Part shown: one piece after another, positions 1 to 64,000 of the stretch
Numbering within the stretch: position 1 is the first letter of the stretch
Layout of the letters: the number at the start of each line of letters is the position of its first letter
NCBI GenBank assembly: GCA_951799445.1
Contig: OX637291.1
Coordinates: 13,456,501-13,520,500, forward strand
Direction of reading: 5' to 3'
Length of the DNA stretch: 64,000 nt
Source of the DNA: Pseudisothecium myosuroides
Lineage: Eukaryota; Streptophyta; Bryopsida; Hypnales; Lembophyllaceae
Notes under the pieces: model-generated
What the model was told of the DNA's origin: nothing
The model's input: only the letters and a program-made list of their open reading frames with translations
The model's database searches: none
Made by a program: the position numbers and the translations under genes

Positions 1-74
1 TGGTTGTGTGCTAAATTTGTGTTAAATCTAGCTCAAATTACATTGAAACAAACATTATTGCATTAATCCATTAA

Positions 75-297
75 CCCTTAAACGCCAAAGTGGACGTTTT
101 GTGGCTCATGAATGATAAGAGAATCTCCTATGTAGGACAAAAGTGCAACTATTCATCCTCCAAATTTTGTGTGGAAAGGGAAGATCATGAATAGTCGTTT
201 GACCTCTACTCAACAATTTTGGGTTTTTTCAAAGAAGATGATGTCATCCGATGCCAAAAGGGTTGATTTCCACGGTCACCAGCCCAACTTTCAAGGA
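75..297. mobile_element. TTAA-flanked MITE, family A copy 1 (piggyBac-like ends)
   Basis: A 223-bp non-coding element flanked by TTAA at 71-74 and 298-301. It starts CCCTTAAACG and ends in an eroded complement. Its interior matches copies at 19549-19774 and 32256-32485 (shared segment around GTGCAACTATTCATCC). The right terminus is mutated, so this is the oldest-looking of the three copies. No ORF of its own is convincing. Confidence 0.65.
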
Positions 298-301
298 TTA
301 A

Positions 302-689
302 GGACATCACTCAATTTTGGAGGTGGACAAGCTGTTTTTTGGTCCCATGGTGAACATGGAAAAAATATCAAACCGTGATGCATTCCAGAGATCTAACCGT
401 ACCAATGGAATTGACACAAATGCTTAGGGCTCCACAGTAAATGCATGACAAATATTGCATTGATTTCTCTATTGATTTCTTTATTTTCAACCAATATTTT
501 ATTTTTATTTTCAACCCCAAAACCATGTGCCAAACACAAATTGTCCCGATTCTTATTCCAATGCAGCTTGTTCCAAATTCCCTGCACCCTTCCCCTTTTG
601 TCCATATCCAAATTCATTCTATAATGCTAGCTATTAATGAAAATGTGTCAATTTTGACCAAAAAGTGATCAACCAATCCTTAATGGGTT
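302..689. other. non-coding AT-rich stretch
   Basis: No gene is recognised. The short ORFs overlap on both strands with no domain or codon signal. Confidence 0.5.
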
Positions 690-1183
690 AGTTAAAAACA
701 GGAAATAAAATATATAAAATAAAAACTGGCCATTTGTAACAACTCTATGAAGATGGTCATTCACCAAAAAAACACCATAATAATTTTTTATGTGTTTTAA
801 AATGCAAGCAGAAAGAAGCTCACTTTGTGGACTTCCACACAATACAAAATTAATTATTTTTAGAATTCCTTTGGACAATAGCTACAAGTCTACTAGATGA
901 CCATCTCTACTAAATTTTAGTTCCAAATTCGTTTTTATAAGTACTACTAAATAGTACTAAAAACCTCCAAATTGGCAAGTGTGACATATTATCAGGGGCT
1001 ATTTTTAAATAGTAAAACATTTTTTAAAAATTCCAAAAAATTATGCAAAGTATATAATAGTCATCAGTACCTTGTCTATAAATTTCGAATCATTTGGAGC
1101 CAGATTGCAAAAGTTATAGCCAAAAAACTAATCAGCATGCATCATGTGACAGAAAATAGTACAAGTGTTTTGTGCAATGACCC
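690..1183. mobile_element. GCAAG-type MITE, copy 1 (eroded)
   Basis: Related to the elements at 4056-4799 (same orientation), 9411-10147 and 17456-18201 (inverted). Shared blocks include the segment ending ATAGTACAAG followed by a GCAATGACCC terminus at 1174-1183. The left end is eroded, so its start is approximate. No coding capacity. Confidence 0.6.
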
Positions 1184-1859
1184 GTTAAGACTACCGCCTA
1201 ACAATAATTTAGGCATTTAGCCTGAAAGGACCAAGGAGACCACTTTGGGCTTCTTGAGAACTTGGTCAAGCTATGTTGACTTCAAAATTTGGACTTTTTG
1301 CCTGAAATTTTTTAAAACTCATCATACTCTACATGTGAAGCTTTATTTCACATCATTCCAATAAATATTGCAAAAGTTAGAATGTTTTTTTTATTTCAAT
1401 GTCAAACCTGACAACAAAAAATATATTTTCAAAAATATTAATTATTTTTTGAGGATTTTATAGATTGATACCTACTCAAAAACATTTGGACCATTCAATT
1501 CCAAATAATGAGGTAAAAGTTATAAATAGTTTTATTTTGAAGGTAGCACAGGAGGTAGAAAAAACATATAAAGTTGTCTTTTGTTTTCAATTTTGAAAAT
1601 TTTCAAATAAAAATAAAATTAAGGATGTTAATTGTTTATTAGAAAACTTTCACCATTGGGATTAACAATTCTCAATTTCTTAAAAGAATTGGATTCCCAG
1701 TACGAGGAGCTACAAATCACTTGCATGCTTCATTTACCAACGCAGTCCAAACAAAAATAGATATGCATCATCAATTTGAAACGAAGTCCAAAATCAATCA
1801 CAAAATAATAGAAACAATTGTATGTACTGAAAAGAAGAGCAACTTTAGCCTAAGATCAA
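1184..1859. other. non-coding AT-rich stretch
   Basis: No coding, RNA or repeat signal that I can support. Confidence 0.45.
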
Positions 1860-2003
1860 AAGACCGGTGTGAATGAAGAATCTAGTACTTTATGGGATAG
1901 TGATAAATGCCTAAGAGACCCTAAGACCAGCGTGAATGAAGAGTCTAGTACACTATTGGGGTAGTGACAATGTCTAAGAGACCCTAAGACTAACGTGAAT
2001 GAA
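1860..2003. repeat. 63-64 bp tandem repeat, about 2.3 units
   Basis: The motif GTGAATGAA recurs at 1869, 1932 and 1995, each time within a longer shared block that includes CTAAGAGACCCTAAGAC and TCTAGTAC. Units are roughly 85-90% alike. The repeat is open on the minus strand but looks non-coding. Confidence 0.7.
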
Positions 2004-2023
2004 AGTTCACCAAATCCATTTCT

Positions 2024-2216
2024 AAGTTTCACCTCCAAAAATCCATTTGGGATTTTGAATCTCCAATCAAAAGTTATGGACAAATTTTGGAGAGGGTTTG
2101 GAATGGATTTTTGAAAGTGTTAAAAGAAAATGTCCATTCCAACCCCTCTCCAAAATTTGTTCATAACTTTTGATTGTAGATTCAAAATCCCAAAATAATT
2201 TTTGGAGGTGAAAGTT
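2024..2216. repeat. long near-perfect inverted repeat (foldback, possible hairpin RNA locus)
   Basis: Arms at 2024-2112 and 2127-2216 are reverse complements over about 89 bp with roughly 9 mismatches, separated by about 14 bp. A transcript of either strand would fold into one long stem. It could be a young MIRNA or siRNA hairpin or a palindromic transposon relic. No matching termini or target duplication were seen. Confidence 0.7.
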
Positions 2217-2469
2217 ATCTTTATTTACCAATTTTTTTTAGTTCAAAGTTTTTTGAGAAAAGTTATTTTACTATGCCTAAATGAGGTCTAAATTCTACTT
2301 TTAACACAATTCTTTGTTTTTGACTTAACTATGAGTGCATGAGAACCTACAAATTCTAATTTATTTATCCCACATGGGTTGCTCTACCTCCTACCACCCC
2401 ATGTGTATATATAGAGTTGTCTTTTTACTTTAAAACCCAAAATAAGTTATTGATTACAAATATCGATTA

Positions 2470-3110
2470 GGGTATGTTTGTACCAGGCTATGAAGACGAT
2501 TGTGGAGGGTCCCAAACTAAAGATCTGTACTCAAGCATTCACACCAAATGTTGTCTGTACCTGTCAAGTCTACGTGGAGGCTCAAGTGGTGGATAGTAAG
2601 ATCGGTTTTTATGGACGCACAACCACAAGGATTATTTTAAGGAAGCCATTCTACGGTGCCATTACATAAAGAGAGCATCAAGCGTTTTCGTAGATGTTGA
2701 CCGTGTAGGACTGCTTTCTCCTTAATTGAGCCGAGAGAGGATGATTAAGCTAAAGCGGCGTCTAATGTTTAAATTAGTGTTTGTAATGAAGGACGTGACC
2801 AAGCGACACGCCACGTGCTGTGCAAAGGCTGCGTCCTTAAGCGATGGAATTCAATGTGGCCACCTCAACAGAAGCCTGCTCGCTTACAAATTGAATTCCC
2901 GAGTGAAGCCAGCGCATCCACGAGAGATTTGTAAGTTGGAGCAACGTGGTCTTCCTCTGAGACGTTGACAGATTCAATTCACGTGGATTGAGCGGAATAT
3001 TTGCAGTAAACTTGGCTTGCACTTTGTCTTTTTCTCTGGCATATGCGTAGTTTTTGACGTTCATAACGCTTCCCGCAGTTGCACTGTTACTTTCCTGTAC
3101 AGCAGATGCC
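2470..3110 (+). promoter_or_regulatory. left subterminal region and presumed promoter of the Myb-like gene
   Basis: Lies between the left terminal repeat and the start codon at 3111. No clear TATA box is seen. Its role is inferred from position only. Confidence 0.35.
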
Positions 3111-5519
3111 ATGGCAAATCGATGCGCAAGGAAGGCAGTCACCACGTTTTCAGACGTTGTTGGCGGTATCAGCTCTGGTAAGTCCTAGTACGTGGACTTT
3201 TCTCTTCTTCTCCGCATTCATTTGTTTTTTCTGTATTCATGCACGTGAGAAGAGGATTGTACTAGTTAGTAGGACACACCCAATATGATCCAATGTCTGA
3301 ATGTTTGCCACCATAACTGACAAGTCCAACTGCTACCTTGTAGGTCCCTATCCAAGAACAGACTCCAAGAAGGAAGGTTCGTTTTCAATCCCTTTCTCTT
3401 TTTAATTTGATAGCCACGAAGATTTCATTTTTGTCTTGCGGTTGCGGATGTGCATGACTTCTTATCCCCTGTTGTGAGTGCAAATGGTAGTTCATAACTG
3501 ATTTCCGATTGTTGACAGCAGTCTCAGTTCCATCCGGAGTCGTCACTTCAGCTGTCCGCGCGCACCCGTTACTGGGACTGTTGCGACCAAGCTCCACGCT
3601 GCTAATCGGTGAAGGGTCATCCCCAACAAAGCGGGTGCGCAAAGAGCGGCAGCCAAATTGGAATCTTGCTGAAATCCGGGCTCTTGTTGATGCCAAACGC
3701 AGTCAGTTCTTTGAAGAGTTGGATTGCCAAGACGGCTGCCTGCTCATGGTGCCTGACGCTGGCAAGTGGCGACGGATCAGCATCACCGTCATGAGAGCAG
3801 CAGCGTCACCTTGCGATCGTGATGCAAGTGCTTGCAAAAGCAAATGGAACCAGATGGTTCCCGAATACAAACAAATTGCAGATTACCTCTCACGCACTGG
3901 AACAAACGAAGCTTCTTCATATTGGAAACTCACAGCAAGTAGACGGAAAGCTCAGTCTCTTCCTCGTTTGTTCCCCCAAGACGTCTTCAACCAACTCCAG
4001 GAATGGTACGGTAAGACACCCGCCATGCTCCCTCCACACAACAGAGACCTTCTAGGGGTGGTTGCAAGAAACACCTGCTGGTTTTTGTAGCGTTTTCCAC
4101 AGTATTCATTTTTTCTTTTGGGAGTACTGTATAATTAGAAAAACAATTTTTAAAAAATGTGAAAACAATTTTTAATGTTTAAACCTTAAAGAAGAAGGTA
4201 TCCTAAGAAGGAAAAGCATAGAAAAAATCTCTAAGTAGTAGAACTAGAAAAGTCTCAAAAACTAGCAAAATCTCAGAAAAATAGGCACTTTCACATTTTA
4301 ATTTGTAAAAATTAAGAAAAGCAATTTAAAAAAAACTAAAAATTTGAAATTTGGGAGAACTTTATGATGAAGATGTTTCACCAAAAGAATGATCTTAAAA
4401 CCATCATCAATGTTCAAAAACACGCATGCAAAGGAGCCTTGTTAGCACGCATGTGGAAGACACAAAATAAAATGTTTTTCAATTCCCTTTGGTAGAAACA
4501 TGACTTCCTACTATAGAAATAGACCACAGAAATTTCAGCTGTAGATCATTAATTTTGGGTGCTCCCTAGTACTAAAAAACCCTAAACCGCAAAGTGTGAC
4601 AAATTAGCTAAATTGAAATTTAATTATAAAATGATTTTTGAAAATTTCTAAAAAATAGGGTATTTGAAGACTATCAAGTTAGACATCTTCAATAAAGATT
4701 TCAAGTTAATCACATTCATGCTTCAAAAGTTATAGCGAATGACAAAAGAGTCACTCTCATTGTGACGCAAAATAGTACAAGTCTTTCTTGCAATCACCCC
4801 TAGCGCTCGATGACAGCAACTACTGGCCACCTGTAACTGCAAGTGGAACACCTCCAACTGCTAGTGACGATTTGGATGACACTGTCGAGAGTAACAAGTT
4901 CTTCGGCGACCTGCCGCCGCATCATCCCAGTGAGCTTCACATCGACGACCAAATGGCTTCGACGAAGTCTCCCACACTGCACCGCACCGGCAAAACGTCA
5001 ACCCCCTTCAGCCTTCACAATGCCACTCCAAGCAAGAATTTCATGCCCACTTCGAAGTCATCATTGCCTCTTGGGGTCACTCCTCAATTACTCAGCTCAT
5101 CCGATACAGGTGAATGCACACCAAGACAGCGCCCTGCTAATACTGGCGTCCGCAGGAAGAGTTTGTCCGGCCATTCGTTGATTGCTGAGGCAACACGGGC
5201 AACAGGGGACACAATGGCAGGACAAATGAAAGAAATGGCGGAGCCATCACGTCACTTGGAGAGATCACACATTGAGGTGCAGGAACAACTATTCTCCGAA
5301 CAGATGCAGTACCAAAGAGAACGTGATCAAAGACTGCAGGAGAATGCGAAATTGGCAATTGAAAATGCAAAGTTGGCTATATTTAAGCAAGGTGAACTTG
5401 TACGATGCTTGGCTACTTTATCTACAGTCATAAGTCCTGAACTGCAACTGCGTCAACCTTTGCCATTCAATCCACTACCAATGCAGCCTCCAACCCGTCA
5501 CGAAGAGTGGCAATCCTGA
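3111..5519 (+). pseudogene. Harbinger Myb-like DNA-binding protein, three exons, split by a MITE
   Basis: The model is exon 1 at 3111-3177 (ATG, donor GTAAGT), exon 2 at 3344-3376, and exon 3 from 3519 to the stop at 5519. All three junctions are phase 1 and keep the frame, which supports the model. Exon 3 begins with a proline/serine-rich segment, then a Myb/trihelix-like domain (about 3650-3940; aromatic anchors in QPNWNLAEIRALVDAK, GKWRRIS, CKSKWNQM). After the insertion comes a low-complexity region and a C-terminal coiled coil rich in Q/E/R (about 5240-5420). In PIF/Harbinger elements this partner binds the transposase and helps it reach the nucleus and the ends. A MITE at 4056-4799 interrupts exon 3. 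Removing it with one target duplication leaves the frame open across the site, so it hit an open gene. Confidence 0.8.
4056..4799. mobile_element. GCAAG-type MITE, copy 2, inserted in the Harbinger Myb gene
   Basis: 744 bp with terminal inverted repeats GGGTGGTTGCAAGAAA (left) and the complement of CTTGCAATCACCC (right). The flanking CTAG at 4052-4055 and 4800-4803 reads as a 4-bp target duplication, though CTAG is palindromic, so 2-4 bp are all possible. Related copies: 690-1183, 9411-10147, 17456-18201. No ORF; superfamily unresolved. Confidence 0.85.
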
Positions 5520-6005
5520 ATTTCTAAAGCGGCAAGCACTGAAGACGGTTCTGCTGCGCCGACTGACACGGACGACATGGTCCCCGACGTTGCTTCTGCT
5601 TAGCACGCCTGTCGATGTACTCAGCGCCGGTCCAACATCGCCGCTCTGCACAAACAGGCAGTTGGTCAGTAGCGTGACCTCAATGTCCTACCTGTACAAT
5701 TACTATTTCTTTTCTCTAGGCAGGCAGTTACAAAATCTTTGCAATGCTTTGAGGGTACCTGAAGGTAGCCTTTTGTTCAGTTTTTTGGCTTTTCAGTTCA
5801 TGACAGAGCAACCACTGGGAGGCATGAATGCCAATCAGTAGCTTCCGCTATACTCCTAGCATATTGGAAGTTGCAGATTCAGATATCTTGCTATGTAAGT
5901 TTTTTTGATGTAAATAAAAAAAACTTCCTTCATTGAAAGCGTTGAAGCAAATCAAACACATAACAGGGCAGAACACAAATAAACTGAAGCAATTACCTTC
6001 ATGAT
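5520..6005. other. space between the convergent Harbinger genes
   Basis: Holds the presumed 3' ends of both transposon genes. A small + ORF (5590-5841) has no recognisable domain and is probably not a gene. Confidence 0.4.
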
Positions 6006-7433
6006 TTACAAGGCCAGTGCTCGTTGGATGGAGAGAAAAACTCCGACTTCTCCTCTTTTCTGTTGGGCAGCCTCTTCATCCAACACTTCTCCAACAGCAT
6101 CCGGCATGATCACAACACAAAGTTCCTCTCTCAACAAGTTACGTGCCATTGTCTCTTGCTGCAAAACGTGAAGAAGTCGTTCGACGTCTTCATGTGATTG
6201 CTGCAATAAAGTATTATGGAGAATAGCACAACAAGTTACTACATTTGGGAGGAAGGTCACATGGAGTTCATACTTCACATGGAGTTCGCGAAACATTTTC
6301 TTCAAATGAGCAAAAGCATTTTCCACGGTCGAACGTACTCGGCTCAAGCGCCTATTGAAGAGCTGCTCAGCCATGGAGAGTTGGTGCTGCTGCCGGTGGG
6401 GAACCATCAACCACGGCAACAGTGGAAAATCGGCGTCACCAACTAGAAATGGAGAGAATCCACGAAATGTGAGAGCCGCATCCCATAAGCCCTACCGTTG
6501 TCCTTTGTGGAAAAGTGTAAAACGGCGGAGTACTCAAGAATTGTTTGTGGATCCAGGCATGCCAACGCAAAGATCCAAAAACCTCTTCGAGCTGCCAACT
6601 ACTGCTTGACATTGCATATTGTAGCCTCCTGTCTTAAAGTAGAAGTAATTTGTTGGTCCAACCTTGGGCTTTGAAATGGCGAATTGTATCCCGTCGATGG
6701 CGCCCAAAACACCAGGAAGGCTGGAGATGTCTTCAAACGCAGCTGCTGTTTCAACAATGGTGTCCCCAGTAGGCCACTTGATTTCCTTTCGCATGACCAC
6801 ATTCACAGCGTGGACAACGTCACAAAGCATAATGGACACAATGCTTCGTCCCACAGCAAAAAGTTCGCTACAAATAAGGAGATTTGCACCATGGCTGAGC
6901 TTGAAAAGCGTACAAGCAACACGTACCGTGATTGGAACTGCAAGTTTGTAATTTGTATCCCGTCTGTGAATTGTAGGACTGAGTAGTTGAGCCAAGGACA
7001 ACACTGCACGCTTTGTCATTCAGAACATGTGAACCCAATGGTCTTCATTATATTCTTCAAGCAGGAATTTTGAAAACCTTGTTGTGCTTCGAGGTTTTAC
7101 CCAGAAGCCGAGCTCATCGTCCAAGAGAACCAAGCTATTCCAAAGGCGGAAGTGCTGTAACACAGTTTGACACACGGCTTGCTGGTCAGTCGCAGCCTGG
7201 TCGAAGCACTCTCTGACCACGGCTAAGTCGTCGTCTACAGCGTCTTGTACAACTTCGTCAATGGTATCCTCGAGTGTGCATTGTACGTTCATAAGAATGA
7301 GCAAAATGAACGACGCCAGGGAAAGCACGTCCATTGAGTTACCAAGAAAATCCATTTCTACCAGTGGCGAAGTAGCAGTCAACCTGCAAGGCACGAAATT
7401 GCAGTAGGTGAGTGAGAAATTTGAAGTCACCAA
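6006..7433 (-). pseudogene. PIF/Harbinger DDE transposase, interrupted by three stop codons
   Basis: One continuous minus-strand frame runs from 7433 to 6006, broken only by stops at 7020-7022, 6534-6536 and 6489-6491, with no frameshift. Visible landmarks of the DDE_4/HARBI1-type nuclease are GAIDGIQ (first Asp), FLDLCVGMPGS, GDADFPLLPWLM (Asp) and RSTVENAFAHLKK (Glu). The position after PGS, usually containing HD in this family, reads NN here, so the copy may have lost a key residue as well. An upstream intron is likely: an acceptor-like CTTGCAG precedes the block near 7385. The first two stops could have arisen from arginine codons by a single C-to-T change. The enzyme would cut and paste the element by binding its terminal repeats; this copy should be inactive. 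Confidence 0.88.
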
Positions 7434-8228
7434 ACAACTCTGTCAATGCATTGCACTACTGTACGTCGGTATCGCCTCTACGAAAACTGCAACTCTTTTA
7501 CAGGGCAGAGACGTTGCCCACGCAAAAATGACGTCGACGTTTTGGCATGGGGATTTCAAATTCGGCAAGGCAACCCTAAAATTGGAAACGAAATTGTAGC
7601 AATTCTGTGACTCTACGTGCTATTGGCAAGAGAGTTTTCTCTTTCAAAATGTACCTGAAGATCAGAAGGTGCTGTGGACGTTGGTAACTGGCAAGCGACC
7701 ATGGTCGAGAAGCTGCAACTGGCATGACAACTTCAGCTCTGGAAGTGGCAGTTCGACTCCGGAAAACCCTGCGCCTCTAAATGCCAGTGACTCCACAATT
7801 CAAGCGCCGCTCCGCAATGGTACAACTTTGTTGTAGTCCACCTTTGAATTGGAGGAACACAGCATGACACGACGTTACAAACTCTGCGCAAAGGGAGCGC
7901 CAACAACAACATTTGTTGTCCCACAGCTACTGCTCACTCTGTCATCACTCGTGAATGAGGCAATCTGGGACCCACTCTCGGACTTAAATCGGCACCTCTG
8001 TGCGAATACTCTGCGAGGAATGCTCACTTTCTTGTCGGATGCTAGTATCGCAGTACGCAAAGAGCGCTTCATGTGAACAGTCCTTACTTTAGCGCTACCG
8101 TGTACACTCCGCCTCTAGGACGCCTCGCGGCCACTACAGCTTGCGGCTCATAGGGACGTAGTCGTCGTCGTTTGACTGCTTTACCTCTACAGTCTGCCTG
8201 CTTCTAATTTCCAGGTGCGAACATACCC
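7434..8228. other. right subterminal region of the Harbinger element
   Basis: Presumed 5' exon and promoter of the transposase on the minus strand, plus the right terminal repeat (8211-8228). It is richer in GC than the flanks. No further exon could be assigned with confidence. Confidence 0.45.
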
Positions 8229-8231
8229 TTA

Positions 8232-9410
8232 TGCATTAGTGCATTACTCTTTGGACTTTTGGCCAACATCTTTCACTACAAATATTTGTTGATTTGTATG
8301 TCTAGTCCTAGAATTAAGAAAAGAAAATGGAACATACCGTAATGTACTGTCACTATCCTGGTACCGAAGCTTACATTAATTATGTGGGGATGAAAGTTGT
8401 GGATGAGGACTCCAGAGAAGAAAAGGCAGCCTCTCTGAAGGCTACTAAATGTTATGTCACTCACAATTCCACAGGGTATTTAGTCAAACTCATAATTGTC
8501 AAAAAATTCCCTTTATGTGTGCAGTATAAAAACTTAAGTTGGAATCATGTTCAACTGCTGTAGCTCACATTTTTCCATAGCATTATATATTAATCTTTAA
8601 AAGGATAGACACTGTGACTATGGAAAAAAACTTAAAACTTCATTGCTTTGTATGCTCCATTTTTCCTTATATTGGAGTGGCAAATTTGATTATTTCCAAG
8701 AGTATTAAGAAAGGAGAATATTATGCTCTATTAGTGAGTGAAATTTCAATACAAAAGTTATACGACTAAGGTAACTACACTTAATGCATCTAAATAAGCA
8801 ATTGTTGTTGTTTCTATAAATAATTTGTCTATTTATTTGTTGGATCTTGTTGGAAGTCAAAAGAGTATTCTAAAAATTCCTTCATAGATTTTTTGGACAT
8901 TATATGAATAAACTATGAATTCTCAAATTATTGAAAATAAATATATCTCAAAGCAACCCTAGACTTTCATAAATAGTGGTAGTGCATTTTAGGCAGGAAT
9001 CTATAGAGATCAATATTCAAAAGAAGTCAAAATTAATTTAGTGATTTCAATAACATTGGCTCCTGTAAGTTTTAAAACTCAAAGATTAAGGAAAATACAT
9101 GCAATTGTGACCTCGATTGTGACACTTTATGTTATCTAACATCTAAAAAATGGATTTGGATAAATACCTTCATGACTCAAAACCATCACAATGTTTTTGA
9201 ACAACCTATGAGAGGTAGAGAGCTTTTTGTAGCAACCAATTAGAGTTGAGACATTTTGTGCTTCAAGGATGTCCATTCAATATGAGTCTAGTGCTTTGTA
9301 TAGGATATCTTATATTCTTAACTATGAAATTTTGTAAAGTATTACCCAAGCAGGCAAGCATAAAAAAACTATAAAACCATTTGGGTTGTATTTCCTTGAA
9401 TTTGCTAATT
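8232..9410. other. AT-rich intergenic stretch
   Basis: No gene or element ends recognised. Short ORFs (for example 8327-8563 +) lack any domain. Confidence 0.45.
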
Positions 9411-10147
9411 GGTCATTGCAAGAAACACCGATGCTGGAACTTTGTCACAAAGGGAGTGCCAAAGCTTTCTTTTGCAATAACTTTTGAAGCACAACTTGCA
9501 TGAACTTGAAATTTTTATTGGAGATGCTCTCTTGAGTGTAATTACATCTCATATTTTTTAAGTTTAAAAAAGAATCAATTTATATTTAAATATCAGTTAA
9601 ACTAATATGTCACGATTTGAATTTCAAGGTTTTTTTGTACCATATGTAGAGTCTCCAGATTTAATGATCTAGAGTTGAAATTTCTATGGTCTGTTCCCAT
9701 AGCAAGAAGTCATGTTTCTACCAAAGGGATTTAAAAACATTTTATTTTATGTCCTCTATGTTCACGCAAAGAGGGCTCCTGTGCGCACGCAATTTTGAAC
9801 ATTGAAGATGTTTTCAAGATCATTTTTTTGGTGGAATCTCTTTACCATGAAGTCTATGTAAATAAACAATTTCTAATTTCTTTGAAAAGTGTTTTTTCTA
9901 ATTTAAAAAAATTTAAACGCCAAAATATGTATTCCCTTTAAATTTTCAGCTCACTCTTTTTCATGAATAACTTTCGACCTAGATTTTTTTAGGTCTGAAA
10001 TTTTGGTGATATGCTATCTTTAGTGATACTAATTATCCTTATTTTTTTATTTTTTTTAAATTTCTATGCAAAAGCTCATAGTACTGGGAGTAATGGACAA
10101 AATGGAACAAAAACAGCCATTCATTTTTGCAACAACCCCAATAATCT
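9411..10147. mobile_element. GCAAG-type MITE, copy 3
   Basis: Begins GGTCATTGCAAGAAA at 9411 and ends with the complementary-looking TTTTTGCAACAACCC near 10147. The interior matches copies 2 and 4 (blocks such as GATCTAGAGTTGAAATTTCT and GTTTCTACCAAAGGG). The length (~737 bp) agrees with 744 and 746 bp for copies 2 and 4. Non-coding. Confidence 0.72.
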
Positions 10148-10291
10148 CAACAAAAGAAATTGTAACTCAACCAATGAGATAGTGGAACAAGAAAAAATGT
10201 CACTTTGGGGATTTTGTACCTTATGCCTTTGGAAAGAAAACAAAAGATTGCCAACTACTAATAGTTGCATGATGATCAACAAAATTAGATA

Positions 10292-10467
10292 CTCTTTTTG
10301 TTTCAAAATGATCTTCTCGTTAAACAAAATGTTCAAGATTAAGGCTAAAAATAGCGTTTTTAAAACCTATTTCTAAATATTTCAAAGAAGTTATCCATTC
10401 ATTGAATCTTCAAGAACAAAAATGATCATTTTTAAGCAATCGGAAGATCATTTTGGGACGGAGGGAG
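10292..10467. mobile_element. Stowaway-like MITE (176 bp, degraded left end)
   Basis: The right end is GGGACGGAGGGAG followed by TA. The left end is CTCTTTTTGTTTCAAAATG preceded by TA (10290-10291). The arms pair over about 30 bp (both contain AAAATGATCTTC or its complement). TA duplication and CTCCCTCC-type termini are those of Stowaway/Tc1-mariner MITEs. Confidence 0.65.
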
Positions 10468-10469
10468 TA

Positions 10470-12143
10470 CAGAACTTAATGACAAAAGTTGAATAAATAT
10501 TGTCCTCTTTTGTTTCTTAAGAGCATCCACATCTATGCATGCTAAATTTGACATGCTAAAAGTTTACATCCACTTTTGAACAGCCCTTAAAATTCTCATC
10601 TCCCACAATCACTCATCGAATGTGCACCATAAATAGTCAATTGATCAATCACCAAGGAAAAAGAGGGCTATTGCTTGATATACTAGGATTAAGTGCTATG
10701 AGATTATTTTGAGGGTCCCAAAGCACTTATCATCCAATTTTGGCGAGTGTGAAACATTAAAGGCTGTAGTGCAAATGTTCTAAGGATAAAATTTTCCCAA
10801 AGAAATCCCTATCTAATTAGTATGATATTATAAGTCTTGCAATTAACAAAAAATTTATAGCCTTTAACTTTTATTATAAATTTTATTATAACTTATATTA
10901 TGACTTTTGTCATAACTTTTATTAGGCTCTTTAAAAGAAGTAGTTTAGCCATTTTGTTGGATTCCTAGTAACTTACTACATTTGGTTCATTTTTGGTTAA
11001 TATTGACAAGTTTGCTAAAAATTTGTAGATGATATTGACTAATTGCCTCCCAAATATTTTTTTGATAAAATTAGCAAGAGCTTTCTCTTTATGCCATTTG
11101 GCTAAACAATTTTGGAAAAAATATTCATTGAATTATTGGCCCCATTTTGTTTTTGGGTAACTTGTACAAGAAGTATCCAACCTCAAATCAACAAAATTAA
11201 ATTTAAACTTTCTCTTCCCTAGTTTTTGGCACCGTACCTGAATATCATATTTTTGATGTTATGAATTTTCTATTTCATCAAATATGGACTTCATGGCTAT
11301 TAAATTGTCCTATGTTTTTATACATGAGAACTTTATAAGGATGTTGAAAACAAAAATGTTCAATGAACACCTTTAGCCAAATAGGAATAAAGAGTGCATG
11401 TATTCATTTTGTCAATGGATAGTTCTATTATTGATTGATGATCATGATAGTAGGCCAATCATTTCACAATTAAAATATATTTCAATTTTCTAAATTTTAT
11501 TTTTAAAATTTCTTCTTGGTCAAATCAATTTATGAATGTTGGTTTCTTCATGAGTCTTGACATTTTTGTTGATTTTTCAATACTTGACAACAACAAAATA
11601 TTCTACTTCGTAAATTGTACTGTGAAGAATTCAAATGTAGATTCTCAAAAGAAACTTGACAAACACCTCAACAAGATGCTTGTTCATACAAATTATGCAA
11701 ATGAACCTTTCTTTTAAGAATATCAAAACATATAAGATGCAAACTTTGTTCAAGCTCAACACAATCAATGTCATATTACAAAGTGACCTCGTAGATCTGA
11801 ATGAAAATCTTTCATTGTTAAAACAAGTAGTGTACACCAAAATGTTTATTTGGTATGGTCTAAACTATTTATTGCATAGAGTGACATACTATTCAACATT
11901 GGTTGTAGTGGTGACATTGTAGCATTTGTGGTGTACAAGGGTGGCATTGTTAGATTGGTTATTAGATTTAAGAGTATTGTATGAAGGTCTGATGCAACAC
12001 TCAAGTCCCAAAACTGAAATTTCACATCAAAATCTCAATAGTCCATGTTACCTCACTCCATTCATAAGATGACATGTGGCATTTAGTTTTTTACAAATGA
12101 CTTAATTTATGTCGAATTTGACCTTCACATAGGTAATTTCATT
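10470..12143. other. AT-rich stretch, possible remnant of reverse transcriptase
   Basis: Mostly featureless. Near 11085-11160 the + strand reads FLFMPFG then a stop, then ELLAPF. This recalls the MPFG block of Ty3/gypsy reverse transcriptases, but the surroundings do not align by eye. Small ORFs at 11532-11922 are unrecognised. Confidence 0.25.
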
Positions 12144-12147
12144 TTAA

Positions 12148-12795
12148 CCCCTAAATGCCCAAGGCCATTTTTGAGCTTCTAGGAATTTGCTCTAAATTGT
12201 AAAAAAAACAAAATATTGATAAGTTATATCAAATTTTTGGAAATGTAATTGTACAAATTCAAACTAGACATGCTAGAGATCACATAGAAAAAGAAATTAC
12301 AACAATATCACTTATGGATTGAAAGATTATAATGTTTGATCATGAGGGTGTTAAAATTGTGAAAGTGATTTGAAGTCTTTCAATCCTCTTTTCACATGCC
12401 AAATCTAAAAATTTGGTCACCAAAAAAACTATGAGGTTAAAGGACATAAGATTCATAACCCCAATCAATTTACGGCTTTTCAAAATCTCTTCTACAATTT
12501 TTTTAAATGAATTTCTAAAGTGAATTTTTTTCCAAGATCTAGTGTATTTGAGGCTCATTTCCAAGAGTCCTCAACACTACGGAAAGTCAAGATTGCAATG
12601 GACACCCTTACACAAAATCTTGAATAGAAAATCATATTAATCAATCATTTTCAAAATCAAATTTTTGATGCTAAAATTAGACTTCAAAAAGAAAATTTCA
12701 AAAATATAATCTACTGAAAGTAGCAAGTTGTTTAGGTTTTATTTAGCTTCAAAGTATTGTCCATACCAGAATTTGGTGCCTCGGGCATTTAGGGG
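12148..12795. mobile_element. TTAA-type element, family D (648 bp)
   Basis: Terminal repeats CCCCTAAATGCCCAAGGC (left) and CCCCTAAATGCCCGAGGC (complement of right) match at 17 of 18 positions. TTAA precedes the left end (12144-12147), but TCGA follows the right end, so the duplication has mutated or is not TTAA. Termini resemble families A-C. Non-coding. Confidence 0.65.
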
Positions 12796-12799
12796 TCGA

Positions 12800-13346
12800 G
12801 ATAGCCATTTGATGTCCACCACCTCTCATTCCGTTTCCAATGTTGGTGAGACCCGGATGATCCCAGTCCAGAGTCTTGAAGCACTCCAAGTCCAGACACA
12901 GCGAGAGTACGCCCATAATATCTTTGAGGAAGCAAATCGAAAAATCCAGCACGGCCCCTCCACTCCTCCAGGGCCCTGGCTCCATTTGGTTCTGTGTCCG
13001 GTCTTCCTGGGTGGGTTGGGAGTGTTTGTTTGTCTGTCTGTCACCACCAGGCCACCTGCGGCTGGTCGGTTTGTATTTTTTTCTTCCAGCAATGAAATCT
13101 CGTTTCATTTGTTCCAACAAAAAATATATCCAAAGGCACATCTGTACATCATATCGCAAACATTAGTTGAATCGTAGTATCATACAGTATATTGAAAAGG
13201 TCAGCTTCGGCGGGAGCTTCGGGTACAAGATCAGTCTTGAATTGCTCTTCAACACCGGGCGGATTCAGCTCCCCAATTACATAAAATACACCCGTCAGGC
13301 GGCCACCATGCATACTAGGGGCCTCGCACACCATGCACACCATGCA
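12800..13346. other. unassigned GC-richer stretch, possibly a LINE 3' tail
   Basis: An open frame on + (about 12800-13177) ends in a hydrophobic low-complexity stretch that loosely recalls LINE 3' ends, but no RT motif or poly(A) tail is present. At 13313-13350 a short direct repeat of CATACTAGG plus GCCTCGCAC precedes the next element. Nothing here is firm. Confidence 0.25.
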
Positions 13347-13664
13347 TACTAGGGCCTCGCACATGAGCCCCAACGCCTGGGTTTGGGACCTCAGGTGAGG
13401 GCCGCAAAGGGTGGGTTCGGGCGGAGGCAGCCCAACCGGCCCAGCCCCGAGAACTGAAGAGGGCCAACCCGTACGGTTGGGTTTACCCCCACTCAAGTGG
13501 CACTTTTCACCGCATGCGGTAGAAAATGGTCACCGCATGTTTCCTTCCTTTCACCTCCTAAACCAAACCTTGAAGCATTTCTTCTTGTTTGTTGTTGCAA
13601 GTTCTGGATAGTTAATTGCAGATTGCCACTTGTTTGTGCTTTTTGAAATTTAGGGTTTCACAGT

Positions 13665-14579
13665 ATGGAGATCCCGAGGGGAGGATTACTTTCCTTGATG
13701 TTTAATGATGAGGGAGGGGGGAGTTCTCAAGGAACTCAGGGAGGAGGAAGTTCTCAAGGAACTTAGGGAGGGGGAAGTTCTCAGGGAACTCAGGAGGGAA
13801 GCTCTTGTGGTACAGGGAATGTCAGGAGAGAGTGGAAAGACACTACAGTGAGATTTCTAATTGACTTATGTTCTAGCTTTTATTGGAAGTATGACAGGAA
13901 GGCATTTAAGCAATCCAATTGGCAGTTATTTGCTAGGGAGTTGAATACCCAATTTCCTGAAGAGCCGCAGCGCACATGGCAGCAAACGAGAGATAAATGG
14001 GGGAGCATGAAGACGATCTATCAGAGGGAGAAGCTGAAGGAACAGGAGACGGGAGCGCCACCATCGACATGGCAGCCTTGGTTTGAGTTGTTTGACCAAA
14101 TGTATTCTGGAACAGCTAGAATACATGGGGTCCCACATGGTGTGGACCAAGGGATGAGGATGCAGCATCAGGAACACGTGGTTCTCAGTGACGATGGAGA
14201 GGACGCCGTGCCTGGTACTCCTCAAGTTCCTCCCATTCCACCCGCTGCCTCGTCGCAGTCCCCTCGCACAAATGCCGTGAATCAATCGGGTGTTCAGGGC
14301 CAGGTGAACCAAAGCACACAGAAAAGGAAGCGGAAGTTGGCATTAGGAGATGAAAACATTGCCTCAGCCTTCAAGGACTTCTCGAAAGGGATTTTGGAGG
14401 TTGAGAAGATGAAGATGAGGTTAGCAGAGAAGATACTTGACAGTGACAAAGAGGGGAGGCAGATGATGATGAGGGCTGAGATAGAGAGTAGAGACAGGAT
14501 GATGGAGAATCAATTGCAGATGGCAGCTTTGTTTGTAAATGCTCTGAAAGACAAGGACTCTGCTGGGAGTTCTAAGTAG
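13665..14579 (+). pseudogene. Myb/SANT-like protein of the 1.7-kb element, one in-frame TAG
   Basis: The ATG at 13665 opens a 304-residue frame interrupted only by TAG at 13764-13766 (likely CAG to TAG), inside a threefold GGGSSQGTQ repeat. After the stop the frame is open to 14579. Residues about 50-130 resemble the Myb/SANT-like domain found with plant Harbinger elements (REWKDTTVRFLIDLC, FPEEPQRTWQQTRDKWGSMK), followed by a P/S/Q-rich linker and a basic patch KRKRKLALGDEN. A long Met/Glu-rich helix (residues about 225-295) is a likely coiled coil. Expected role: DNA binding and nuclear delivery for a transposase supplied elsewhere. A GTG start at 13848 downstream of the stop is less likely. 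Confidence 0.72.
13710..13800 (+). repeat. about 33-36 bp in-gene tandem repeat encoding GGGSSQGTQ
   Basis: Three consecutive units built on GGAAGTTCTCAAGGAACT within the Myb/SANT-like ORF; the second unit holds the TAG. A GGTACAGGG remnant suggests a decayed fourth unit. Confidence 0.75.
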
Positions 14580-15071
14580 CTGTGTGATCTCCCTCCAAGA
14601 GTTTTAGGCATTGGAATTTTGTTTCCAATCTTATATGGAATTTGGTTTGATTTGATTTGAATTTGATTTGATTTGTTTCAAATTCCAATACATTGAATAA
14701 AAGACTCTTTTTTTGAAATTTGAACACATGTAATTCAATTAAGGAATAAGCATATGGGGGAGTGTTTGTTTTGAAACATACACCCTAAACCTACAATTGA
14801 ATTCTAGTCACAAATAAAAAAAAAAAAAAAAAGAACTCACAGCCAGAACACGGCAGAGGACACAATTCACGACCTGGAGCTTCAAGCGCCCCCAACCTCG
14901 GTTAAATCACCTCCACTCACCTTCCCGGGGTTAACTGCCGGTGGAAGGGGGGGTTAACTTAACTGCGGGAAAGGCGCCCACTTTTGGCTGGTCCGGTGGG
15001 GGCCCGCCCATCCCCATCAGGGTCCGCATGGTGCCCCGACCGCACCTCATGTGCGAGGCGAGGCCCTAGTA
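14580..15071. other. 3' flank inside the 1.7-kb element
   Basis: Contains TTTGATTTGA-rich sequence, a run of A at about 14816-14832, and a GC-rich right end. No second gene. Confidence 0.5.
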
Positions 15072-15394
15072 AGATGACACCCCAAGGTAAGCAAAATCAA
15101 AACCCAAAGAATCATGAAGAAAAGCCAGCACTGGAACAAATGAAATCACAGAATTCAATTGCAGGAAATGAAATCCATCAGCGGTCACTACAGTAGCTAT
15201 GACGTCAAGGCTCTGACTGCAGGGAACGCTTGGATTCGACTGGCTCGAAGTTCAACACTGCAAGGCTGCTCGTAACTTACTCTGCAACGATGGAGGCGGG
15301 AGTGGAGGACCCTGAACTTTTGACCTGGAGTTCGGAAAGTTGAGAGACAGAATGATCAGTTGTACAGTATCTGTTACAGAGTACAATTCTGTTA
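15072..15394. other. unassigned stretch
   Basis: No gene seen. A TTCAACACTGCAA motif near 15250 also occurs upstream of both copies of the duplicated gene at 21 and 28 kb; the significance is unclear. Confidence 0.35.
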
Positions 15395-15637
15395 AGGTGG
15401 GTACCCCCAAACCACCACCTTTTGCTACTGTGCCTGGTTGTTACTATTTTCATATTTTCTTGCTGGGAAGTGAAAGGAGGTTCCAACGCACCAAACAACA
15501 CAACATTTGGATATTGTATACAAAAGTTATGAAGGACTAAAGTTTTATTTGGTAGAATGATGTTCTAAAATCATTTCTTCAACATATGTACATATTGATT
15601 TTGGAGATGTACATAGGGTGCAATTTTGGATGTATAA
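15395..15637. mobile_element. AGGTAGGTACACCC-type MITE, copy 1 (inverted, right end damaged)
   Basis: Starts AGGTGGGTACCCCCAAACC after TA. The interior is the reverse complement of the element at 35582-35860 (shared ATTTTCATATTTTCTTG, GAGGTTCCAA, AAAGTTATGAA). The right end is degraded where the next element begins. Confidence 0.6.
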
Positions 15638-15866
15638 GGTAATGCCCGAGTTTGAGGGCATTCCGAGAAAAAAGGGACCAATGAGGAGGGCGGAGCCCAA
15701 CGAGGAGGTCCGTTTTTTCACGGAATGCCCGAAGGACGAGGGCGTTACCCGGCATAAATCACGAGCAGAAAAGGATGAAAATCAGGGATGAGAAATCAAA
15801 GTCGGATGAGAAATCCGTAATGCCGCCCGATTACGCAGGAAAACCCTCGCAATCGGGCATTATGTT
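15638..15866. mobile_element. small inverted-repeat element with TAATGCCCGA termini
   Basis: The left end TAATGCCCGAGTTTGAGGG (from about 15640) pairs with CCCTCGCAATCGGGCATTA at the right. It is GC-rich compared with its flanks and holds further GAGGGC/GCCCGA copies. The target duplication is not resolved and no ORF is present. It abuts the preceding MITE and may have inserted into its end. Confidence 0.55.
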
Positions 15867-15915
15867 GCAGAAGCCTCCTAGGAAATGAACGGGCAGTTTC
15901 TTGGGAGTGGTTTAC

Positions 15916-16136
15916 GTACATAACATTGTTTAACAATTCAATTGCTTCTTCCCAAGTGAAGTTATAATTCCCCCTTAGATACGTGAGGAGAATTTGAGTT
16001 ATAATTATGAGAAGTTGATTGGTTCAACACAACTATAGTGTCGCTGCTTTGTCAGTGATTTGAATGTCATTTGCTGGGGGCTCTTGATTTTTGGGGAGCA
16101 AAAGGGACCCCAGGGAAGGTTAATAATGTTATGTAC
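15916..16136. mobile_element. CATAACATTGTTAAC-type MITE, copy 1 (221 bp)
   Basis: Termini GTACATAACATTGTTTAAC and the complement of GTTAATAATGTTATGTAC. The inner block AGCAAAAGGGACCCC is shared in inverted form with 19915-20637. Non-coding. Confidence 0.68.
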
Positions 16137-17455
16137 CCATTTTAGTGTTTTTTGGAGAAGAAAGTTATCAATATTAATTCATTGTAATAAAAGAAAACCA
16201 TCCATCAACGCTTTCAAATGAAAGTAGTTTAGACAAATTTATAGAAACTTGTAGGGGTAGGTGAAGTTTTCACCATGGTGAAATTTTTCTAAATGTAGCT
16301 GGTGATGGAGTCATGGAGTTTTTAGATCTATTGTAAAGTGGCTACATTTTTAATTAATTTTCCGTACTTAAGAGAAAGTTACTATAATAAATGATTTGTG
16401 AAACAAAAGTTCTAATTATCATTTTATTTCCTAGGTTGACATTTTGCCAATGTCAAAAGCTTTTGTATCAAAGAAGTTGCAACTTCTCTAATTTTTTCTT
16501 AGTTTCATTTGTGAGAAAAAAATGGAAGTGGCATCTAACTTAAGTTGTTTCACATTTTTTTTGGACCTTTGTAGTATTAGTTAGGAATTTTGAAGTTGGA
16601 ATCACATATGGTACAAAAAGAATTTGTCTTCTATAATGTTGACTGCTAGTGCTTTGAAAAATACAATATGTACTTTTGTATTAGATAACACTTTTAGAGC
16701 TTGAGTTGTTTTAGGGCTTCCTAGCTTACTCCAAGATCTAGGGCAGTAGAAGAAATTGAAAGCAATGTAACAAAACAACGAAATATAGAGAAGGTCGGCT
16801 GCTCCATAAGGTTTCCAAGAAAGTGACTGAGCTACATGGATAGCCAAAATTAAGCTACCTCAACTCGAAATGCATTGCTTATGTTGAAATTCCACTATTT
16901 AATGGCCTCTTTGTATGGAGATTGACATGCTCTCCTGCTTACCAAGTCTCCCTTATGTCAATTCAAATGTGGAATGTGGCAAAAATGATGTGATTTTGAC
17001 CTTCAATTTCAATGGATATGTAGCTATAGGGTTTTCTAAGGACCTTTTTTTGTGAAATTTTGCGAGATTTGTGACCACTACTACCCATGGTTGTGTGCTA
17101 AATTTCATTGTGTTAAAGCTAACACAAATTGCATTGAAATAATAAGCTTCCATTTCTACTAGTTTTCTACTATTGATCATTATCTCCTAAAAGAGTGTGG
17201 TGGAATTTTTTTTTAACAAGTTTTTCATCATACTTGGATGTATTTCATCCATTTTATGTAACTGCGGCATGCAAAAGCCTCTTGAAAACATTTATAATCC
17301 GCTCAATTTTTCAAAGATCAAATTCTATTAATTTTTTTACATTCATTACCACCCAATCTTTCTCTACACTGTAAATTCATTTCCATCCAATTACACTTTA
17401 AAGAGTGAGGATTAGTTTTTATTTGTACCCATTTAATGCTATTCAAATTAATTCA
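16137..17455. other. AT-rich intergenic stretch
   Basis: No gene or element end supported. The short minus ORFs at 16602-16847 and 16953-17180 have no domain. Confidence 0.4.
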
Positions 17456-18201
17456 GGACGATTGCAAGAAAGACTAGTACTCTGTACTATTTTGCGTCAC
17501 GCTTGAAGCGACGGAGTTGTCATGTGCTATAACTTTTGAAACATGAACCTGATTATCTTGATTTTTTTATTGGAAATGGCCAGCTTGATATTATTTAGAT
17601 CCCTTATTTTTCAGAAATTTTCAAAAATCATTTTATACTTAAATTTCAATTTAGCTAATTTGTCACACTTTGCAGTTTAGGGGTTTTAGTACTGGTGAGT
17701 ACCCAAAATTAATGATCTAGAGCTGAAATTTCTGTGGTCTATTACTCTATTCCTATAGTAGGAAGTGATGTTTCTACCAAAGGAAATTTCAAAATATTTT
17801 ATTTCATGTCCTCCACATGCGTGCGAATAGGGCTCCCTTGCGCACATTTCTAGACATTGAAGATGGTTTTAAGATCATTCTTTTGGTGAAATCTTACCAT
17901 CATCAACTCTTCCCAAATGGCCAATTTTTAATTTGCTTAAAAATTGTTTTTACTATTTTTTACAAATTAAAATGTGAAAATACCTATTTTCATGAGATTT
18001 TGTGCTTTTTCTAGTTCCCCTACTTAGAAAAATTTTCTAGGCTTTTCCTTCCTAGGGTACCTTCTTCTTAACAGTTTATACATTAAACCTTTTTATTTTG
18101 CATTTAAAAAAAATTGTTTTTCTAATTATACAATACTCTAAAAAAAAAAGGAGTATTGTGGAAAACGCTACAAAATCGCACGCTCTTTCTTACAATAACC
18201 C
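17456..18201. mobile_element. GCAAG-type MITE, copy 4 (746 bp, inverted relative to copy 2)
   Basis: Left GGACGATTGCAAGAAAG; right complement of TTTCTTACAATAACCC. The interior aligns with the reverse complement of 4056-4799 along its whole length, including the block GTGGAAAACGCTACAAAA near the right end. Confidence 0.8.
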
Positions 18202-18230
18202 TATTAAGGATCAAATTTACTTCAAATTAA

Positions 18231-19157
18231 CCTATAAATTTCCACGACTATGTTTTCACCGAAAACACTCAAAAATTGCCACTTTTAGTATAAGTACCAA
18301 AATTTTGAAATTTTTTTTTTTGACACATGTAACAGTAGGATCTTATAATAAACTAGTTTTAGAAGATGTGGAAAAAATTTCAGAATTTTCCATCATGTGG
18401 ATTGGAAGATATTAGCATTTGAATTGGCAAAAATCTTTTTTTTGTTCCTGTGAAAAACATGGCAGCTGCACTTCACAAGGTCACATTTGTATGAAAAAAT
18501 GTCCAAAATGGTGGTGCTTCTTTAAATTATTTTTCCTAAACAAGTTGGCTACATGCTTAAAATTTTTCAAATCATTTGGAATTGTACAAAATATACAAAA
18601 AAGATAGTAAGTAGAAAGAAGATAGTAGAGAATGATCCAAAATACTAAATTGTTAAGAATTTAATTATGGAATTGAAAATTGTCAATTCCAATGGTTGTA
18701 ATGTTTTAATAAACAAACTAAATCCTATGTTGTTGGTTTTTTAAAAAAATATTAAAAACTGAGTTAAATAAACAACTTCAAAGTTTATTTTAGAGTAGAG
18801 AATCCGTAACTGCCCACAAACTAAAAAACCTCATAACTTTTTACTCATTGGTTGAAATAGAATGATTTAAAGCTTTCCACGTATATATAACTCTAGAAAA
18901 CCAATTTCAAATTTTTATTTTTGAAAAGAGTGATTTTTCAGATCTGCCCGGACTGCCCGCCCGGTGAAAAAAGAAACATATTAGGCCATAACTTTTGACT
19001 CCTATTTCGAAATGTCATGAAATTTTAGTGCACATAAAAGATATTCCTTGTTCCCACCTTCTGTTAAAATTTCAGCTTAAAATATGAAAATCTCTAGTCA
19101 CACGTACCTACCCAAAATTGCTATGTTGCTAAAAATAGCAGGCTGGTCCTTTAGGGG
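18231..19157. mobile_element. TTAA-flanked element, family B copy 1 (927 bp)
   Basis: TTAA at 18227-18230 and 19158-19161. The right end is TCCTTTAGGGG; the left end is eroded. The interior parallels 32490-33412: AAACACTCAAAA, GTAGGATCTT, CTGCCCGCC and GCCATAACTTTTG occur in the same order. No ORF of note. Confidence 0.65.
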
Positions 19158-19161
19158 TTAA

Positions 19162-19544
19162 ATAATTTTTGTCTAAAAGTGCCACGTGTCATCTTGAGAT
19201 TGATTTAGGATGATCCTTCAAAATATGATGTAGAAAAACAACTTTGGCATTCTCGTTCCAAAACTAACTTTCACATATACCTTGTAAGGTATCCCCTATG
19301 CATGTACCCATACGTAATGATATGATTGTCAAAAAATGTGACACCTACACTTGAATCTGAAAACAACACTAAAATCTAGATATTAATGCACAAGATATAC
19401 ATAGTCACAACATGATAGTGTAGGTAAGCCTAAAAAAGTCTAATGTCGATTTCTGGTACATTTTTGAAATTTGTAGTACACCTTTGAACAAATAATACTT
19501 TAAAATTTCATAACTAATTCATTGGGTGTCCAAATAATGCATGC
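19162..19544. other. intergenic stretch
   Basis: Nothing recognised. Confidence 0.4.
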
Positions 19545-19548
19545 TTAA

Positions 19549-19774
19549 CCCTTAACCGACGAAGAGGCCATTATGTGGCCAATAGATGATAGAGAATCAA
19601 ACTATAGGACAAAGTGCAACTATTCATCCTTTGAATTTGTTGTGAAAAGGGGAGATTTTCTACAGTAGCTTGACTTCCTGTTAGTGTTTTTTGCAATTTT
19701 TTTAAGTCAATGATTCACACTGTAATGCAATGCAAAAGGATGATTTTGAGGGTCACCCCTTCGTCCTTTAAGGG
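19549..19774. mobile_element. TTAA-flanked MITE, family A copy 2 (226 bp)
   Basis: TTAA at 19545-19548 and 19775-19778. Ends CCCTTAACCGACGAAG and the complement of CTTCGTCCTTTAAGGG. This is the clearest of the three family A copies. Confidence 0.85.
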
Positions 19775-19914
19775 TTAAGTGCATCGGAATCCTCTTGCCA
19801 ATGAGAGTCAATAAAAATAATTCATGTTTCTATTAATAGCTCAATTGCTATTAATGTCCATAATTATAGGTGCACTTAAGCTAATGGAAAAAATTGCAGG
19901 AAACGAAAGGAGTG

Positions 19915-20637
19915 CATAACATTGTTAACCTTCGCAAGGGGGGTCCCTTTTGCTTCCCCCGAATGCGGGAGCCCCCCTGCCAAGGAACTTCTCAGGTATA
20001 GTGAAGTTAATATTACAATAAGCCTGACAAAAATGCCGTGAACAGGAAAAGTGCATGATCTGTCCAATTCGTGACAACCAACGCAAACTCCAATTAAGGT
20101 AAACCAGTCCATGATGGTCAAATGGCCCATGATGGACACCTAATGACCCCATTGTGGTTTTTCAGACCACAATCAATGCCTTACATGATAGTTATGGAGT
20201 AATTAGTGACCTCAATAGGTACTTCCAACTTTTCAGTGTAAAATTCTTTGTAAAAATTGATTTTTTAGGTCTTCCATGTTTGAAAATGTTGTGATTGCAT
20301 TGGGTAGGAAGATGACCATATTGGATTCAGATTTTGTTGGTCATGAGGTAGCCTACAGACCCCTATGGGTTGATCACTTCAAAAATTCATAGCAAATTCA
20401 TACTTTGTCAAAAAAATGTAATTTCAATTGCTCTCACTATTTCTCACACTTGTACTATTGTAGGAAAAAAACTGAAAAATTTCAGCAACCATATGAGGTC
20501 AAACTCCTAATTCTGGCCGTCATGGGCTGGTTTACCTTACCTTCACCAAGCGATTATAATGTAATGCCCACCCAGGCATCCCGGGGGATTATCCCTTCTC
20601 TGTCAGGGAAGGAACCCCCCCAGTTAACAATGTTATG
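19915..20637. mobile_element. CATAACATTGTTAAC-type MITE, copy 2 (723 bp)
   Basis: Begins CATAACATTGTTAAC and ends with its exact complement GTTAACAATGTTATG. GGGGTCCCTTTTGCTTCCCC near the left end is shared with copy 1 at 15916-16136. It lies next to the promoter of the duplicated gene, copy 1. No convincing ORF. Confidence 0.75.
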
Positions 20638-21176
20638 TGATTGGGCGCCAGAATTCGGCACGGAATTCAACACTGCGACGCCGACCATGCGTTTTGACCA
20701 AGAGGCACCCCCCGCTAGCCGACGTTCGCAGCGCACGCGGCTTGCCCAGCCGATTACTGTGGGCCACGCCAATTCCCAATTCCACAAACACCAACATTTT
20801 TCCACCTCAGAATCTTCAAATTAACAAGACCATCTGCAGCTTTTGTAGAAAATTCTCACCCAATTGAATGTGGCACAGAGCAAAAGAGGATAATCCGATA
20901 ATGACTGCAGGCTGGCATCGCGCACTGTAGCCGAGGTTATCAAAATCGCCCACCTTCACAGAAATCGACGTGATTGTAACTTTCCAACAACTCTTCCCAC
21001 ATCCTCGGGAGCTCATATAAAACTAGAGTCGGGGTTGCAGCAATCTCTTTGCGTTTTGCCTCTCAAACGCAAAAATTCTCTACCTTTGTCACAGATTTCA
21101 ATTCATTGCTACGTACTCTGGGTCTTCGAGTCTTCGACATTGTTGGGTTTCGAGATTGCAGAAAGGTTGAATCATA
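20638..21176 (+). promoter_or_regulatory. promoter and leader of duplicated gene, copy 1
   Basis: A TATAAAA box at 21016-21022 lies 155 bp before the ATG. The upstream block ending ATTCAACACTGC (about 20660-20680) is shared with the region before copy 2 (about 27200-27220), so the duplicated segment includes regulatory DNA. Confidence 0.6.
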
Positions 21177-21867
21177 TGGCGGCGACAAGTCGGGGTATTG
21201 TTGTGTCTTCAGCGTTGCAAAGGAGAGTAGTGGCTGATTTGAACAAGCCTCCCTGCGGGAAAACGTCGTCTTCGTTGCCGCGAATGCGAGGTTTTGTGCT
21301 GCGGAGTTCCCGAAGCTTCCGAGCCTTAACTTCCGCACGATCCAGAAATCACCAAAGCTGAAGCGATCCGCGTCGCGTGTGTTCATGAGAATTAGCTCCG
21401 CGCCTTCAGCGATGCTCCAGAGCAACAACTACTTCACGTCCAACGGGTTTGAAAATTTCACGTCCAAGGGGTTTGGGAATTACATGTCCAAGAAACTGCA
21501 GGCAGACGAGGAGATTTTTAAATTCGACGACGACGACGACACTGGGGTTGCAGTGGACGAGGATGATTCAAGCCCAGCGATGGTGGACAGAGTGAACGTG
21601 GTCTTGGCGGATATCGTCGACGGCCAGAAGTTCCTCAAGGAAACGGGGCGGACGAAGGCGCGCCCCATGAAGCGTCGCGCGCTCGTGGTGTCGCTGGCGC
21701 TGGGAGCGTTGCGAGAACCGCTCAACAGTGTCGACAGCCGCCTGGGGAGCTTGCGACGCACGCCGTCGACTGGGCGGATGTCGCGCACGCCGTCCGCGTC
21801 GGGATTCGCGCTTACTGCGCAGTTGATGTCGCAGATGTCGTTCGGATCGCCTCACTACACTGAATAG
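21177..21867 (+). pseudogene. duplicated unrecognised gene, copy 1: frameshifted, 3' end replaced by a MITE
   Basis: Homologous to the intact copy at 27840-28484. The ATG at 21177 opens the same N-terminus (MAATSRG), but about 5 extra bases near 21326-21334 shift the frame and give a stop at 21359-21361. The rest continues in another frame (21379-21867) with the same landmarks: an acidic FDDDDDTGVAV run, SSPAMVDRVN, TGRTKARPMKRR and LGSLRRTPSTGR. Its last four codons and TAG stop lie inside the terminal repeat of a CACTA-like MITE that starts at 21853. It could still make a shorter protein from ATG 21385, which would lack the basic N-terminus. Function unknown. Base composition is far richer in GC than the flanks, as in copy 2. 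Confidence 0.7.
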
Positions 21868-22174
21868 GGTATTTAGTGTTGGATTACATTTAGTGTAATT
21901 ATCACCCTACTTGACCCTACACTAAATGTCAATTTTAGGACGATTAGTGTAGTGCTAAACTTCAATGCGCCGCCTTTGTCTTCTCTTCCCTTCTACCTTC
22001 CTTTAATAAGTTCTAACACTAAATGTAAACATTTTCAGATTTCAGATTTACCATAGAGTATATTTAATGTTAGAAATTACATTTAATGTTACTTACTTTA
22101 GTAGGCTTAATGATATTTAGTGTCATGGTTCGCAAATAGTGTTGCCAACACTAAATACCCTATTTAGTGTAGTG
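21853..22174. mobile_element. CACTA-like (EnSpm/CMC) MITE, 322 bp
   Basis: The 30-bp termini begin CACTACACTGAATAGGG on the left and CACTACACTAAATAGGG in the complement of the right end. Many subterminal copies of TTTAGTGT/ACACTAAAT occur inside, as is usual for CACTA elements. No clear 3-bp duplication (CCT left, ATG right). The comparison with copy 2 shows it landed in the last codons of the gene. Confidence 0.75.
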
Positions 22175-23592
22175 ATGAAATTTAGAAGCGCAATTTCTCT
22201 TACGGAGGCGATTGCTTCCATGCCGCCCCACGTCCACACCGATTTTGATCGAATCTGTACATCTCGGTCGCAATTCATGTACAACAGTAGCTAGTTCAAT
22301 CATTCTACTTTTTAGACTCCTACATTGTGAAGGACTCTGCGATACTACATTGAGTTCAATTCAGATTTGCGAACTCGTGGACAGGAATTTTGAGCTGGAC
22401 TTCAATCTCTGGGTAGTTTTTAGAGTCATAGGATGGTCACTACGTAGGAATTTTAGGGGTTAACCGATGTTTTAGGATCGTTAACAAATACTGTACAACC
22501 AACCATCCTGGCTTAGAGTTACATTTGCAATTGCATGCCCGCCTAAAAAAATTGGCATTGTGAAATGTACCAATTTAAGGAATGAGGAGTTGCAATTCAA
22601 TGCACCAGCTATAACAGCGTGGGCTTATGATCTTGCGTTAAGTTGTTCTTCTAGTTGTACGTGTTAAGTGCTATAAATCGCATGTTACCTGTCTCTTTTA
22701 AACAATGTCCTGTGTTTGAAGCCATTGCTGATTTGTATTTTTTGGTAAGAGCACCTGCCCAGCTGGTGTTGGAAAATCTGGACAATTAGAAATTTTGAGT
22801 CCCTCTGCCACCCCAGATCAAGACTCAAAGTATGCAACATGATTTCTGTCGGAGAAGGTAACAACCGAGCAAATCTCAGTCCAAAGGGTCCTGCCGCGTA
22901 CCCGTCGTCGGTTGCAAAACGATGGATTTACGATGGTCCATCTGGAGTGAACCCTCTTTAAAGCACCTGCACCCATACTCAAGAAAAGTGGCCCTCAATT
23001 TATGACATAGCGGCTCGTTCTAGATTTGTTTTGAGGTTTATAGCAAGTTGTTCGCACTCTCCCAACTCTAGACAACCACATGGCGCTTCCCCAGAAGCTC
23101 ACAATGCTCTGAAACAAGGAGTCCTCTCATAAGACCAAGTTGCAATCTATGTATGGTCAAAAAATTTGAACATTAGAAAAAATCTAGGCCCTGTTGATGG
23201 CCGTTTGACTTTCGGCAGATGTGCAAACATAGTGAAATAAAAAAATAAAAAAATAAAATTTTAATAAAGCTTAAAATTTTTTAATTTAAAATCCAACAAG
23301 GCACACAAATTGACTTTCACTAGCAACATTCTCTTTGACTTAGTTTGGACTGATATTTTCTCCTATTGCACATTTAAATTATGCAGTCAAACAGCCTTGC
23401 CAAGGGCTAAAATTTCCTCTAATGATTTCTTCAACATATTCTCATATTAGTCTAGTGCGAGATGGCTTATAGACCTTGGATATCCAAAAACAATTGAATG
23501 TTTTAAATATTTCCTCTTTGCAATAGAAATGGCAGTTTTAGAGTGATTTTGGATAAAATATGACCTAGGAATCTTTTGGATTTAAGCATTAT
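22175..23592. other. 3' flank of gene copy 1 and intergenic stretch
   Basis: About 22190-22400 still resembles the 3' flank of copy 2 (28510-28700; shared ATGTACATCTCG and GCGATACTACAT). Beyond this I see no gene. Confidence 0.5.
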
Positions 23593-23635
23593 CCCCTTAA
23601 GGACCATGAGTGCAAATTTTGAACAATGAATGAAT

Positions 23636-23940
23636 GGTCAATTTCATTAAAATGGTCGTATTTTGTTAATTTGGCACTTTTAGTAGTTCAGACTGCACAG
23701 TCTGAACTGTTTTTTTGTACCAAAATCTATACTAGTACTAGATTTTTGAAATCTACACCTATCCTAGATATTTTAAATCTATATCAATCCTAGATTTTTC
23801 AGACTGTGTGGTCTGATATCTATGTCAATCCTAGATTTCTAAAATCTAAAATTGACCTAGATGTTAGCAATGTACAGTTGTCCTAGATGTGACGGTGTGA
23901 AAATGGCACATGGAATACCGCCATTTTAATGAAATTTGCC
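23636..23940. mobile_element. GGGCAATTTCGTTAAAATGG-type MITE, copy a
   Basis: Termini GGTCAATTTCATTAAAATGG and the complement of CCATTTTAATGAAATTTGCC. Inside are serial CTAGAT/AAATCTA segments and a 22-bp near-palindrome at 23686-23707. Confidence 0.75.
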
Positions 23941-24328
23941 ATATGACTGAAAACACATTCCAAACTCACCAAAATGCGTTTTTTCATCCATCAATTTTTT
24001 TTGAAGATTCTTATATGAGTTCTTTAACATTTGTACGGTATAGATTATGAAGATTTTGCTTTGCAAACATTCTATAATTCAGAGGATATTGATAGGTCTA
24101 GCCTTGAAAAGTAACTTTTTTAGTTCAAAAAATGAAACTTCAAAAACGACTTGAATCAAAAAATAAATAAAAATCTATAAAAATCACTATGATTAGAACT
24201 TAGGATTTTGAACTTATAGAAAAAAATTCTTATAAAAACCATAAATATTCAATCTACAATTGGTTTTAGAAGGAATTTTCAATTTCTAGTTTCAAATTTT
24301 ATTGTAAGATATTGGTTTGTGTAATTAT

Positions 24329-24516
24329 GGCCAATTTCATTAAAATGGCAATATTCCAAGTGCTACTTTTACGGTGTGCCATTTTCACCATCTAGGATTG
24401 GTATAGATTTTAGAACGGGTGGTCTGAACCATCTAAAAAGGGTATAGATTTAGAATGCCCGTTCTGAACTGTTTTCATGCTATTTAAAATAATATTGCCA
24501 TTTACTGAAATTGCCC
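24329..24516. mobile_element. GGGCAATTTCGTTAAAATGG-type MITE, copy b (188 bp)
   Basis: Termini GGCCAATTTCATTAAAATGG and the complement of TGCCATTTACTGAAATTGCC. The shortest of the three copies. It contains two degraded palindromes with TCTGAAC. Confidence 0.7.
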
Positions 24517-24614
24517 ATAATTGTTGATCTAATTGTATGGATGTGATCTATAAATCATATTTTACAACTATTGTCGGAGAGTCATCATTAAAATATTGTT
24601 TTAAGTTGCATTAT

Positions 24615-24933
24615 GGGCAATTTCGTTAAAATGGCGGTATTCCATGTGCCATTTTCAAAGCAGCCGCTCTGAACTGCAAAAGAGACATCTAAGAGGGGTA
24701 TAGATTTCAGGAATCTTGGTCTTTTATAGATTTCAAAAATCTAGCACTATTGTAGATTTCAGACCGCACGGTTTGAACTTTGAAATTGACATCTATGACT
24801 CTTATAGATTTCAGACATCTAGAAAAGTTATAGATTTCAGAAATCTAGGACTGTTGAACACTTCAGAGCGGCCGCTCTGAACTATGAAATCTACCAAAGT
24901 TACGCAATTTCCGCCATTTTAACGAAATTGCCC
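24615..24933. mobile_element. GGGCAATTTCGTTAAAATGG-type MITE, copy c (319 bp)
   Basis: Best preserved: GGGCAATTTCGTTAAAATGG at the left and the complement of CCATTTTAACGAAATTGCCC at the right. Contains a perfect 20-bp palindrome at 24862-24881 (TTCAGAGCGG and complement). Confidence 0.8.
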
Positions 24934-24997
24934 ATCATTTTATAATATCTTCACAATTTTGGAAATCTGGACAACCCCCTAGTCCTTTAGGAGTTAA

Positions 24998-26754
24998 TCA
25001 AAACTTTGATAAATTTTTGTCTCTTTTAACTTGTTTTCAAATGGACCTACTTCTATCATTCAAAGATTAAATCCAAACATTCTTATGTCTATTTCAAATA
25101 TGTTTCAAATATGTTAATTTTCTAATAATAGTACTTCAAGTTCTAATTCCATTCTAGTCAAATATTAGTAATGTTTATTGTTGAGCTAGGATCCCGAGTT
25201 TATTGAAGATGCCTTCATTAGAGAAAATTTGGGGCCTCTAAAAGGCCATTTGATTTTGGACCAACAATCAAACAACCCTATAAAAAACCAAATTTTTTCA
25301 AATGTTAAATTTTTGGTTCATCCCACCTTTAAATTCAAAGGATTCAATAACACTTTATCTATATTTTTCCAATATGGAGTTAGTGCACCAATTACAAATA
25401 CCCTAACTTAAGAATACAATACAAGACTCCATCTGAAGTTGCAATCAAACACAAGAATCCATCTAAAGTGACTTAGTTTGAGAGGGTGGTTTGAGAGACT
25501 CTATACACTCTCCAAACGTGACGGGTAAACTTGACACCTACTCAAAAAACATCTCTTTTGAAATTATTCTCATCAATTTGTCATGAGTTAGATTATTATA
25601 GTGTTGGACTGAGGATGGCCTTACAGGCACTCAAATTAAGTACAACTAGTATATTTCAAAACCATCTTCCAAGCAATTCCTACCAATGGCCAAAAATACT
25701 CGCAATTGGTTCAAAATTAGTTGGTGGAATGAGGAAAAAACTACTAGTTGCATTTTGAAAACAAAGGATGTGAAACTTGAAAGAATTTGGTAGGACCGAA
25801 AATCAACTAGTGTCTCCCTACTATTGAAGGATGTTTTAACTGTCTCCTTTCCACACTTGGTGGATTTCAACTACTATGAGATAATAATTAGTAGCTAATC
25901 CTCGGACAAGGCAAGATACTTGGATGAGGTGGGTAAGATACTCAATTTGGAAGGGCAAGTATTGACATAGGGGGCAGAGGGCTTGGCCATTGGAGCTAAA
26001 GATTGACAAGAACAATGCTTTACAATAGTCATTAACTTGATGAATTGCCCTAAATTTCTTGAATTGTACGAAATTGATGACCATGAAGAGCAAATCATTA
26101 ACAATTGGCCTTGTTCCTCAATGCAAAAAGAAGGAATTTCAAGAAAATCAACACAAAGTTTTAACAACTGTAACTATGGAGAGCAAGAAGGCTACTTTAG
26201 AGCTTCAAACACAAGCTCTTTAAATTCATTGACCCAATTCAGAGCATGAGTATTTAGACCATAGATATATAGAGAAATCTCACCTTTGCCTTTACCTAAA
26301 CCTAAACATTTGAGGGGTGCAAAGGAAGTTGCATAATATAGAGAGCACTATACATAGCCAAATGAAAGGCTCCAATATTTGTATGAATTGGAGGAAAACA
26401 TTAAAAAAATAAATCAAGTGAACTTAATAAGTGTGGAAGAGAAAATTTTAAGAAGAGAAGCAACATTTGGACAATCAAAAATTGTGAAGAGCAAACAAGA
26501 GACATTGGAGCTTCGATATGCAAAGCCTTGACATCCAATGGCCAAATTGAAATGTGAATCCCGAACATGACTAAATATGTTGCAAAATCTCAGCCAATGC
26601 AAGAAGACCCTACACTAAAATTAAAGATGCAATATTCATTAGTACTTTCAGTTTGAAATTGTTTTTAGCTAGTGTCAACTTGAATTTAGAGGAAATTGGC
26701 TAGTGAGGAATTGATATTGCAGGAAATTAACTCGTAGATTTTGCGGGTGAGAGG
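24998..26754. other. AT-rich intergenic stretch
   Basis: No gene recognised. Overlapping small ORFs on both strands (25531-26249 and complements) show no domain or codon pattern. Confidence 0.4.
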
Positions 26755-27496
26755 ATGCAACAGGTAACTATTGATGAAAAACCGATCCATTTCCGTGGAA
26801 GGAGGGAATTAACCGAGAAAATTTCCCGAACACCGACTGTTTCCCACGCACCCACCAACCAGCCCGCCCGCCTGCCTGCCTGCGAGCCTTCGCACGCCCC
26901 TCGACGCTGGACCCATCTGCAATCCACGCCAGACTCCTGGCAATGCAATAAAATTTCACCGTCACCATGACGCGCATAACCAAACCAAATCATATATATT
27001 GCAAAAAAGCAAAAAAGCACTGAACCAAGCCATGTGTTTCAAGGAAAAAAAAACAAAAAAACAAAAAACAAAACACTGAACCAATCACTGACCAGAAATG
27101 ATAGACCCTGAACCCTCCTTAAGTTCCAATTGCTAGCTCCAAAAAAAATGAAAACCCCTGGACCGACAACTGACATCAGTCGTCATCGGGCGTAGAACTC
27201 GCCACGCAATTCAACACTGCAACAATGATGATGGCAGACAAGTAGACTGATGCATTACAGGGAATGCATATTGTATAAGCTTTACCCAAATTCCGTTGGA
27301 GAATTTTTCTCATTGTGCTCCGAATATATTATGACGTGTGGCACTGTGGCGCCTTCGCTCCCCCTTTCCCGTCTCATGTGCCGAAGACTTTCCCAGAAAC
27401 CGACGAGTACTGTTCAAGGTCGTCAGTTGCATGCGAAGTCTCGGTCAATTCAACAGCAGCTTTCAGACAATTCTTCCACACGCCTCCGCTGGAGGT
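26755..27496. other. upstream region of gene copy 2
   Basis: Includes a CCGCCTGCCTGCCTGC low-complexity run near 26868, A-rich tracts (27043-27075), and a block near 27190-27220 homologous to the promoter region of copy 1. No separate gene. Confidence 0.45.
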
Positions 27497-27504
27497 TATA
27501 AAAG
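27497..27504 (+). promoter_or_regulatory. TATA box of gene copy 2
   Basis: TATAAAAG in a GC-rich setting, 343 bp before the ATG at 27840. With initiation about 30 bp downstream the leader would be about 310 bp. Confidence 0.65.
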
Positions 27505-27839
27505 GGGCTCCTTCGCTGCCTTTCAGTTCATTCGGACACATTATTTTCTCAATCGTCGAGCGCGGATTTCGCTTCGTTTGTATTTGGGACTGTGGGTGTC
27601 GTCGTCGCTGTGATCTCTAGAGGAAATACAAGAGGGTTGGTTCTACTTGAAATTGCGTATCTTCGCCACCAACTAGTACGAGTTTTGGGGACCAACTCGT
27701 GAAAGTTTGACAAGGACTTGGGTAGCTTTGGCATCAGTTGTCGAGGTTGCAGTCTGAATCGTAGTAAACAGGTTAGGTTGCTGTGATTGGAATCACAGAG
27801 ACAAGACGGTTGTGATCGAAGTTTTTTATATTAAGGAAT

Positions 27840-28484
27840 ATGGCGGCCACAAGTCGGGGACTCGTTGCGTCTTCGGCGTTGCAAGGGAGGTTTATAGCGA
27901 ATTTGAACAGGAGCCGTAGTAGCAGGTGGTCTTCGTCATCTGGAGCCCGGGGTTTCGTGATGCCGAGTTCCAAAAGCTTCCGAGCCTTTCGCACGATCAA
28001 GAAATCGCCTCGGCTGAACCGGTCCTCCTCCCGCAAGTTCACGAGACTTAGTGCAACGCCTTCAGCGATGCTGGGCGACAACTACTTCATGTCCAAGAAG
28101 GTTCCGCAACAAGACGACGTGATGAGAACATTCGCCAACGACGACGACGACGCTGGGGTTGCAGTGGGCGAGAATGACTCGAGCCCGGCGATGGTGGACA
28201 GCGTGAACGAGGTTCTGGCGGAGATCGTTGATGGGCAGAACTACCTAAAGGAGACGGGGCGGACGAAGGCGCGCCCCATGAAGCGGCGCGGGCTCGTGGT
28301 GTCGCTGGCGCTGAGCGCCTTGCGAGATCCAATCAACAGCATCGACGGCCGCCTGGGCAGCTTGCGACGCACGCCGTCAACTGCGCGGCTCTCGCGTACG
28401 CCGTCCGCGTCGGGATACGCACGCACTGCGCAGTTGATCTCGCAGCTGTCGTTCGGATCGCCTCACGGCAATGATATGCACTAA
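27840..28484 (+). CDS. unrecognised single-exon protein, 214 aa (intact duplicated copy)
   Basis: The ATG sits in a plant-like context (ATATGGCGG). The first ~75 residues are rich in Ser/Arg with almost no acidic residues (MAATSRGLVASSALQGRF), like an organelle-targeting peptide; this is inference. Then come an acidic patch (NDDDDAGVAVGENDSS), the segment VNEVLAEIVDGQNYLKETGR, a basic KARPMKRRG, a helix-like LVVSLALSAL, and two RTPS repeats (LRRTPSTARLSRTPSASG) that look like phosphorylation or docking sites. The diverged copy at 21177-21867 preserves these same blocks, so they are probably the functional part. No known domain is recognised and no function is offered. High GC compared with its flanks and a good TATA box support a real host gene. 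Confidence 0.8.
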   Translation: MAATSRGLVASSALQGRFIANLNRSRSSRWSSSSGARGFVMPSSKSFRAFRTIKKSPRLNRSSSRKFTRLSATPSAMLGDNYFMSKKVPQQDDVMRTFANDDDDAGVAVGENDSSPAMVDSVNEVLAEIVDGQNYLKETGRTKARPMKRRGLVVSLALSALRDPINSIDGRLGSLRRTPSTARLSRTPSASGYARTAQLISQLSFGSPHGNDMH

Positions 28485-29077
28485 CAATCAAATTTCAACG
28501 GGATTTCAAATCTTTGATCGCGCAAGTGCACTTGTGGAGGCGATTGTATAGAAGCCACTTCCCGTTTTGATCGTGAATATGTACATCTCGTTATTTACAC
28601 GATCGCAATTCTTGTATAACAGTAGTTCATTCTCGCATTTAGACTCCATCATTGTGAAGATACAGCGATACTACATGGAGTTCAATTGTGGGTGCCAGCC
28701 GAAATTGTGCTGGACATCACCCTCTCATACATCAGCTTAGCGATGTTTTAGGGATTTTTTGAGACTGAGGAGATCATAATTCTCCGATTCATAGCAGCAG
28801 TGACAGCGCAGAAACGGGTTGCGCACTGTAATGGGAAAATCAATGATCTTTTGGATCTAATAGTATTCCGAATTTTGTAACCATGCACTATCATTTGGTG
28901 CTATTGCTATGTCGGCTGCGATGTATTGTTTGCTAGGTTGTGTCCTTAAAGTGATCAGTCAGGTTATACTATGGGTCATCTAGTTGCAGGGTGAATGTTG
29001 TCTGTATGGTTACATCTAATGGCGGTATAATACATGAATTGGTGAAAGAAGAATTCTGGGGAACTCGTAACTTGCAG
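28485..29077. other. 3' flank of gene copy 2
   Basis: About 28510-28720 is homologous to the 3' flank of copy 1. The remainder holds no recognised feature. Confidence 0.5.
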
Positions 29078-29278
29078 TTATACATCAATGATGTCAATTG
29101 GGTGCAAACCATCTTCAGATTTTGCGCACATGTGACAGGGCTTCGTGCGACAACCTTTGCACGCTTTGCAGATGATTGCTGTTTTTGCTTCCCCTTCCCC
29201 TTGAATGCCCAGAAGCTCTTCCTTCTGAAGCCAGCCTGCACTCCAGCGTTCCCTATCCTGGATTACCGCGTTGCAACA
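29078..29278 (-). pseudogene. short Cys-rich frame, possible last exon of an unidentified gene
   Basis: A 66-codon minus-strand frame ending in TAA at 29078 contains paired cysteines (ICKACKGCRTKPCHMCAK) and a CC at its start, suggesting a zinc-binding segment. It has no ATG. A splice acceptor-like TTTTTCAG lies just upstream (about 29297), but a stop separates the two in this frame. It may be the tail of a transposon gene or a decayed exon. The overlapping + ORF (28991-29344) is probably its shadow. Confidence 0.3.
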
Positions 29279-29487
29279 GAGTCACTTGTGAACACTGAAA
29301 AACAAATCTTTTCTAAAAGGTACTGGAGCCTTTTTGAGTTTTAAACTCTAAAAAAAGATGTAAATTAAATTCAAAGGATGTAGTTTCTTTTTAACTCGAG
29401 AAAAAAATTAGAGAGTTTCTATTTCTATTGTAAGTAATTCATGGTCAAAGTGGTTTGACCATGACCAGAGAGGTTACTGTTGGCTAA

Positions 29488-29536
29488 CCAATTATTATTG
29501 TCAAATAAACCAATTACTACTGTCAATCAACCAATT
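29488..29536. repeat. short tandem repeat, about 25 bp x 2
   Basis: AACCAATTATTATTGTCAAA and AACCAATTACTACTGTCAAT follow one another, then a third partial AACCAATT. Confidence 0.65.
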
Positions 29537-29879
29537 AAAAACACAGGCCATGACTTGTAATGCAAGAAACTGAACAATCATCCTCTTGCATTGAACCTTC
29601 ATGGCGGGCAATACGTGTAGAGATCATTGAACATCATGCACTGAACTTCAACTGAACTATTTGAAGTGCAGTTCATCTCACCTTCAGTATCTTTGCGTTG
29701 AGCCAAAAACGCGTTGTCTCATCACACGTTGACACCATTTCCAGAAACCAATCCTTTCCTGACCCTCTGCGCTTCGAATGCACATGGAAGTGGCGCCAAC
29801 CAAACGTACTCTCCATTGCAGTCCATTTCGATCCTACTCACATTCGGAAGCACGAAATTTTTATCCCGTACAGGATTCA

Positions 29880-30080
29880 TAGTTTTAAAATGAATAGTTT
29901 GATTGATCATATTGTGAAAAATATAAATTCAGGCAGGGTGACATTTTATACTGGTGAAGAGCGTTGCACGTGTTGATAAAAAAAAATGAAAAAATCAGTC
30001 AAAATAAATTCTCCAGAAGACCTACTCTATAGTGTTAAAAAAAACATGAGGCCTAATTAGGCGCTCTTGGTCTTTTAGGG
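29880..30080. mobile_element. TTAA-type element, family E copy 1 (right end clear)
   Basis: The right end CTTGGTCTTTTAGGG is followed by TTAA at 30081-30084. The interior matches 37318-37518 (ATATTG.GAAAAATATAA and GTTGATGA.AAA blocks). The left end is eroded, so its start is approximate. Confidence 0.5.
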
Positions 30081-30084
30081 TTAA

Positions 30085-31613
30085 GACAAATTTGCTTAAG
30101 CTTTGCTCGAGCAGTAGAATTCTAACAATTGAAAGAAAAGGGGTTACTGAAAGCGCTACTCACCGACGATGCGCGCTATAGCCACTGGATTTTTCTTGTG
30201 AAAACCACCTCGTGCGAGATTTCCTTGCCCATTACAGACATCACATTTCACCTCCCCCGAACCTACAGCACTCCGTAATCGCACAATCCGTCACACAAAA
30301 ATCCATCATCAACAGAAACAAAGGGAAGATAATAGATGCCACCATCACCATCACTCCACTACATAACTCAAGGATTCTAGGCCTAACCGCACCAACCCAG
30401 AAGCTAACTGGACTTGAGTTACAAAACGCCCGCACTGCACAAGACGTCTTAATTAGTGAATCGGTGTAAACTCCCGCGAACTAACTTGCAATGCATTTAC
30501 AATCATTTTTTCGCTACAACATATATTCATTTTGATGTAGGATACACTGTTTGGGAGGTTTAATGCTAATTTAGACACAATGAATTATAGAAACCATAGA
30601 TGGATTAAATTGGATCATCATTTAGTCAGTGAGCTTTGAGCTGTGGATCTTGAGTTGCCTAGCCACTTCTTGATTGAATGACTATTCAATCAAAAGCTTC
30701 TTCATAGTGGTTCCAAGGAACAGTATTCAAGAAAAAAATGGTAAATTTTTCTCTATGGCTCTCTAGTTTGATGTTTCGTTAAATCATAGATGATACTAAA
30801 TAGAATGAAAGATATAGTGAGCTTAACTCCCCGATTCTGGACAAGTAAACTATTTGTGCCTAACAACGGTTGGAAGTGCTAAATCTTCTTGCACCAAATA
30901 AACAAATTGCAGCAGTTTGCTAATGTTTAAGCCTGACTTCCCCATTGGTTACCAAGCAAGAGTAGGCAAACAATACGGTAGTTGACTTCCAACTAGAAAA
31001 TGGATCTTCAAACCCCAGTTACCTAATTGGCGCTGGAAGTGGGAATTGAAAAACGCAGAAATTCGAAATCTTTAGAATTATTTGAAGTCAACAGAAGATC
31101 ACACTGGTTTTGAAATCCCCAATCACATACGAACTCTGTCTTGGATCATACATTCTGCTTCAAACTGATATAAATCTACCAATCCAACAAATTGAAACCA
31201 GCAATTCCCAGCGACGCTCTTCCTATTCATCTCCAATTCAAACCCATGGTAACTGCTCGTGTATTAGAAATTAGTGGCAAAGTAGAGACTAAATTAACGA
31301 TACAGTTCATTAGAGGCACCAGTCGCCAGGTGAACTTTGATTAAAGTGTGAAAATGCTTAATCTACTGACATTTAGTTGATGTTTAGCTTGAAACATAAC
31401 AAGTGAGCAAAGTTTTAGAAGGCTCAAAATTCTAGATTGTGGTAGGGAAAGGCTCAAAGTTCACCTATATGACGAACTGAACCTCTCCCTTACAGTGTGG
31501 TAAATGGAGCCTTTATACTACATGATCCAATTTGAGTCAATTAGCTCACGCCCTATGTTTTCAAACTCACAACCCAAAGCAATTTACAGTAATCACATCA
31601 AAGCAGCACATAC
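30085..31613. other. intergenic stretch, possible downstream exons of the candidate gene at 31.8 kb
   Basis: If the exon at 31614-31848 is real, later exons should lie here on -, but I could not assign any. Otherwise nothing is recognised. Confidence 0.3.
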
Positions 31614-31848
31614 CTTGGCAAAATCGGCAGGGAACGACGAAGTAAGTATTGGACAGGGGCTTCACGAAGGGATTGTCTTCCGCCGCAATCCGCCGAGCTG
31701 GCGCATTCCTTTCCGACTGCTCAGATACGCTACACAGCACAATGCCTCTCCCTGAACCGCCAATTGTGACACTTAATCCACCACCTTTGAGGATTCCAAA
31801 TCTCCCTGGATGCAGAAACTTGGAGCTCAGCCTGCCGCAAGTTGCCAT
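31614..31848 (-). CDS. candidate first exon of a plastid- or mitochondria-targeted protein
   Basis: The ATG is in a strong plant context (GAGATGGCAACT). The first ~45 residues are basic, Ser/Gly-rich and free of acidic residues (MATCGRLSSKFLHPGRFG), like a transit peptide, followed by a more polar segment. The frame meets a good donor (AAG then GTATGT) after 78 codons plus one base. No downstream exon was identified, so the product is unknown and the call is tentative. Confidence 0.35.
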
Positions 31849-32251
31849 CTCTCAAATTCAGATTCCACAAACCCCTAAACCCTAATGGACACTTCCATGG
31901 CGAGAATTGGCAGGGTCATGCGTGCCAGAGGTTCAAATGAACTGCAATTTTAATTTTCTGGGTCTGTGAATCCAGAGAGTCGTTTGGAAATTAGGACTCT
32001 GTAAAACGTGAAAACGCAATCTTGGATGGGAAGGGGCGAGAATTTCATAAGCAATTTCATGAGAATTTCACACTGGTGAAGAGAATGGGATTGGAAAGAG
32101 GTGGTGGTGTTAAGAAGGTCACGGCTATCGGTGGATGACGATCCTGTAACCGCAGCCAGTACTTATAACCGTTTGTCTGGAAAAGTACCTGTACGCGCAG
32201 CATGAATTTCAATAACTTATTGAACAGGCAGATGTACCTATAACGAATAAC
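31849..32251. other. presumed promoter side of the candidate exon
   Basis: No TATA box is convincing. Confidence 0.3.
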
Positions 32252-32255
32252 TTAA

Positions 32256-33419
32256 CCCTTGAACGACGCGGCGGACATTTTGAGGCCGATGAATGACAAT
32301 GCTGATGAATGGCCGAGAATCTCCAGTGTAGGACAGAAGTGCAACTATTCATCCTCCAAATTTTGTGGGGAAAGAAAAGATAGTCTACAGTAGCTTGACT
32401 TCCAATGAGTGCTTTTGCATTATTTTAATTCAAGAATCCACACGGTGACAAAACAAATGATTTCCACGGTTATGAGCCCGTCGTTTAACCCCTAAAGTCC
32501 CAAGGTCATTTTTCCATCAAAAAACACTCAAAACTGCCATTTCTATAGGAAAGAGCAAAAAAAAATAAATTAATGTGTTTTTTGCATATTTAACCGTAGG
32601 ATCTTGTACTAGACTAGTGTAAGAATGTGTGGAAGAAATTTCAGAAACTTTGACCATGTAGATTGCAAGATATTTGCATTTAAAGTGAAGGAATCTAGTT
32701 TTTTTGCACCTTGCTCAACTACACTTTTTAGCTTTGAATCTTCTTAACTTAAAATTTTTGCTCTAATGATTTTGAATTTCTAATTTTATATGATGAAGAA
32801 TTGAGTTGAGAATCTAGAGGAAAAAATTCAAAAAAGAAACACTTAGTTTCTCTCATTAAAAAATTGTTAAATAGAAGTAGGTTCAAGATTGAAGGAAAAA
32901 TTAAATCATTAATAGCTCTAAGATAAAGTTGAAATATACTAATTTCAACGGTGAGATTGTTCTAGCAAGAAATCTTAACCTTGTGAAACTTTTTTTTTTG
33001 AAAAATTGTCAAAATTGAGTTCAGAAATGAATCCTACAAGTTATTTTTTCAAAAAGATGCTCTAATTGCCCGAAAAATAAGAATGTCCATAACTTTTGCA
33101 GAACAAATCCAAATGGAATGAATCAAAGCTTCCCATGTAAATAAAAATAAAATCTATATGAACCAAATTTTTTTAAATTTTAATTTAAAGTTTTTGTGAG
33201 GGTTTTTTTCTGCCCGCCGAACTAAAATTTGGGGTTTTTGTGCCATAACTTTTGCTCCCGGGCACCAATTGAAATAAAAATTACATTTTCGAAAAGCTAA
33301 TGTGATTACCTATCTTCACAAAAAAATTCAGAAAATTATGACAAATATTGAGACCGTAAGAGCTTGCCCGAAATGCATTTTGTCCCCCGAGGGGACAACG
33401 GGAGTTTAGGGGTTAAGGG
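32256..33419. mobile_element. TTAA-flanked MITE, family A copy 3, interrupted by a family B element
   Basis: Starts CCCTTGAACGACG after TTAA (32252-32255). Its own right terminal repeat is cut at an internal TTAA by the family B insertion; the final GGG (33417-33419) and flanking TTAA (33420-33423) lie beyond it. Without the insertion it would be about 230 bp. Confidence 0.85.
32490..33412. mobile_element. TTAA-flanked element, family B copy 2 (923 bp), nested
   Basis: Starts CCCCTAAAGTCCCAAGG and ends GAGTTTAGGGG, flanked by TTAA at 32486-32489 and 33413-33416. It sits within the terminal repeat of a family A element, so the TTAA duplication can be read directly. Related to 18231-19157. No ORF. 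Confidence 0.85.
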
Positions 33420-33423
33420 TTAA

Positions 33424-35579
33424 GCATTTCAGCATGTAGGATATGGGGTATTGGCTGAGAAATTGAGCGCAGAAACAAGGATGGAGAAGAATGAAAAAAA
33501 AATTGTTTCTCTTAAGAATGAATATTTTATTCAATATAATTGTGGGATTTTCATTCAAACTCATTCCGATCTTGTAGACTCACCTACAATAATTAGCTTA
33601 CTTCTCCCTAATCAAGGAGGGAAGAGAGATGAGTGGACGAGAAGGTACAAGCAAAGAATCTTTTTCAATGTACAATACATCCAATTGTTGTCCACAATAG
33701 GTCACCCTATAAAGCCATCATAGAGGGCTGTCCGAAATAGGTACCTCATATTCAATTGAAAATTTCACTTCTCGCAAGCAATACAGCTTTGATACAAATA
33801 CTCCGGAGTAGAATGTTTTGTATTGATTCAAGCCTTTGTACTGATACAATATTGAAGTTCTACTCAAGGTAATTCAATCTGTTCAATCAGTTTGTCAATT
33901 CCATTACTAGAAACAGCTTTCAGCACATCTGAAAATTCAAAAACATTCTTCAAAATTTAAAAGAAAAGCCACTGAATTTTTTAAATTTTAAACTTGACAA
34001 CTTCCAAATTTTTTCTAATTCATGCCAAAAAAACCAACCTTGGGAATACGATATACGGTAGTGTTCAGGTGCACATAACTTCCGACTGCAAACACTCAAA
34101 ACTTGAACACATGTTTTGATGTTGTTCTTGAACTAACTTGAACAAGAACGGTGTGACCATGAGGCCCTATCCTAGTAAACAACAATATTAGTTTACTTTA
34201 TATTTTTTCATATCAAAGATGATAAAAAAAAATGTTAAAAAAAAAGTTCTTTCACTATGTTTATATTCAAAGATAACTTTAGAATGGTATTCTTTACCAG
34301 GTATAATAGATATACCATTATCAAGTACAAAATTTTGTTGTAGTAAAAGAGTTTTTTTCTAAAACAATTATGATAAAATTTCTATATGTATTGTTATGTA
34401 CAAAATATGTTGGGATTTTCTTTCTTGATTTAATTTAGATATAATTGATTACAAACATTCAATGACTCATTTATATATAAGGTAAATTTATATTGTAATA
34501 AAGATTTGATTATTTGTTGCAATATGAGTATAAGTATTAATAGGCTAGAAAGTTTTTAAAAAAAATCTTTGAAATACATACCATACAAAAATTTTGTACA
34601 TGATTTATTTGATCATTAAAATGAATAGAATGTTTTCTAATTGTTGATAGTGATTTGGAATTTTTTTTTCCATTTTGTTATTATTAAATGATTTAATAAT
34701 AAATTTTCATATTTTTTATTTTTTACTTTACATTTTGTTAATGTTTCAAATTTTTATTCTTATTTATCGACTGTCTTATTTATACTTAAACAAGACATGT
34801 GGTCCCCAAAGAACCACCTACAAAATCAATATTATATGTTAAATTTATAGCATAAGTTAAAAATCGAGGAGACGTAAAATTAGGGTTTGACCAATATGGT
34901 GGCACACGCACTCAAAATGGCAAGAATGCAAATCAAAATAAAGATCAGTCTGGTAGTTATGCCTCACCTGATGTAGAGACAATTGTGAAAATATACCTAT
35001 AGCTAAGTTTGGATAAATTGAAATAAAAAAGAGAGAAGGAAGTACCGCCTGGATGATTTTCAAAAAAAATTCAGTCAGTCTTTAAGCTTACAAAGTTAGA
35101 AAAAGACTTATAAACACAATTTGAATGGCCAGGTGGTCTTTTAAAGAAAAGTGGTCATCAATGACCCCTAGCTGATTTGCAATTACGAACTAACGGAGCA
35201 TGTTGAGGGTTTTAATTAGATGAAAGTTAAAGTGAAACAGAAGTCACCCAAAAAATAACAATAAAATGAAAATGAAAATTAAGGTATGAATTGGTGCAAA
35301 AAAGGTTTACTAAAACATCATTTCTTTAAACATTTTAAATAATACCTTTTGAACATAAGTATTTAAATTTAGAATCTTTACAAAGATTTCCTTTTGTTAT
35401 GTTATAGCCATTCTTTCCTAATGTTTGGAGTGTAGTTATTGTATCTAATTCAAATGTTTATTGTACTGTTAATGTTGCTAGCAAGATCAAAAAATGGCAT
35501 TTAGATGATTTTCAGACATTTTGTTAGATGGACATGGAAAGATGAGTTTAATTCAATTTTGTTTGAGAAAGATTTTCAT
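33424..35579. other. AT-rich intergenic stretch
   Basis: 34200-34800 is extremely AT-rich. The ORF at 33451-33723 (90 aa) has no recognisable domain and no homologue in the window; I do not call it a gene. Confidence 0.4.
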
Positions 35580-35581
35580 TA

Positions 35582-35860
35582 AGGTAGGTACACCCAAATG
35601 TGGCACTGACCTTAAACTGCCATCTATACTATGTGTACATCTCCAAAATCAGTTTTGTACTTATGTGGAAGAAACGCTTTTAGAACCAAACTTTGTTTCT
35701 TAATAACTTTTGCATATACCGTAGTGTCCAAATGCCAGGTTTTCTAGTGCATTGGAACCTCCTTTCACTTGCCAACAAGAAAATATGAAAATCTGACCAG
35801 TCTTTAATAATAGTAAAAAGGCTCAATAGCAAAAAGTGGCGGTTTTGGGTGTACCTACCT
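35582..35860. mobile_element. AGGTAGGTACACCC-type MITE, copy 2 (279 bp, TA duplication)
   Basis: Perfect termini AGGTAGGTACACCCAAA and complement, flanked by TA (35580-35581, 35861-35862). Related in inverted orientation to 15395-15637. TA target and size fit Tc1/mariner-type MITEs. Confidence 0.8.
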
Positions 35861-35862
35861 TA

Positions 35863-37313
35863 GTCATGCCATTTCTTTAAACTAAATTCTTGTTAGTTTT
35901 TAAATTTTACATGGATTTTACTAAACTTGGTTCCATCTCCTATAGTGTCCTTGTTACCAACATCATCTAATCCATTCATAATTATATTTGTAAATCCATC
36001 TAGGATTTATGGTTGGACTTGTTTGCAAGTGCCCTAAGCATGACTGGCTAAATGGTCATTCAACTTTGAATGGAAATGGGGGTTTTACAGTCACTTCTAG
36101 TGCTCTGCAACCTCCTACTTTCAATGATTTCATAAGGAATTCATCAATAGAGATGAAAATATGTTATTTGCATAAACTCTTGCATTCCCATCCCACATGC
36201 AAGTATTGTAGCACAAGCGCTTTTGCTATATTAGTTCCAAAAAAACTATATTTGATCACATTATGATTGTTGTTGTTGCCTCGAGCTCCTACATAAAATC
36301 AGCACATAGTGATATGAAAAGAAAAATGTGAATCAAATATTGGAAGCACATTGTTCCACAGGATACGTGATCTTTTAACTCTACAACAACAAAGTCATTA
36401 AGAGCAATGAAAAATCATGCTAGCGTAGCACATCAAATTGTGCAGCGTGTCTGAAATATTTTGAGCAATGGCCCTGGTGTAGCAATCTATGGCTTCTGTA
36501 TAGTACTTCTTTCACAAATTTGCTCCCTTCTTCTTGCAACACACAGCACATAGATTTGCACAAATTATTCAAAACACGTTTAAGCAAGAAAAGAGTTGAA
36601 CCTTGCAAAACTAGAACAAAATTGAATTGCGACTCTATAAATGAAAAAGTCTCCAAACATGCATACCCAAATAGTTTAACAACAGCACAACAAATGCAAG
36701 TCTCAATGATTCAAGCGGGGAAACCCAAAGTCACTCTACAGATTGATAATCCCAAACTTATTAGGTTAAGTTCAGACGAACCATGAGAATGCTCAATCAA
36801 ATTCACACATTATTAGCATCTCCAATCCATGCCCCCTAATCCTGTCTTGTTTCCATTGACTAGAAGCTAAAAATTCCTCAGATAATTATATAAAACCCTA
36901 TCCCGGGTCAACTCGAACAATTCCTCTGGACCTGACTTTCTCATTAGCCTTGAGACCTAAATCCAAACCACTCCACATCATGAATGTCACATACATTAAA
37001 AACCCGCTCCCATGCCATGGCTACCAAAACCCCATTCAAAAAACCCTACAAAACCTACTATACACAGTCTTTCAAAAACACACCCATGTCAGTCACAGTC
37101 TTTCCAGGAGACACAATTTTCTTGCAATCAGGACACGCATCTGATTAATACCCAAAGAATTGGCAATTGGAAGATGATCTTCTCCAAACTAATGATGATG
37201 GACACTTGAGACGTCCACTTCTTTTTCCATGAAAGAATATTGAAGAGTAGAGAGGCCGCCCAGACTTCAAGAGCGTAATCGCACAAACATCCTAGTCACA
37301 CCAAAAAAAACCA
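35863..37313. other. intergenic stretch
   Basis: ORFs at 36009-36266, 36520-36786 and 36950-37209 (+) are open but unrecognised, with no splice or promoter support. Confidence 0.35.
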
Positions 37314-37317
37314 TTAA

Positions 37318-37518
37318 CACTCAAGACCAGGTTTCTAAATGACAAATTCGGTTGACCATATTGAGAAAAATATAATTCAAACTTTACATCACTAGAGCCA
37401 TTGAGAAAAATTGCAAATGTTGATGAGAAAGTAAATGAAATTGCACAACAAAAACGTCCCCATACAACGTACTCGAAATTGCTAGAAAAATAGGAGGTCT
37501 AATCTTGGTCCATTAGGG
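37318..37518. mobile_element. TTAA-flanked element, family E copy 2 (201 bp)
   Basis: TTAA at 37314-37317 and 37519-37522. Left CACTCAAGACCAGG and right complement CCCTAATGGACCAAG are imperfect inverted repeats. Interior shared with 29880-30080. Confidence 0.55.
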
Positions 37519-37522
37519 TTAA

Positions 37523-38600
37523 GCAATTTGAGACTGTTCTTGCCACTCTCCTTGTTTAATTGGACGCAGGGTCTAGTCATCCAAGTTAGTGTCTCGTTCA
37601 GAGAAAATGTGACACCCCAATTATCAAACATAGCATTTTGATTATATCAAGGAGACCTCATACTTAGACGACAAATGTTGCAAGCACGAGTTCAATACAA
37701 CTGCTATCTAGGACACCAATTCACTCACTTGTGCACCTGCTTCACACACCAACAAAAAGCTCCAATATTCTCGCCCATACAGCAAATGTTGTCTGCTATC
37801 CAACTCCTACGACACCAATCGAGCAAGCAAGCCCACCATTGCCTCAGGAGCTTAAACCCTAACTTCTTTCGAAACCCCTCTCATGTTTTTGATGCGTGCC
37901 AATATTTGTGTCTCAGTCGATTTTCAACATGAATTCTACGAACAAGTGACCATGAAAACAAACAAATAAGACAAATTGAACATTTTGCAAGTGAAAGAAA
38001 GAGCAATGCCCATGACCTCTCCGCCGACTACTAAACATCGAAATGCATGATTTGGTGAAAAAGAGCTCAGAAAAGAAGGCAAACCTGCAAGAGTAGCGAT
38101 GATGGTGCAGCAATGAGTCTCCAAAGAGTGTTAGATTTCGGAGTACAATTCAACAAGTGGAAGTTGATATTTCAACTAATGATTCTCATACCAAATCTGC
38201 AATGTGCCGTGTTCAGCGATTTCATATCTCTCCAAAATTCTAATATCCAACAGTTTTGAATCGCTCCAAACAATATCCTCAATCAAAGCAAACAAAATGC
38301 ACCTGCACCTGGCTCAAAAATCTTGGGTGCAGCAAAGAGACTCAAAAGACTGTCTTGTACAATTCAACAATGCGAGATGATATTTCAATTCATGATCCTT
38401 ATTTCAAATCTCCACAGATTACAATTTCAAATCGCTCCAAACTTGCGACCCAGCTCTTGCGCTTCTTGAGTTCCTGCTCGCTTCACCTGCTCCCTTGTCA
38501 GCATTCCCACGTAGTTTACAATGCGTTATCAAGTTCGTCCCCCGGCGTTCCCCAACAACGTCAAAGTTCTCCTTCAGGGGAGCGTCAGCGTTTCCTATAG
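37523..38600. other. intergenic stretch with a diverged direct repeat
   Basis: Segments near 38138-38215 and 38354-38420 share TACAATTCAACAA and GATATTTCAA in order, suggesting an old local duplication. No gene recognised. Confidence 0.4.
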
Positions 38601-39974
38601 GGGACCTTAATAATTTTCTTTTGATATCATTGAATTAATTTGAAGTTTAGTTTTTCAACTATTTTAGTTTGTATTTGAATTTGTACAACATTGTTTGTAA
38701 TGAAAAATGTTTTTATACTCTACAATTATGTAATATTCTATATAAATATTTGTTTACATTTTTATACTTTAAACATTTTTAACATTTTTAAACATTTACT
38801 TTATAAACATATATTAGTTTACCACTTGAAAAAGCTCCAAAAAATGATTTGCTTAATTTTTAAACTACTATTTTTGAGATCATTTAAAATTGTTTCAGAA
38901 ACAAAAATTGAAGTTTTTTTAGTTGTGGAAGACCAATTTCTATACTACATAATACTTTTACTATCAAGATTTGCAAAATCATTTTCATTATTATTAATAA
39001 AAATGTGAACAATGTTTGCCTTAATTTATTTTATTTTTAAATTTTAATATATTTATATATTTATCTATTTGTTGAACAATAATATTAAAGTTTTTATATA
39101 AAGGCTCAATAACATTTTTGACTAAAGACCTAAACATTGATACTATTTTTATATTAATTAAATATAGATTTTTCAATAAATTTTCTGTTTTTTCATTCAT
39201 TTCAATTGACTAATATATCTTTTTAGATTTTTTTATTTCCTGATTTATATTATCTAGAGTATCATTTATCAATTTTAATAGGATTTTCAAATAGAATATT
39301 GATTAATTTGCAAATTGACTAAACAATTGAATTTGGTATTGAATCTATTTTGTACTATAGATTCCATTAAATTTGCGTTTGTTCTTTTATATTTATTGTT
39401 TTTATATTGTAAATCCAAATCTATAACATTATTTTAAATTGTTTTGGTTGATATGTAGAACCACCTAAAACTTCAATTGGTTCAAAATGAATATTTCTAG
39501 AAGCTATATACAATATTTCATTGCTAAATTTCCTACCAACAATAATAAATATTATTCCATTTTCTTTTTTCCAAACACTAATTTGTTTTTTCAAGTAATT
39601 AGATATCCACTTAATTGTAGAAAATCAACCCACAATTCTCTAATAGGTCATGGACTTGTTCTCTATATATTGATTTTTATTTCAAACTACTCCATTATAT
39701 AAAATCATCCAAAAAACATTCATTTAATTCCATTCATCAAATTTTACATTGTAAATATTGTATTAAAAAATGTATTATATTTATTCATAAATTTAATGAT
39801 GATTAGATATATTGTAGTAAATATGCAATCAAATCAAATAAACAATCTTCTACATTACAACGAGCATTACAATGTAGCCTATATTGTATCAAAGAATATA
39901 ACATTTGATTTCTCATCTAATTTTATTAAGTGTACATATATGAATATATAATTTAAAAATCAATTATTTTGACA
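38601..39974. other. extremely AT-rich tract
   Basis: Almost only A and T with no GC-rich islands. ORFs here (38691-39008, 39487-39702) are rich in Phe, Ile, Leu, Tyr and Lys purely from composition. Its origin is unknown. Confidence 0.45.
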
Positions 39975-39976
39975 TA

Positions 39977-40510
39977 CTCCCTCTGTCCCACTAAAAACCT
40001 CCAAAACTCTTTTCATTAAGAAATTAACTATATTTTCAATCAAAGTGCCAAAAATACATTCATTCAAGAATAAATAATCCATCCTTTAGATCTATGCAAA
40101 ATCTCAAGCTTAGACACTATCATTTAGGCACCCAAAATTCATGTCAGCTCTGTCATTTTAGATGATTTAAAGGGTGGTAGCTACAATGGGATTGTAATGA
40201 CATGTTCTCCAATCTAAATATCCAAAAATAAAAAAACTATCCCACTTTATGATCAAATTTTAATAGCACCAAAGTAGTCACTAAATAGGCTGTCAACACT
40301 ACTATTTGACAAAGAAATTAGTACAAGGTGTCTCATATCGCCAAGGCCAAGCTTGCAAGGCCACGGGATTGCTTTTTGATTGTCTCACTTGCCCCCACAA
40401 GGTTGTTCAATGTAACAAACACTCACTAAACAATCAAAAACACAAAAAGGAGCTTTTTAGTGGGACAAAAATTTTGCTTGATTTGGAGGTTTTTAGTAGG
40501 ACAGAGGGAG
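39977..40510. mobile_element. Stowaway-like element, 534 bp
   Basis: Termini CTCCCTCTGTCCCACTAAAA and complement extend about 30 bp with one mismatch, flanked by TA (39975-39976, 40511-40512). TTTTTAGTGGGACAAAA at about 40455 is an internal extra copy of the terminal sequence. No ORF. Confidence 0.88.
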
Positions 40511-40587
40511 TATCAAATTTTTCTATACAAATTTTTCCCATACAAAATTTTCCACAAATTATACAAACCTATACAAAGTTGCTACAA

Positions 40588-40635
40588 TACAAATATACAA
40601 ATATACAAATGTACAAATGTACAAATATACAAATA
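40588..40635. repeat. 8-bp microsatellite (TACAAATA/G) x 6
   Basis: Six consecutive units of TACAAATA with A or G at the last position. The preceding TACAAA-rich sequence from 40520 looks like a decayed extension. Confidence 0.85.
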
Positions 40636-40639
40636 AACC

Positions 40640-41766
40640 TGCAAAACAAAATAGAAAACATTAAATTAATAAAACAAATCATTGAATTGAAATTCAAATA
40701 CAAGCCAAATAATTGCAAAAGAAATGAATACTCACTTACTGATTGTGATTTGGAAAACCAAAAGCATAATATTTGAAATAACTCAAGACAACACAAGAAT
40801 GTAAGTGCAGATATAAGCAACTTGAAGGTAATGAAAAGATTGAAAACAACACAAAACCAAACCATCAAGATAAGATACTGAACCATCTACACAGATACCA
40901 AGAAGTCTGTTGTCTGCAATTTACACTAATTATAAAGACAAGAGAGACGGATATGATAGTAGTGCTTTTCAGGAAAAAATTTGAAGCACAAGGCTTTGGC
41001 ATCTAAAGGCTTTCAAACCTTTGAGACAACAAGGACCTCTTCTTTTTGTCTATAAAATTGTCTACAAATGGAATTTAGGCTACAAATTTCAGTTGTACAC
41101 AATTATAATGAAAACCGCTAACCTTGGTACTATTGTTGATCTCAAGCTGAGGTGAGAAGTTCCGCACCTGCAAACCCTAAATCCGTTAGTGTTAAAATAA
41201 ATATGAATGAAAAATTTCCAGCACTTCATGTTGCTTAGATATTTACAAAATCCCAAAGAACACCATATTCATTAATTTGAGAGAATTCTCGGATTATGAG
41301 AGTTTTGATAGCCGTTTTCAATCCAATTATATGCTACAATTGCATACAATCATGGTGAAAAATATCATTCATTTGTAATGCAGAAGTCATTCATTCATAG
41401 TCAACAATCAAATCGTAACATTAATACTTATAGTAAGAGCAACATAAACTAAAAAAACAATTGGAGATTGATGGTCCATATATTTATAGAAAGATTGCCA
41501 AATATGACAAGCATTACATTAGTTTTGGACTTCTAGAATGCCTATTTCACTGTAAATCTAATAATGTGATTCAATCTTGCATCCAAATGTCAAATGATTG
41601 TATAGAATTTATAGTAATATATATAGGTATAACATATATCATATAATACATAACAAGTATAGCAGGTATATAATATATATATATAAAGGTATAACATATA
41701 CTGTATAATATATAACAAATTATTCATCTTACTTGATCTATGAAATCCCTATAGCTATATATAGTT
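40640..41766. other. intergenic stretch 3' of the HAD gene
   Basis: A duplicated AT-rich block begins GGTATAACATATA near 41625 and 41687. A minus-strand acceptor-like site near 41170 could mean an additional exon. Nothing firm. Confidence 0.35.
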
Positions 41767-44043
41767 TTATGCATGAGATCTACTCCTTAGCTCTACCATT
41801 GCTTTCCATATCTCAGGTCCTCGACTACATTCTTGAGGGCGTATTTGGTGGGGATGTTGTAGTTCTTGCATCTTCAAGGACCTCCTCTCCCATGCATCCC
41901 AAGGTCGACGAGTACAATGCATGAGTCGTTCATCATGTGACTTTGATGGACGATGACATTGTACCAATTTTTTAGGAAGTAGACCATGTTGAACTTGTAA
42001 TCGTAATTTCCTCGGATATTCAACATTTGCTGAATTGATAAGTCGTGGAGGTATTGGAATGGACTTTGTGCTTATACACTCTTTTCTTTGGGATCCACTT
42101 GATACCTATAAAATAAAGAAGACAATAAATGAAAAAGTTATAATTGCAATAATATGTGTTAAAGTAATCCAACACATGCATAGAACACAATTGTAGCAAA
42201 TGGATAAAAAACCAAATTCATTCATACCTTAGAAGTTGTAGCAATGTGTCTGTTGTCAACATACAACTTTCTTTGTGGAACAATAACATCAACTGAACGT
42301 AGACAAGCTGAAGGAACTATTTTTCGAATTTTGAGTGGCGACGGGGAGCTCACTGGGAGCAATCGCTTTCTCCCGCTTGGTGGACTATCCACCACACCAT
42401 CATTGATGGGTCTTGTGGAGAAGTCCATAGTAGATAGTGCAGTAGCTGCCGAGACCATAATGTGACCCACACCGCTTTGAGATAATGCATATTGTCCGTA
42501 TTCTAAAATGGAATCCACCGACGCATTACACTTGGAAACACTACCAGTATATGGTACGGAACAATCACGCAAATCCTGAAGGGCACAAAAGTCAGTGTGA
42601 TTACAAAGAATAAAGGATAGACAATTGGAATATAAACAATAAAACAACTCGAAATGAATTAAACAATCATCCATTTTGCAAGACGACTATGATAGAACTA
42701 TAATCGATACACTTGTCTTTAATGAAACACCATAGCAATAGATAAAATGCACAAATGCAAGGAATATTGTTCAGTATTAGCAACGACTGGAATGATCCTT
42801 AACTAGCATCTTAGACTCCTCTATGGCGTCTATAAGTTCATCGTATTCTCGTGTATCCTGCTCCTCAACAAGCATCCGCCGTCCAATGTTGTCATTCTTC
42901 CAAAAGGACAATAGTCCACGATCCTTGGTGCCATGCAAGCATGTAATCCAAGGCAAAAGCTCATCCAACAAGAAAGTGTCTTTAAAACCATCTCCTTCCT
43001 TTGACCACGAATCCGACAGCACAACGTTTTCAGGCTCGTTCAGAACATGCTTCTCAGGACTATCGTCTACCATAATAGTATTGCCAATAGTAAACTTTGA
43101 GTTCTGTGCATCGGACAATTTGTCTAGAGGTTTGAGGAACACGCCTTTGTCGGTTCCCTTCACTTTCAAAGTTGTGATGTTTCCTCGCGGACCCCTACAC
43201 TTCAGATTGTCGCAAAACTCTTGCCCAAGGATACTCCATGGTGTCTCTAATCCTCTAAATAGGTACTCGCATATGAATTTTGTTGTAGAAGTCATCATGG
43301 AACTCCAAACAGAAATGTATGCGACTGTGGCTAATTGTCGGAGGAATTCCTCGCAATGAGGACAAACATATACAGCTTTTGAACCAATAGATACTGGAAA
43401 AACGCTAGAATGTGGCTCCGAGAGATCATTGTAGACTGTGCCCTTAGGAAGATTTTTCTTTTCCTTAGATACACAAAGGATCCCATTCAGGTCTAGAATG
43501 ACATTGAGCCACCTTCTTCTCGGCCTAGAAGCGAGCGGAGGAACGATAGGCTCCTATGTTGCACCTATACATATTTTTGAAAGATCGCTCCTCTGTTAAA
43601 ATCAAGGCAGAGAAATACGCCAACAGTTGTTAGTAAACATTTGAACAAAAAATAGAAACACAAATGAAGAGACTCAAACAGTAGAAGATCCAAGTCACAA
43701 GAACAAATATCTCAATAGATGCACATTAAAATAAAGAAAAGTTGACCACTTACAATTTCCTCAGACGTAGGACTTTGTAAGGATTCTTTAGTGCATACAT
43801 TATTTGCTGGAGGCGGTATATGAACCTCCATGAGAACATCATCTGGAATATTCACATCAACCTCCATATCCTCTTGCAATTGGACTCCTTGAAGTGACAC
43901 TTCCATGTTAGGGTCGATTCTTCCACCAGAATTTGGATGGTTTGATCTTGGAACACATGAAGGGCTCTTTGGGAAGGACACATTTGAGGGATCAATGGTA
44001 GAAGGTGGAAGATGTTGGGGCACTATGTCCTCATTAAGAGAAC
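41767..44043 (-). pseudogene. exons 2-5 of an FCP1/NIF-type HAD phosphatase-like gene (one in-frame TAG)
   Basis: Exons on -: B 44043-43754, C 43592 to about 42780, D 42575-42228, E 42105-41767. B starts with two bases of a split codon; the B/C and D/E junctions are phase 0. Donors and acceptors are good (ATT then GTAAGT; AACAG; CTTCAG; AAG then GTATGA; TATAG). The end of C is unresolved: the frame stops at 42777 unless a donor lies just before. Exon C encodes the HAD/FCP1 core: ILDLNGILC (motif I, with Asn where DxDGT has its second Asp), VWSSM (motif II), VDDSPEKH (motif III) and a LLDELLPWI tail. FCP1-type enzymes remove phosphate from proteins such as the RNA polymerase II tail; the Asn makes activity doubtful. 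TAG at 43554-43556 breaks the frame before the HAD domain. Confidence 0.7.
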
Positions 44044-44592
44044 CTGCAAATTATTACAAGTGGATAATGAGTAGTTTCCAAAACAAATGTAGATTTACAC
44101 TTCAAATCTTATGAAAATATATTATGTTCACAATCTAATGCACATAAGTGTGGATTCATATCAAAAATCACCAAACAAAAGTCGCACTTATAATTTATAT
44201 ACATGTAACTATGGATTTACATTTATAATATAAATGAAAAAAATCCAATATTCATATTTACATACACTTAAGTAGTTAATTATGAATTTACAATTAAAAT
44301 CTTGAAAAGAAAAAATGTAATACTCACAAATTTTAAAAGGTGAAATTGGATTTTACATATTGTCGCAAGGTAAATTTTTGGTTTTTTGTAAGTTATCTAA
44401 ATCTTGGAACGGAAACCGTGATCTGGGATCCGGATTCAAGTAGGAGGTAACCGATAACCGGAAATTAACTAATGGAACGGAATAGATGACAATCCGGATT
44501 TGATCTGAATCTGAACCGGATTAGAGTTAGAACGGATCTGAGTTGGATCGGAATGGGTCAGGAACGGATTTGGTCATGATGACAGATCAGAC

Positions 44593-44599
44593 TATATAT
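44593..44599 (+). promoter_or_regulatory. TATA box upstream of the LTR ORF (5' LTR)
   Basis: TATATAT, 277 bp before the LTR ORF start codon; the equivalent in the 3' LTR is 53042-53048. It could drive the LTR ORF, the genomic RNA, or both. Confidence 0.55.
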
Positions 44600-44875
44600 G
44601 GGCTGACCAATCCAGTGGCCACTCTTTTTCAATCTTCATTTGCGGAAATCTCGCTCCAGCGCGTACTTAGCCTCTCTTCCCAGCGTTTTGCTTTCTTGTT
44701 TTGAGTTGGTTTGTGTGTGCGTGTTAGTGAGTTAGAGCGCGCAGCGCTTTAGTGTGCGTTGCAGGTTTAGAGGTATTCCGGTTGAGATCGGAAGAGCGAA
44801 GGTGAGAAACGGGACGTGCGGCTAGGAGAGGGAAAGGTAGCCTCAGTTAGAATCCGGTTAGCACAGTTCGTGTCC

Positions 44876-46570
44876 ATGCCTCAGCTCCGTAAGAGTAGAG
44901 CAGGGCCGTCCAGTTCCTCCGCAGCAGAAGTAAAACTCCGGAAGGTGTGTCCGGTTATTCCAACGGACGAGAAGGAAAAGGAGAACCTGATGGAGGATTT
45001 GGCCAAGATGGGCTGCGGAGGACTGATCGATAAACCCTGGGGGTTTAGGGAGGAGCAGATGATTCGAGAGTTACTCGGAAAGCTCTCCAACCAGTTTGAG
45101 AGAACTCTCCGCGGAAGTCCGGGCAACTGGACGGAGGAGATGTGGAAGGCCGTGTATGAATTCCGGTCTGGAGGTCGAGGGATGGCCTCCTCGAAGGAGG
45201 GTTACACTCGGGGGAAATTCCGGTGCGACGTGGACTCCAAAGATGGGCACGCGGTGGCAGACTGTCTGGACGACCGACATCGGAACCTTCTCCAGTTCCT
45301 GGTTCCGATCATCCACCCGGAGAAGCCGACGAGGGTGACCATCGCCATCGGGAACCTCATTTTCGGAGCCCTGAGCGGGGAACGGAAAGTGGACTGGGCC
45401 AGGGTTTTGTTCGACCTGGTCAACCGGCTCATTCCGAAGATCGGAGGAAGTAGACCGACTCCGTTGAGTCCCTACCTCGTCCATCTGTACAAGCACCATC
45501 AACTCCTCACGGATACGGAGGAGAAGGAGTGGAAGATGCAGGAGTCACTCCTGAAATATGGAGAATCGGAATCGGAAAAAGAAGAACAGGAAGAAGTATC
45601 CGGTTCCGAGGAGGAAGAAGAGGAAGAGGAGGAGCTACACCGGCCGCAGCACAAGCGGCAGAAGACGACACCTCCTAACCGGAGAGGAACCCCAACCCCT
45701 CCGGTTGAGACCTCCAGCCCAGGGAAGAAACCGGTTTCTGAAGAACCGGGTCCTTCCGGATCGGATCCGACGGATCCGTTCAACCAGCTGGTCAACATCC
45801 TGAGTGATGTGCGAGCAGACTGGACGGTGAAGAAGCTGATTCTGAATCAGATCAGCGAGCTGGTGGGAGCACCAGTAAACAGCAACCTGGCAGGAGTGGT
45901 TGCAGATTTTATCTCCAGCCCGGATGAGATCCGGAAGCAAGAGGCGGAGATCCGACGACTCCAGGAGGAGAACGAGTCGTTGAAGACGGAAATGTTGCTC
46001 CTCAAGGAGGACATGGCTACCACCCGGGAGATGGCAGAGGCTACCCAAAAAGTAGCGGAGGATGTGAAGGCCACATTCGGAGCGACCGGAGAGGCTTTCA
46101 CCAAGTCAAAGTTGTTTGACGAGGGAGTCCTCAAGGAGAAAAAGATATCCGGGACCAGGTTGGTCCGGATTTTGACAGACTACTCCGAAAAGGTGGAGTT
46201 AGTCATGATGGACACGCGAGAGGCTGCAAACCGGATGGAGGAGAGCAGCAGGAAGCTGAACGGAGTGACGTTGTCACGATCGTTCCATCTGTCCGACCTT
46301 TCAATGCCCGGATCTTTTCCGAACGTGGGCATTCCAACGGAAGGAAAGGATCGGACTCCCCAGTCGAAGAAGAGTGGGAGGAAACTCGCGCACACCATCA
46401 ACCTGGATTCGTCACCGGATCTCCCAGAACGTGAAACAGGGGAGCGGAACCGGAACCTGACGGACGTCTTCGAACAGCTTGGAGCGGACCCACCCAGAAG
46501 TCCCACACTGAACCCGGGGAAAGATCAAAGTATGGATCTGACCCCAGATCAGGGTGAGGACCAAGAATAG
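44876..46570 (+). CDS. LTR-encoded protein, 564 aa, unknown function (5' LTR copy)
   Basis: The first ATG is at 44876; the open frame extends 20 codons upstream without one. The N-terminal ~200 residues look globular and mostly helical (WGFREEQMIRELLGKLSNQF, HPEKPTRVTIAIGNLIFGAL, VDWARVLFDLVNRLIPKIGG). This recalls helical domains in extra ORFs of plant Ty3/gypsy elements, but the link is only by eye. Then come a Glu-rich run (about residues 225-255), a basic KRQKTTPPNRR that could be a nuclear signal, a Pro-rich linker, a coiled coil (about 345-400) and a charged Ser-rich tail. After TAG at 46568 the same frame is open for 24 more acidic codons to 46645, so the stop may be recent. It has no zinc knuckle, protease or membrane segment. 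The identical protein is encoded at 53325-55019. Confidence 0.8.
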   Translation: MPQLRKSRAGPSSSSAAEVKLRKVCPVIPTDEKEKENLMEDLAKMGCGGLIDKPWGFREEQMIRELLGKLSNQFERTLRGSPGNWTEEMWKAVYEFRSGGRGMASSKEGYTRGKFRCDVDSKDGHAVADCLDDRHRNLLQFLVPIIHPEKPTRVTIAIGNLIFGALSGERKVDWARVLFDLVNRLIPKIGGSRPTPLSPYLVHLYKHHQLLTDTEEKEWKMQESLLKYGESESEKEEQEEVSGSEEEEEEEEELHRPQHKRQKTTPPNRRGTPTPPVETSSPGKKPVSEEPGPSGSDPTDPFNQLVNILSDVRADWTVKKLILNQISELVGAPVNSNLAGVVADFISSPDEIRKQEAEIRRLQEENESLKTEMLLLKEDMATTREMAEATQKVAEDVKATFGATGEAFTKSKLFDEGVLKEKKISGTRLVRILTDYSEKVELVMMDTREAANRMEESSRKLNGVTLSRSFHLSDLSMPGSFPNVGIPTEGKDRTPQSKKSGRKLAHTINLDSSPDLPERETGERNRNLTDVFEQLGADPPRSPTLNPGKDQSMDLTPDQGEDQE

Positions 46571-46810
46571 AGCGTGGACCAAGGCGAAGACGAAGTCATG
46601 GACGAAGGAACGGATCAAGGAGTAGATCCGGTTATGATAGGATAGTTAGGATTTTAGTTGTAAATATTTGTTAGTTAGGACCGGACCGGATTTGATCCGG
46701 ATGTGCCTGGTCTAGATCGGATGTTTTCCGGTCTGGCCGGCTCGGCGGGGACCGAAAGTTCCGCGCGGACTTTCCGGGCCGCTTTATGTTGACTTTTTGA
46801 GTTTTAAAAT

Positions 46811-46840
46811 GTATATAGTCAGTCTCTGCGAAGGAGACTG
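46811..46840 (+). promoter_or_regulatory. second TATA-like site with adjacent stem-loop in the LTR
   Basis: GTATATAG at 46811-46818 lies just before an inverted repeat CAGTCTC..GAGACTG at 46820-46840. It sits downstream of the LTR ORF and could be the promoter for genomic RNA, or a structured 3' end signal. Also present at 55260-55289. Confidence 0.4.
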
Positions 46841-47856
46841 GGAGTCTTTTCCCTTGAGTTTTCATGCATTTTCTATTGATTTCTTGTTGTACGTCTCTCC
46901 CGCGCGTGGCAGGGCTGTTTTGGTGAGGAGTTAGGAAAATGTGTGCAGATTCTAGAGAGATTTCTCCCCTTGGTGTGTTTGTTTTGCTCTTATGTGCATG
47001 TGAGTGGGTTTTCTAAGTGTTGGGAGCGGATTTCAGTTCCTCAGCGCCTCTACAGTTCACGATTCCGGGCGAGAAAACCGTTGTTAGGCTAGGCGGATAG
47101 GGAAGGAGTCCTTAAACGCGCTAGAACTCCTGGATAGGAAATCCGGTTGAGTGCCCGATCTCCCGTGAGGTCTCGCTGCCCTAGTTGGTAAACGGAAGAA
47201 CTTTAGTTGATGTTGGAACGGACGAGTTCGCTTGTAACCACCTAACTCTGCACGGAGGGAACTTGGCATCAAGGTCGTTGTAGTATGAGAGGATCGTACG
47301 GGGGGTCTTTGTGTGACCTGCCAACCGGATCGCTGTCCGGGTGGCTGTGAGAGATCAAACCGGATCCGCGCTAGTGTAGGAAGTAGTGGATTAGAGAAGT
47401 GGGTCTTCAGCCACTATAAGTCACGGAAGGAGTGGCGGGCCTGCCACTCTCAAAAGCAAGCGACGAACCCTCTGATGGTGAAACAGAGGCTAAACTAAAC
47501 CGGAGTGGAGTGAGAGTACGTGTGTGAGGACCGGATCGGATCGATCCAGAGGAGTTCCAGGATCAGAAGTGTTAGGATCCTGGGTCGTGGAAGTTTTACG
47601 GGACCGAATAGCTTGACAGACCGGAAGAAATAGAGAGAGGTCTGGTCGTTGTTTTCGGTGTGTTGTTGTTTCCGGTTTTAGATCTAGGACCGGAAAGGAG
47701 AAATTGGATACTGGCTGAGCTTAAGTTGGGAATAAGGCTAGACACTTCACAGAATCTCGTGGGTTCGATCTTTAGAGTCATTTTGTTATGCTTTAAAGTG
47801 GTTTTTGGGAGTATAACAGGGAATTCGCTTACTCTGTGCTGCGACACGCAAAAATC

Positions 47857-47874
47857 TGGCGCCGCTGCCGGGGA
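47857..47874 (+). promoter_or_regulatory. primer binding site for tRNA-Asp
   Basis: TGGCGCCGCTGCCGGGGA starts 10 bp after the 5' LTR. It differs by one base from the complement of the plant tRNA-Asp 3' end (TGGCGCCGTTGCCGGGGA). Confidence 0.88.
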
Positions 47875-47988
47875 TTCTAAAGCTGTCAGTGTTCGTTCCT
47901 AGTAGCAAAGTTAGTAGTTGTTTTATTTTCTGTCTTGTCTTTTCCGGATTGAGATTTGTTTTTTGACGAAGAATCGGATTTCGTATTC

Positions 47989-49425
47989 ATGAGAAGAAAT
48001 ACAGGAAGTGAAAGAAGGTCTGAGCGATTGAAGAAGAATCAAGGAGAATCGTCTGGACCTGGTTTTAGTGATCCGGATAACTCTGATCCGGGTGACCAAC
48101 CGATTTTTGTACTTGCGCCTGGAGAGCAGATTGAAAGTCCGAGATCGGGGAATACTCCGTCAACTTCTGAACGAGGATCTGAACCGGAAGGGGAAGAACC
48201 GGATTCGGAAGAGGAAGAAGTCATGACCCGGTTAAGATACAAACGTTACAAAGGCGACGGTAGCCAAGATGCGGACGAATGGCTGTGCGAGTTTGAATCG
48301 ACTGCACTCGCCAACCAAGAGAATGAGGCGGCCCAGCGAAGAATCTTTCAAGGATTGCTGAAGGGGGAAGCTCTCAAATGGTACCAAGATGTTCCGGATC
48401 TGATCCGGAATAACTGGGATCAGCTGAGAACGGACTTTCTGCAAGCATTCCGGGAGGTTGGCGGAGAAGCCAGAGCTTTGGGCCGGTTGAGCACATTGAC
48501 GATGAAATCGTCCGAATCCGTGCGAAGGTACGGGCAGAGAGTGAAAGCTCTCATGCAGAAGTTAACCACTGAGATTGCTCCTAGTTTGCAGGTGGAGTGG
48601 TACGTTGCCGGATTACCCGAGTCAATGGGATTCTTGATCCGACAAACGCGCCCAAGAACGCTCAGAGAGGCCATGGATGCTGCAACCAATTACGAGAATT
48701 CAGCGCAGTCACTCCGGAAGTCCCTGAAGCGGAGCGAAGAGCAAGCCAGAGGAAAGGGCAAGAAGATCGACCGGAAATCGAAGCATCGAAAGAAAGTCTC
48801 AGACTCGGAAAGCACTTTTGAGTCGACCGGATCGGAAGTTTCCGATCGGAGTTCATCCAGTTCGGATACGGAACGGAGTGTTTCACCTCCCCGACGTTCG
48901 TCCAAGAAGGGGCAGAGTCGAAAGACCGTTGTGAAAGTGAAGGCAGAGGAGACGGATTCTAAGAAGGCAATCAAGAAACTCCAAGACACATTGGAGGCGA
49001 TCAAGGTCAACATCGCAGAGAACCGGAGACCAAGACGGATTGTCCCGACTTCCCGATCCAACGTCTGGTGTGGAAGGTGTGGCGAACCGGGTCATTACCC
49101 GAGCGAGTGCCAAAGAACCAACCCGAAGCACGTTCACTTCGTGTATCCTGAAGAAGAAGAGGTGTACTACACCATGGCACCTGAGGAAGAGGAGGAAGTT
49201 TACCAGATTCAGCCAGCTTATGGGAGAGGGAAAGGGATTGCTGTTCCGATCCGATCCAACATGCTGAACCGGAATTTCCTACCCGGTCCTAGTCAAGGGG
49301 TCATGATGCAGCAACCGATGCGAGCGTATCCGGATAGACAAGTGGTGATTTGTTATGGCTGTGGAGAACCGGGACACTATGCCAATAACTGTCCTAACAA
49401 GGGAGTAGCTCAAGGTGCGCCATGA
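47989..49425 (+). CDS. gag: Gag polyprotein, 478 aa, cut short by TGA
   Basis: ATG at 47989. The acidic Ser/Glu-rich N-terminus is followed by a retrotransposon Gag capsid-like domain (about residues 75-200; DADEWLCEFESTAL, GLLKGEALKWYQDV, ESVRRYGQRVKALM), a basic linker, and two CCHC zinc knuckles: CGRCGEPGHYPSEC at residue 361 and CYGCGEPGHYANNC at residue 455. The stop at 49423-49425 is followed in the same frame by a third CCHC-like motif (49435-49476), so this TGA looks like a premature stop in an originally longer frame rather than the natural end. Gag would form the particle and bind RNA. Confidence 0.85.
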   Translation: MRRNTGSERRSERLKKNQGESSGPGFSDPDNSDPGDQPIFVLAPGEQIESPRSGNTPSTSERGSEPEGEEPDSEEEEVMTRLRYKRYKGDGSQDADEWLCEFESTALANQENEAAQRRIFQGLLKGEALKWYQDVPDLIRNNWDQLRTDFLQAFREVGGEARALGRLSTLTMKSSESVRRYGQRVKALMQKLTTEIAPSLQVEWYVAGLPESMGFLIRQTRPRTLREAMDAATNYENSAQSLRKSLKRSEEQARGKGKKIDRKSKHRKKVSDSESTFESTGSEVSDRSSSSSDTERSVSPPRRSSKKGQSRKTVVKVKAEETDSKKAIKKLQDTLEAIKVNIAENRRPRRIVPTSRSNVWCGRCGEPGHYPSECQRTNPKHVHFVYPEEEEVYYTMAPEEEEEVYQIQPAYGRGKGIAVPIRSNMLNRNFLPGPSQGVMMQQPMRAYPDRQVVICYGCGEPGHYANNCPNKGVAQGAP

Positions 49426-49596
49426 ATCCTTCCATGCCAGAATTGCCAGGAGTATGGACATCCGGAGGATCAATGTCTAAAACCAGTACAACCGCGACCG
49501 GTTTACAAGCAAGTCTAGATTCTTCCCAGGGAGCAGACCGCACTCAACTACGGTCACTCTACTGGAACGAAGAATCCGGAGAAATGACGGTGCGAG
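49426..49596 (+). other. gag-pol junction with further in-frame stops
   Basis: In the gag frame this segment encodes a third zinc-knuckle pattern (C-x2-C-x4-H-x4-C), then TAG at 49516-49518 and TGA at 49585-49587, before pol continues in the same frame. Readthrough of three stops in a row is unlikely. Confidence 0.75.
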
Positions 49597-52500
49597 GTGG
49601 AGCTGCCAAGAGGAGCGGAGAGCGTGGTCAACCGAGTATCGACCCGCAGTTCCACCAGGAACCAATCCGGTCGTACCATTAGGAGTAGTAAGAAGAAGTC
49701 GAGAAGGAAACCGGAATCGAGTAGCGATTCGGATCGCCCTTCTCCAGAGCCTAGACTGGAACCAGAGTTAGTTCACTCTGAGGAAGGGGTAGGCAGTAAC
49801 CGGATTCCGATAGATATCAGCGCAGAGATCCGAACGGAAATCTCTGGACCGGATATATTACGGAATCAGAAGAAGGTTAGTTTTAGTGACACACCGGTGA
49901 TCATTAATCCGGATGTAAATACGCATGAGTATAACATCATCCAGGATATAAAGGATCAGAAGGCGAATGTCACGATTGGACAGCTCCTGCATGACAACGT
50001 GATGTATCAGAAGCTGATCCGAGACGCTTGGACCCGGAAACGGAGGAAGAAGGTGAAGCTGCCAGTGGTCGCAGTTAACTTTTCTCAACCGGAAGATTCC
50101 GGAGCTCCAGAAGTCACTGTGGAGATAGAAGGATGTGCGATCCCAAATGTTCCGATCGATGGAGGATCGGGAGTGAACCTGATGCTGGAGGATACAGCAT
50201 TTGAACTAGGATTCACCACCTTCGAAGCCACGGAACAAGTTCTCAGAATGGCGGACCAGTCACGAGTAAATCCGGTCGGGAAACTTTCACAAGTTCCAAC
50301 CCGGATTGGAGGAAAAGACTACCTGCTGAATTACGTTATTATACGTGTTCATAAAGGTAGACCTTTTCCGATGTTACTCGGTAGACCCTGGTTATATTCC
50401 GCTCGAGTACTTGTGGATTGGGGTGCCAAGGAACTGGTGGTAGGGAAATCTTCCAACCGGATTCCGTGGACCACTGAGAAGCATTTAGGAGAGACGAGTG
50501 ATTCGGATGGATACACGACGGACTGGTCGGATCCGGAGGATTCCGCCACCAGTTATTTCGTGGATCCATTCGAGCACCAGTCCGAGACGAACTATGGATT
50601 TTCCGAGGCTGTGTTAGAACATCATCCGGAAGAAATCCAGAAACCAGTGGTAGAAGATCGATCTCTGGGAGAGTCGAGTGTTCCGCTCACAGCCGAGTGG
50701 ATCGCTCAACAGATCAGGACCGGAAATCTACCGGTTAGTCAGAGTGAAACAAGAGAATCCGGATGGGGAAATTTAGCTTCTTTTCCTGAGGAAGTTTACG
50801 AGGAGAAAATCAAACCGGTTGTTTCACCCACTGAGTATGAGAAGGAGAGTATTGAACCCAACAGGAGTTTTTACCTCAGTAAACTCTTGAAGGATACGGA
50901 GAAATCCGGTTATACTACACTTCTGAAGGAGTATCTCGACGTTTTTGCTTGGGAGCCATCCGATCTGAAGGGCATTCCCCCTCATTTAGGAGAACACCGC
51001 ATCGACCTGACAGAAGGATCTGTTCCGGTTCGACAGCGACAGTACCGGCTCAACCCCAAGTATTCGTTGATGGTGAAGGAGGAAATCGATCGGTTGCTGG
51101 AAGCAGGATTCATTTATCCGGTCCACAACTCTGAATGGGTTTCTCCTATCGTGGTGTATTCCTGTAAGAAGTTCCGACACTATCTACTCGGATACAAGGT
51201 GATTTTTCACACAGATCATGATTCTTTAAAATACCTTGTCAACAAACCGGATTTGTCAGGCCGGATTGCTAGATGGATTTTGCTTTTACAAGAGTTTGAC
51301 TACGAGGTTGTAGTGAAACCGGGAAAAGCAAATGTGAATGCGGATTATCTGTCGAGACAGAGGGGACAAAAATCCGTAGCGGATATTTCCGCTCAGTTTC
51401 CGGACGAGTTCCCGGATACTGTGGAAGATCCGGTTTTTGTAGAAAACCAGGATCCTCCTTTGGTAGAGGTCTTTCACCTCAACAGCGAAACTGTTTCAGA
51501 GTATCAAGATATCATAGATTACCTTGTGAAATCTAGATACCCGGAACAGATGAGTGTAGAGGAAAAAGAAATTTTCCAAAGAAAAGTAGCTCCTTATACC
51601 CTGATTAGAGGAGTGCTTTTCAAATTAGGAACAGATGATATTCTCAGGCGATGTCTAGAACCTGCGGAACGGAAGAAAGTGATACAAGCTCTTCATGCCG
51701 GAGATTCAGGAGGACATTTTGCCTTTGTTAATACAGTGAACCGGATCCGATCAACCGGATACTGGTGGCCGTATTTACACCGAGATGTTAGGAATTTTGT
51801 TAGAAGTTGTGATCAGTGTCAGCGGACAGGAGCACCCTCCTTCCGGAATCACTGGCCGCTGACTCCTATCATTCCCCTAGCACCTTTTGAGAAATGGGGG
51901 ATAGATTTTATTGGACCTATTTTTCCGGTCAGTACACGGAAAAAGAGGTACATTATTCTAGCCACGGATTACGCGACCAAATGGGTAGAGGCCAAGGCAA
52001 CACGGAAGAACGATGCGGAAACTTTAGCAAACTTTCTGTTTGAAGAAATCCTCATGCGTTTTGGACACCCATTGGAGCTGGTCAGCGACCGGGGAACCCA
52101 TTTCCTCAATGATGTCATCGTCGACCTAACGAACAAGTATCTTATCAAGCACCGGAAGACGACTCCTTACAACCCGAAAGCGAACGGATTGACGGAGCGG
52201 GCAAACGGGATAGTTGGTAAGATCTTGAACAAGATGGTTTCCGCTCACAAAACGGATTGGGATCGGAAACTACCTTCGGCAGTTCACGCGTACAACACCA
52301 CAGAGAAGACCACAACCGGAAAAACTCCGTACTTTTTGGTTTTCGGTCAGGAGGCAGTCCATGGAGTGGAGTTGGAGGTGGAAACATTTCGGGTCATAGC
52401 AGCTCGAAGTGCAGTATCAAGGACGGATACTCTTCCAAGACTTCTCGCCATTGAAGAACTGGAAGAAATCCGGAATGCAGCCCTGGAAAGAACCCTGGGA

Positions 52501-52764
52501 GTGCAGAACAAGCGCAAGGAAAATTACGATCGGAAAATCCCAGCGGATCACGGAATCCGAGAAGGAGGTCTGGTTCTTCTCTATGACAACCGTCATAAAG
52601 ACTTTCCGGGTAAGTTACATACTCGCTGGATGGGACCTTTCCGAGTCAATCAAGTTTTCCTAAACGGATCTCTGCAACTCCAGAATCTGCAAGGACAGTG
52701 GCTTGATACCCGTGTAAACGGATCGAGAGTGAAGAAGTATATCGAGGCTTCTTCGTCAGATTAG
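49597..52764 (+). pseudogene. pol: Pol: protease, truncated RT/RNase H, intact integrase
   Basis: Open for 1,055 codons with no ATG at its start (49597 is GTG). Aspartic protease: PIDGGSGVNLM, Asp at residue 188. RT is present only as its N-terminal part (about residues 445-519, ending SEWVSPIVV). At about 51156 it jumps to KKFRHYLLGYKV and TDHDSLKYL, the end of the RT/RNase H module. The RT catalytic YxDD-type motif and the first RNase H acidic residues are missing; the gap keeps frame. RNase H tail NVNADYLSR remains. Integrase: HHCC zinc finger (His 700 and 707, Cys 738 and 741), core D770, D831, E867 with 35 residues between the last two, and a C-terminal WMGPFRVNQV module. No chromodomain. 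Such an element could bring protease and integrase but not reverse transcription. Confidence 0.9.
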
Positions 52765-52796
52765 GATTGATAGTGTTCGCGAGGACGCTCACAGAT

Positions 52797-52809
52797 GAGG
52801 AAGGGGTAA
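52797..52809 (+). promoter_or_regulatory. polypurine tract
   Basis: GAGGAAGGGGTAA immediately before the 3' LTR; the usual plus-strand primer site. Confidence 0.8.
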
Positions 52810-55800
52810 TGTCGCAAGGTAAATTTTTGGTTTTTTGTAAGTTATCTAAATCTTGGAACGGAAACCGTGATCTGGGATCCGGATTCAAGTAGGAGGTAAC
52901 CGATAACCGGAAATTAACTAATGGAACGGAATAGATGACAATCCGGATTTGATCTGAATCTGAACCGGATTAGAGTTAGAACGGATCTGAGTTGGATCGG
53001 AATGGGTCAGGAACGGATTTGGTCATGATGACAGATCAGACTATATATGGGCTGACCAATCCAGTGGCCACTCTTTTTCAATCTTCATTTGCGGAAATCT
53101 CGCTCCAGCGCGTACTTAGCCTCTCTTCCCAGCGTTTTGCTTTCTTGTTTTGAGTTGGTTTGTGTGTGCGTGTTAGTGAGTTAGAGCGCGCAGCGCTTTA
53201 GTGTGCGTTGCAGGTTTAGAGGTATTCCGGTTGAGATCGGAAGAGCGAAGGTGAGAAACGGGACGTGCGGCTAGGAGAGGGAAAGGTAGCCTCAGTTAGA
53301 ATCCGGTTAGCACAGTTCGTGTCCATGCCTCAGCTCCGTAAGAGTAGAGCAGGGCCGTCCAGTTCCTCCGCAGCAGAAGTAAAACTCCGGAAGGTGTGTC
53401 CGGTTATTCCAACGGACGAGAAGGAAAAGGAGAACCTGATGGAGGATTTGGCCAAGATGGGCTGCGGAGGACTGATCGATAAACCCTGGGGGTTTAGGGA
53501 GGAGCAGATGATTCGAGAGTTACTCGGAAAGCTCTCCAACCAGTTTGAGAGAACTCTCCGCGGAAGTCCGGGCAACTGGACGGAGGAGATGTGGAAGGCC
53601 GTGTATGAATTCCGGTCTGGAGGTCGAGGGATGGCCTCCTCGAAGGAGGGTTACACTCGGGGGAAATTCCGGTGCGACGTGGACTCCAAAGATGGGCACG
53701 CGGTGGCAGACTGTCTGGACGACCGGCATCGGAACCTTCTCCAGTTCCTGGTTCCGATCATCCACCCGGAGAAGCCGACGAGGGTGACCATCGCCATCGG
53801 GAACCTCATTTTCGGAGCCCTGAGCGGGGAACGGAAAGTGGACTGGGCCAGGGTTTTGTTCGACCTGGTCAACCGGCTCATTCCGAAGATCGGAGGAAGT
53901 AGACCGACTCCGTTGAGTCCCTACCTCGTCCATCTGTACAAGCACCATCAACTCCTCACGGATACGGAGGAGAAGGAGTGGAAGATGCAGGAGTCACTCC
54001 TGAAATATGGAGAATCGGAATCGGAAAAAGAAGAACAGGAAGAAGTATCCGGTTCCGAGGAGGAAGAAGAGGAAGAGGAGGAGCTACACCGGCCGCAGCA
54101 CAAGCGGCAGAAGACGACACCTCCTAACCGGAGAGGAACCCCAACCCCTCCGGTTGAGACCTCCAGCCCAGGGAAGAAACCGGTTTCTGAAGAACCGGGT
54201 CCTTCCGGATCGGATCCGACGGATCCGTTCAACCAGCTGGTCAACATCCTGAGTGATGTGCGAGCAGACTGGACGGTGAAGAAGCTGATTCTGAATCAGA
54301 TCAGCGAGCTGGTGGGAGCACCAGTAAACAGCAACCTGGCAGGAGTGGTTGCAGATTTTATCTCCAGCCCGGATGAGATCCGGAAGCAAGAGGCGGAGAT
54401 CCGACGACTCCAGGAGGAGAACGAGTCGTTGAAGACGGAAATGTTGCTCCTCAAGGAGGACATGGCTACCACCCGGGAGATGGCAGAGGCTACCCAAAAA
54501 GTAGCGGAGGATGTGAAGGCCACATTCGGAGCGACCGGAGAGGCTTTCACCAAGTCAAAGTTGTTTGACGAGGGAGTCCTCAAGGAGAAAAAGATATCCG
54601 GGACCAGGTTGGTCCGGATTTTGACAGACTACTCCGAAAAGGTGGAGTTAGTCATGATGGACACGCGAGAGGCTGCAAACCGGATGGAGGAGAGCAGCAG
54701 GAAGCTGAACGGAGTGACGTTGTCACGGTCGTTCCATCTGTCCGACCTTTCAATGCCCGGATCTTTTCCGAACGTGGGCATTCCAACGGAAGGAAAGGAT
54801 CGGACTCCCCAGTCAAAGAAGAGTGGGAGGAAACTCGCGCACACCATCAACCTGGATTCGTCACCGGATCTCCCAGAACGTGAAACAGGGGAGCGGAACC
54901 GGAACCTGACGGACGTCTTCGAACAGCTTGGAGCGGACCCACCCAGAAGTCCCACACTGAACCCGGGGAAAGATCAAAGTATGGATCTGACCCCAGATCA
55001 GGGTGAGGACCAAGAATAGAGCGTGGACCAAGGCGAAGACGAAGTCATGGACGAAGGAACGGATCAAGGAGTAGATCCGGTTATGATAGGATAGTTAGGA
55101 TTTTAGTTGTAAATATTTGTTAGTTAGGACCGGACCGGATTTGATCCGGATGTGCCTGGTCTAGATCGGATGTTTTCCGGTCTGGCCGGCTCGGCGGGGA
55201 CCGAAAGTTCCGCGCGGACTTTCCGGGCCGCTTTATGTTGACTTTTTGAGTTTTAAAATGTATATAGTCAGTCTCTGCGAAGGAGACTGGGAGTCTTTTC
55301 CCTTGAGTTTTCATGCATTTTCTATTGATTTCTTGTTGTACGTCTCTCCCGCGCGTGGCAGGGCTGTTTTGGTGAGGAGTTAGGAAAATGTGTGCAGATT
55401 CTAGAGAGATTTCTCCCCTTGGTGTGTTTGTTTTGCTCTTATGTGCATGTGAGTGGGTTTTCTAAGTGTTGGGAGCGGATTTCAGTTCCTCAGCGCCTCT
55501 ACAGTTCACGATTCCGGGCGAGAAAACCGTTGTTAGGCTAGGCGGATAGGGAAGGAGTCCTTAAACGCGCTAGAACTCCTGGATAGGAAATCCGGTTGAG
55601 TGCCCGATCTCCCGTGAGGTCTCGCTGCCCTAGTTGGTAAACGGAAGAACTTTAGTTGATGTTGGAATGGACGAGTTCGCTTGTAACCACCTAACTCTGC
55701 ACGGAGGGAACTTGGCATCAAGGTCGTTGTAGTATGAGAGGATCGTACGGGGGGTCTTTGTGTGACCTGCCAATCGGATCGCTGTCCGGGTGGCTGTGAG

Positions 55801-56295
55801 AGATCAAACCGGATCCGCGCTAGTGTAGGAAGTAGTGGATTAGAGAAGTGGGTCTTCAGCCACTATAAGTCACGGAAGGAGTGGCGGGCCTGCCACTCTC
55901 AAAAGCAAGCGACGAACCCTCTGATGGTGAAACAGAGGCTAAACTAAACCGGAGTGGAGTGAGAGTACGTGTGTGAGGACCGGATCGGATCGATCCAGAG
56001 GAGTTCCAGGATCAGAAGTGTTAGGATCCTGGGTCGTGGAAGTTTTACGGGACCGAATAGCTTGACAGACCGGAAGAAATAGAGAGAGGTCTGGTCGTTG
56101 TTTTCGGTGTGTTGTTGTTTCCGGTTTTAGATCTAGGACCGGAAAGGAGAAATTGGATACTGGCTGAGCTTAAGTTGGGAATAAGGCTAGACACTTCACA
56201 GAATCTCGTGGGTTCGATCTTTAGAGTCATTTTGTTATGCTTTAAAGTGGTTTTTGGGAGTATAACAGGGAATTCGCTTACTCTGTGCTGCGACA
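52810..56295 (+). repeat. 3' LTR (3,486 bp)
   Basis: Same length as the 5' LTR with five transitions found and no indel. Contains the second copy of the LTR ORF. Followed by CATAT. Confidence 0.95.
53325..55019 (+). CDS. LTR-encoded protein, 564 aa (3' LTR copy)
   Basis: Same predicted protein as 44876-46570. The three base differences (53726, 54728, 54815) are all third-position changes in Arg, Arg and Ser codons. Its own upstream TATATAT is at 53042-53048. As it is downstream of pol, it could be read from a 3' LTR promoter or as the end of the genomic RNA. Confidence 0.8.
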   Translation: MPQLRKSRAGPSSSSAAEVKLRKVCPVIPTDEKEKENLMEDLAKMGCGGLIDKPWGFREEQMIRELLGKLSNQFERTLRGSPGNWTEEMWKAVYEFRSGGRGMASSKEGYTRGKFRCDVDSKDGHAVADCLDDRHRNLLQFLVPIIHPEKPTRVTIAIGNLIFGALSGERKVDWARVLFDLVNRLIPKIGGSRPTPLSPYLVHLYKHHQLLTDTEEKEWKMQESLLKYGESESEKEEQEEVSGSEEEEEEEEELHRPQHKRQKTTPPNRRGTPTPPVETSSPGKKPVSEEPGPSGSDPTDPFNQLVNILSDVRADWTVKKLILNQISELVGAPVNSNLAGVVADFISSPDEIRKQEAEIRRLQEENESLKTEMLLLKEDMATTREMAEATQKVAEDVKATFGATGEAFTKSKLFDEGVLKEKKISGTRLVRILTDYSEKVELVMMDTREAANRMEESSRKLNGVTLSRSFHLSDLSMPGSFPNVGIPTEGKDRTPQSKKSGRKLAHTINLDSSPDLPERETGERNRNLTDVFEQLGADPPRSPTLNPGKDQSMDLTPDQGEDQE

Positions 56296-56300
56296 CATAT

Positions 56301-56547
56301 AAAAGCAAGCGAAAAAAAGATGGAATACTTTTGCAATTCTATACACATACATTTTGAAAATAATTAAAAATCTTGAAAAAATGATTGCAATATTTACAAC
56401 TTCATATTTGTAAATTCAATCTTCAAAATTACATTCAACAATACAAAACAATCCTGTAAAAGTAAAAAAAACCATACTTAAAAAAACAAAAATAGTACAA
56501 CTTCAAAAGATCCCAAATCATTATAGTGAGAGTTCACTGAGATGAAC
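56301..56547. other. remaining part of proposed intron 1 of the HAD gene
   Basis: AT-rich. Together with 44044-44355 it would form an intron of about 560 bp before the retrotransposon arrived. Confidence 0.45.
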
Positions 56548-57106
56548 CTTGGGGATCATTGACTTCCTCATTTCCAACCCCCGAACTCATTGCAGGAGTC
56601 TGCAGGTCATTTGATTGCTGCAGCGCCTCGGAAGGACTATGCAATGCTGGATCCAGTTCCATAGATGTCCTAGGAAGAATATGAGCTCCACTACCTGAAG
56701 ATACTGATACACGGTTCTCTGATGACACATGAGGGGCCGGCTCACTCATCTCAATAGTTGGAGGGGAAGAGTTTCCAGAAGGTAGAGTTCCCTTGATGAT
56801 AGTCATCAGCTGAGCATATTCAATCCTTGAACGCTTCCTCTCCTCAAATTGTTCCTCCTTATACTTCTGCATCCTCTCATGCATCATTTTCATGTAATCC
56901 TTCATAGTAAGATCTTCTGTTTCATCCAACTTCCTCTTTCCTCGATCACGCTCTGAAGAAGGGGAAGGAGAAGTGAACGATGAACCACGACGTTCACTTG
57001 CTGGTGGATTCATAGGGGCGACTGTTCCAGCATGTGGAGTGCTAAACTCTTGGGACGCGAGAGGTTTGATCATATGGACTTCGTCACCTTCTCCTTGGTC
57101 AATCAT
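56548..57106 (-). CDS. proposed exon 1 of the FCP1/HAD-like gene (186 codons)
   Basis: ATG at 57106. Encodes a Ser/Pro-rich, charged segment with a basic RGKRKLDE, then a helical DYMKMMHERMQKYKEEQFEE that is probably a coiled coil. The frame continues to a stop at 56534, but a possible donor (AAG then GTTCAT) at 56547 would leave phase 1, which matches exon B at 44043 and keeps its frame. On this reading the Ty3/gypsy element lies in intron 1 in the opposite orientation. Alternatively this is a separate 190-aa gene of unknown function, perhaps linked to the MULE-like element upstream. The donor is weaker than the others. Confidence 0.5.
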
Positions 57107-58085
57107 GTCGTGCTCCGAAGGACGATGCTATTTTGCGTGCGTAGAGCGGTGAGCATAGGGTCGCGAGCGTAGAATGCAAAAAGTTTGATAATTTCTTGAA
57201 ACGGGCAATAAAAAGAAAGTTTAGGATTTTTTTTTGAAGGAAGAATTCTTAAATTAGTATTAATGATGGACCTATGACCGTAGAATATTTTGCAAAATTT
57301 TTCTGCATAAAAAGTGTAGGGTGGCCAAATATGTATTTTAAGGTCGAGGAAAGATGCAAGTTTTGAGATGAAGGGTCTATAACCGTGGAGTCTAGGGATA
57401 CGAATGATTAAAAGATATAATTTTTGTGGTCGTTAATGTAAGCGCCATGGAAACAAGAAATGGTGGATATTGTGAGGGATGAAAGAGATTTCTTTGCAAT
57501 AGAGGTGTTCGAGAGAGTTCTAGAGAGGGAAAGAGGGAGTAAGAGAGTTCAAGAGAGGGACAATTGGTATGGAGGATTTACATAATTTGAGAGACGGGGG
57601 CCCAAGGTTAGATTAAAGAGGGTCAAGGCATTAGATAGGGAAAGCAAAGGAAATAAGCGAGGGTTATGTAGACGTTTTTTTTGGAGACAGAGATTGGAAG
57701 TGGAGAAGTTAAGGGTTAATTGGAGGAACAATTAAGGAGTGGGTTTAGGGTGGGAGAAAGAGACGGATAATGAGGCCAGAAAATGGATGTTGTTTAGTTT
57801 AGGAAAAATTTTGCAATCAATAAGGGGGTTTGGTATGAGGTTTTCAGATCTGTTGGAGGGAGACGTACTTGGATTTAGGTTTAAGGTAGAGAATAGGAAG
57901 GAGGCGGGGACTAAGGATTGGGGTGAGTTAGTGGCAGTTGAATAAAAATTGAGCCATGCAAACAAAAATTGGGCAAATGATTTAGGTACCAACATGACCA
58001 TGTACAAGCTTCGATGGTGGCCCTTTTAGTCTCACCATCATTTTCGTATTAGTGGAAAATAATGTCTTAATAGTACGGACAATAA
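57107..58085. other. region between the HAD-like gene and the MULE-like transposase
   Basis: Purine-rich runs (57480-57560, AGAGAG/GGGAG). No convincing gene; ORFs at 57549-58007 (-) lack domains. It could hold the promoter of the exon at 57106. Confidence 0.35.
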
Positions 58086-61002
58086 TTACGCTCCATAATG
58101 CTTTAGGAGCAAAATCTGAAGAACTCTTTTAATCTCATTCCAGGTGAAACTAGGAGCGTAAATGAAGATATCAACCTCCGGATCTAGGCTACAGACTATG
58201 TTGAAGATGAAATAGATGTGCTTACAATACGTCCATGCACTGCGCTTGCCGAGTGACTTGTCAGACATATCCTTGAAAGATTGGCAGTCACAGTTCGGGA
58301 ACTGGCCAATTGTCAACAAGTACTTAGGAACCTTAAATATGCTTCTAGACTCAAAAGTCACAATGCAGCCCAAAGCTGGAGGAGGTACCATCAGAATTGA
58401 GCAGATCTTTCCAACAACTGATAGAGCAGAGGCGCAGCTATTATGATGTTTGGTAGTCGGAGCAGAAGGATTTCTTCTAATATTCTTACCATATCTCTTT
58501 GTGGAGTGATCCGTAGGGTTAGAGGGTGGAGGATAATCGTCTAGATTCACGGATATTCCGTCATTGAAGAGTTGTCGTGGAGACAATTGGACGCGCTTGG
58601 CAAGAGAGAACTCGACATTTTCTAGAGAGAGAATCTCTTTCCTGCTTAAGTTTGTGCCCATAATAATAGGCCAGACATCCGGGATAGGCGGTTTGGAAAC
58701 CACCCATTTTTGACTAGTGCCCTCCACACAGCAATGGATGTTATCATTGCAGAAGAAAAATCGCATTCTCTCCAATCTAGTCTTCTTATAATTGTTCATG
58801 AGACCAGTATAAGTAAGGGCAGCTGTACTGTGATTGTCTTGCACAATCCTGGCCACGCACTTCTTCTTTGTCTTGACTTGCAGCGTAAAACAAGCTTTAG
58901 CAAATGTCTTTAGCAGCCTTGCAATATGCCACTAGTGTTCATTGCAAACGATTTCCTGAACAAATTTGACGTGGTGCACCCTAGCGGAAGTTGTAGGTGT
59001 CTTGGGAGGAAGATCTTCCAATTCTTCTAGCACATAATCGGGTTCGGATGGCGAATCTTCTGTAGTGAGGTCAACTATCTTTAGATCAATTTTTGAACCT
59101 GGTGGAAGATCTGATTTCTGACACGTAGGCGAGATATGCTTATCTTGTCTGGACGGTGCGAATCAAATTTTGAACCTGGTGGAAGATCTGATTTCCGTTT
59201 GGTGGAAACAAATACTTCTTCACCCTCGAGGTGAGGTTGGCGTGTGCAGAAGTCGTCAGCACCTGGCATGTCGACAAGGGCGGCGTAAAGGACCTTAGCA
59301 TTTCCAGAGCGTTGAGCGGTGCGATGTGCAATACGAAGTCGGAGTTCTTCCTTGCCAGGACCTGTCCCCGCTTTCTCACCTTTGAGGAATTGGTAGTAGG
59401 CTACAACCTGCATAAACGCCCGGACCATGTTATCCACATTGGCAACATATAGGTCATTCCCCTTTTTGCCAGATTGATGCAGCCACTTGTTGTGAACAGA
59501 CTCCGCCAAATTACAAGATGGCATCTCAGCCAATTCAACTTCCAAAAGATCCTGCGAGGCAACATTTAAAGTTAGATGTTTGAATGAATAGCCAAAGAAA
59601 AAGGATTAAAGTAGGTCTCAAATAGCTACCTCAACAGGCATCCACGGAGGAGAGACCACCAATGTCGATTCTCTCCCATCATTGGCTTCAGGTAGGGTTA
59701 CGGTGTTAAGGAGAGGTGCCGCTGATATTGGCTGCGCATCAGGAACAAGGCCAATATCCGCACCGTACTACTGGGCAGGCAAAATCAAGAATTTTGAACA
59801 AACAATAAGCACTGTCAATATTGGTTGTGGTTTAGAAAATAGAACTTCTAATTGTTGTAATGTGATTATAAAACTTACCAGCTCCATGAACCCGCCCCAT
59901 TGACGATATCTAAAGTGCCAAAAAGCTAGCCATGCGCCTCTTCTAAGGAGGTGGAATTCTTGTATTGTTTGTAGATTCGTCAATGTTGCTCTTGAAGTTC
60001 TGCCCTGATATCCGCCTTGGTGTGTTTCTCTAAGGATTGCAACCAATGAAATAGGCAAGTTCGCTCCCGATTTACCATAGGCAGAGATAGATCGCCACTC
60101 CCATAGACGATACGCATTGCATTCCAATTTGCTTAGGCACTGTTGGCCATAATTCCTTTAAAATTTGGATTGGAAATATCATGCCTACTGGAAACTGCAT
60201 TCAAATTTTTCCAGAACACTTATTGTGCTACTACATTCTCGGATTGCATATTGCAAACAGCGATAGTCATGACTTGGCAGTAAGTAGAATCATACACGTG
60301 GCAGGCCATAGTGGTCCAAGACTTGACCTGTTTGACATGGTCAAACATCATCCAAGCGTCCTCCAAGTCTCCAACTGGTTGCATGCGCTTAACCAAGTCT
60401 ACCCCACTCCCGGGTCCCAGCTCCGCCATCTTGAAAATGAAGACTTTGTCAGACTCAGCACCTTGTCCAGGAAAACGGTTTTCTTGGATGAAGGCCCATG
60501 TACTGGAGCCCCGCAGCCTAGTAATACTGTCCATTACCTCAAAACGACGCAGATATCGAAATGTGGTAACCTCATTACGAATACTGGGTGATGACATTTG
60601 CTTGAACTTGTCCAAAACGGGGACAAGTTCGTCCACTGCCAACATTTTATGGGGATTATCTTCTGCGCATAAAAGGAATTCGCCGAGGTATTCCTTACTG
60701 GCCTCAAGGACAATGGCAGAATTAGTCGCCGACGGAGTCCGTTCTACCTGCTCGCCAATAAGAGATCAAAGTTTTGCGGAGGAGTCTCTATAATTTCCCT
60801 TCTTCACTGGATGGCTATGGATTCCGAGATGCACGCAAGCTTGGGTCATCAAATTGGAGCCATGTATGTAGTAGATCCTAGCGGGGCAACTTCCAATGCA
60901 TGTCGGCGAAACTTGAGAGATTGAACATGCAACTGTAGAATGCAATGGAGGATCAGAATGTGGAACAAAGAGGGGACGAGGTACCATTCCACTCAGTTTC
61001 AT
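58086..61002 (-). pseudogene. MULE-like transposase with SWIM zinc finger, decayed
   Basis: Minus-strand fragments in order: N-terminal YIHGSNLMTQACVHLGIHSHP (about 60880-60810); a conserved region ending MACHVYDSTYCQVMTIAVCN (about 60320-60230), taken as the start of the MULE-type catalytic core; FWHFRYRQWGGFMELV (about 59925-59875) before a GTAAGT donor; CNLAESVHNKWLHQSGKKGN (about 59515-59455); and a C-terminal SWIM finger (CDC..CKH; about 58310-58210). In-frame stops include 60766-60768, 60220-60222, 60133-60135 and 59980-59982, plus at least one frameshift. A 75-bp local duplication lies near 59088-59196. SWIM fingers are typical of MULE/FAR1-type proteins. This copy should be inactive. 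Terminal repeats were not found. Confidence 0.75.
59088..59196. repeat. 75-bp local duplication inside the MULE-like pseudogene
   Basis: TTTTGAACCTGGTGGAAGAT with flanks occurs at about 59092 and 59167. It ends the local open frame early. Confidence 0.7.
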
Positions 61003-61720
61003 TCAACGGTGACAGTCGGTGCCGTCGGTGTCGTGGTGAGAGGGGTGCGCTTAGAGAACACGCGAAGTGTCTGGCTGCTAGTTGTAGAATTTCGATGGTG
61101 ATTTTTCTAACTTGTATCTTCTTTTGGTCTTCAAAGTTTTCAAAGTCTTCAAACTTGAATCTTCACTCGATCTTCATCCATCCTATCCTGTGGTGGCTCT
61201 AAAAGGTCTAGGTAAGGGGGTGTAATAAGAAACAAGTTTTCGGACGGGTAAAACGAGACAACAGAACACGAGCTGTCGTCCGGATGATGGGCTCCTAAAC
61301 TTCAAATTCACTGGTCAACTGGTCATTAATCCAGCCTCACCAATGAGAGCGACATAAGATTCGACCATGTGGGTGATCAATCTCACTTCGTCGCCCACAA
61401 CACAAAAAGAGGCTAGTTGGATACCCAAATAGCCTGCAACAAATTTACAATGCAGAATTGAATGCAACGATCCTCCAAAGCTGGATTAGAACAACAATTA
61501 AAGACAACGGGCCTCCAAAGCTGGTCAGGAATGACAAAGCCACAAGTCACAACACACGGATAGGTCCTCGGCATGTACGGTCTTTGAATCTTCAAACCTT
61601 CATATCTTGGACTCTTCAAGTCTTCAAGTCTCCCAAAGAAATATAGAAAGAAGTATGAAACTACAATCTAGTATGACTGCGTTCTTTGATCTACTCTCAA
61701 ATATGAATCCAAGCTCCAAA
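61003..61720. other. boundary region between the MULE-like and Ty3/gypsy remnants
   Basis: Contains short TCTTCAAA/TCTTCAAG iterations (about 61125-61160 and 61585-61635). No gene. Confidence 0.35.
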
Positions 61721-61734
61721 TGCTAAGTGCAATA

Positions 61735-62400
61735 GCAATTTGGAAAGCTAATAAGATAAACTAATACCCCTCAAAATCTCAACTTAAACTAAGTTACTGT
61801 CCAAAAGTTATGAACAAGAAAAGTCTTGGCCTTTTCATTTGAAGGCAGCAGACCTCTCTTACTTCAAGACCCTACAACTCCTTCACTTCTTATTAAAATT
61901 TCAAGTTTAATAACTTTTTGGAAAGCTAAACTTACAAACTAACTTCTCCTTAAATCTCAAAGAAAAATAAGGTACTGTTCAAGAGTTATGGCGAAGCAAA
62001 GTCTCAGCCTTCTCTTTAGAAAGGCAGCAGACCTCTTCTACTTCAAGAACCCACAATTTTCTCTAAACAACTTCAATTGCTTCGAATGATATGTCTCCAG
62101 AAAGCTAAAAAAAACTTCTTTAATGCTTGAAAATCTCAAGAAGAAAAACAAAACCTACAAACTTTGGTGTCTGCTCGAATCTCTGCTCTTCTTTGTCGGG
62201 TGGCAACAGACCTTCTTCCACTCACTCGTTTGTAACTTTTTGCTCACAACTCCAAATCAAGCAAATGAAGTGTCTTTAGAAGCGCAAAATCATAAAGAAT
62301 AAACTCTCAAATTTTCATTTCAAAAACATTTTTTTAACAAAAGATATGGCTGATCAAAATCTTCAGCCTTTCTCTCCACACTCTTCTCTTCTCTCTCTCT
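61735..62400. repeat. imperfect ~180-bp tandem repeats, 3-4 units
   Basis: GGCAGCAGACCTC recurs at about 61842 and 62023, with GGCAACAGACCTT at 62201, within longer shared blocks (GAAAGCTAAA, AAATCTCAA, AAAGTTATG, CTCAGCCTT). Spacing is 178-181 bp. It lies where the 3' LTR of the minus-strand Ty3/gypsy element would be expected. Confidence 0.7.
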
Positions 62401-62678
62401 CTCAAAAAATCCCACACTAAGATTCCTTCTCCCCTTTTTCCTCCCCATCTAAGGTGAGAGGTGGGGGCACTTCAGCCCATGCCTCTACCAAGGCCCACCT
62501 AAGATTCTAACCACTTCCCCATTCACACTCACTCCAACTGTAGTCTTTCTTAACTAAAATTCTAATTTCAATTTACTTCTAATAAATACAATCACTCACT
62601 GTGATTTCAATAAACACTCAAAACATAATCTAAGAACTAAAACTTAACAAATATCAACTAGAGGTAAAAAACAAAGCT
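62401..62678. other. possible polypurine tract and LTR start of the minus-strand element
   Basis: On - a purine run (complement of 62430-62450, GGGGAGGAAAAAGGGGAGAA) is followed by TGTGGGATTTTTTG, which could be an LTR start. Not verified by a second LTR. Confidence 0.3.
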
Positions 62679-63125
62679 TTATTGCATTTGAAGAAACTTG
62701 AGAATACGTTTGACAGTAGCAGCAACATATTCTGCACGCTCAGCCTTTGTTAAAGGATTGACAGGCCCTTCCAACCATCGTTGGTGGCCACGACTACCTT
62801 CCACAGGCCGAACCATACAAAAATATTGGTCTTGGTTCTTGCCTTCATAACTCGCCTCGAACGTCACTTCACGAGTGCCTGGTTCAACACATCCCACTTG
62901 AAGTAAGATCACCAACGCTCGAGCATCAGCATCAAGATTACCGTGTCATCGCCGCTCCACACGAGGTTGTTTTGGTGGTTTGGACGGTTCGGCTTCATCT
63001 TGAGGACGCCTAATATCTTGCTGCAAAAGAGGTTGATCTAGCAATTGTGATAGTAAAAGTTCAAACTCAGCGTCCGGTTGTGGCTCTTCATCTTGAGACT
63101 CAGAAAAAACCCTCCAATTCGACAT
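62679..63125 (-). pseudogene. extra ORF downstream of pol in a Ty3/gypsy element, one in-frame TGA
   Basis: ATG at 63125, 148 codons to the stop at 62679, interrupted by TGA at 62946-62948 (likely from CGA). The N-terminal half is acidic and Gln-rich; the C-terminal half includes NPLTKAERAEYVAATVKRIL. No domain recognised and no membrane segment, so it is not an obvious env. It lies 3' of the integrase tail on the same strand. Confidence 0.5.
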
Positions 63126-63358
63126 TCGAACTACAAAGTAGAAAACAAACTTACTAATAAGGTTGAATGAAGGTTTAAGGCAAACCCATCCACTTATATA
63201 CTTCTATAGGATAACGTCACTTTTAAGCTTCTCAACCCATAGCGTCATTGTAAAGTTATTGAATAAAATATATAATAATATGTTTTTACAATATGTACTG
63301 ATATACAGCAGGACATTCACCCTCTCTAAACTTGCACATCCTCCGGTATGTGCCAAGT
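63126..63358. other. spacer between integrase tail and extra ORF
   Basis: AT-rich, no feature seen. Confidence 0.4.
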
Positions 63359-63676
63359 TTAGTCATCCTCAATATCTTGGGTTTCGTTAACTACATCTTC
63401 TAAATCTTGATCATCTTCTTCATCTTCTTCATCTTCTTGACCGTCATCCATCTTTTGAAAATCTAATTTTGCTTGAAGATCTTCAAGATGATATCTTCCG
63501 CTTCTTCGAAAAACCTTGATTCTTTTTCCAGCCACAGCAACACGTAAAGGAACCCCATCAAGTTTTCGTAGTAAATAGGTGCCGTTTGAGTGTACTTGCA
63601 CAACAACATACGGTCCAAACCATCTCTTCGCAAATTTTCTCACCGTACTATGTTGATGCTCCAACTGGGTTGTCAA
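63359..63676 (-). pseudogene. C-terminal end of a Ty3/gypsy integrase/Pol, truncated upstream
   Basis: Contains the GPF/GPY-type module KRWFGPYVVVQVHSNGTYLL and PLRVAVAGKRIKVFRR, then a long acidic tail (DEEDEEDDQDLEDV). The upstream reading frame is lost at about 63677 where a GC-rich sequence begins, so the rest of Pol is either displaced by an insertion or deleted. A different element from the one at 44361-56295: opposite strand and different tail. Confidence 0.75.
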
Positions 63677-64000
63677 AACTGAACGTCCGGGACCAAATCA
63701 CGTCCAAAATCCGGACGTCTGGACGGTCGGATGTCGGGACGCAGCGTCCGATCGGACGAGGTGGGTAAAACTGCCGTAAAAAAAAATTACCTCAGGTAAT
63801 TCGGACGCCGCGGTCGGCGGTCGGCGGTCGTCTTGACGACCGCGTCGATCGGCGGACGCCGGTCGGTCGGCTTTCCGCTGTCGATGAGCCGACCGCGTCG
63901 GTCGGCTGCCGGTGTCGGTAATCGGGGTCGGCGTTGAGTCGGTCGGGGCGGTCGGCCGGAGGGGTTCAGGATTTCAGGCTGTCACTTTAACAGGGACGGA
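63677..64000. other. GC-rich, GGTCGGC-rich sequence at the window end
   Basis: Dense in GTCGG/CCGAC and CGGTCGGC with short palindromes (GTCCGATCGGAC). It contrasts sharply with the AT-rich neighbourhood and runs off the window. Probably the end of a transposon inserted into the integrase remnant, class unknown. Confidence 0.45.

What the first reader, a model, noticed from the sequence alone, without database searches (positions are those of the whole stretch)
44361..56295. Retrotransposon whose LTRs each encode a 564-codon protein
LTRs normally carry only regulatory sequence. Here a single long ORF (44876-46570 and 53325-55019) fills about half of each LTR, giving two copies per element. 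A helical N-terminal region, a Glu-rich block, a possible nuclear signal and a coiled coil suggest a nuclear or regulatory protein. Extra ORFs in plant Ty3/gypsy elements are usually between LTR and gag or after pol, and an ORF inside the LTR is rare (mouse mammary tumour virus sag is the familiar case). The protein could be a trans-acting factor used by RT-less copies.
Basis: partly seen in the sequence, partly recalled or inferred. Interest (0 to 1): 0.92.

Follow-up and report, generated by a model that had tools for sequence, protein, structure and literature searches.

The report
Retrotransposon LTRs encoding their own protein
A plant retrotransposon family carries a conserved protein gene inside each of its long terminal repeats, so even lone repeats left in the genome keep the gene, and the protein looks like a DNA-binding factor that may recognise a short motif packed into the element's own DNA.

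The parts
44356..44360 (.). target-site duplication CATAT (left copy; right copy 56296-56300)
   Evidence: sequence
44361..47846 (+). 5' LTR, 3486 bp, TGTCGCA...TGCGACA
44593..44598 (+). TATA box 1, upstream of the LTR ORF; TSS expected about 30 nt downstream (inferred)
   Evidence: present in 22 of 22 LTRs of the family and, at LTR position 276, in the 53% family copy L040
44625..44875 (+). presumed leader of the LTR-ORF mRNA, free of ATG (32 of 5000 shuffles are ATG-free); 17 of 22 LTRs share this
44876..46570 (+). LTR ORF, 5' LTR copy, 564 aa (589 aa in 17 of 20 other copies)
44927..45577 (+). N-terminal globular helical domain, residues 18-234; best structural match VANC21
45920..46273 (+). 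long helices, probable coiled coil, about residues 349-466
46812..46817 (+). TATA box 2, downstream of the ORF; candidate start of the genomic RNA (inferred); LTR DNA from LTR position 2450 onward matches the 53% family copy best
47857..47873 (+). primer binding site TGGCGCCGCTGCCGGGG, 10 nt after the 5' LTR (tRNA-Asp-like, recalled)
47989..49422 (+). gag (Retrotrans_gag, CCHC knuckles), cut by stops at 49423-49425 and 49516-49518; several homologues end where the frame stops at 49585-49587
49588..52764 (+). pol: protease-like region (by eye), RNase H, H2C2 and rve integrase; RT core missing (930-nt in-frame gap near 51150)
52797..52806 (+). polypurine tract GAGGAAGGGG before the 3' LTR
52810..56295 (+). 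3' LTR
53325..55019 (+). LTR ORF, 3' LTR copy, identical protein
44361..52809 (.). dispersed self motif AWCCGGAW: 47 strand-matches at 40 places in 5' LTR plus internal region, coding and non-coding, both strands

Best explanation
The LTRs of this Ty3/gypsy lineage carry a complete gene. A promoter near the LTR start (TATA 1) drives an mRNA for a 564-589 aa protein with an N-terminal DNA-binding-type domain, an acidic linker and a coiled coil. The protein dimerises through the coiled coil, binds the AWCCGGAW motif spread over copies of the family, and prevents or removes silencing (DNA methylation) of those copies, in the way VANC proteins act on VANDAL transposons. A second TATA box behind the ORF would start the genomic RNA, placing the ORF in U3. 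Because the gene is in the LTR, each insertion carries two copies, and recombination to a solo LTR keeps the gene, so many solo LTRs can supply the factor in trans. Shown: LTR location in three families, conservation and purifying selection in the window family, intact ORFs in solo LTRs, motif saturation. Inferred: promoter use, dimerisation, binding of this motif by this protein, anti-silencing.
Confidence: 0.5

Rival explanations
1. A DNA-binding self-recognition factor with another job: it binds the motif to activate the LTR promoter or to guide the integrase or pre-integration complex, or it represses its own family (copy-number control).
For: Same evidence for the domain and the motif; two TATA boxes in the LTR. 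Dense sites over gag and pol would also suit packaging or chromatin compaction.
Against: The fold match is to an anti-silencing protein. Sites cover the whole element, not only the promoter.
Confidence: 0.25
2. An RNA-level accessory protein (export, packaging or translation of the genomic RNA, Rev- or Gag-like), with the motif enrichment unrelated to the protein.
For: Accessory proteins in retroelements often act on RNA (general knowledge). The motif lies in a transcribed element, so the RNA also carries it.
Against: The near-palindromic motif is found on both strands in similar numbers (65 CCGGA and 49 TCCGG on the + strand), as expected for double-stranded DNA. No RNA-binding family among the listed Pfam matches of the LTR ORF (the list is capped).
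Confidence: 0.12
3. The motif reflects codon usage or a mutation bias of this lineage and has no binding partner; the LTR ORF is a conserved protein of another function.
For: Order-3 composition accounts for the CCGGA count. A set of retrotransposons without the LTR ORF was not examined as a control.
Against: Information is confined to 8 positions. CCGGA and its overlapping words head all 512 5-mers under synonymous-codon shuffling. The motif is as dense in non-coding as in coding parts (31 CCGGA in 2140 bp) and recurs in LTRs that do not align by blastn.
Confidence: 0.1

Closest known systems
VANC21 and related VANC proteins of Arabidopsis VANDAL (MULE) transposons (passages of PMC5735166 and PMC10398659 read)
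   Different: LTR retrotransposon instead of a DNA transposon; gene sits in the LTR; no DUF1985 or sequence match; motif on both strands and also in coding DNA; a coiled coil follows the domain (whether VANC has one was not checked).
Mouse mammary tumour virus sag (recalled; only listings seen)
   Same: ORF inside the LTR, so two copies per provirus; possibly U3.
   Different: No relation was tested; the protein here has a soluble helical domain and coiled coil, in a plant element, and is kept in many solo LTRs.
TRP28 (PF04195) proteins of Retand elements (PMC11963269: abstract, first part of the structural Results section and Discussion read)
   Same: Accessory protein of a plant gypsy lineage, suggested to bind DNA; some clusters have SMC-like matches.
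   Different: Antisense ORF between pol and 3' LTR; no PF04195 match here.
Retrosat2/RIRE3 ORF0 (PMC3485330, passages read)
   Same: Gypsy element with LTRs over 3.2 kb and an extra ORF upstream of gag-pol.
   Different: ORF0 is described as a separate ORF upstream of gag-pol, not found outside grasses and divergent in sequence.
eORFs of plant LTR retrotransposons (PMC6317226, passages read)
   Same: Extra ORFs of 250 codons or more are common in OTA elements.
   [quoted passage not shown] an LTR location is not named in the passages I read, so some may have been counted without notice.

Membership tests
VANC anti-silencing proteins | encoded by the transposon whose copies it targets | tested here: inconclusive
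   the ORF lies in the LTR of the element that carries the motif; that it targets these copies is not shown
VANC anti-silencing proteins | a short motif dense in own family, rare elsewhere | tested here: met
   5.56 per kb against 0.127 per kb genome-wide; 0 in the rest of the window; that this protein binds it is not shown
VANC anti-silencing proteins | motifs arrayed in one orientation, mainly in non-coding DNA | tested here: not met
   both strands, coding and non-coding alike
VANC anti-silencing proteins | DUF1985 (PF09331) or other sequence similarity | tested here: not met
   22 domain sequences, hmmscan to E 10: 4 families, none DUF1985; PDB profile search lists no VANC
VANC anti-silencing proteins | same fold as DNA-bound VANC21 | tested here: inconclusive
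VANC anti-silencing proteins | expression causes loss of DNA methylation at targets | not testable with these tools
   no methylome or expression data
LTR-encoded accessory genes (MMTV sag type) | complete ORF inside both LTRs | tested here: met
   window copy, and other LTRs of the family
LTR-encoded accessory genes (MMTV sag type) | ORF in U3 | tested here: inconclusive
   two TATA boxes, before and after the ORF, both found in the 53% copy L040 but not all in L044 or the 34% copies; no RNA ends known
Retand TRP28 accessory proteins | PF04195 domain | tested here: not met
   not among matches of the 22 domain sequences up to E 10
Ty3/gypsy LTR retrotransposon | LTR, PBS, gag, PR-RT-RNaseH-INT order, PPT, 5-bp TSD | tested here: met
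   window copy except RT (protease by eye only); RVT_1 and RNase H in full copy L045
OTA/Tat lineage | additional archaeal-type RNase H (aRH) | tested here: inconclusive
   no second RNase H family in the window's pol; the full-length copy was scanned only over 350 codons; no RT tree was built, so the lineage is not assigned

The most novel reading that the evidence does not exclude
A land-plant retrotransposon lineage evolved or acquired a sequence-specific self-recognition and anti-silencing system whose protein is encoded in the LTR itself and whose target motif has spread over the entire element, coding sequence included. Solo LTRs are then not dead remnants but a large set of self-contained genes that keep the family, including gag/pol-dead copies, out of silencing.
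Probability: 0.4. Interest if true: 0.94.

Novelty: new variant of a known kind. Interest (0 to 1): 0.88.

Why it matters
LTRs are treated as regulatory DNA and solo LTRs as inert scars. Here the LTR is a protein-coding gene under purifying selection, and most sampled copies are solo LTRs, nearly all of which still encode it. If the protein is a VANC-like factor, transposon-encoded, sequence-specific anti-silencing extends from DNA transposons of flowering plants to LTR retrotransposons of (probably) a bryophyte. It also comes with a ready test: a named 8-bp motif and a named protein. Motif saturation of coding sequence would be an unusual case of DNA-binding selection on a whole mobile element.

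Tried and rejected
Host-gene capture and chance ORF: rejected by the homologue family, selection and LTR shuffles. Pfam and PDB relatives by sequence: searched without useful hits; the PADLOC, PHROGs and NCBIfam libraries were not searched. The full-length model gave only coiled-coil-type matches, so the domain was folded alone. In viral and prokaryote contig collections no candidate was confirmed as a relative (LTR ORF; pol: 34; gag: 35, 65), nor in plasmids (LTR ORF). Rfam (at gathering scores) and tRNA scans of the window were empty. The NLS idea holds only for part of the family. Literature: ten searches. Those for ORFs inside LTRs (11, 27, 62, 66; listings of 20 of 25, 21 of 21, 1 of 1 and 12 of 15 papers) showed, from titles and starts of abstracts, mouse mammary tumour virus and other papers but no plant LTR-encoded protein; of these lists only PMC3485330, PMC11963269 and PMC6317226 were opened (passages or sections), the rest were not. 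Passages of PMC12885004, PMC12859917 and PMC13317346 were also seen. PMC9016345 and PMC3773815 were not held.
Full report
What is there. The window lies in a 388-Mb genome of 222 contigs (C5:13456501-13520500). At 44361-56295 there is one LTR retrotransposon. The two LTRs are 3486 bp each with 5 differences. They begin TGTCGCA and end TGCGACA, and the element is flanked by CATAT on both sides. A primer binding site follows the 5' LTR by 10 nt, and a polypurine tract abuts the 3' LTR. Between the LTRs are gag (Retrotrans_gag, zinc knuckles) and pol with RNase H, H2C2 and integrase domains. Among the 120 gag homologues listed the only one with an organism name is from Marchantia polymorpha, so a bryophyte host is likely, by inference.

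State of this copy. No RVT_1 is found in pol. A full-length copy (L045) has 930 nt (310 codons) more at this place in the same frame, with RVT_1 and RNase H; the ORF-to-ORF distance there is 9379 against 8449. Gag has two in-frame stops where homologues read on. The LTR ORF is intact in both LTRs, with the same protein and three silent differences (chance 0.04 under random transitions). Of 20 other copies 17 read 589 aa; this copy and L009 stop after 564.

The ORF is a gene. 84 homologous protein clusters were found with the single sequence and 112 with the profile, 124 in all, from sources labelled ena, jgi and lgn and one ncbi entry, without organism names. The nearest eleven cover 85-97% of the protein at 44-59% identity; many of the distant ones cover about 77%, some less. 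No Pfam family matches beyond weak hits, mostly to coiled coils (capped lists in 41 and 73). I fetched 20 genomic copies, the best-scoring after the window's own two out of 40 scored and 958 first-look candidates, hence biased to young copies. All 20 keep the ATG; 17 are open to 589 aa, one to 564, and two are cut at 84 and 303 aa. In a search with a distant homologue, 58 of 69 scored matches have no stop inside. Over 210 pairs of 21 copies pN/pS is 0.199. The ORF diverges by 1.2%, the non-coding LTR parts by 2.1 and 2.5%. Variants shared by copies are 9 nonsynonymous and 24 synonymous (omega about 0.17 against a neutral expectation with the observed transition bias). Private variants are 64 and 58, plus 2 stops (omega about 0.50). 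So the ORF was selected while the family was active; selection after insertion is possible but not separated by this test.

It belongs to the LTR. The 20 copies are complete LTRs of 3481-3487 bp. 16 of 20 are solo LTRs with their own perfect 5-bp TSD; two are the LTRs of one full element, one is a 3' LTR, and one has no matching TSD. Rough copy numbers from first-look candidates are 958 for the ORF and 169 for gag, again pointing to many solo LTRs. A second family, seen in one copy (L040, 53% protein identity), has a 3370-bp LTR with TSD CCACA and the ORF sequence at the same place, with one stop in it. A third (L037, L039, L041, 34-35% identity) shows three LTRs of 3.8-4.1 kb with different termini; a search within 15 nt of the repeat borders for TG...CA ends with a 5-bp duplication gave one solution for each, so I read them as solo LTRs. 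The ORF sequence is again inside, interrupted by stops. L037, L039 and L041 gave no DNA match to the window LTR, nor L040 to L037, by blastn.

LTR anatomy. One TATA box lies 283 nt before the ATG, with an ATG-free leader behind it (32 of 5000 shuffles are ATG-free). A second lies 242 nt behind the stop codon. Both occur in L040; the first is in 22 of 22 and the second in 21 of 22 LTRs of this family (20 copies and the window's two); the leader is ATG-free in 17 of 22. The 91% copy L044 has the first but not the second, and an extra ATG; the 34% copies show no match shortly before the ORF. From the second box onward the LTR is better conserved between window and L040 (0.65-0.88 identity per 150-nt bin from position 2551) than the ORF (mostly 0.50-0.71). 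I infer a promoter for the ORF at the LTR start and a promoter for the genomic RNA behind it, which would put the ORF in U3. The alternative, a long R region as described for Retrosat2 (U3 1-244, R 245-2266; PMC3485330), is not excluded.

Self motif. I then asked whether this element has a dense motif of its own. In LTR and internal region separately the three top 6-mers are the same: ACCGGA, ATCCGG, AACCGG. In the 8.4-kb element CCGGA occurs 114 times on the two strands; order-1 simulations give 25.5, maximum 45 of 300; order 2 gives 80.7 with a maximum of 120; order 3 gives 128, so at that order the core alone is not in excess. The extended form AWCCGGAW occurs 47 times (40 places) against 1.7, 10.3 and 20.3 for orders 1, 2 and 3, with maxima 7, 21 and 38 of 500, and 0 times in the other 52,085 bp of the window. 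Information is confined to eight positions. With protein and codon usage held fixed, CCGGA exceeds all 500 shuffles in each of the LTR ORF (23; mean 12.2, maximum 22), gag (19; 8.6, 16) and pol (41; 19.4, 32), and it and its overlapping words head all 512 5-mers. Six control stretches of the window peak at z 5.1-7.8, the element at 20.8; a tandem-repeat flank of L040 peaks at 13.7 with another word. Genome-wide AWCCGGAW is at 0.127 per kb, 44 times below the element. The reversed control WAGGCCWA is absent from the element though about as common in the genome (45,738 against 49,344).

Motif and ORF travel together. Among the commonest 5-mers of six LTRs of three families CCGGA is first in four, tied first in one (L041) and second in one (L040, where the overlapping ATCCG leads 44 to 43), at 7.5-13.8 per kb, against 30 in about 40.1 kb of flanks of seven copies, 14 of them in one flank. 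The base after the core shifts from T (0.43-0.56) in the window family and L040 to A (0.56-0.67) in the 34% family. This fits a domain that has kept its core specificity while diverging. A control set of retrotransposons without the LTR ORF was not examined.

Interpretation. The gene, its LTR location, its selection and its presence in solo LTRs are shown. DNA binding is suggested by one structural match and by the motif. Anti-silencing is inferred by analogy with VANC and agrees with the undepleted CpG of the element (497 of 518 expected; rest of window 1263 of 1896), which youth alone could also explain; the 34% family is depleted (0.62-0.71 in its ORF regions). I do not file it as a VANC: sequence and motif arrangement tests were not met. 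It works, most likely, like one. Novelty: LTR-coded genes (MMTV sag) and transposon anti-silencing factors are known kinds; their combination in a plant LTR retrotransposon, kept by solo LTRs, was not found in the searches named under Tried and rejected.

Noticed in passing
G000 contig C11 (16.9 Mb): Of 43 listed matches to the L037-family ORF, 29 lie on contig C11, which is about 4% of the genome; a non-recombining or sex chromosome is one possible reason.
   Followed up: no
L038:1-8001: Two copies of a related ORF lie in inverted orientation about 2 kb apart.
   Followed up: no
L039 and L041, 0.8-2.6 kb upstream of the LTR: Direct repeats offset by about 80-350 bp.
   Followed up: no
window 21238-21867 and 27816-28484: Two similar small ORFs (shared MAATSRG start and shared C-terminal stretch) without a Pfam match, apparently a duplicated host gene.
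   Followed up: partly
window 6534-7019 (-) and 13767-14579 (+): DDE_Tnp_4-like fragment (below the family cut-off) and a Myb/SANT-like ORF, perhaps parts of Harbinger-type transposons.
   Followed up: partly
window 42777-43553 (-): NLI-interacting-factor-type phosphatase domain just upstream of the insertion.
   Followed up: partly
G000:C5:13542836-13544530 (L009): A solo LTR on the same contig, about 30 kb past the window element's 3' LTR, also ends its ORF after 564 codons, so the two may be close relatives.
   Followed up: partly
window 49425-49597: Gag and pol lie in one frame and several gag homologues end just before a stop that precedes pol, which would suggest stop-codon readthrough for Gag-Pol.
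   Followed up: partly
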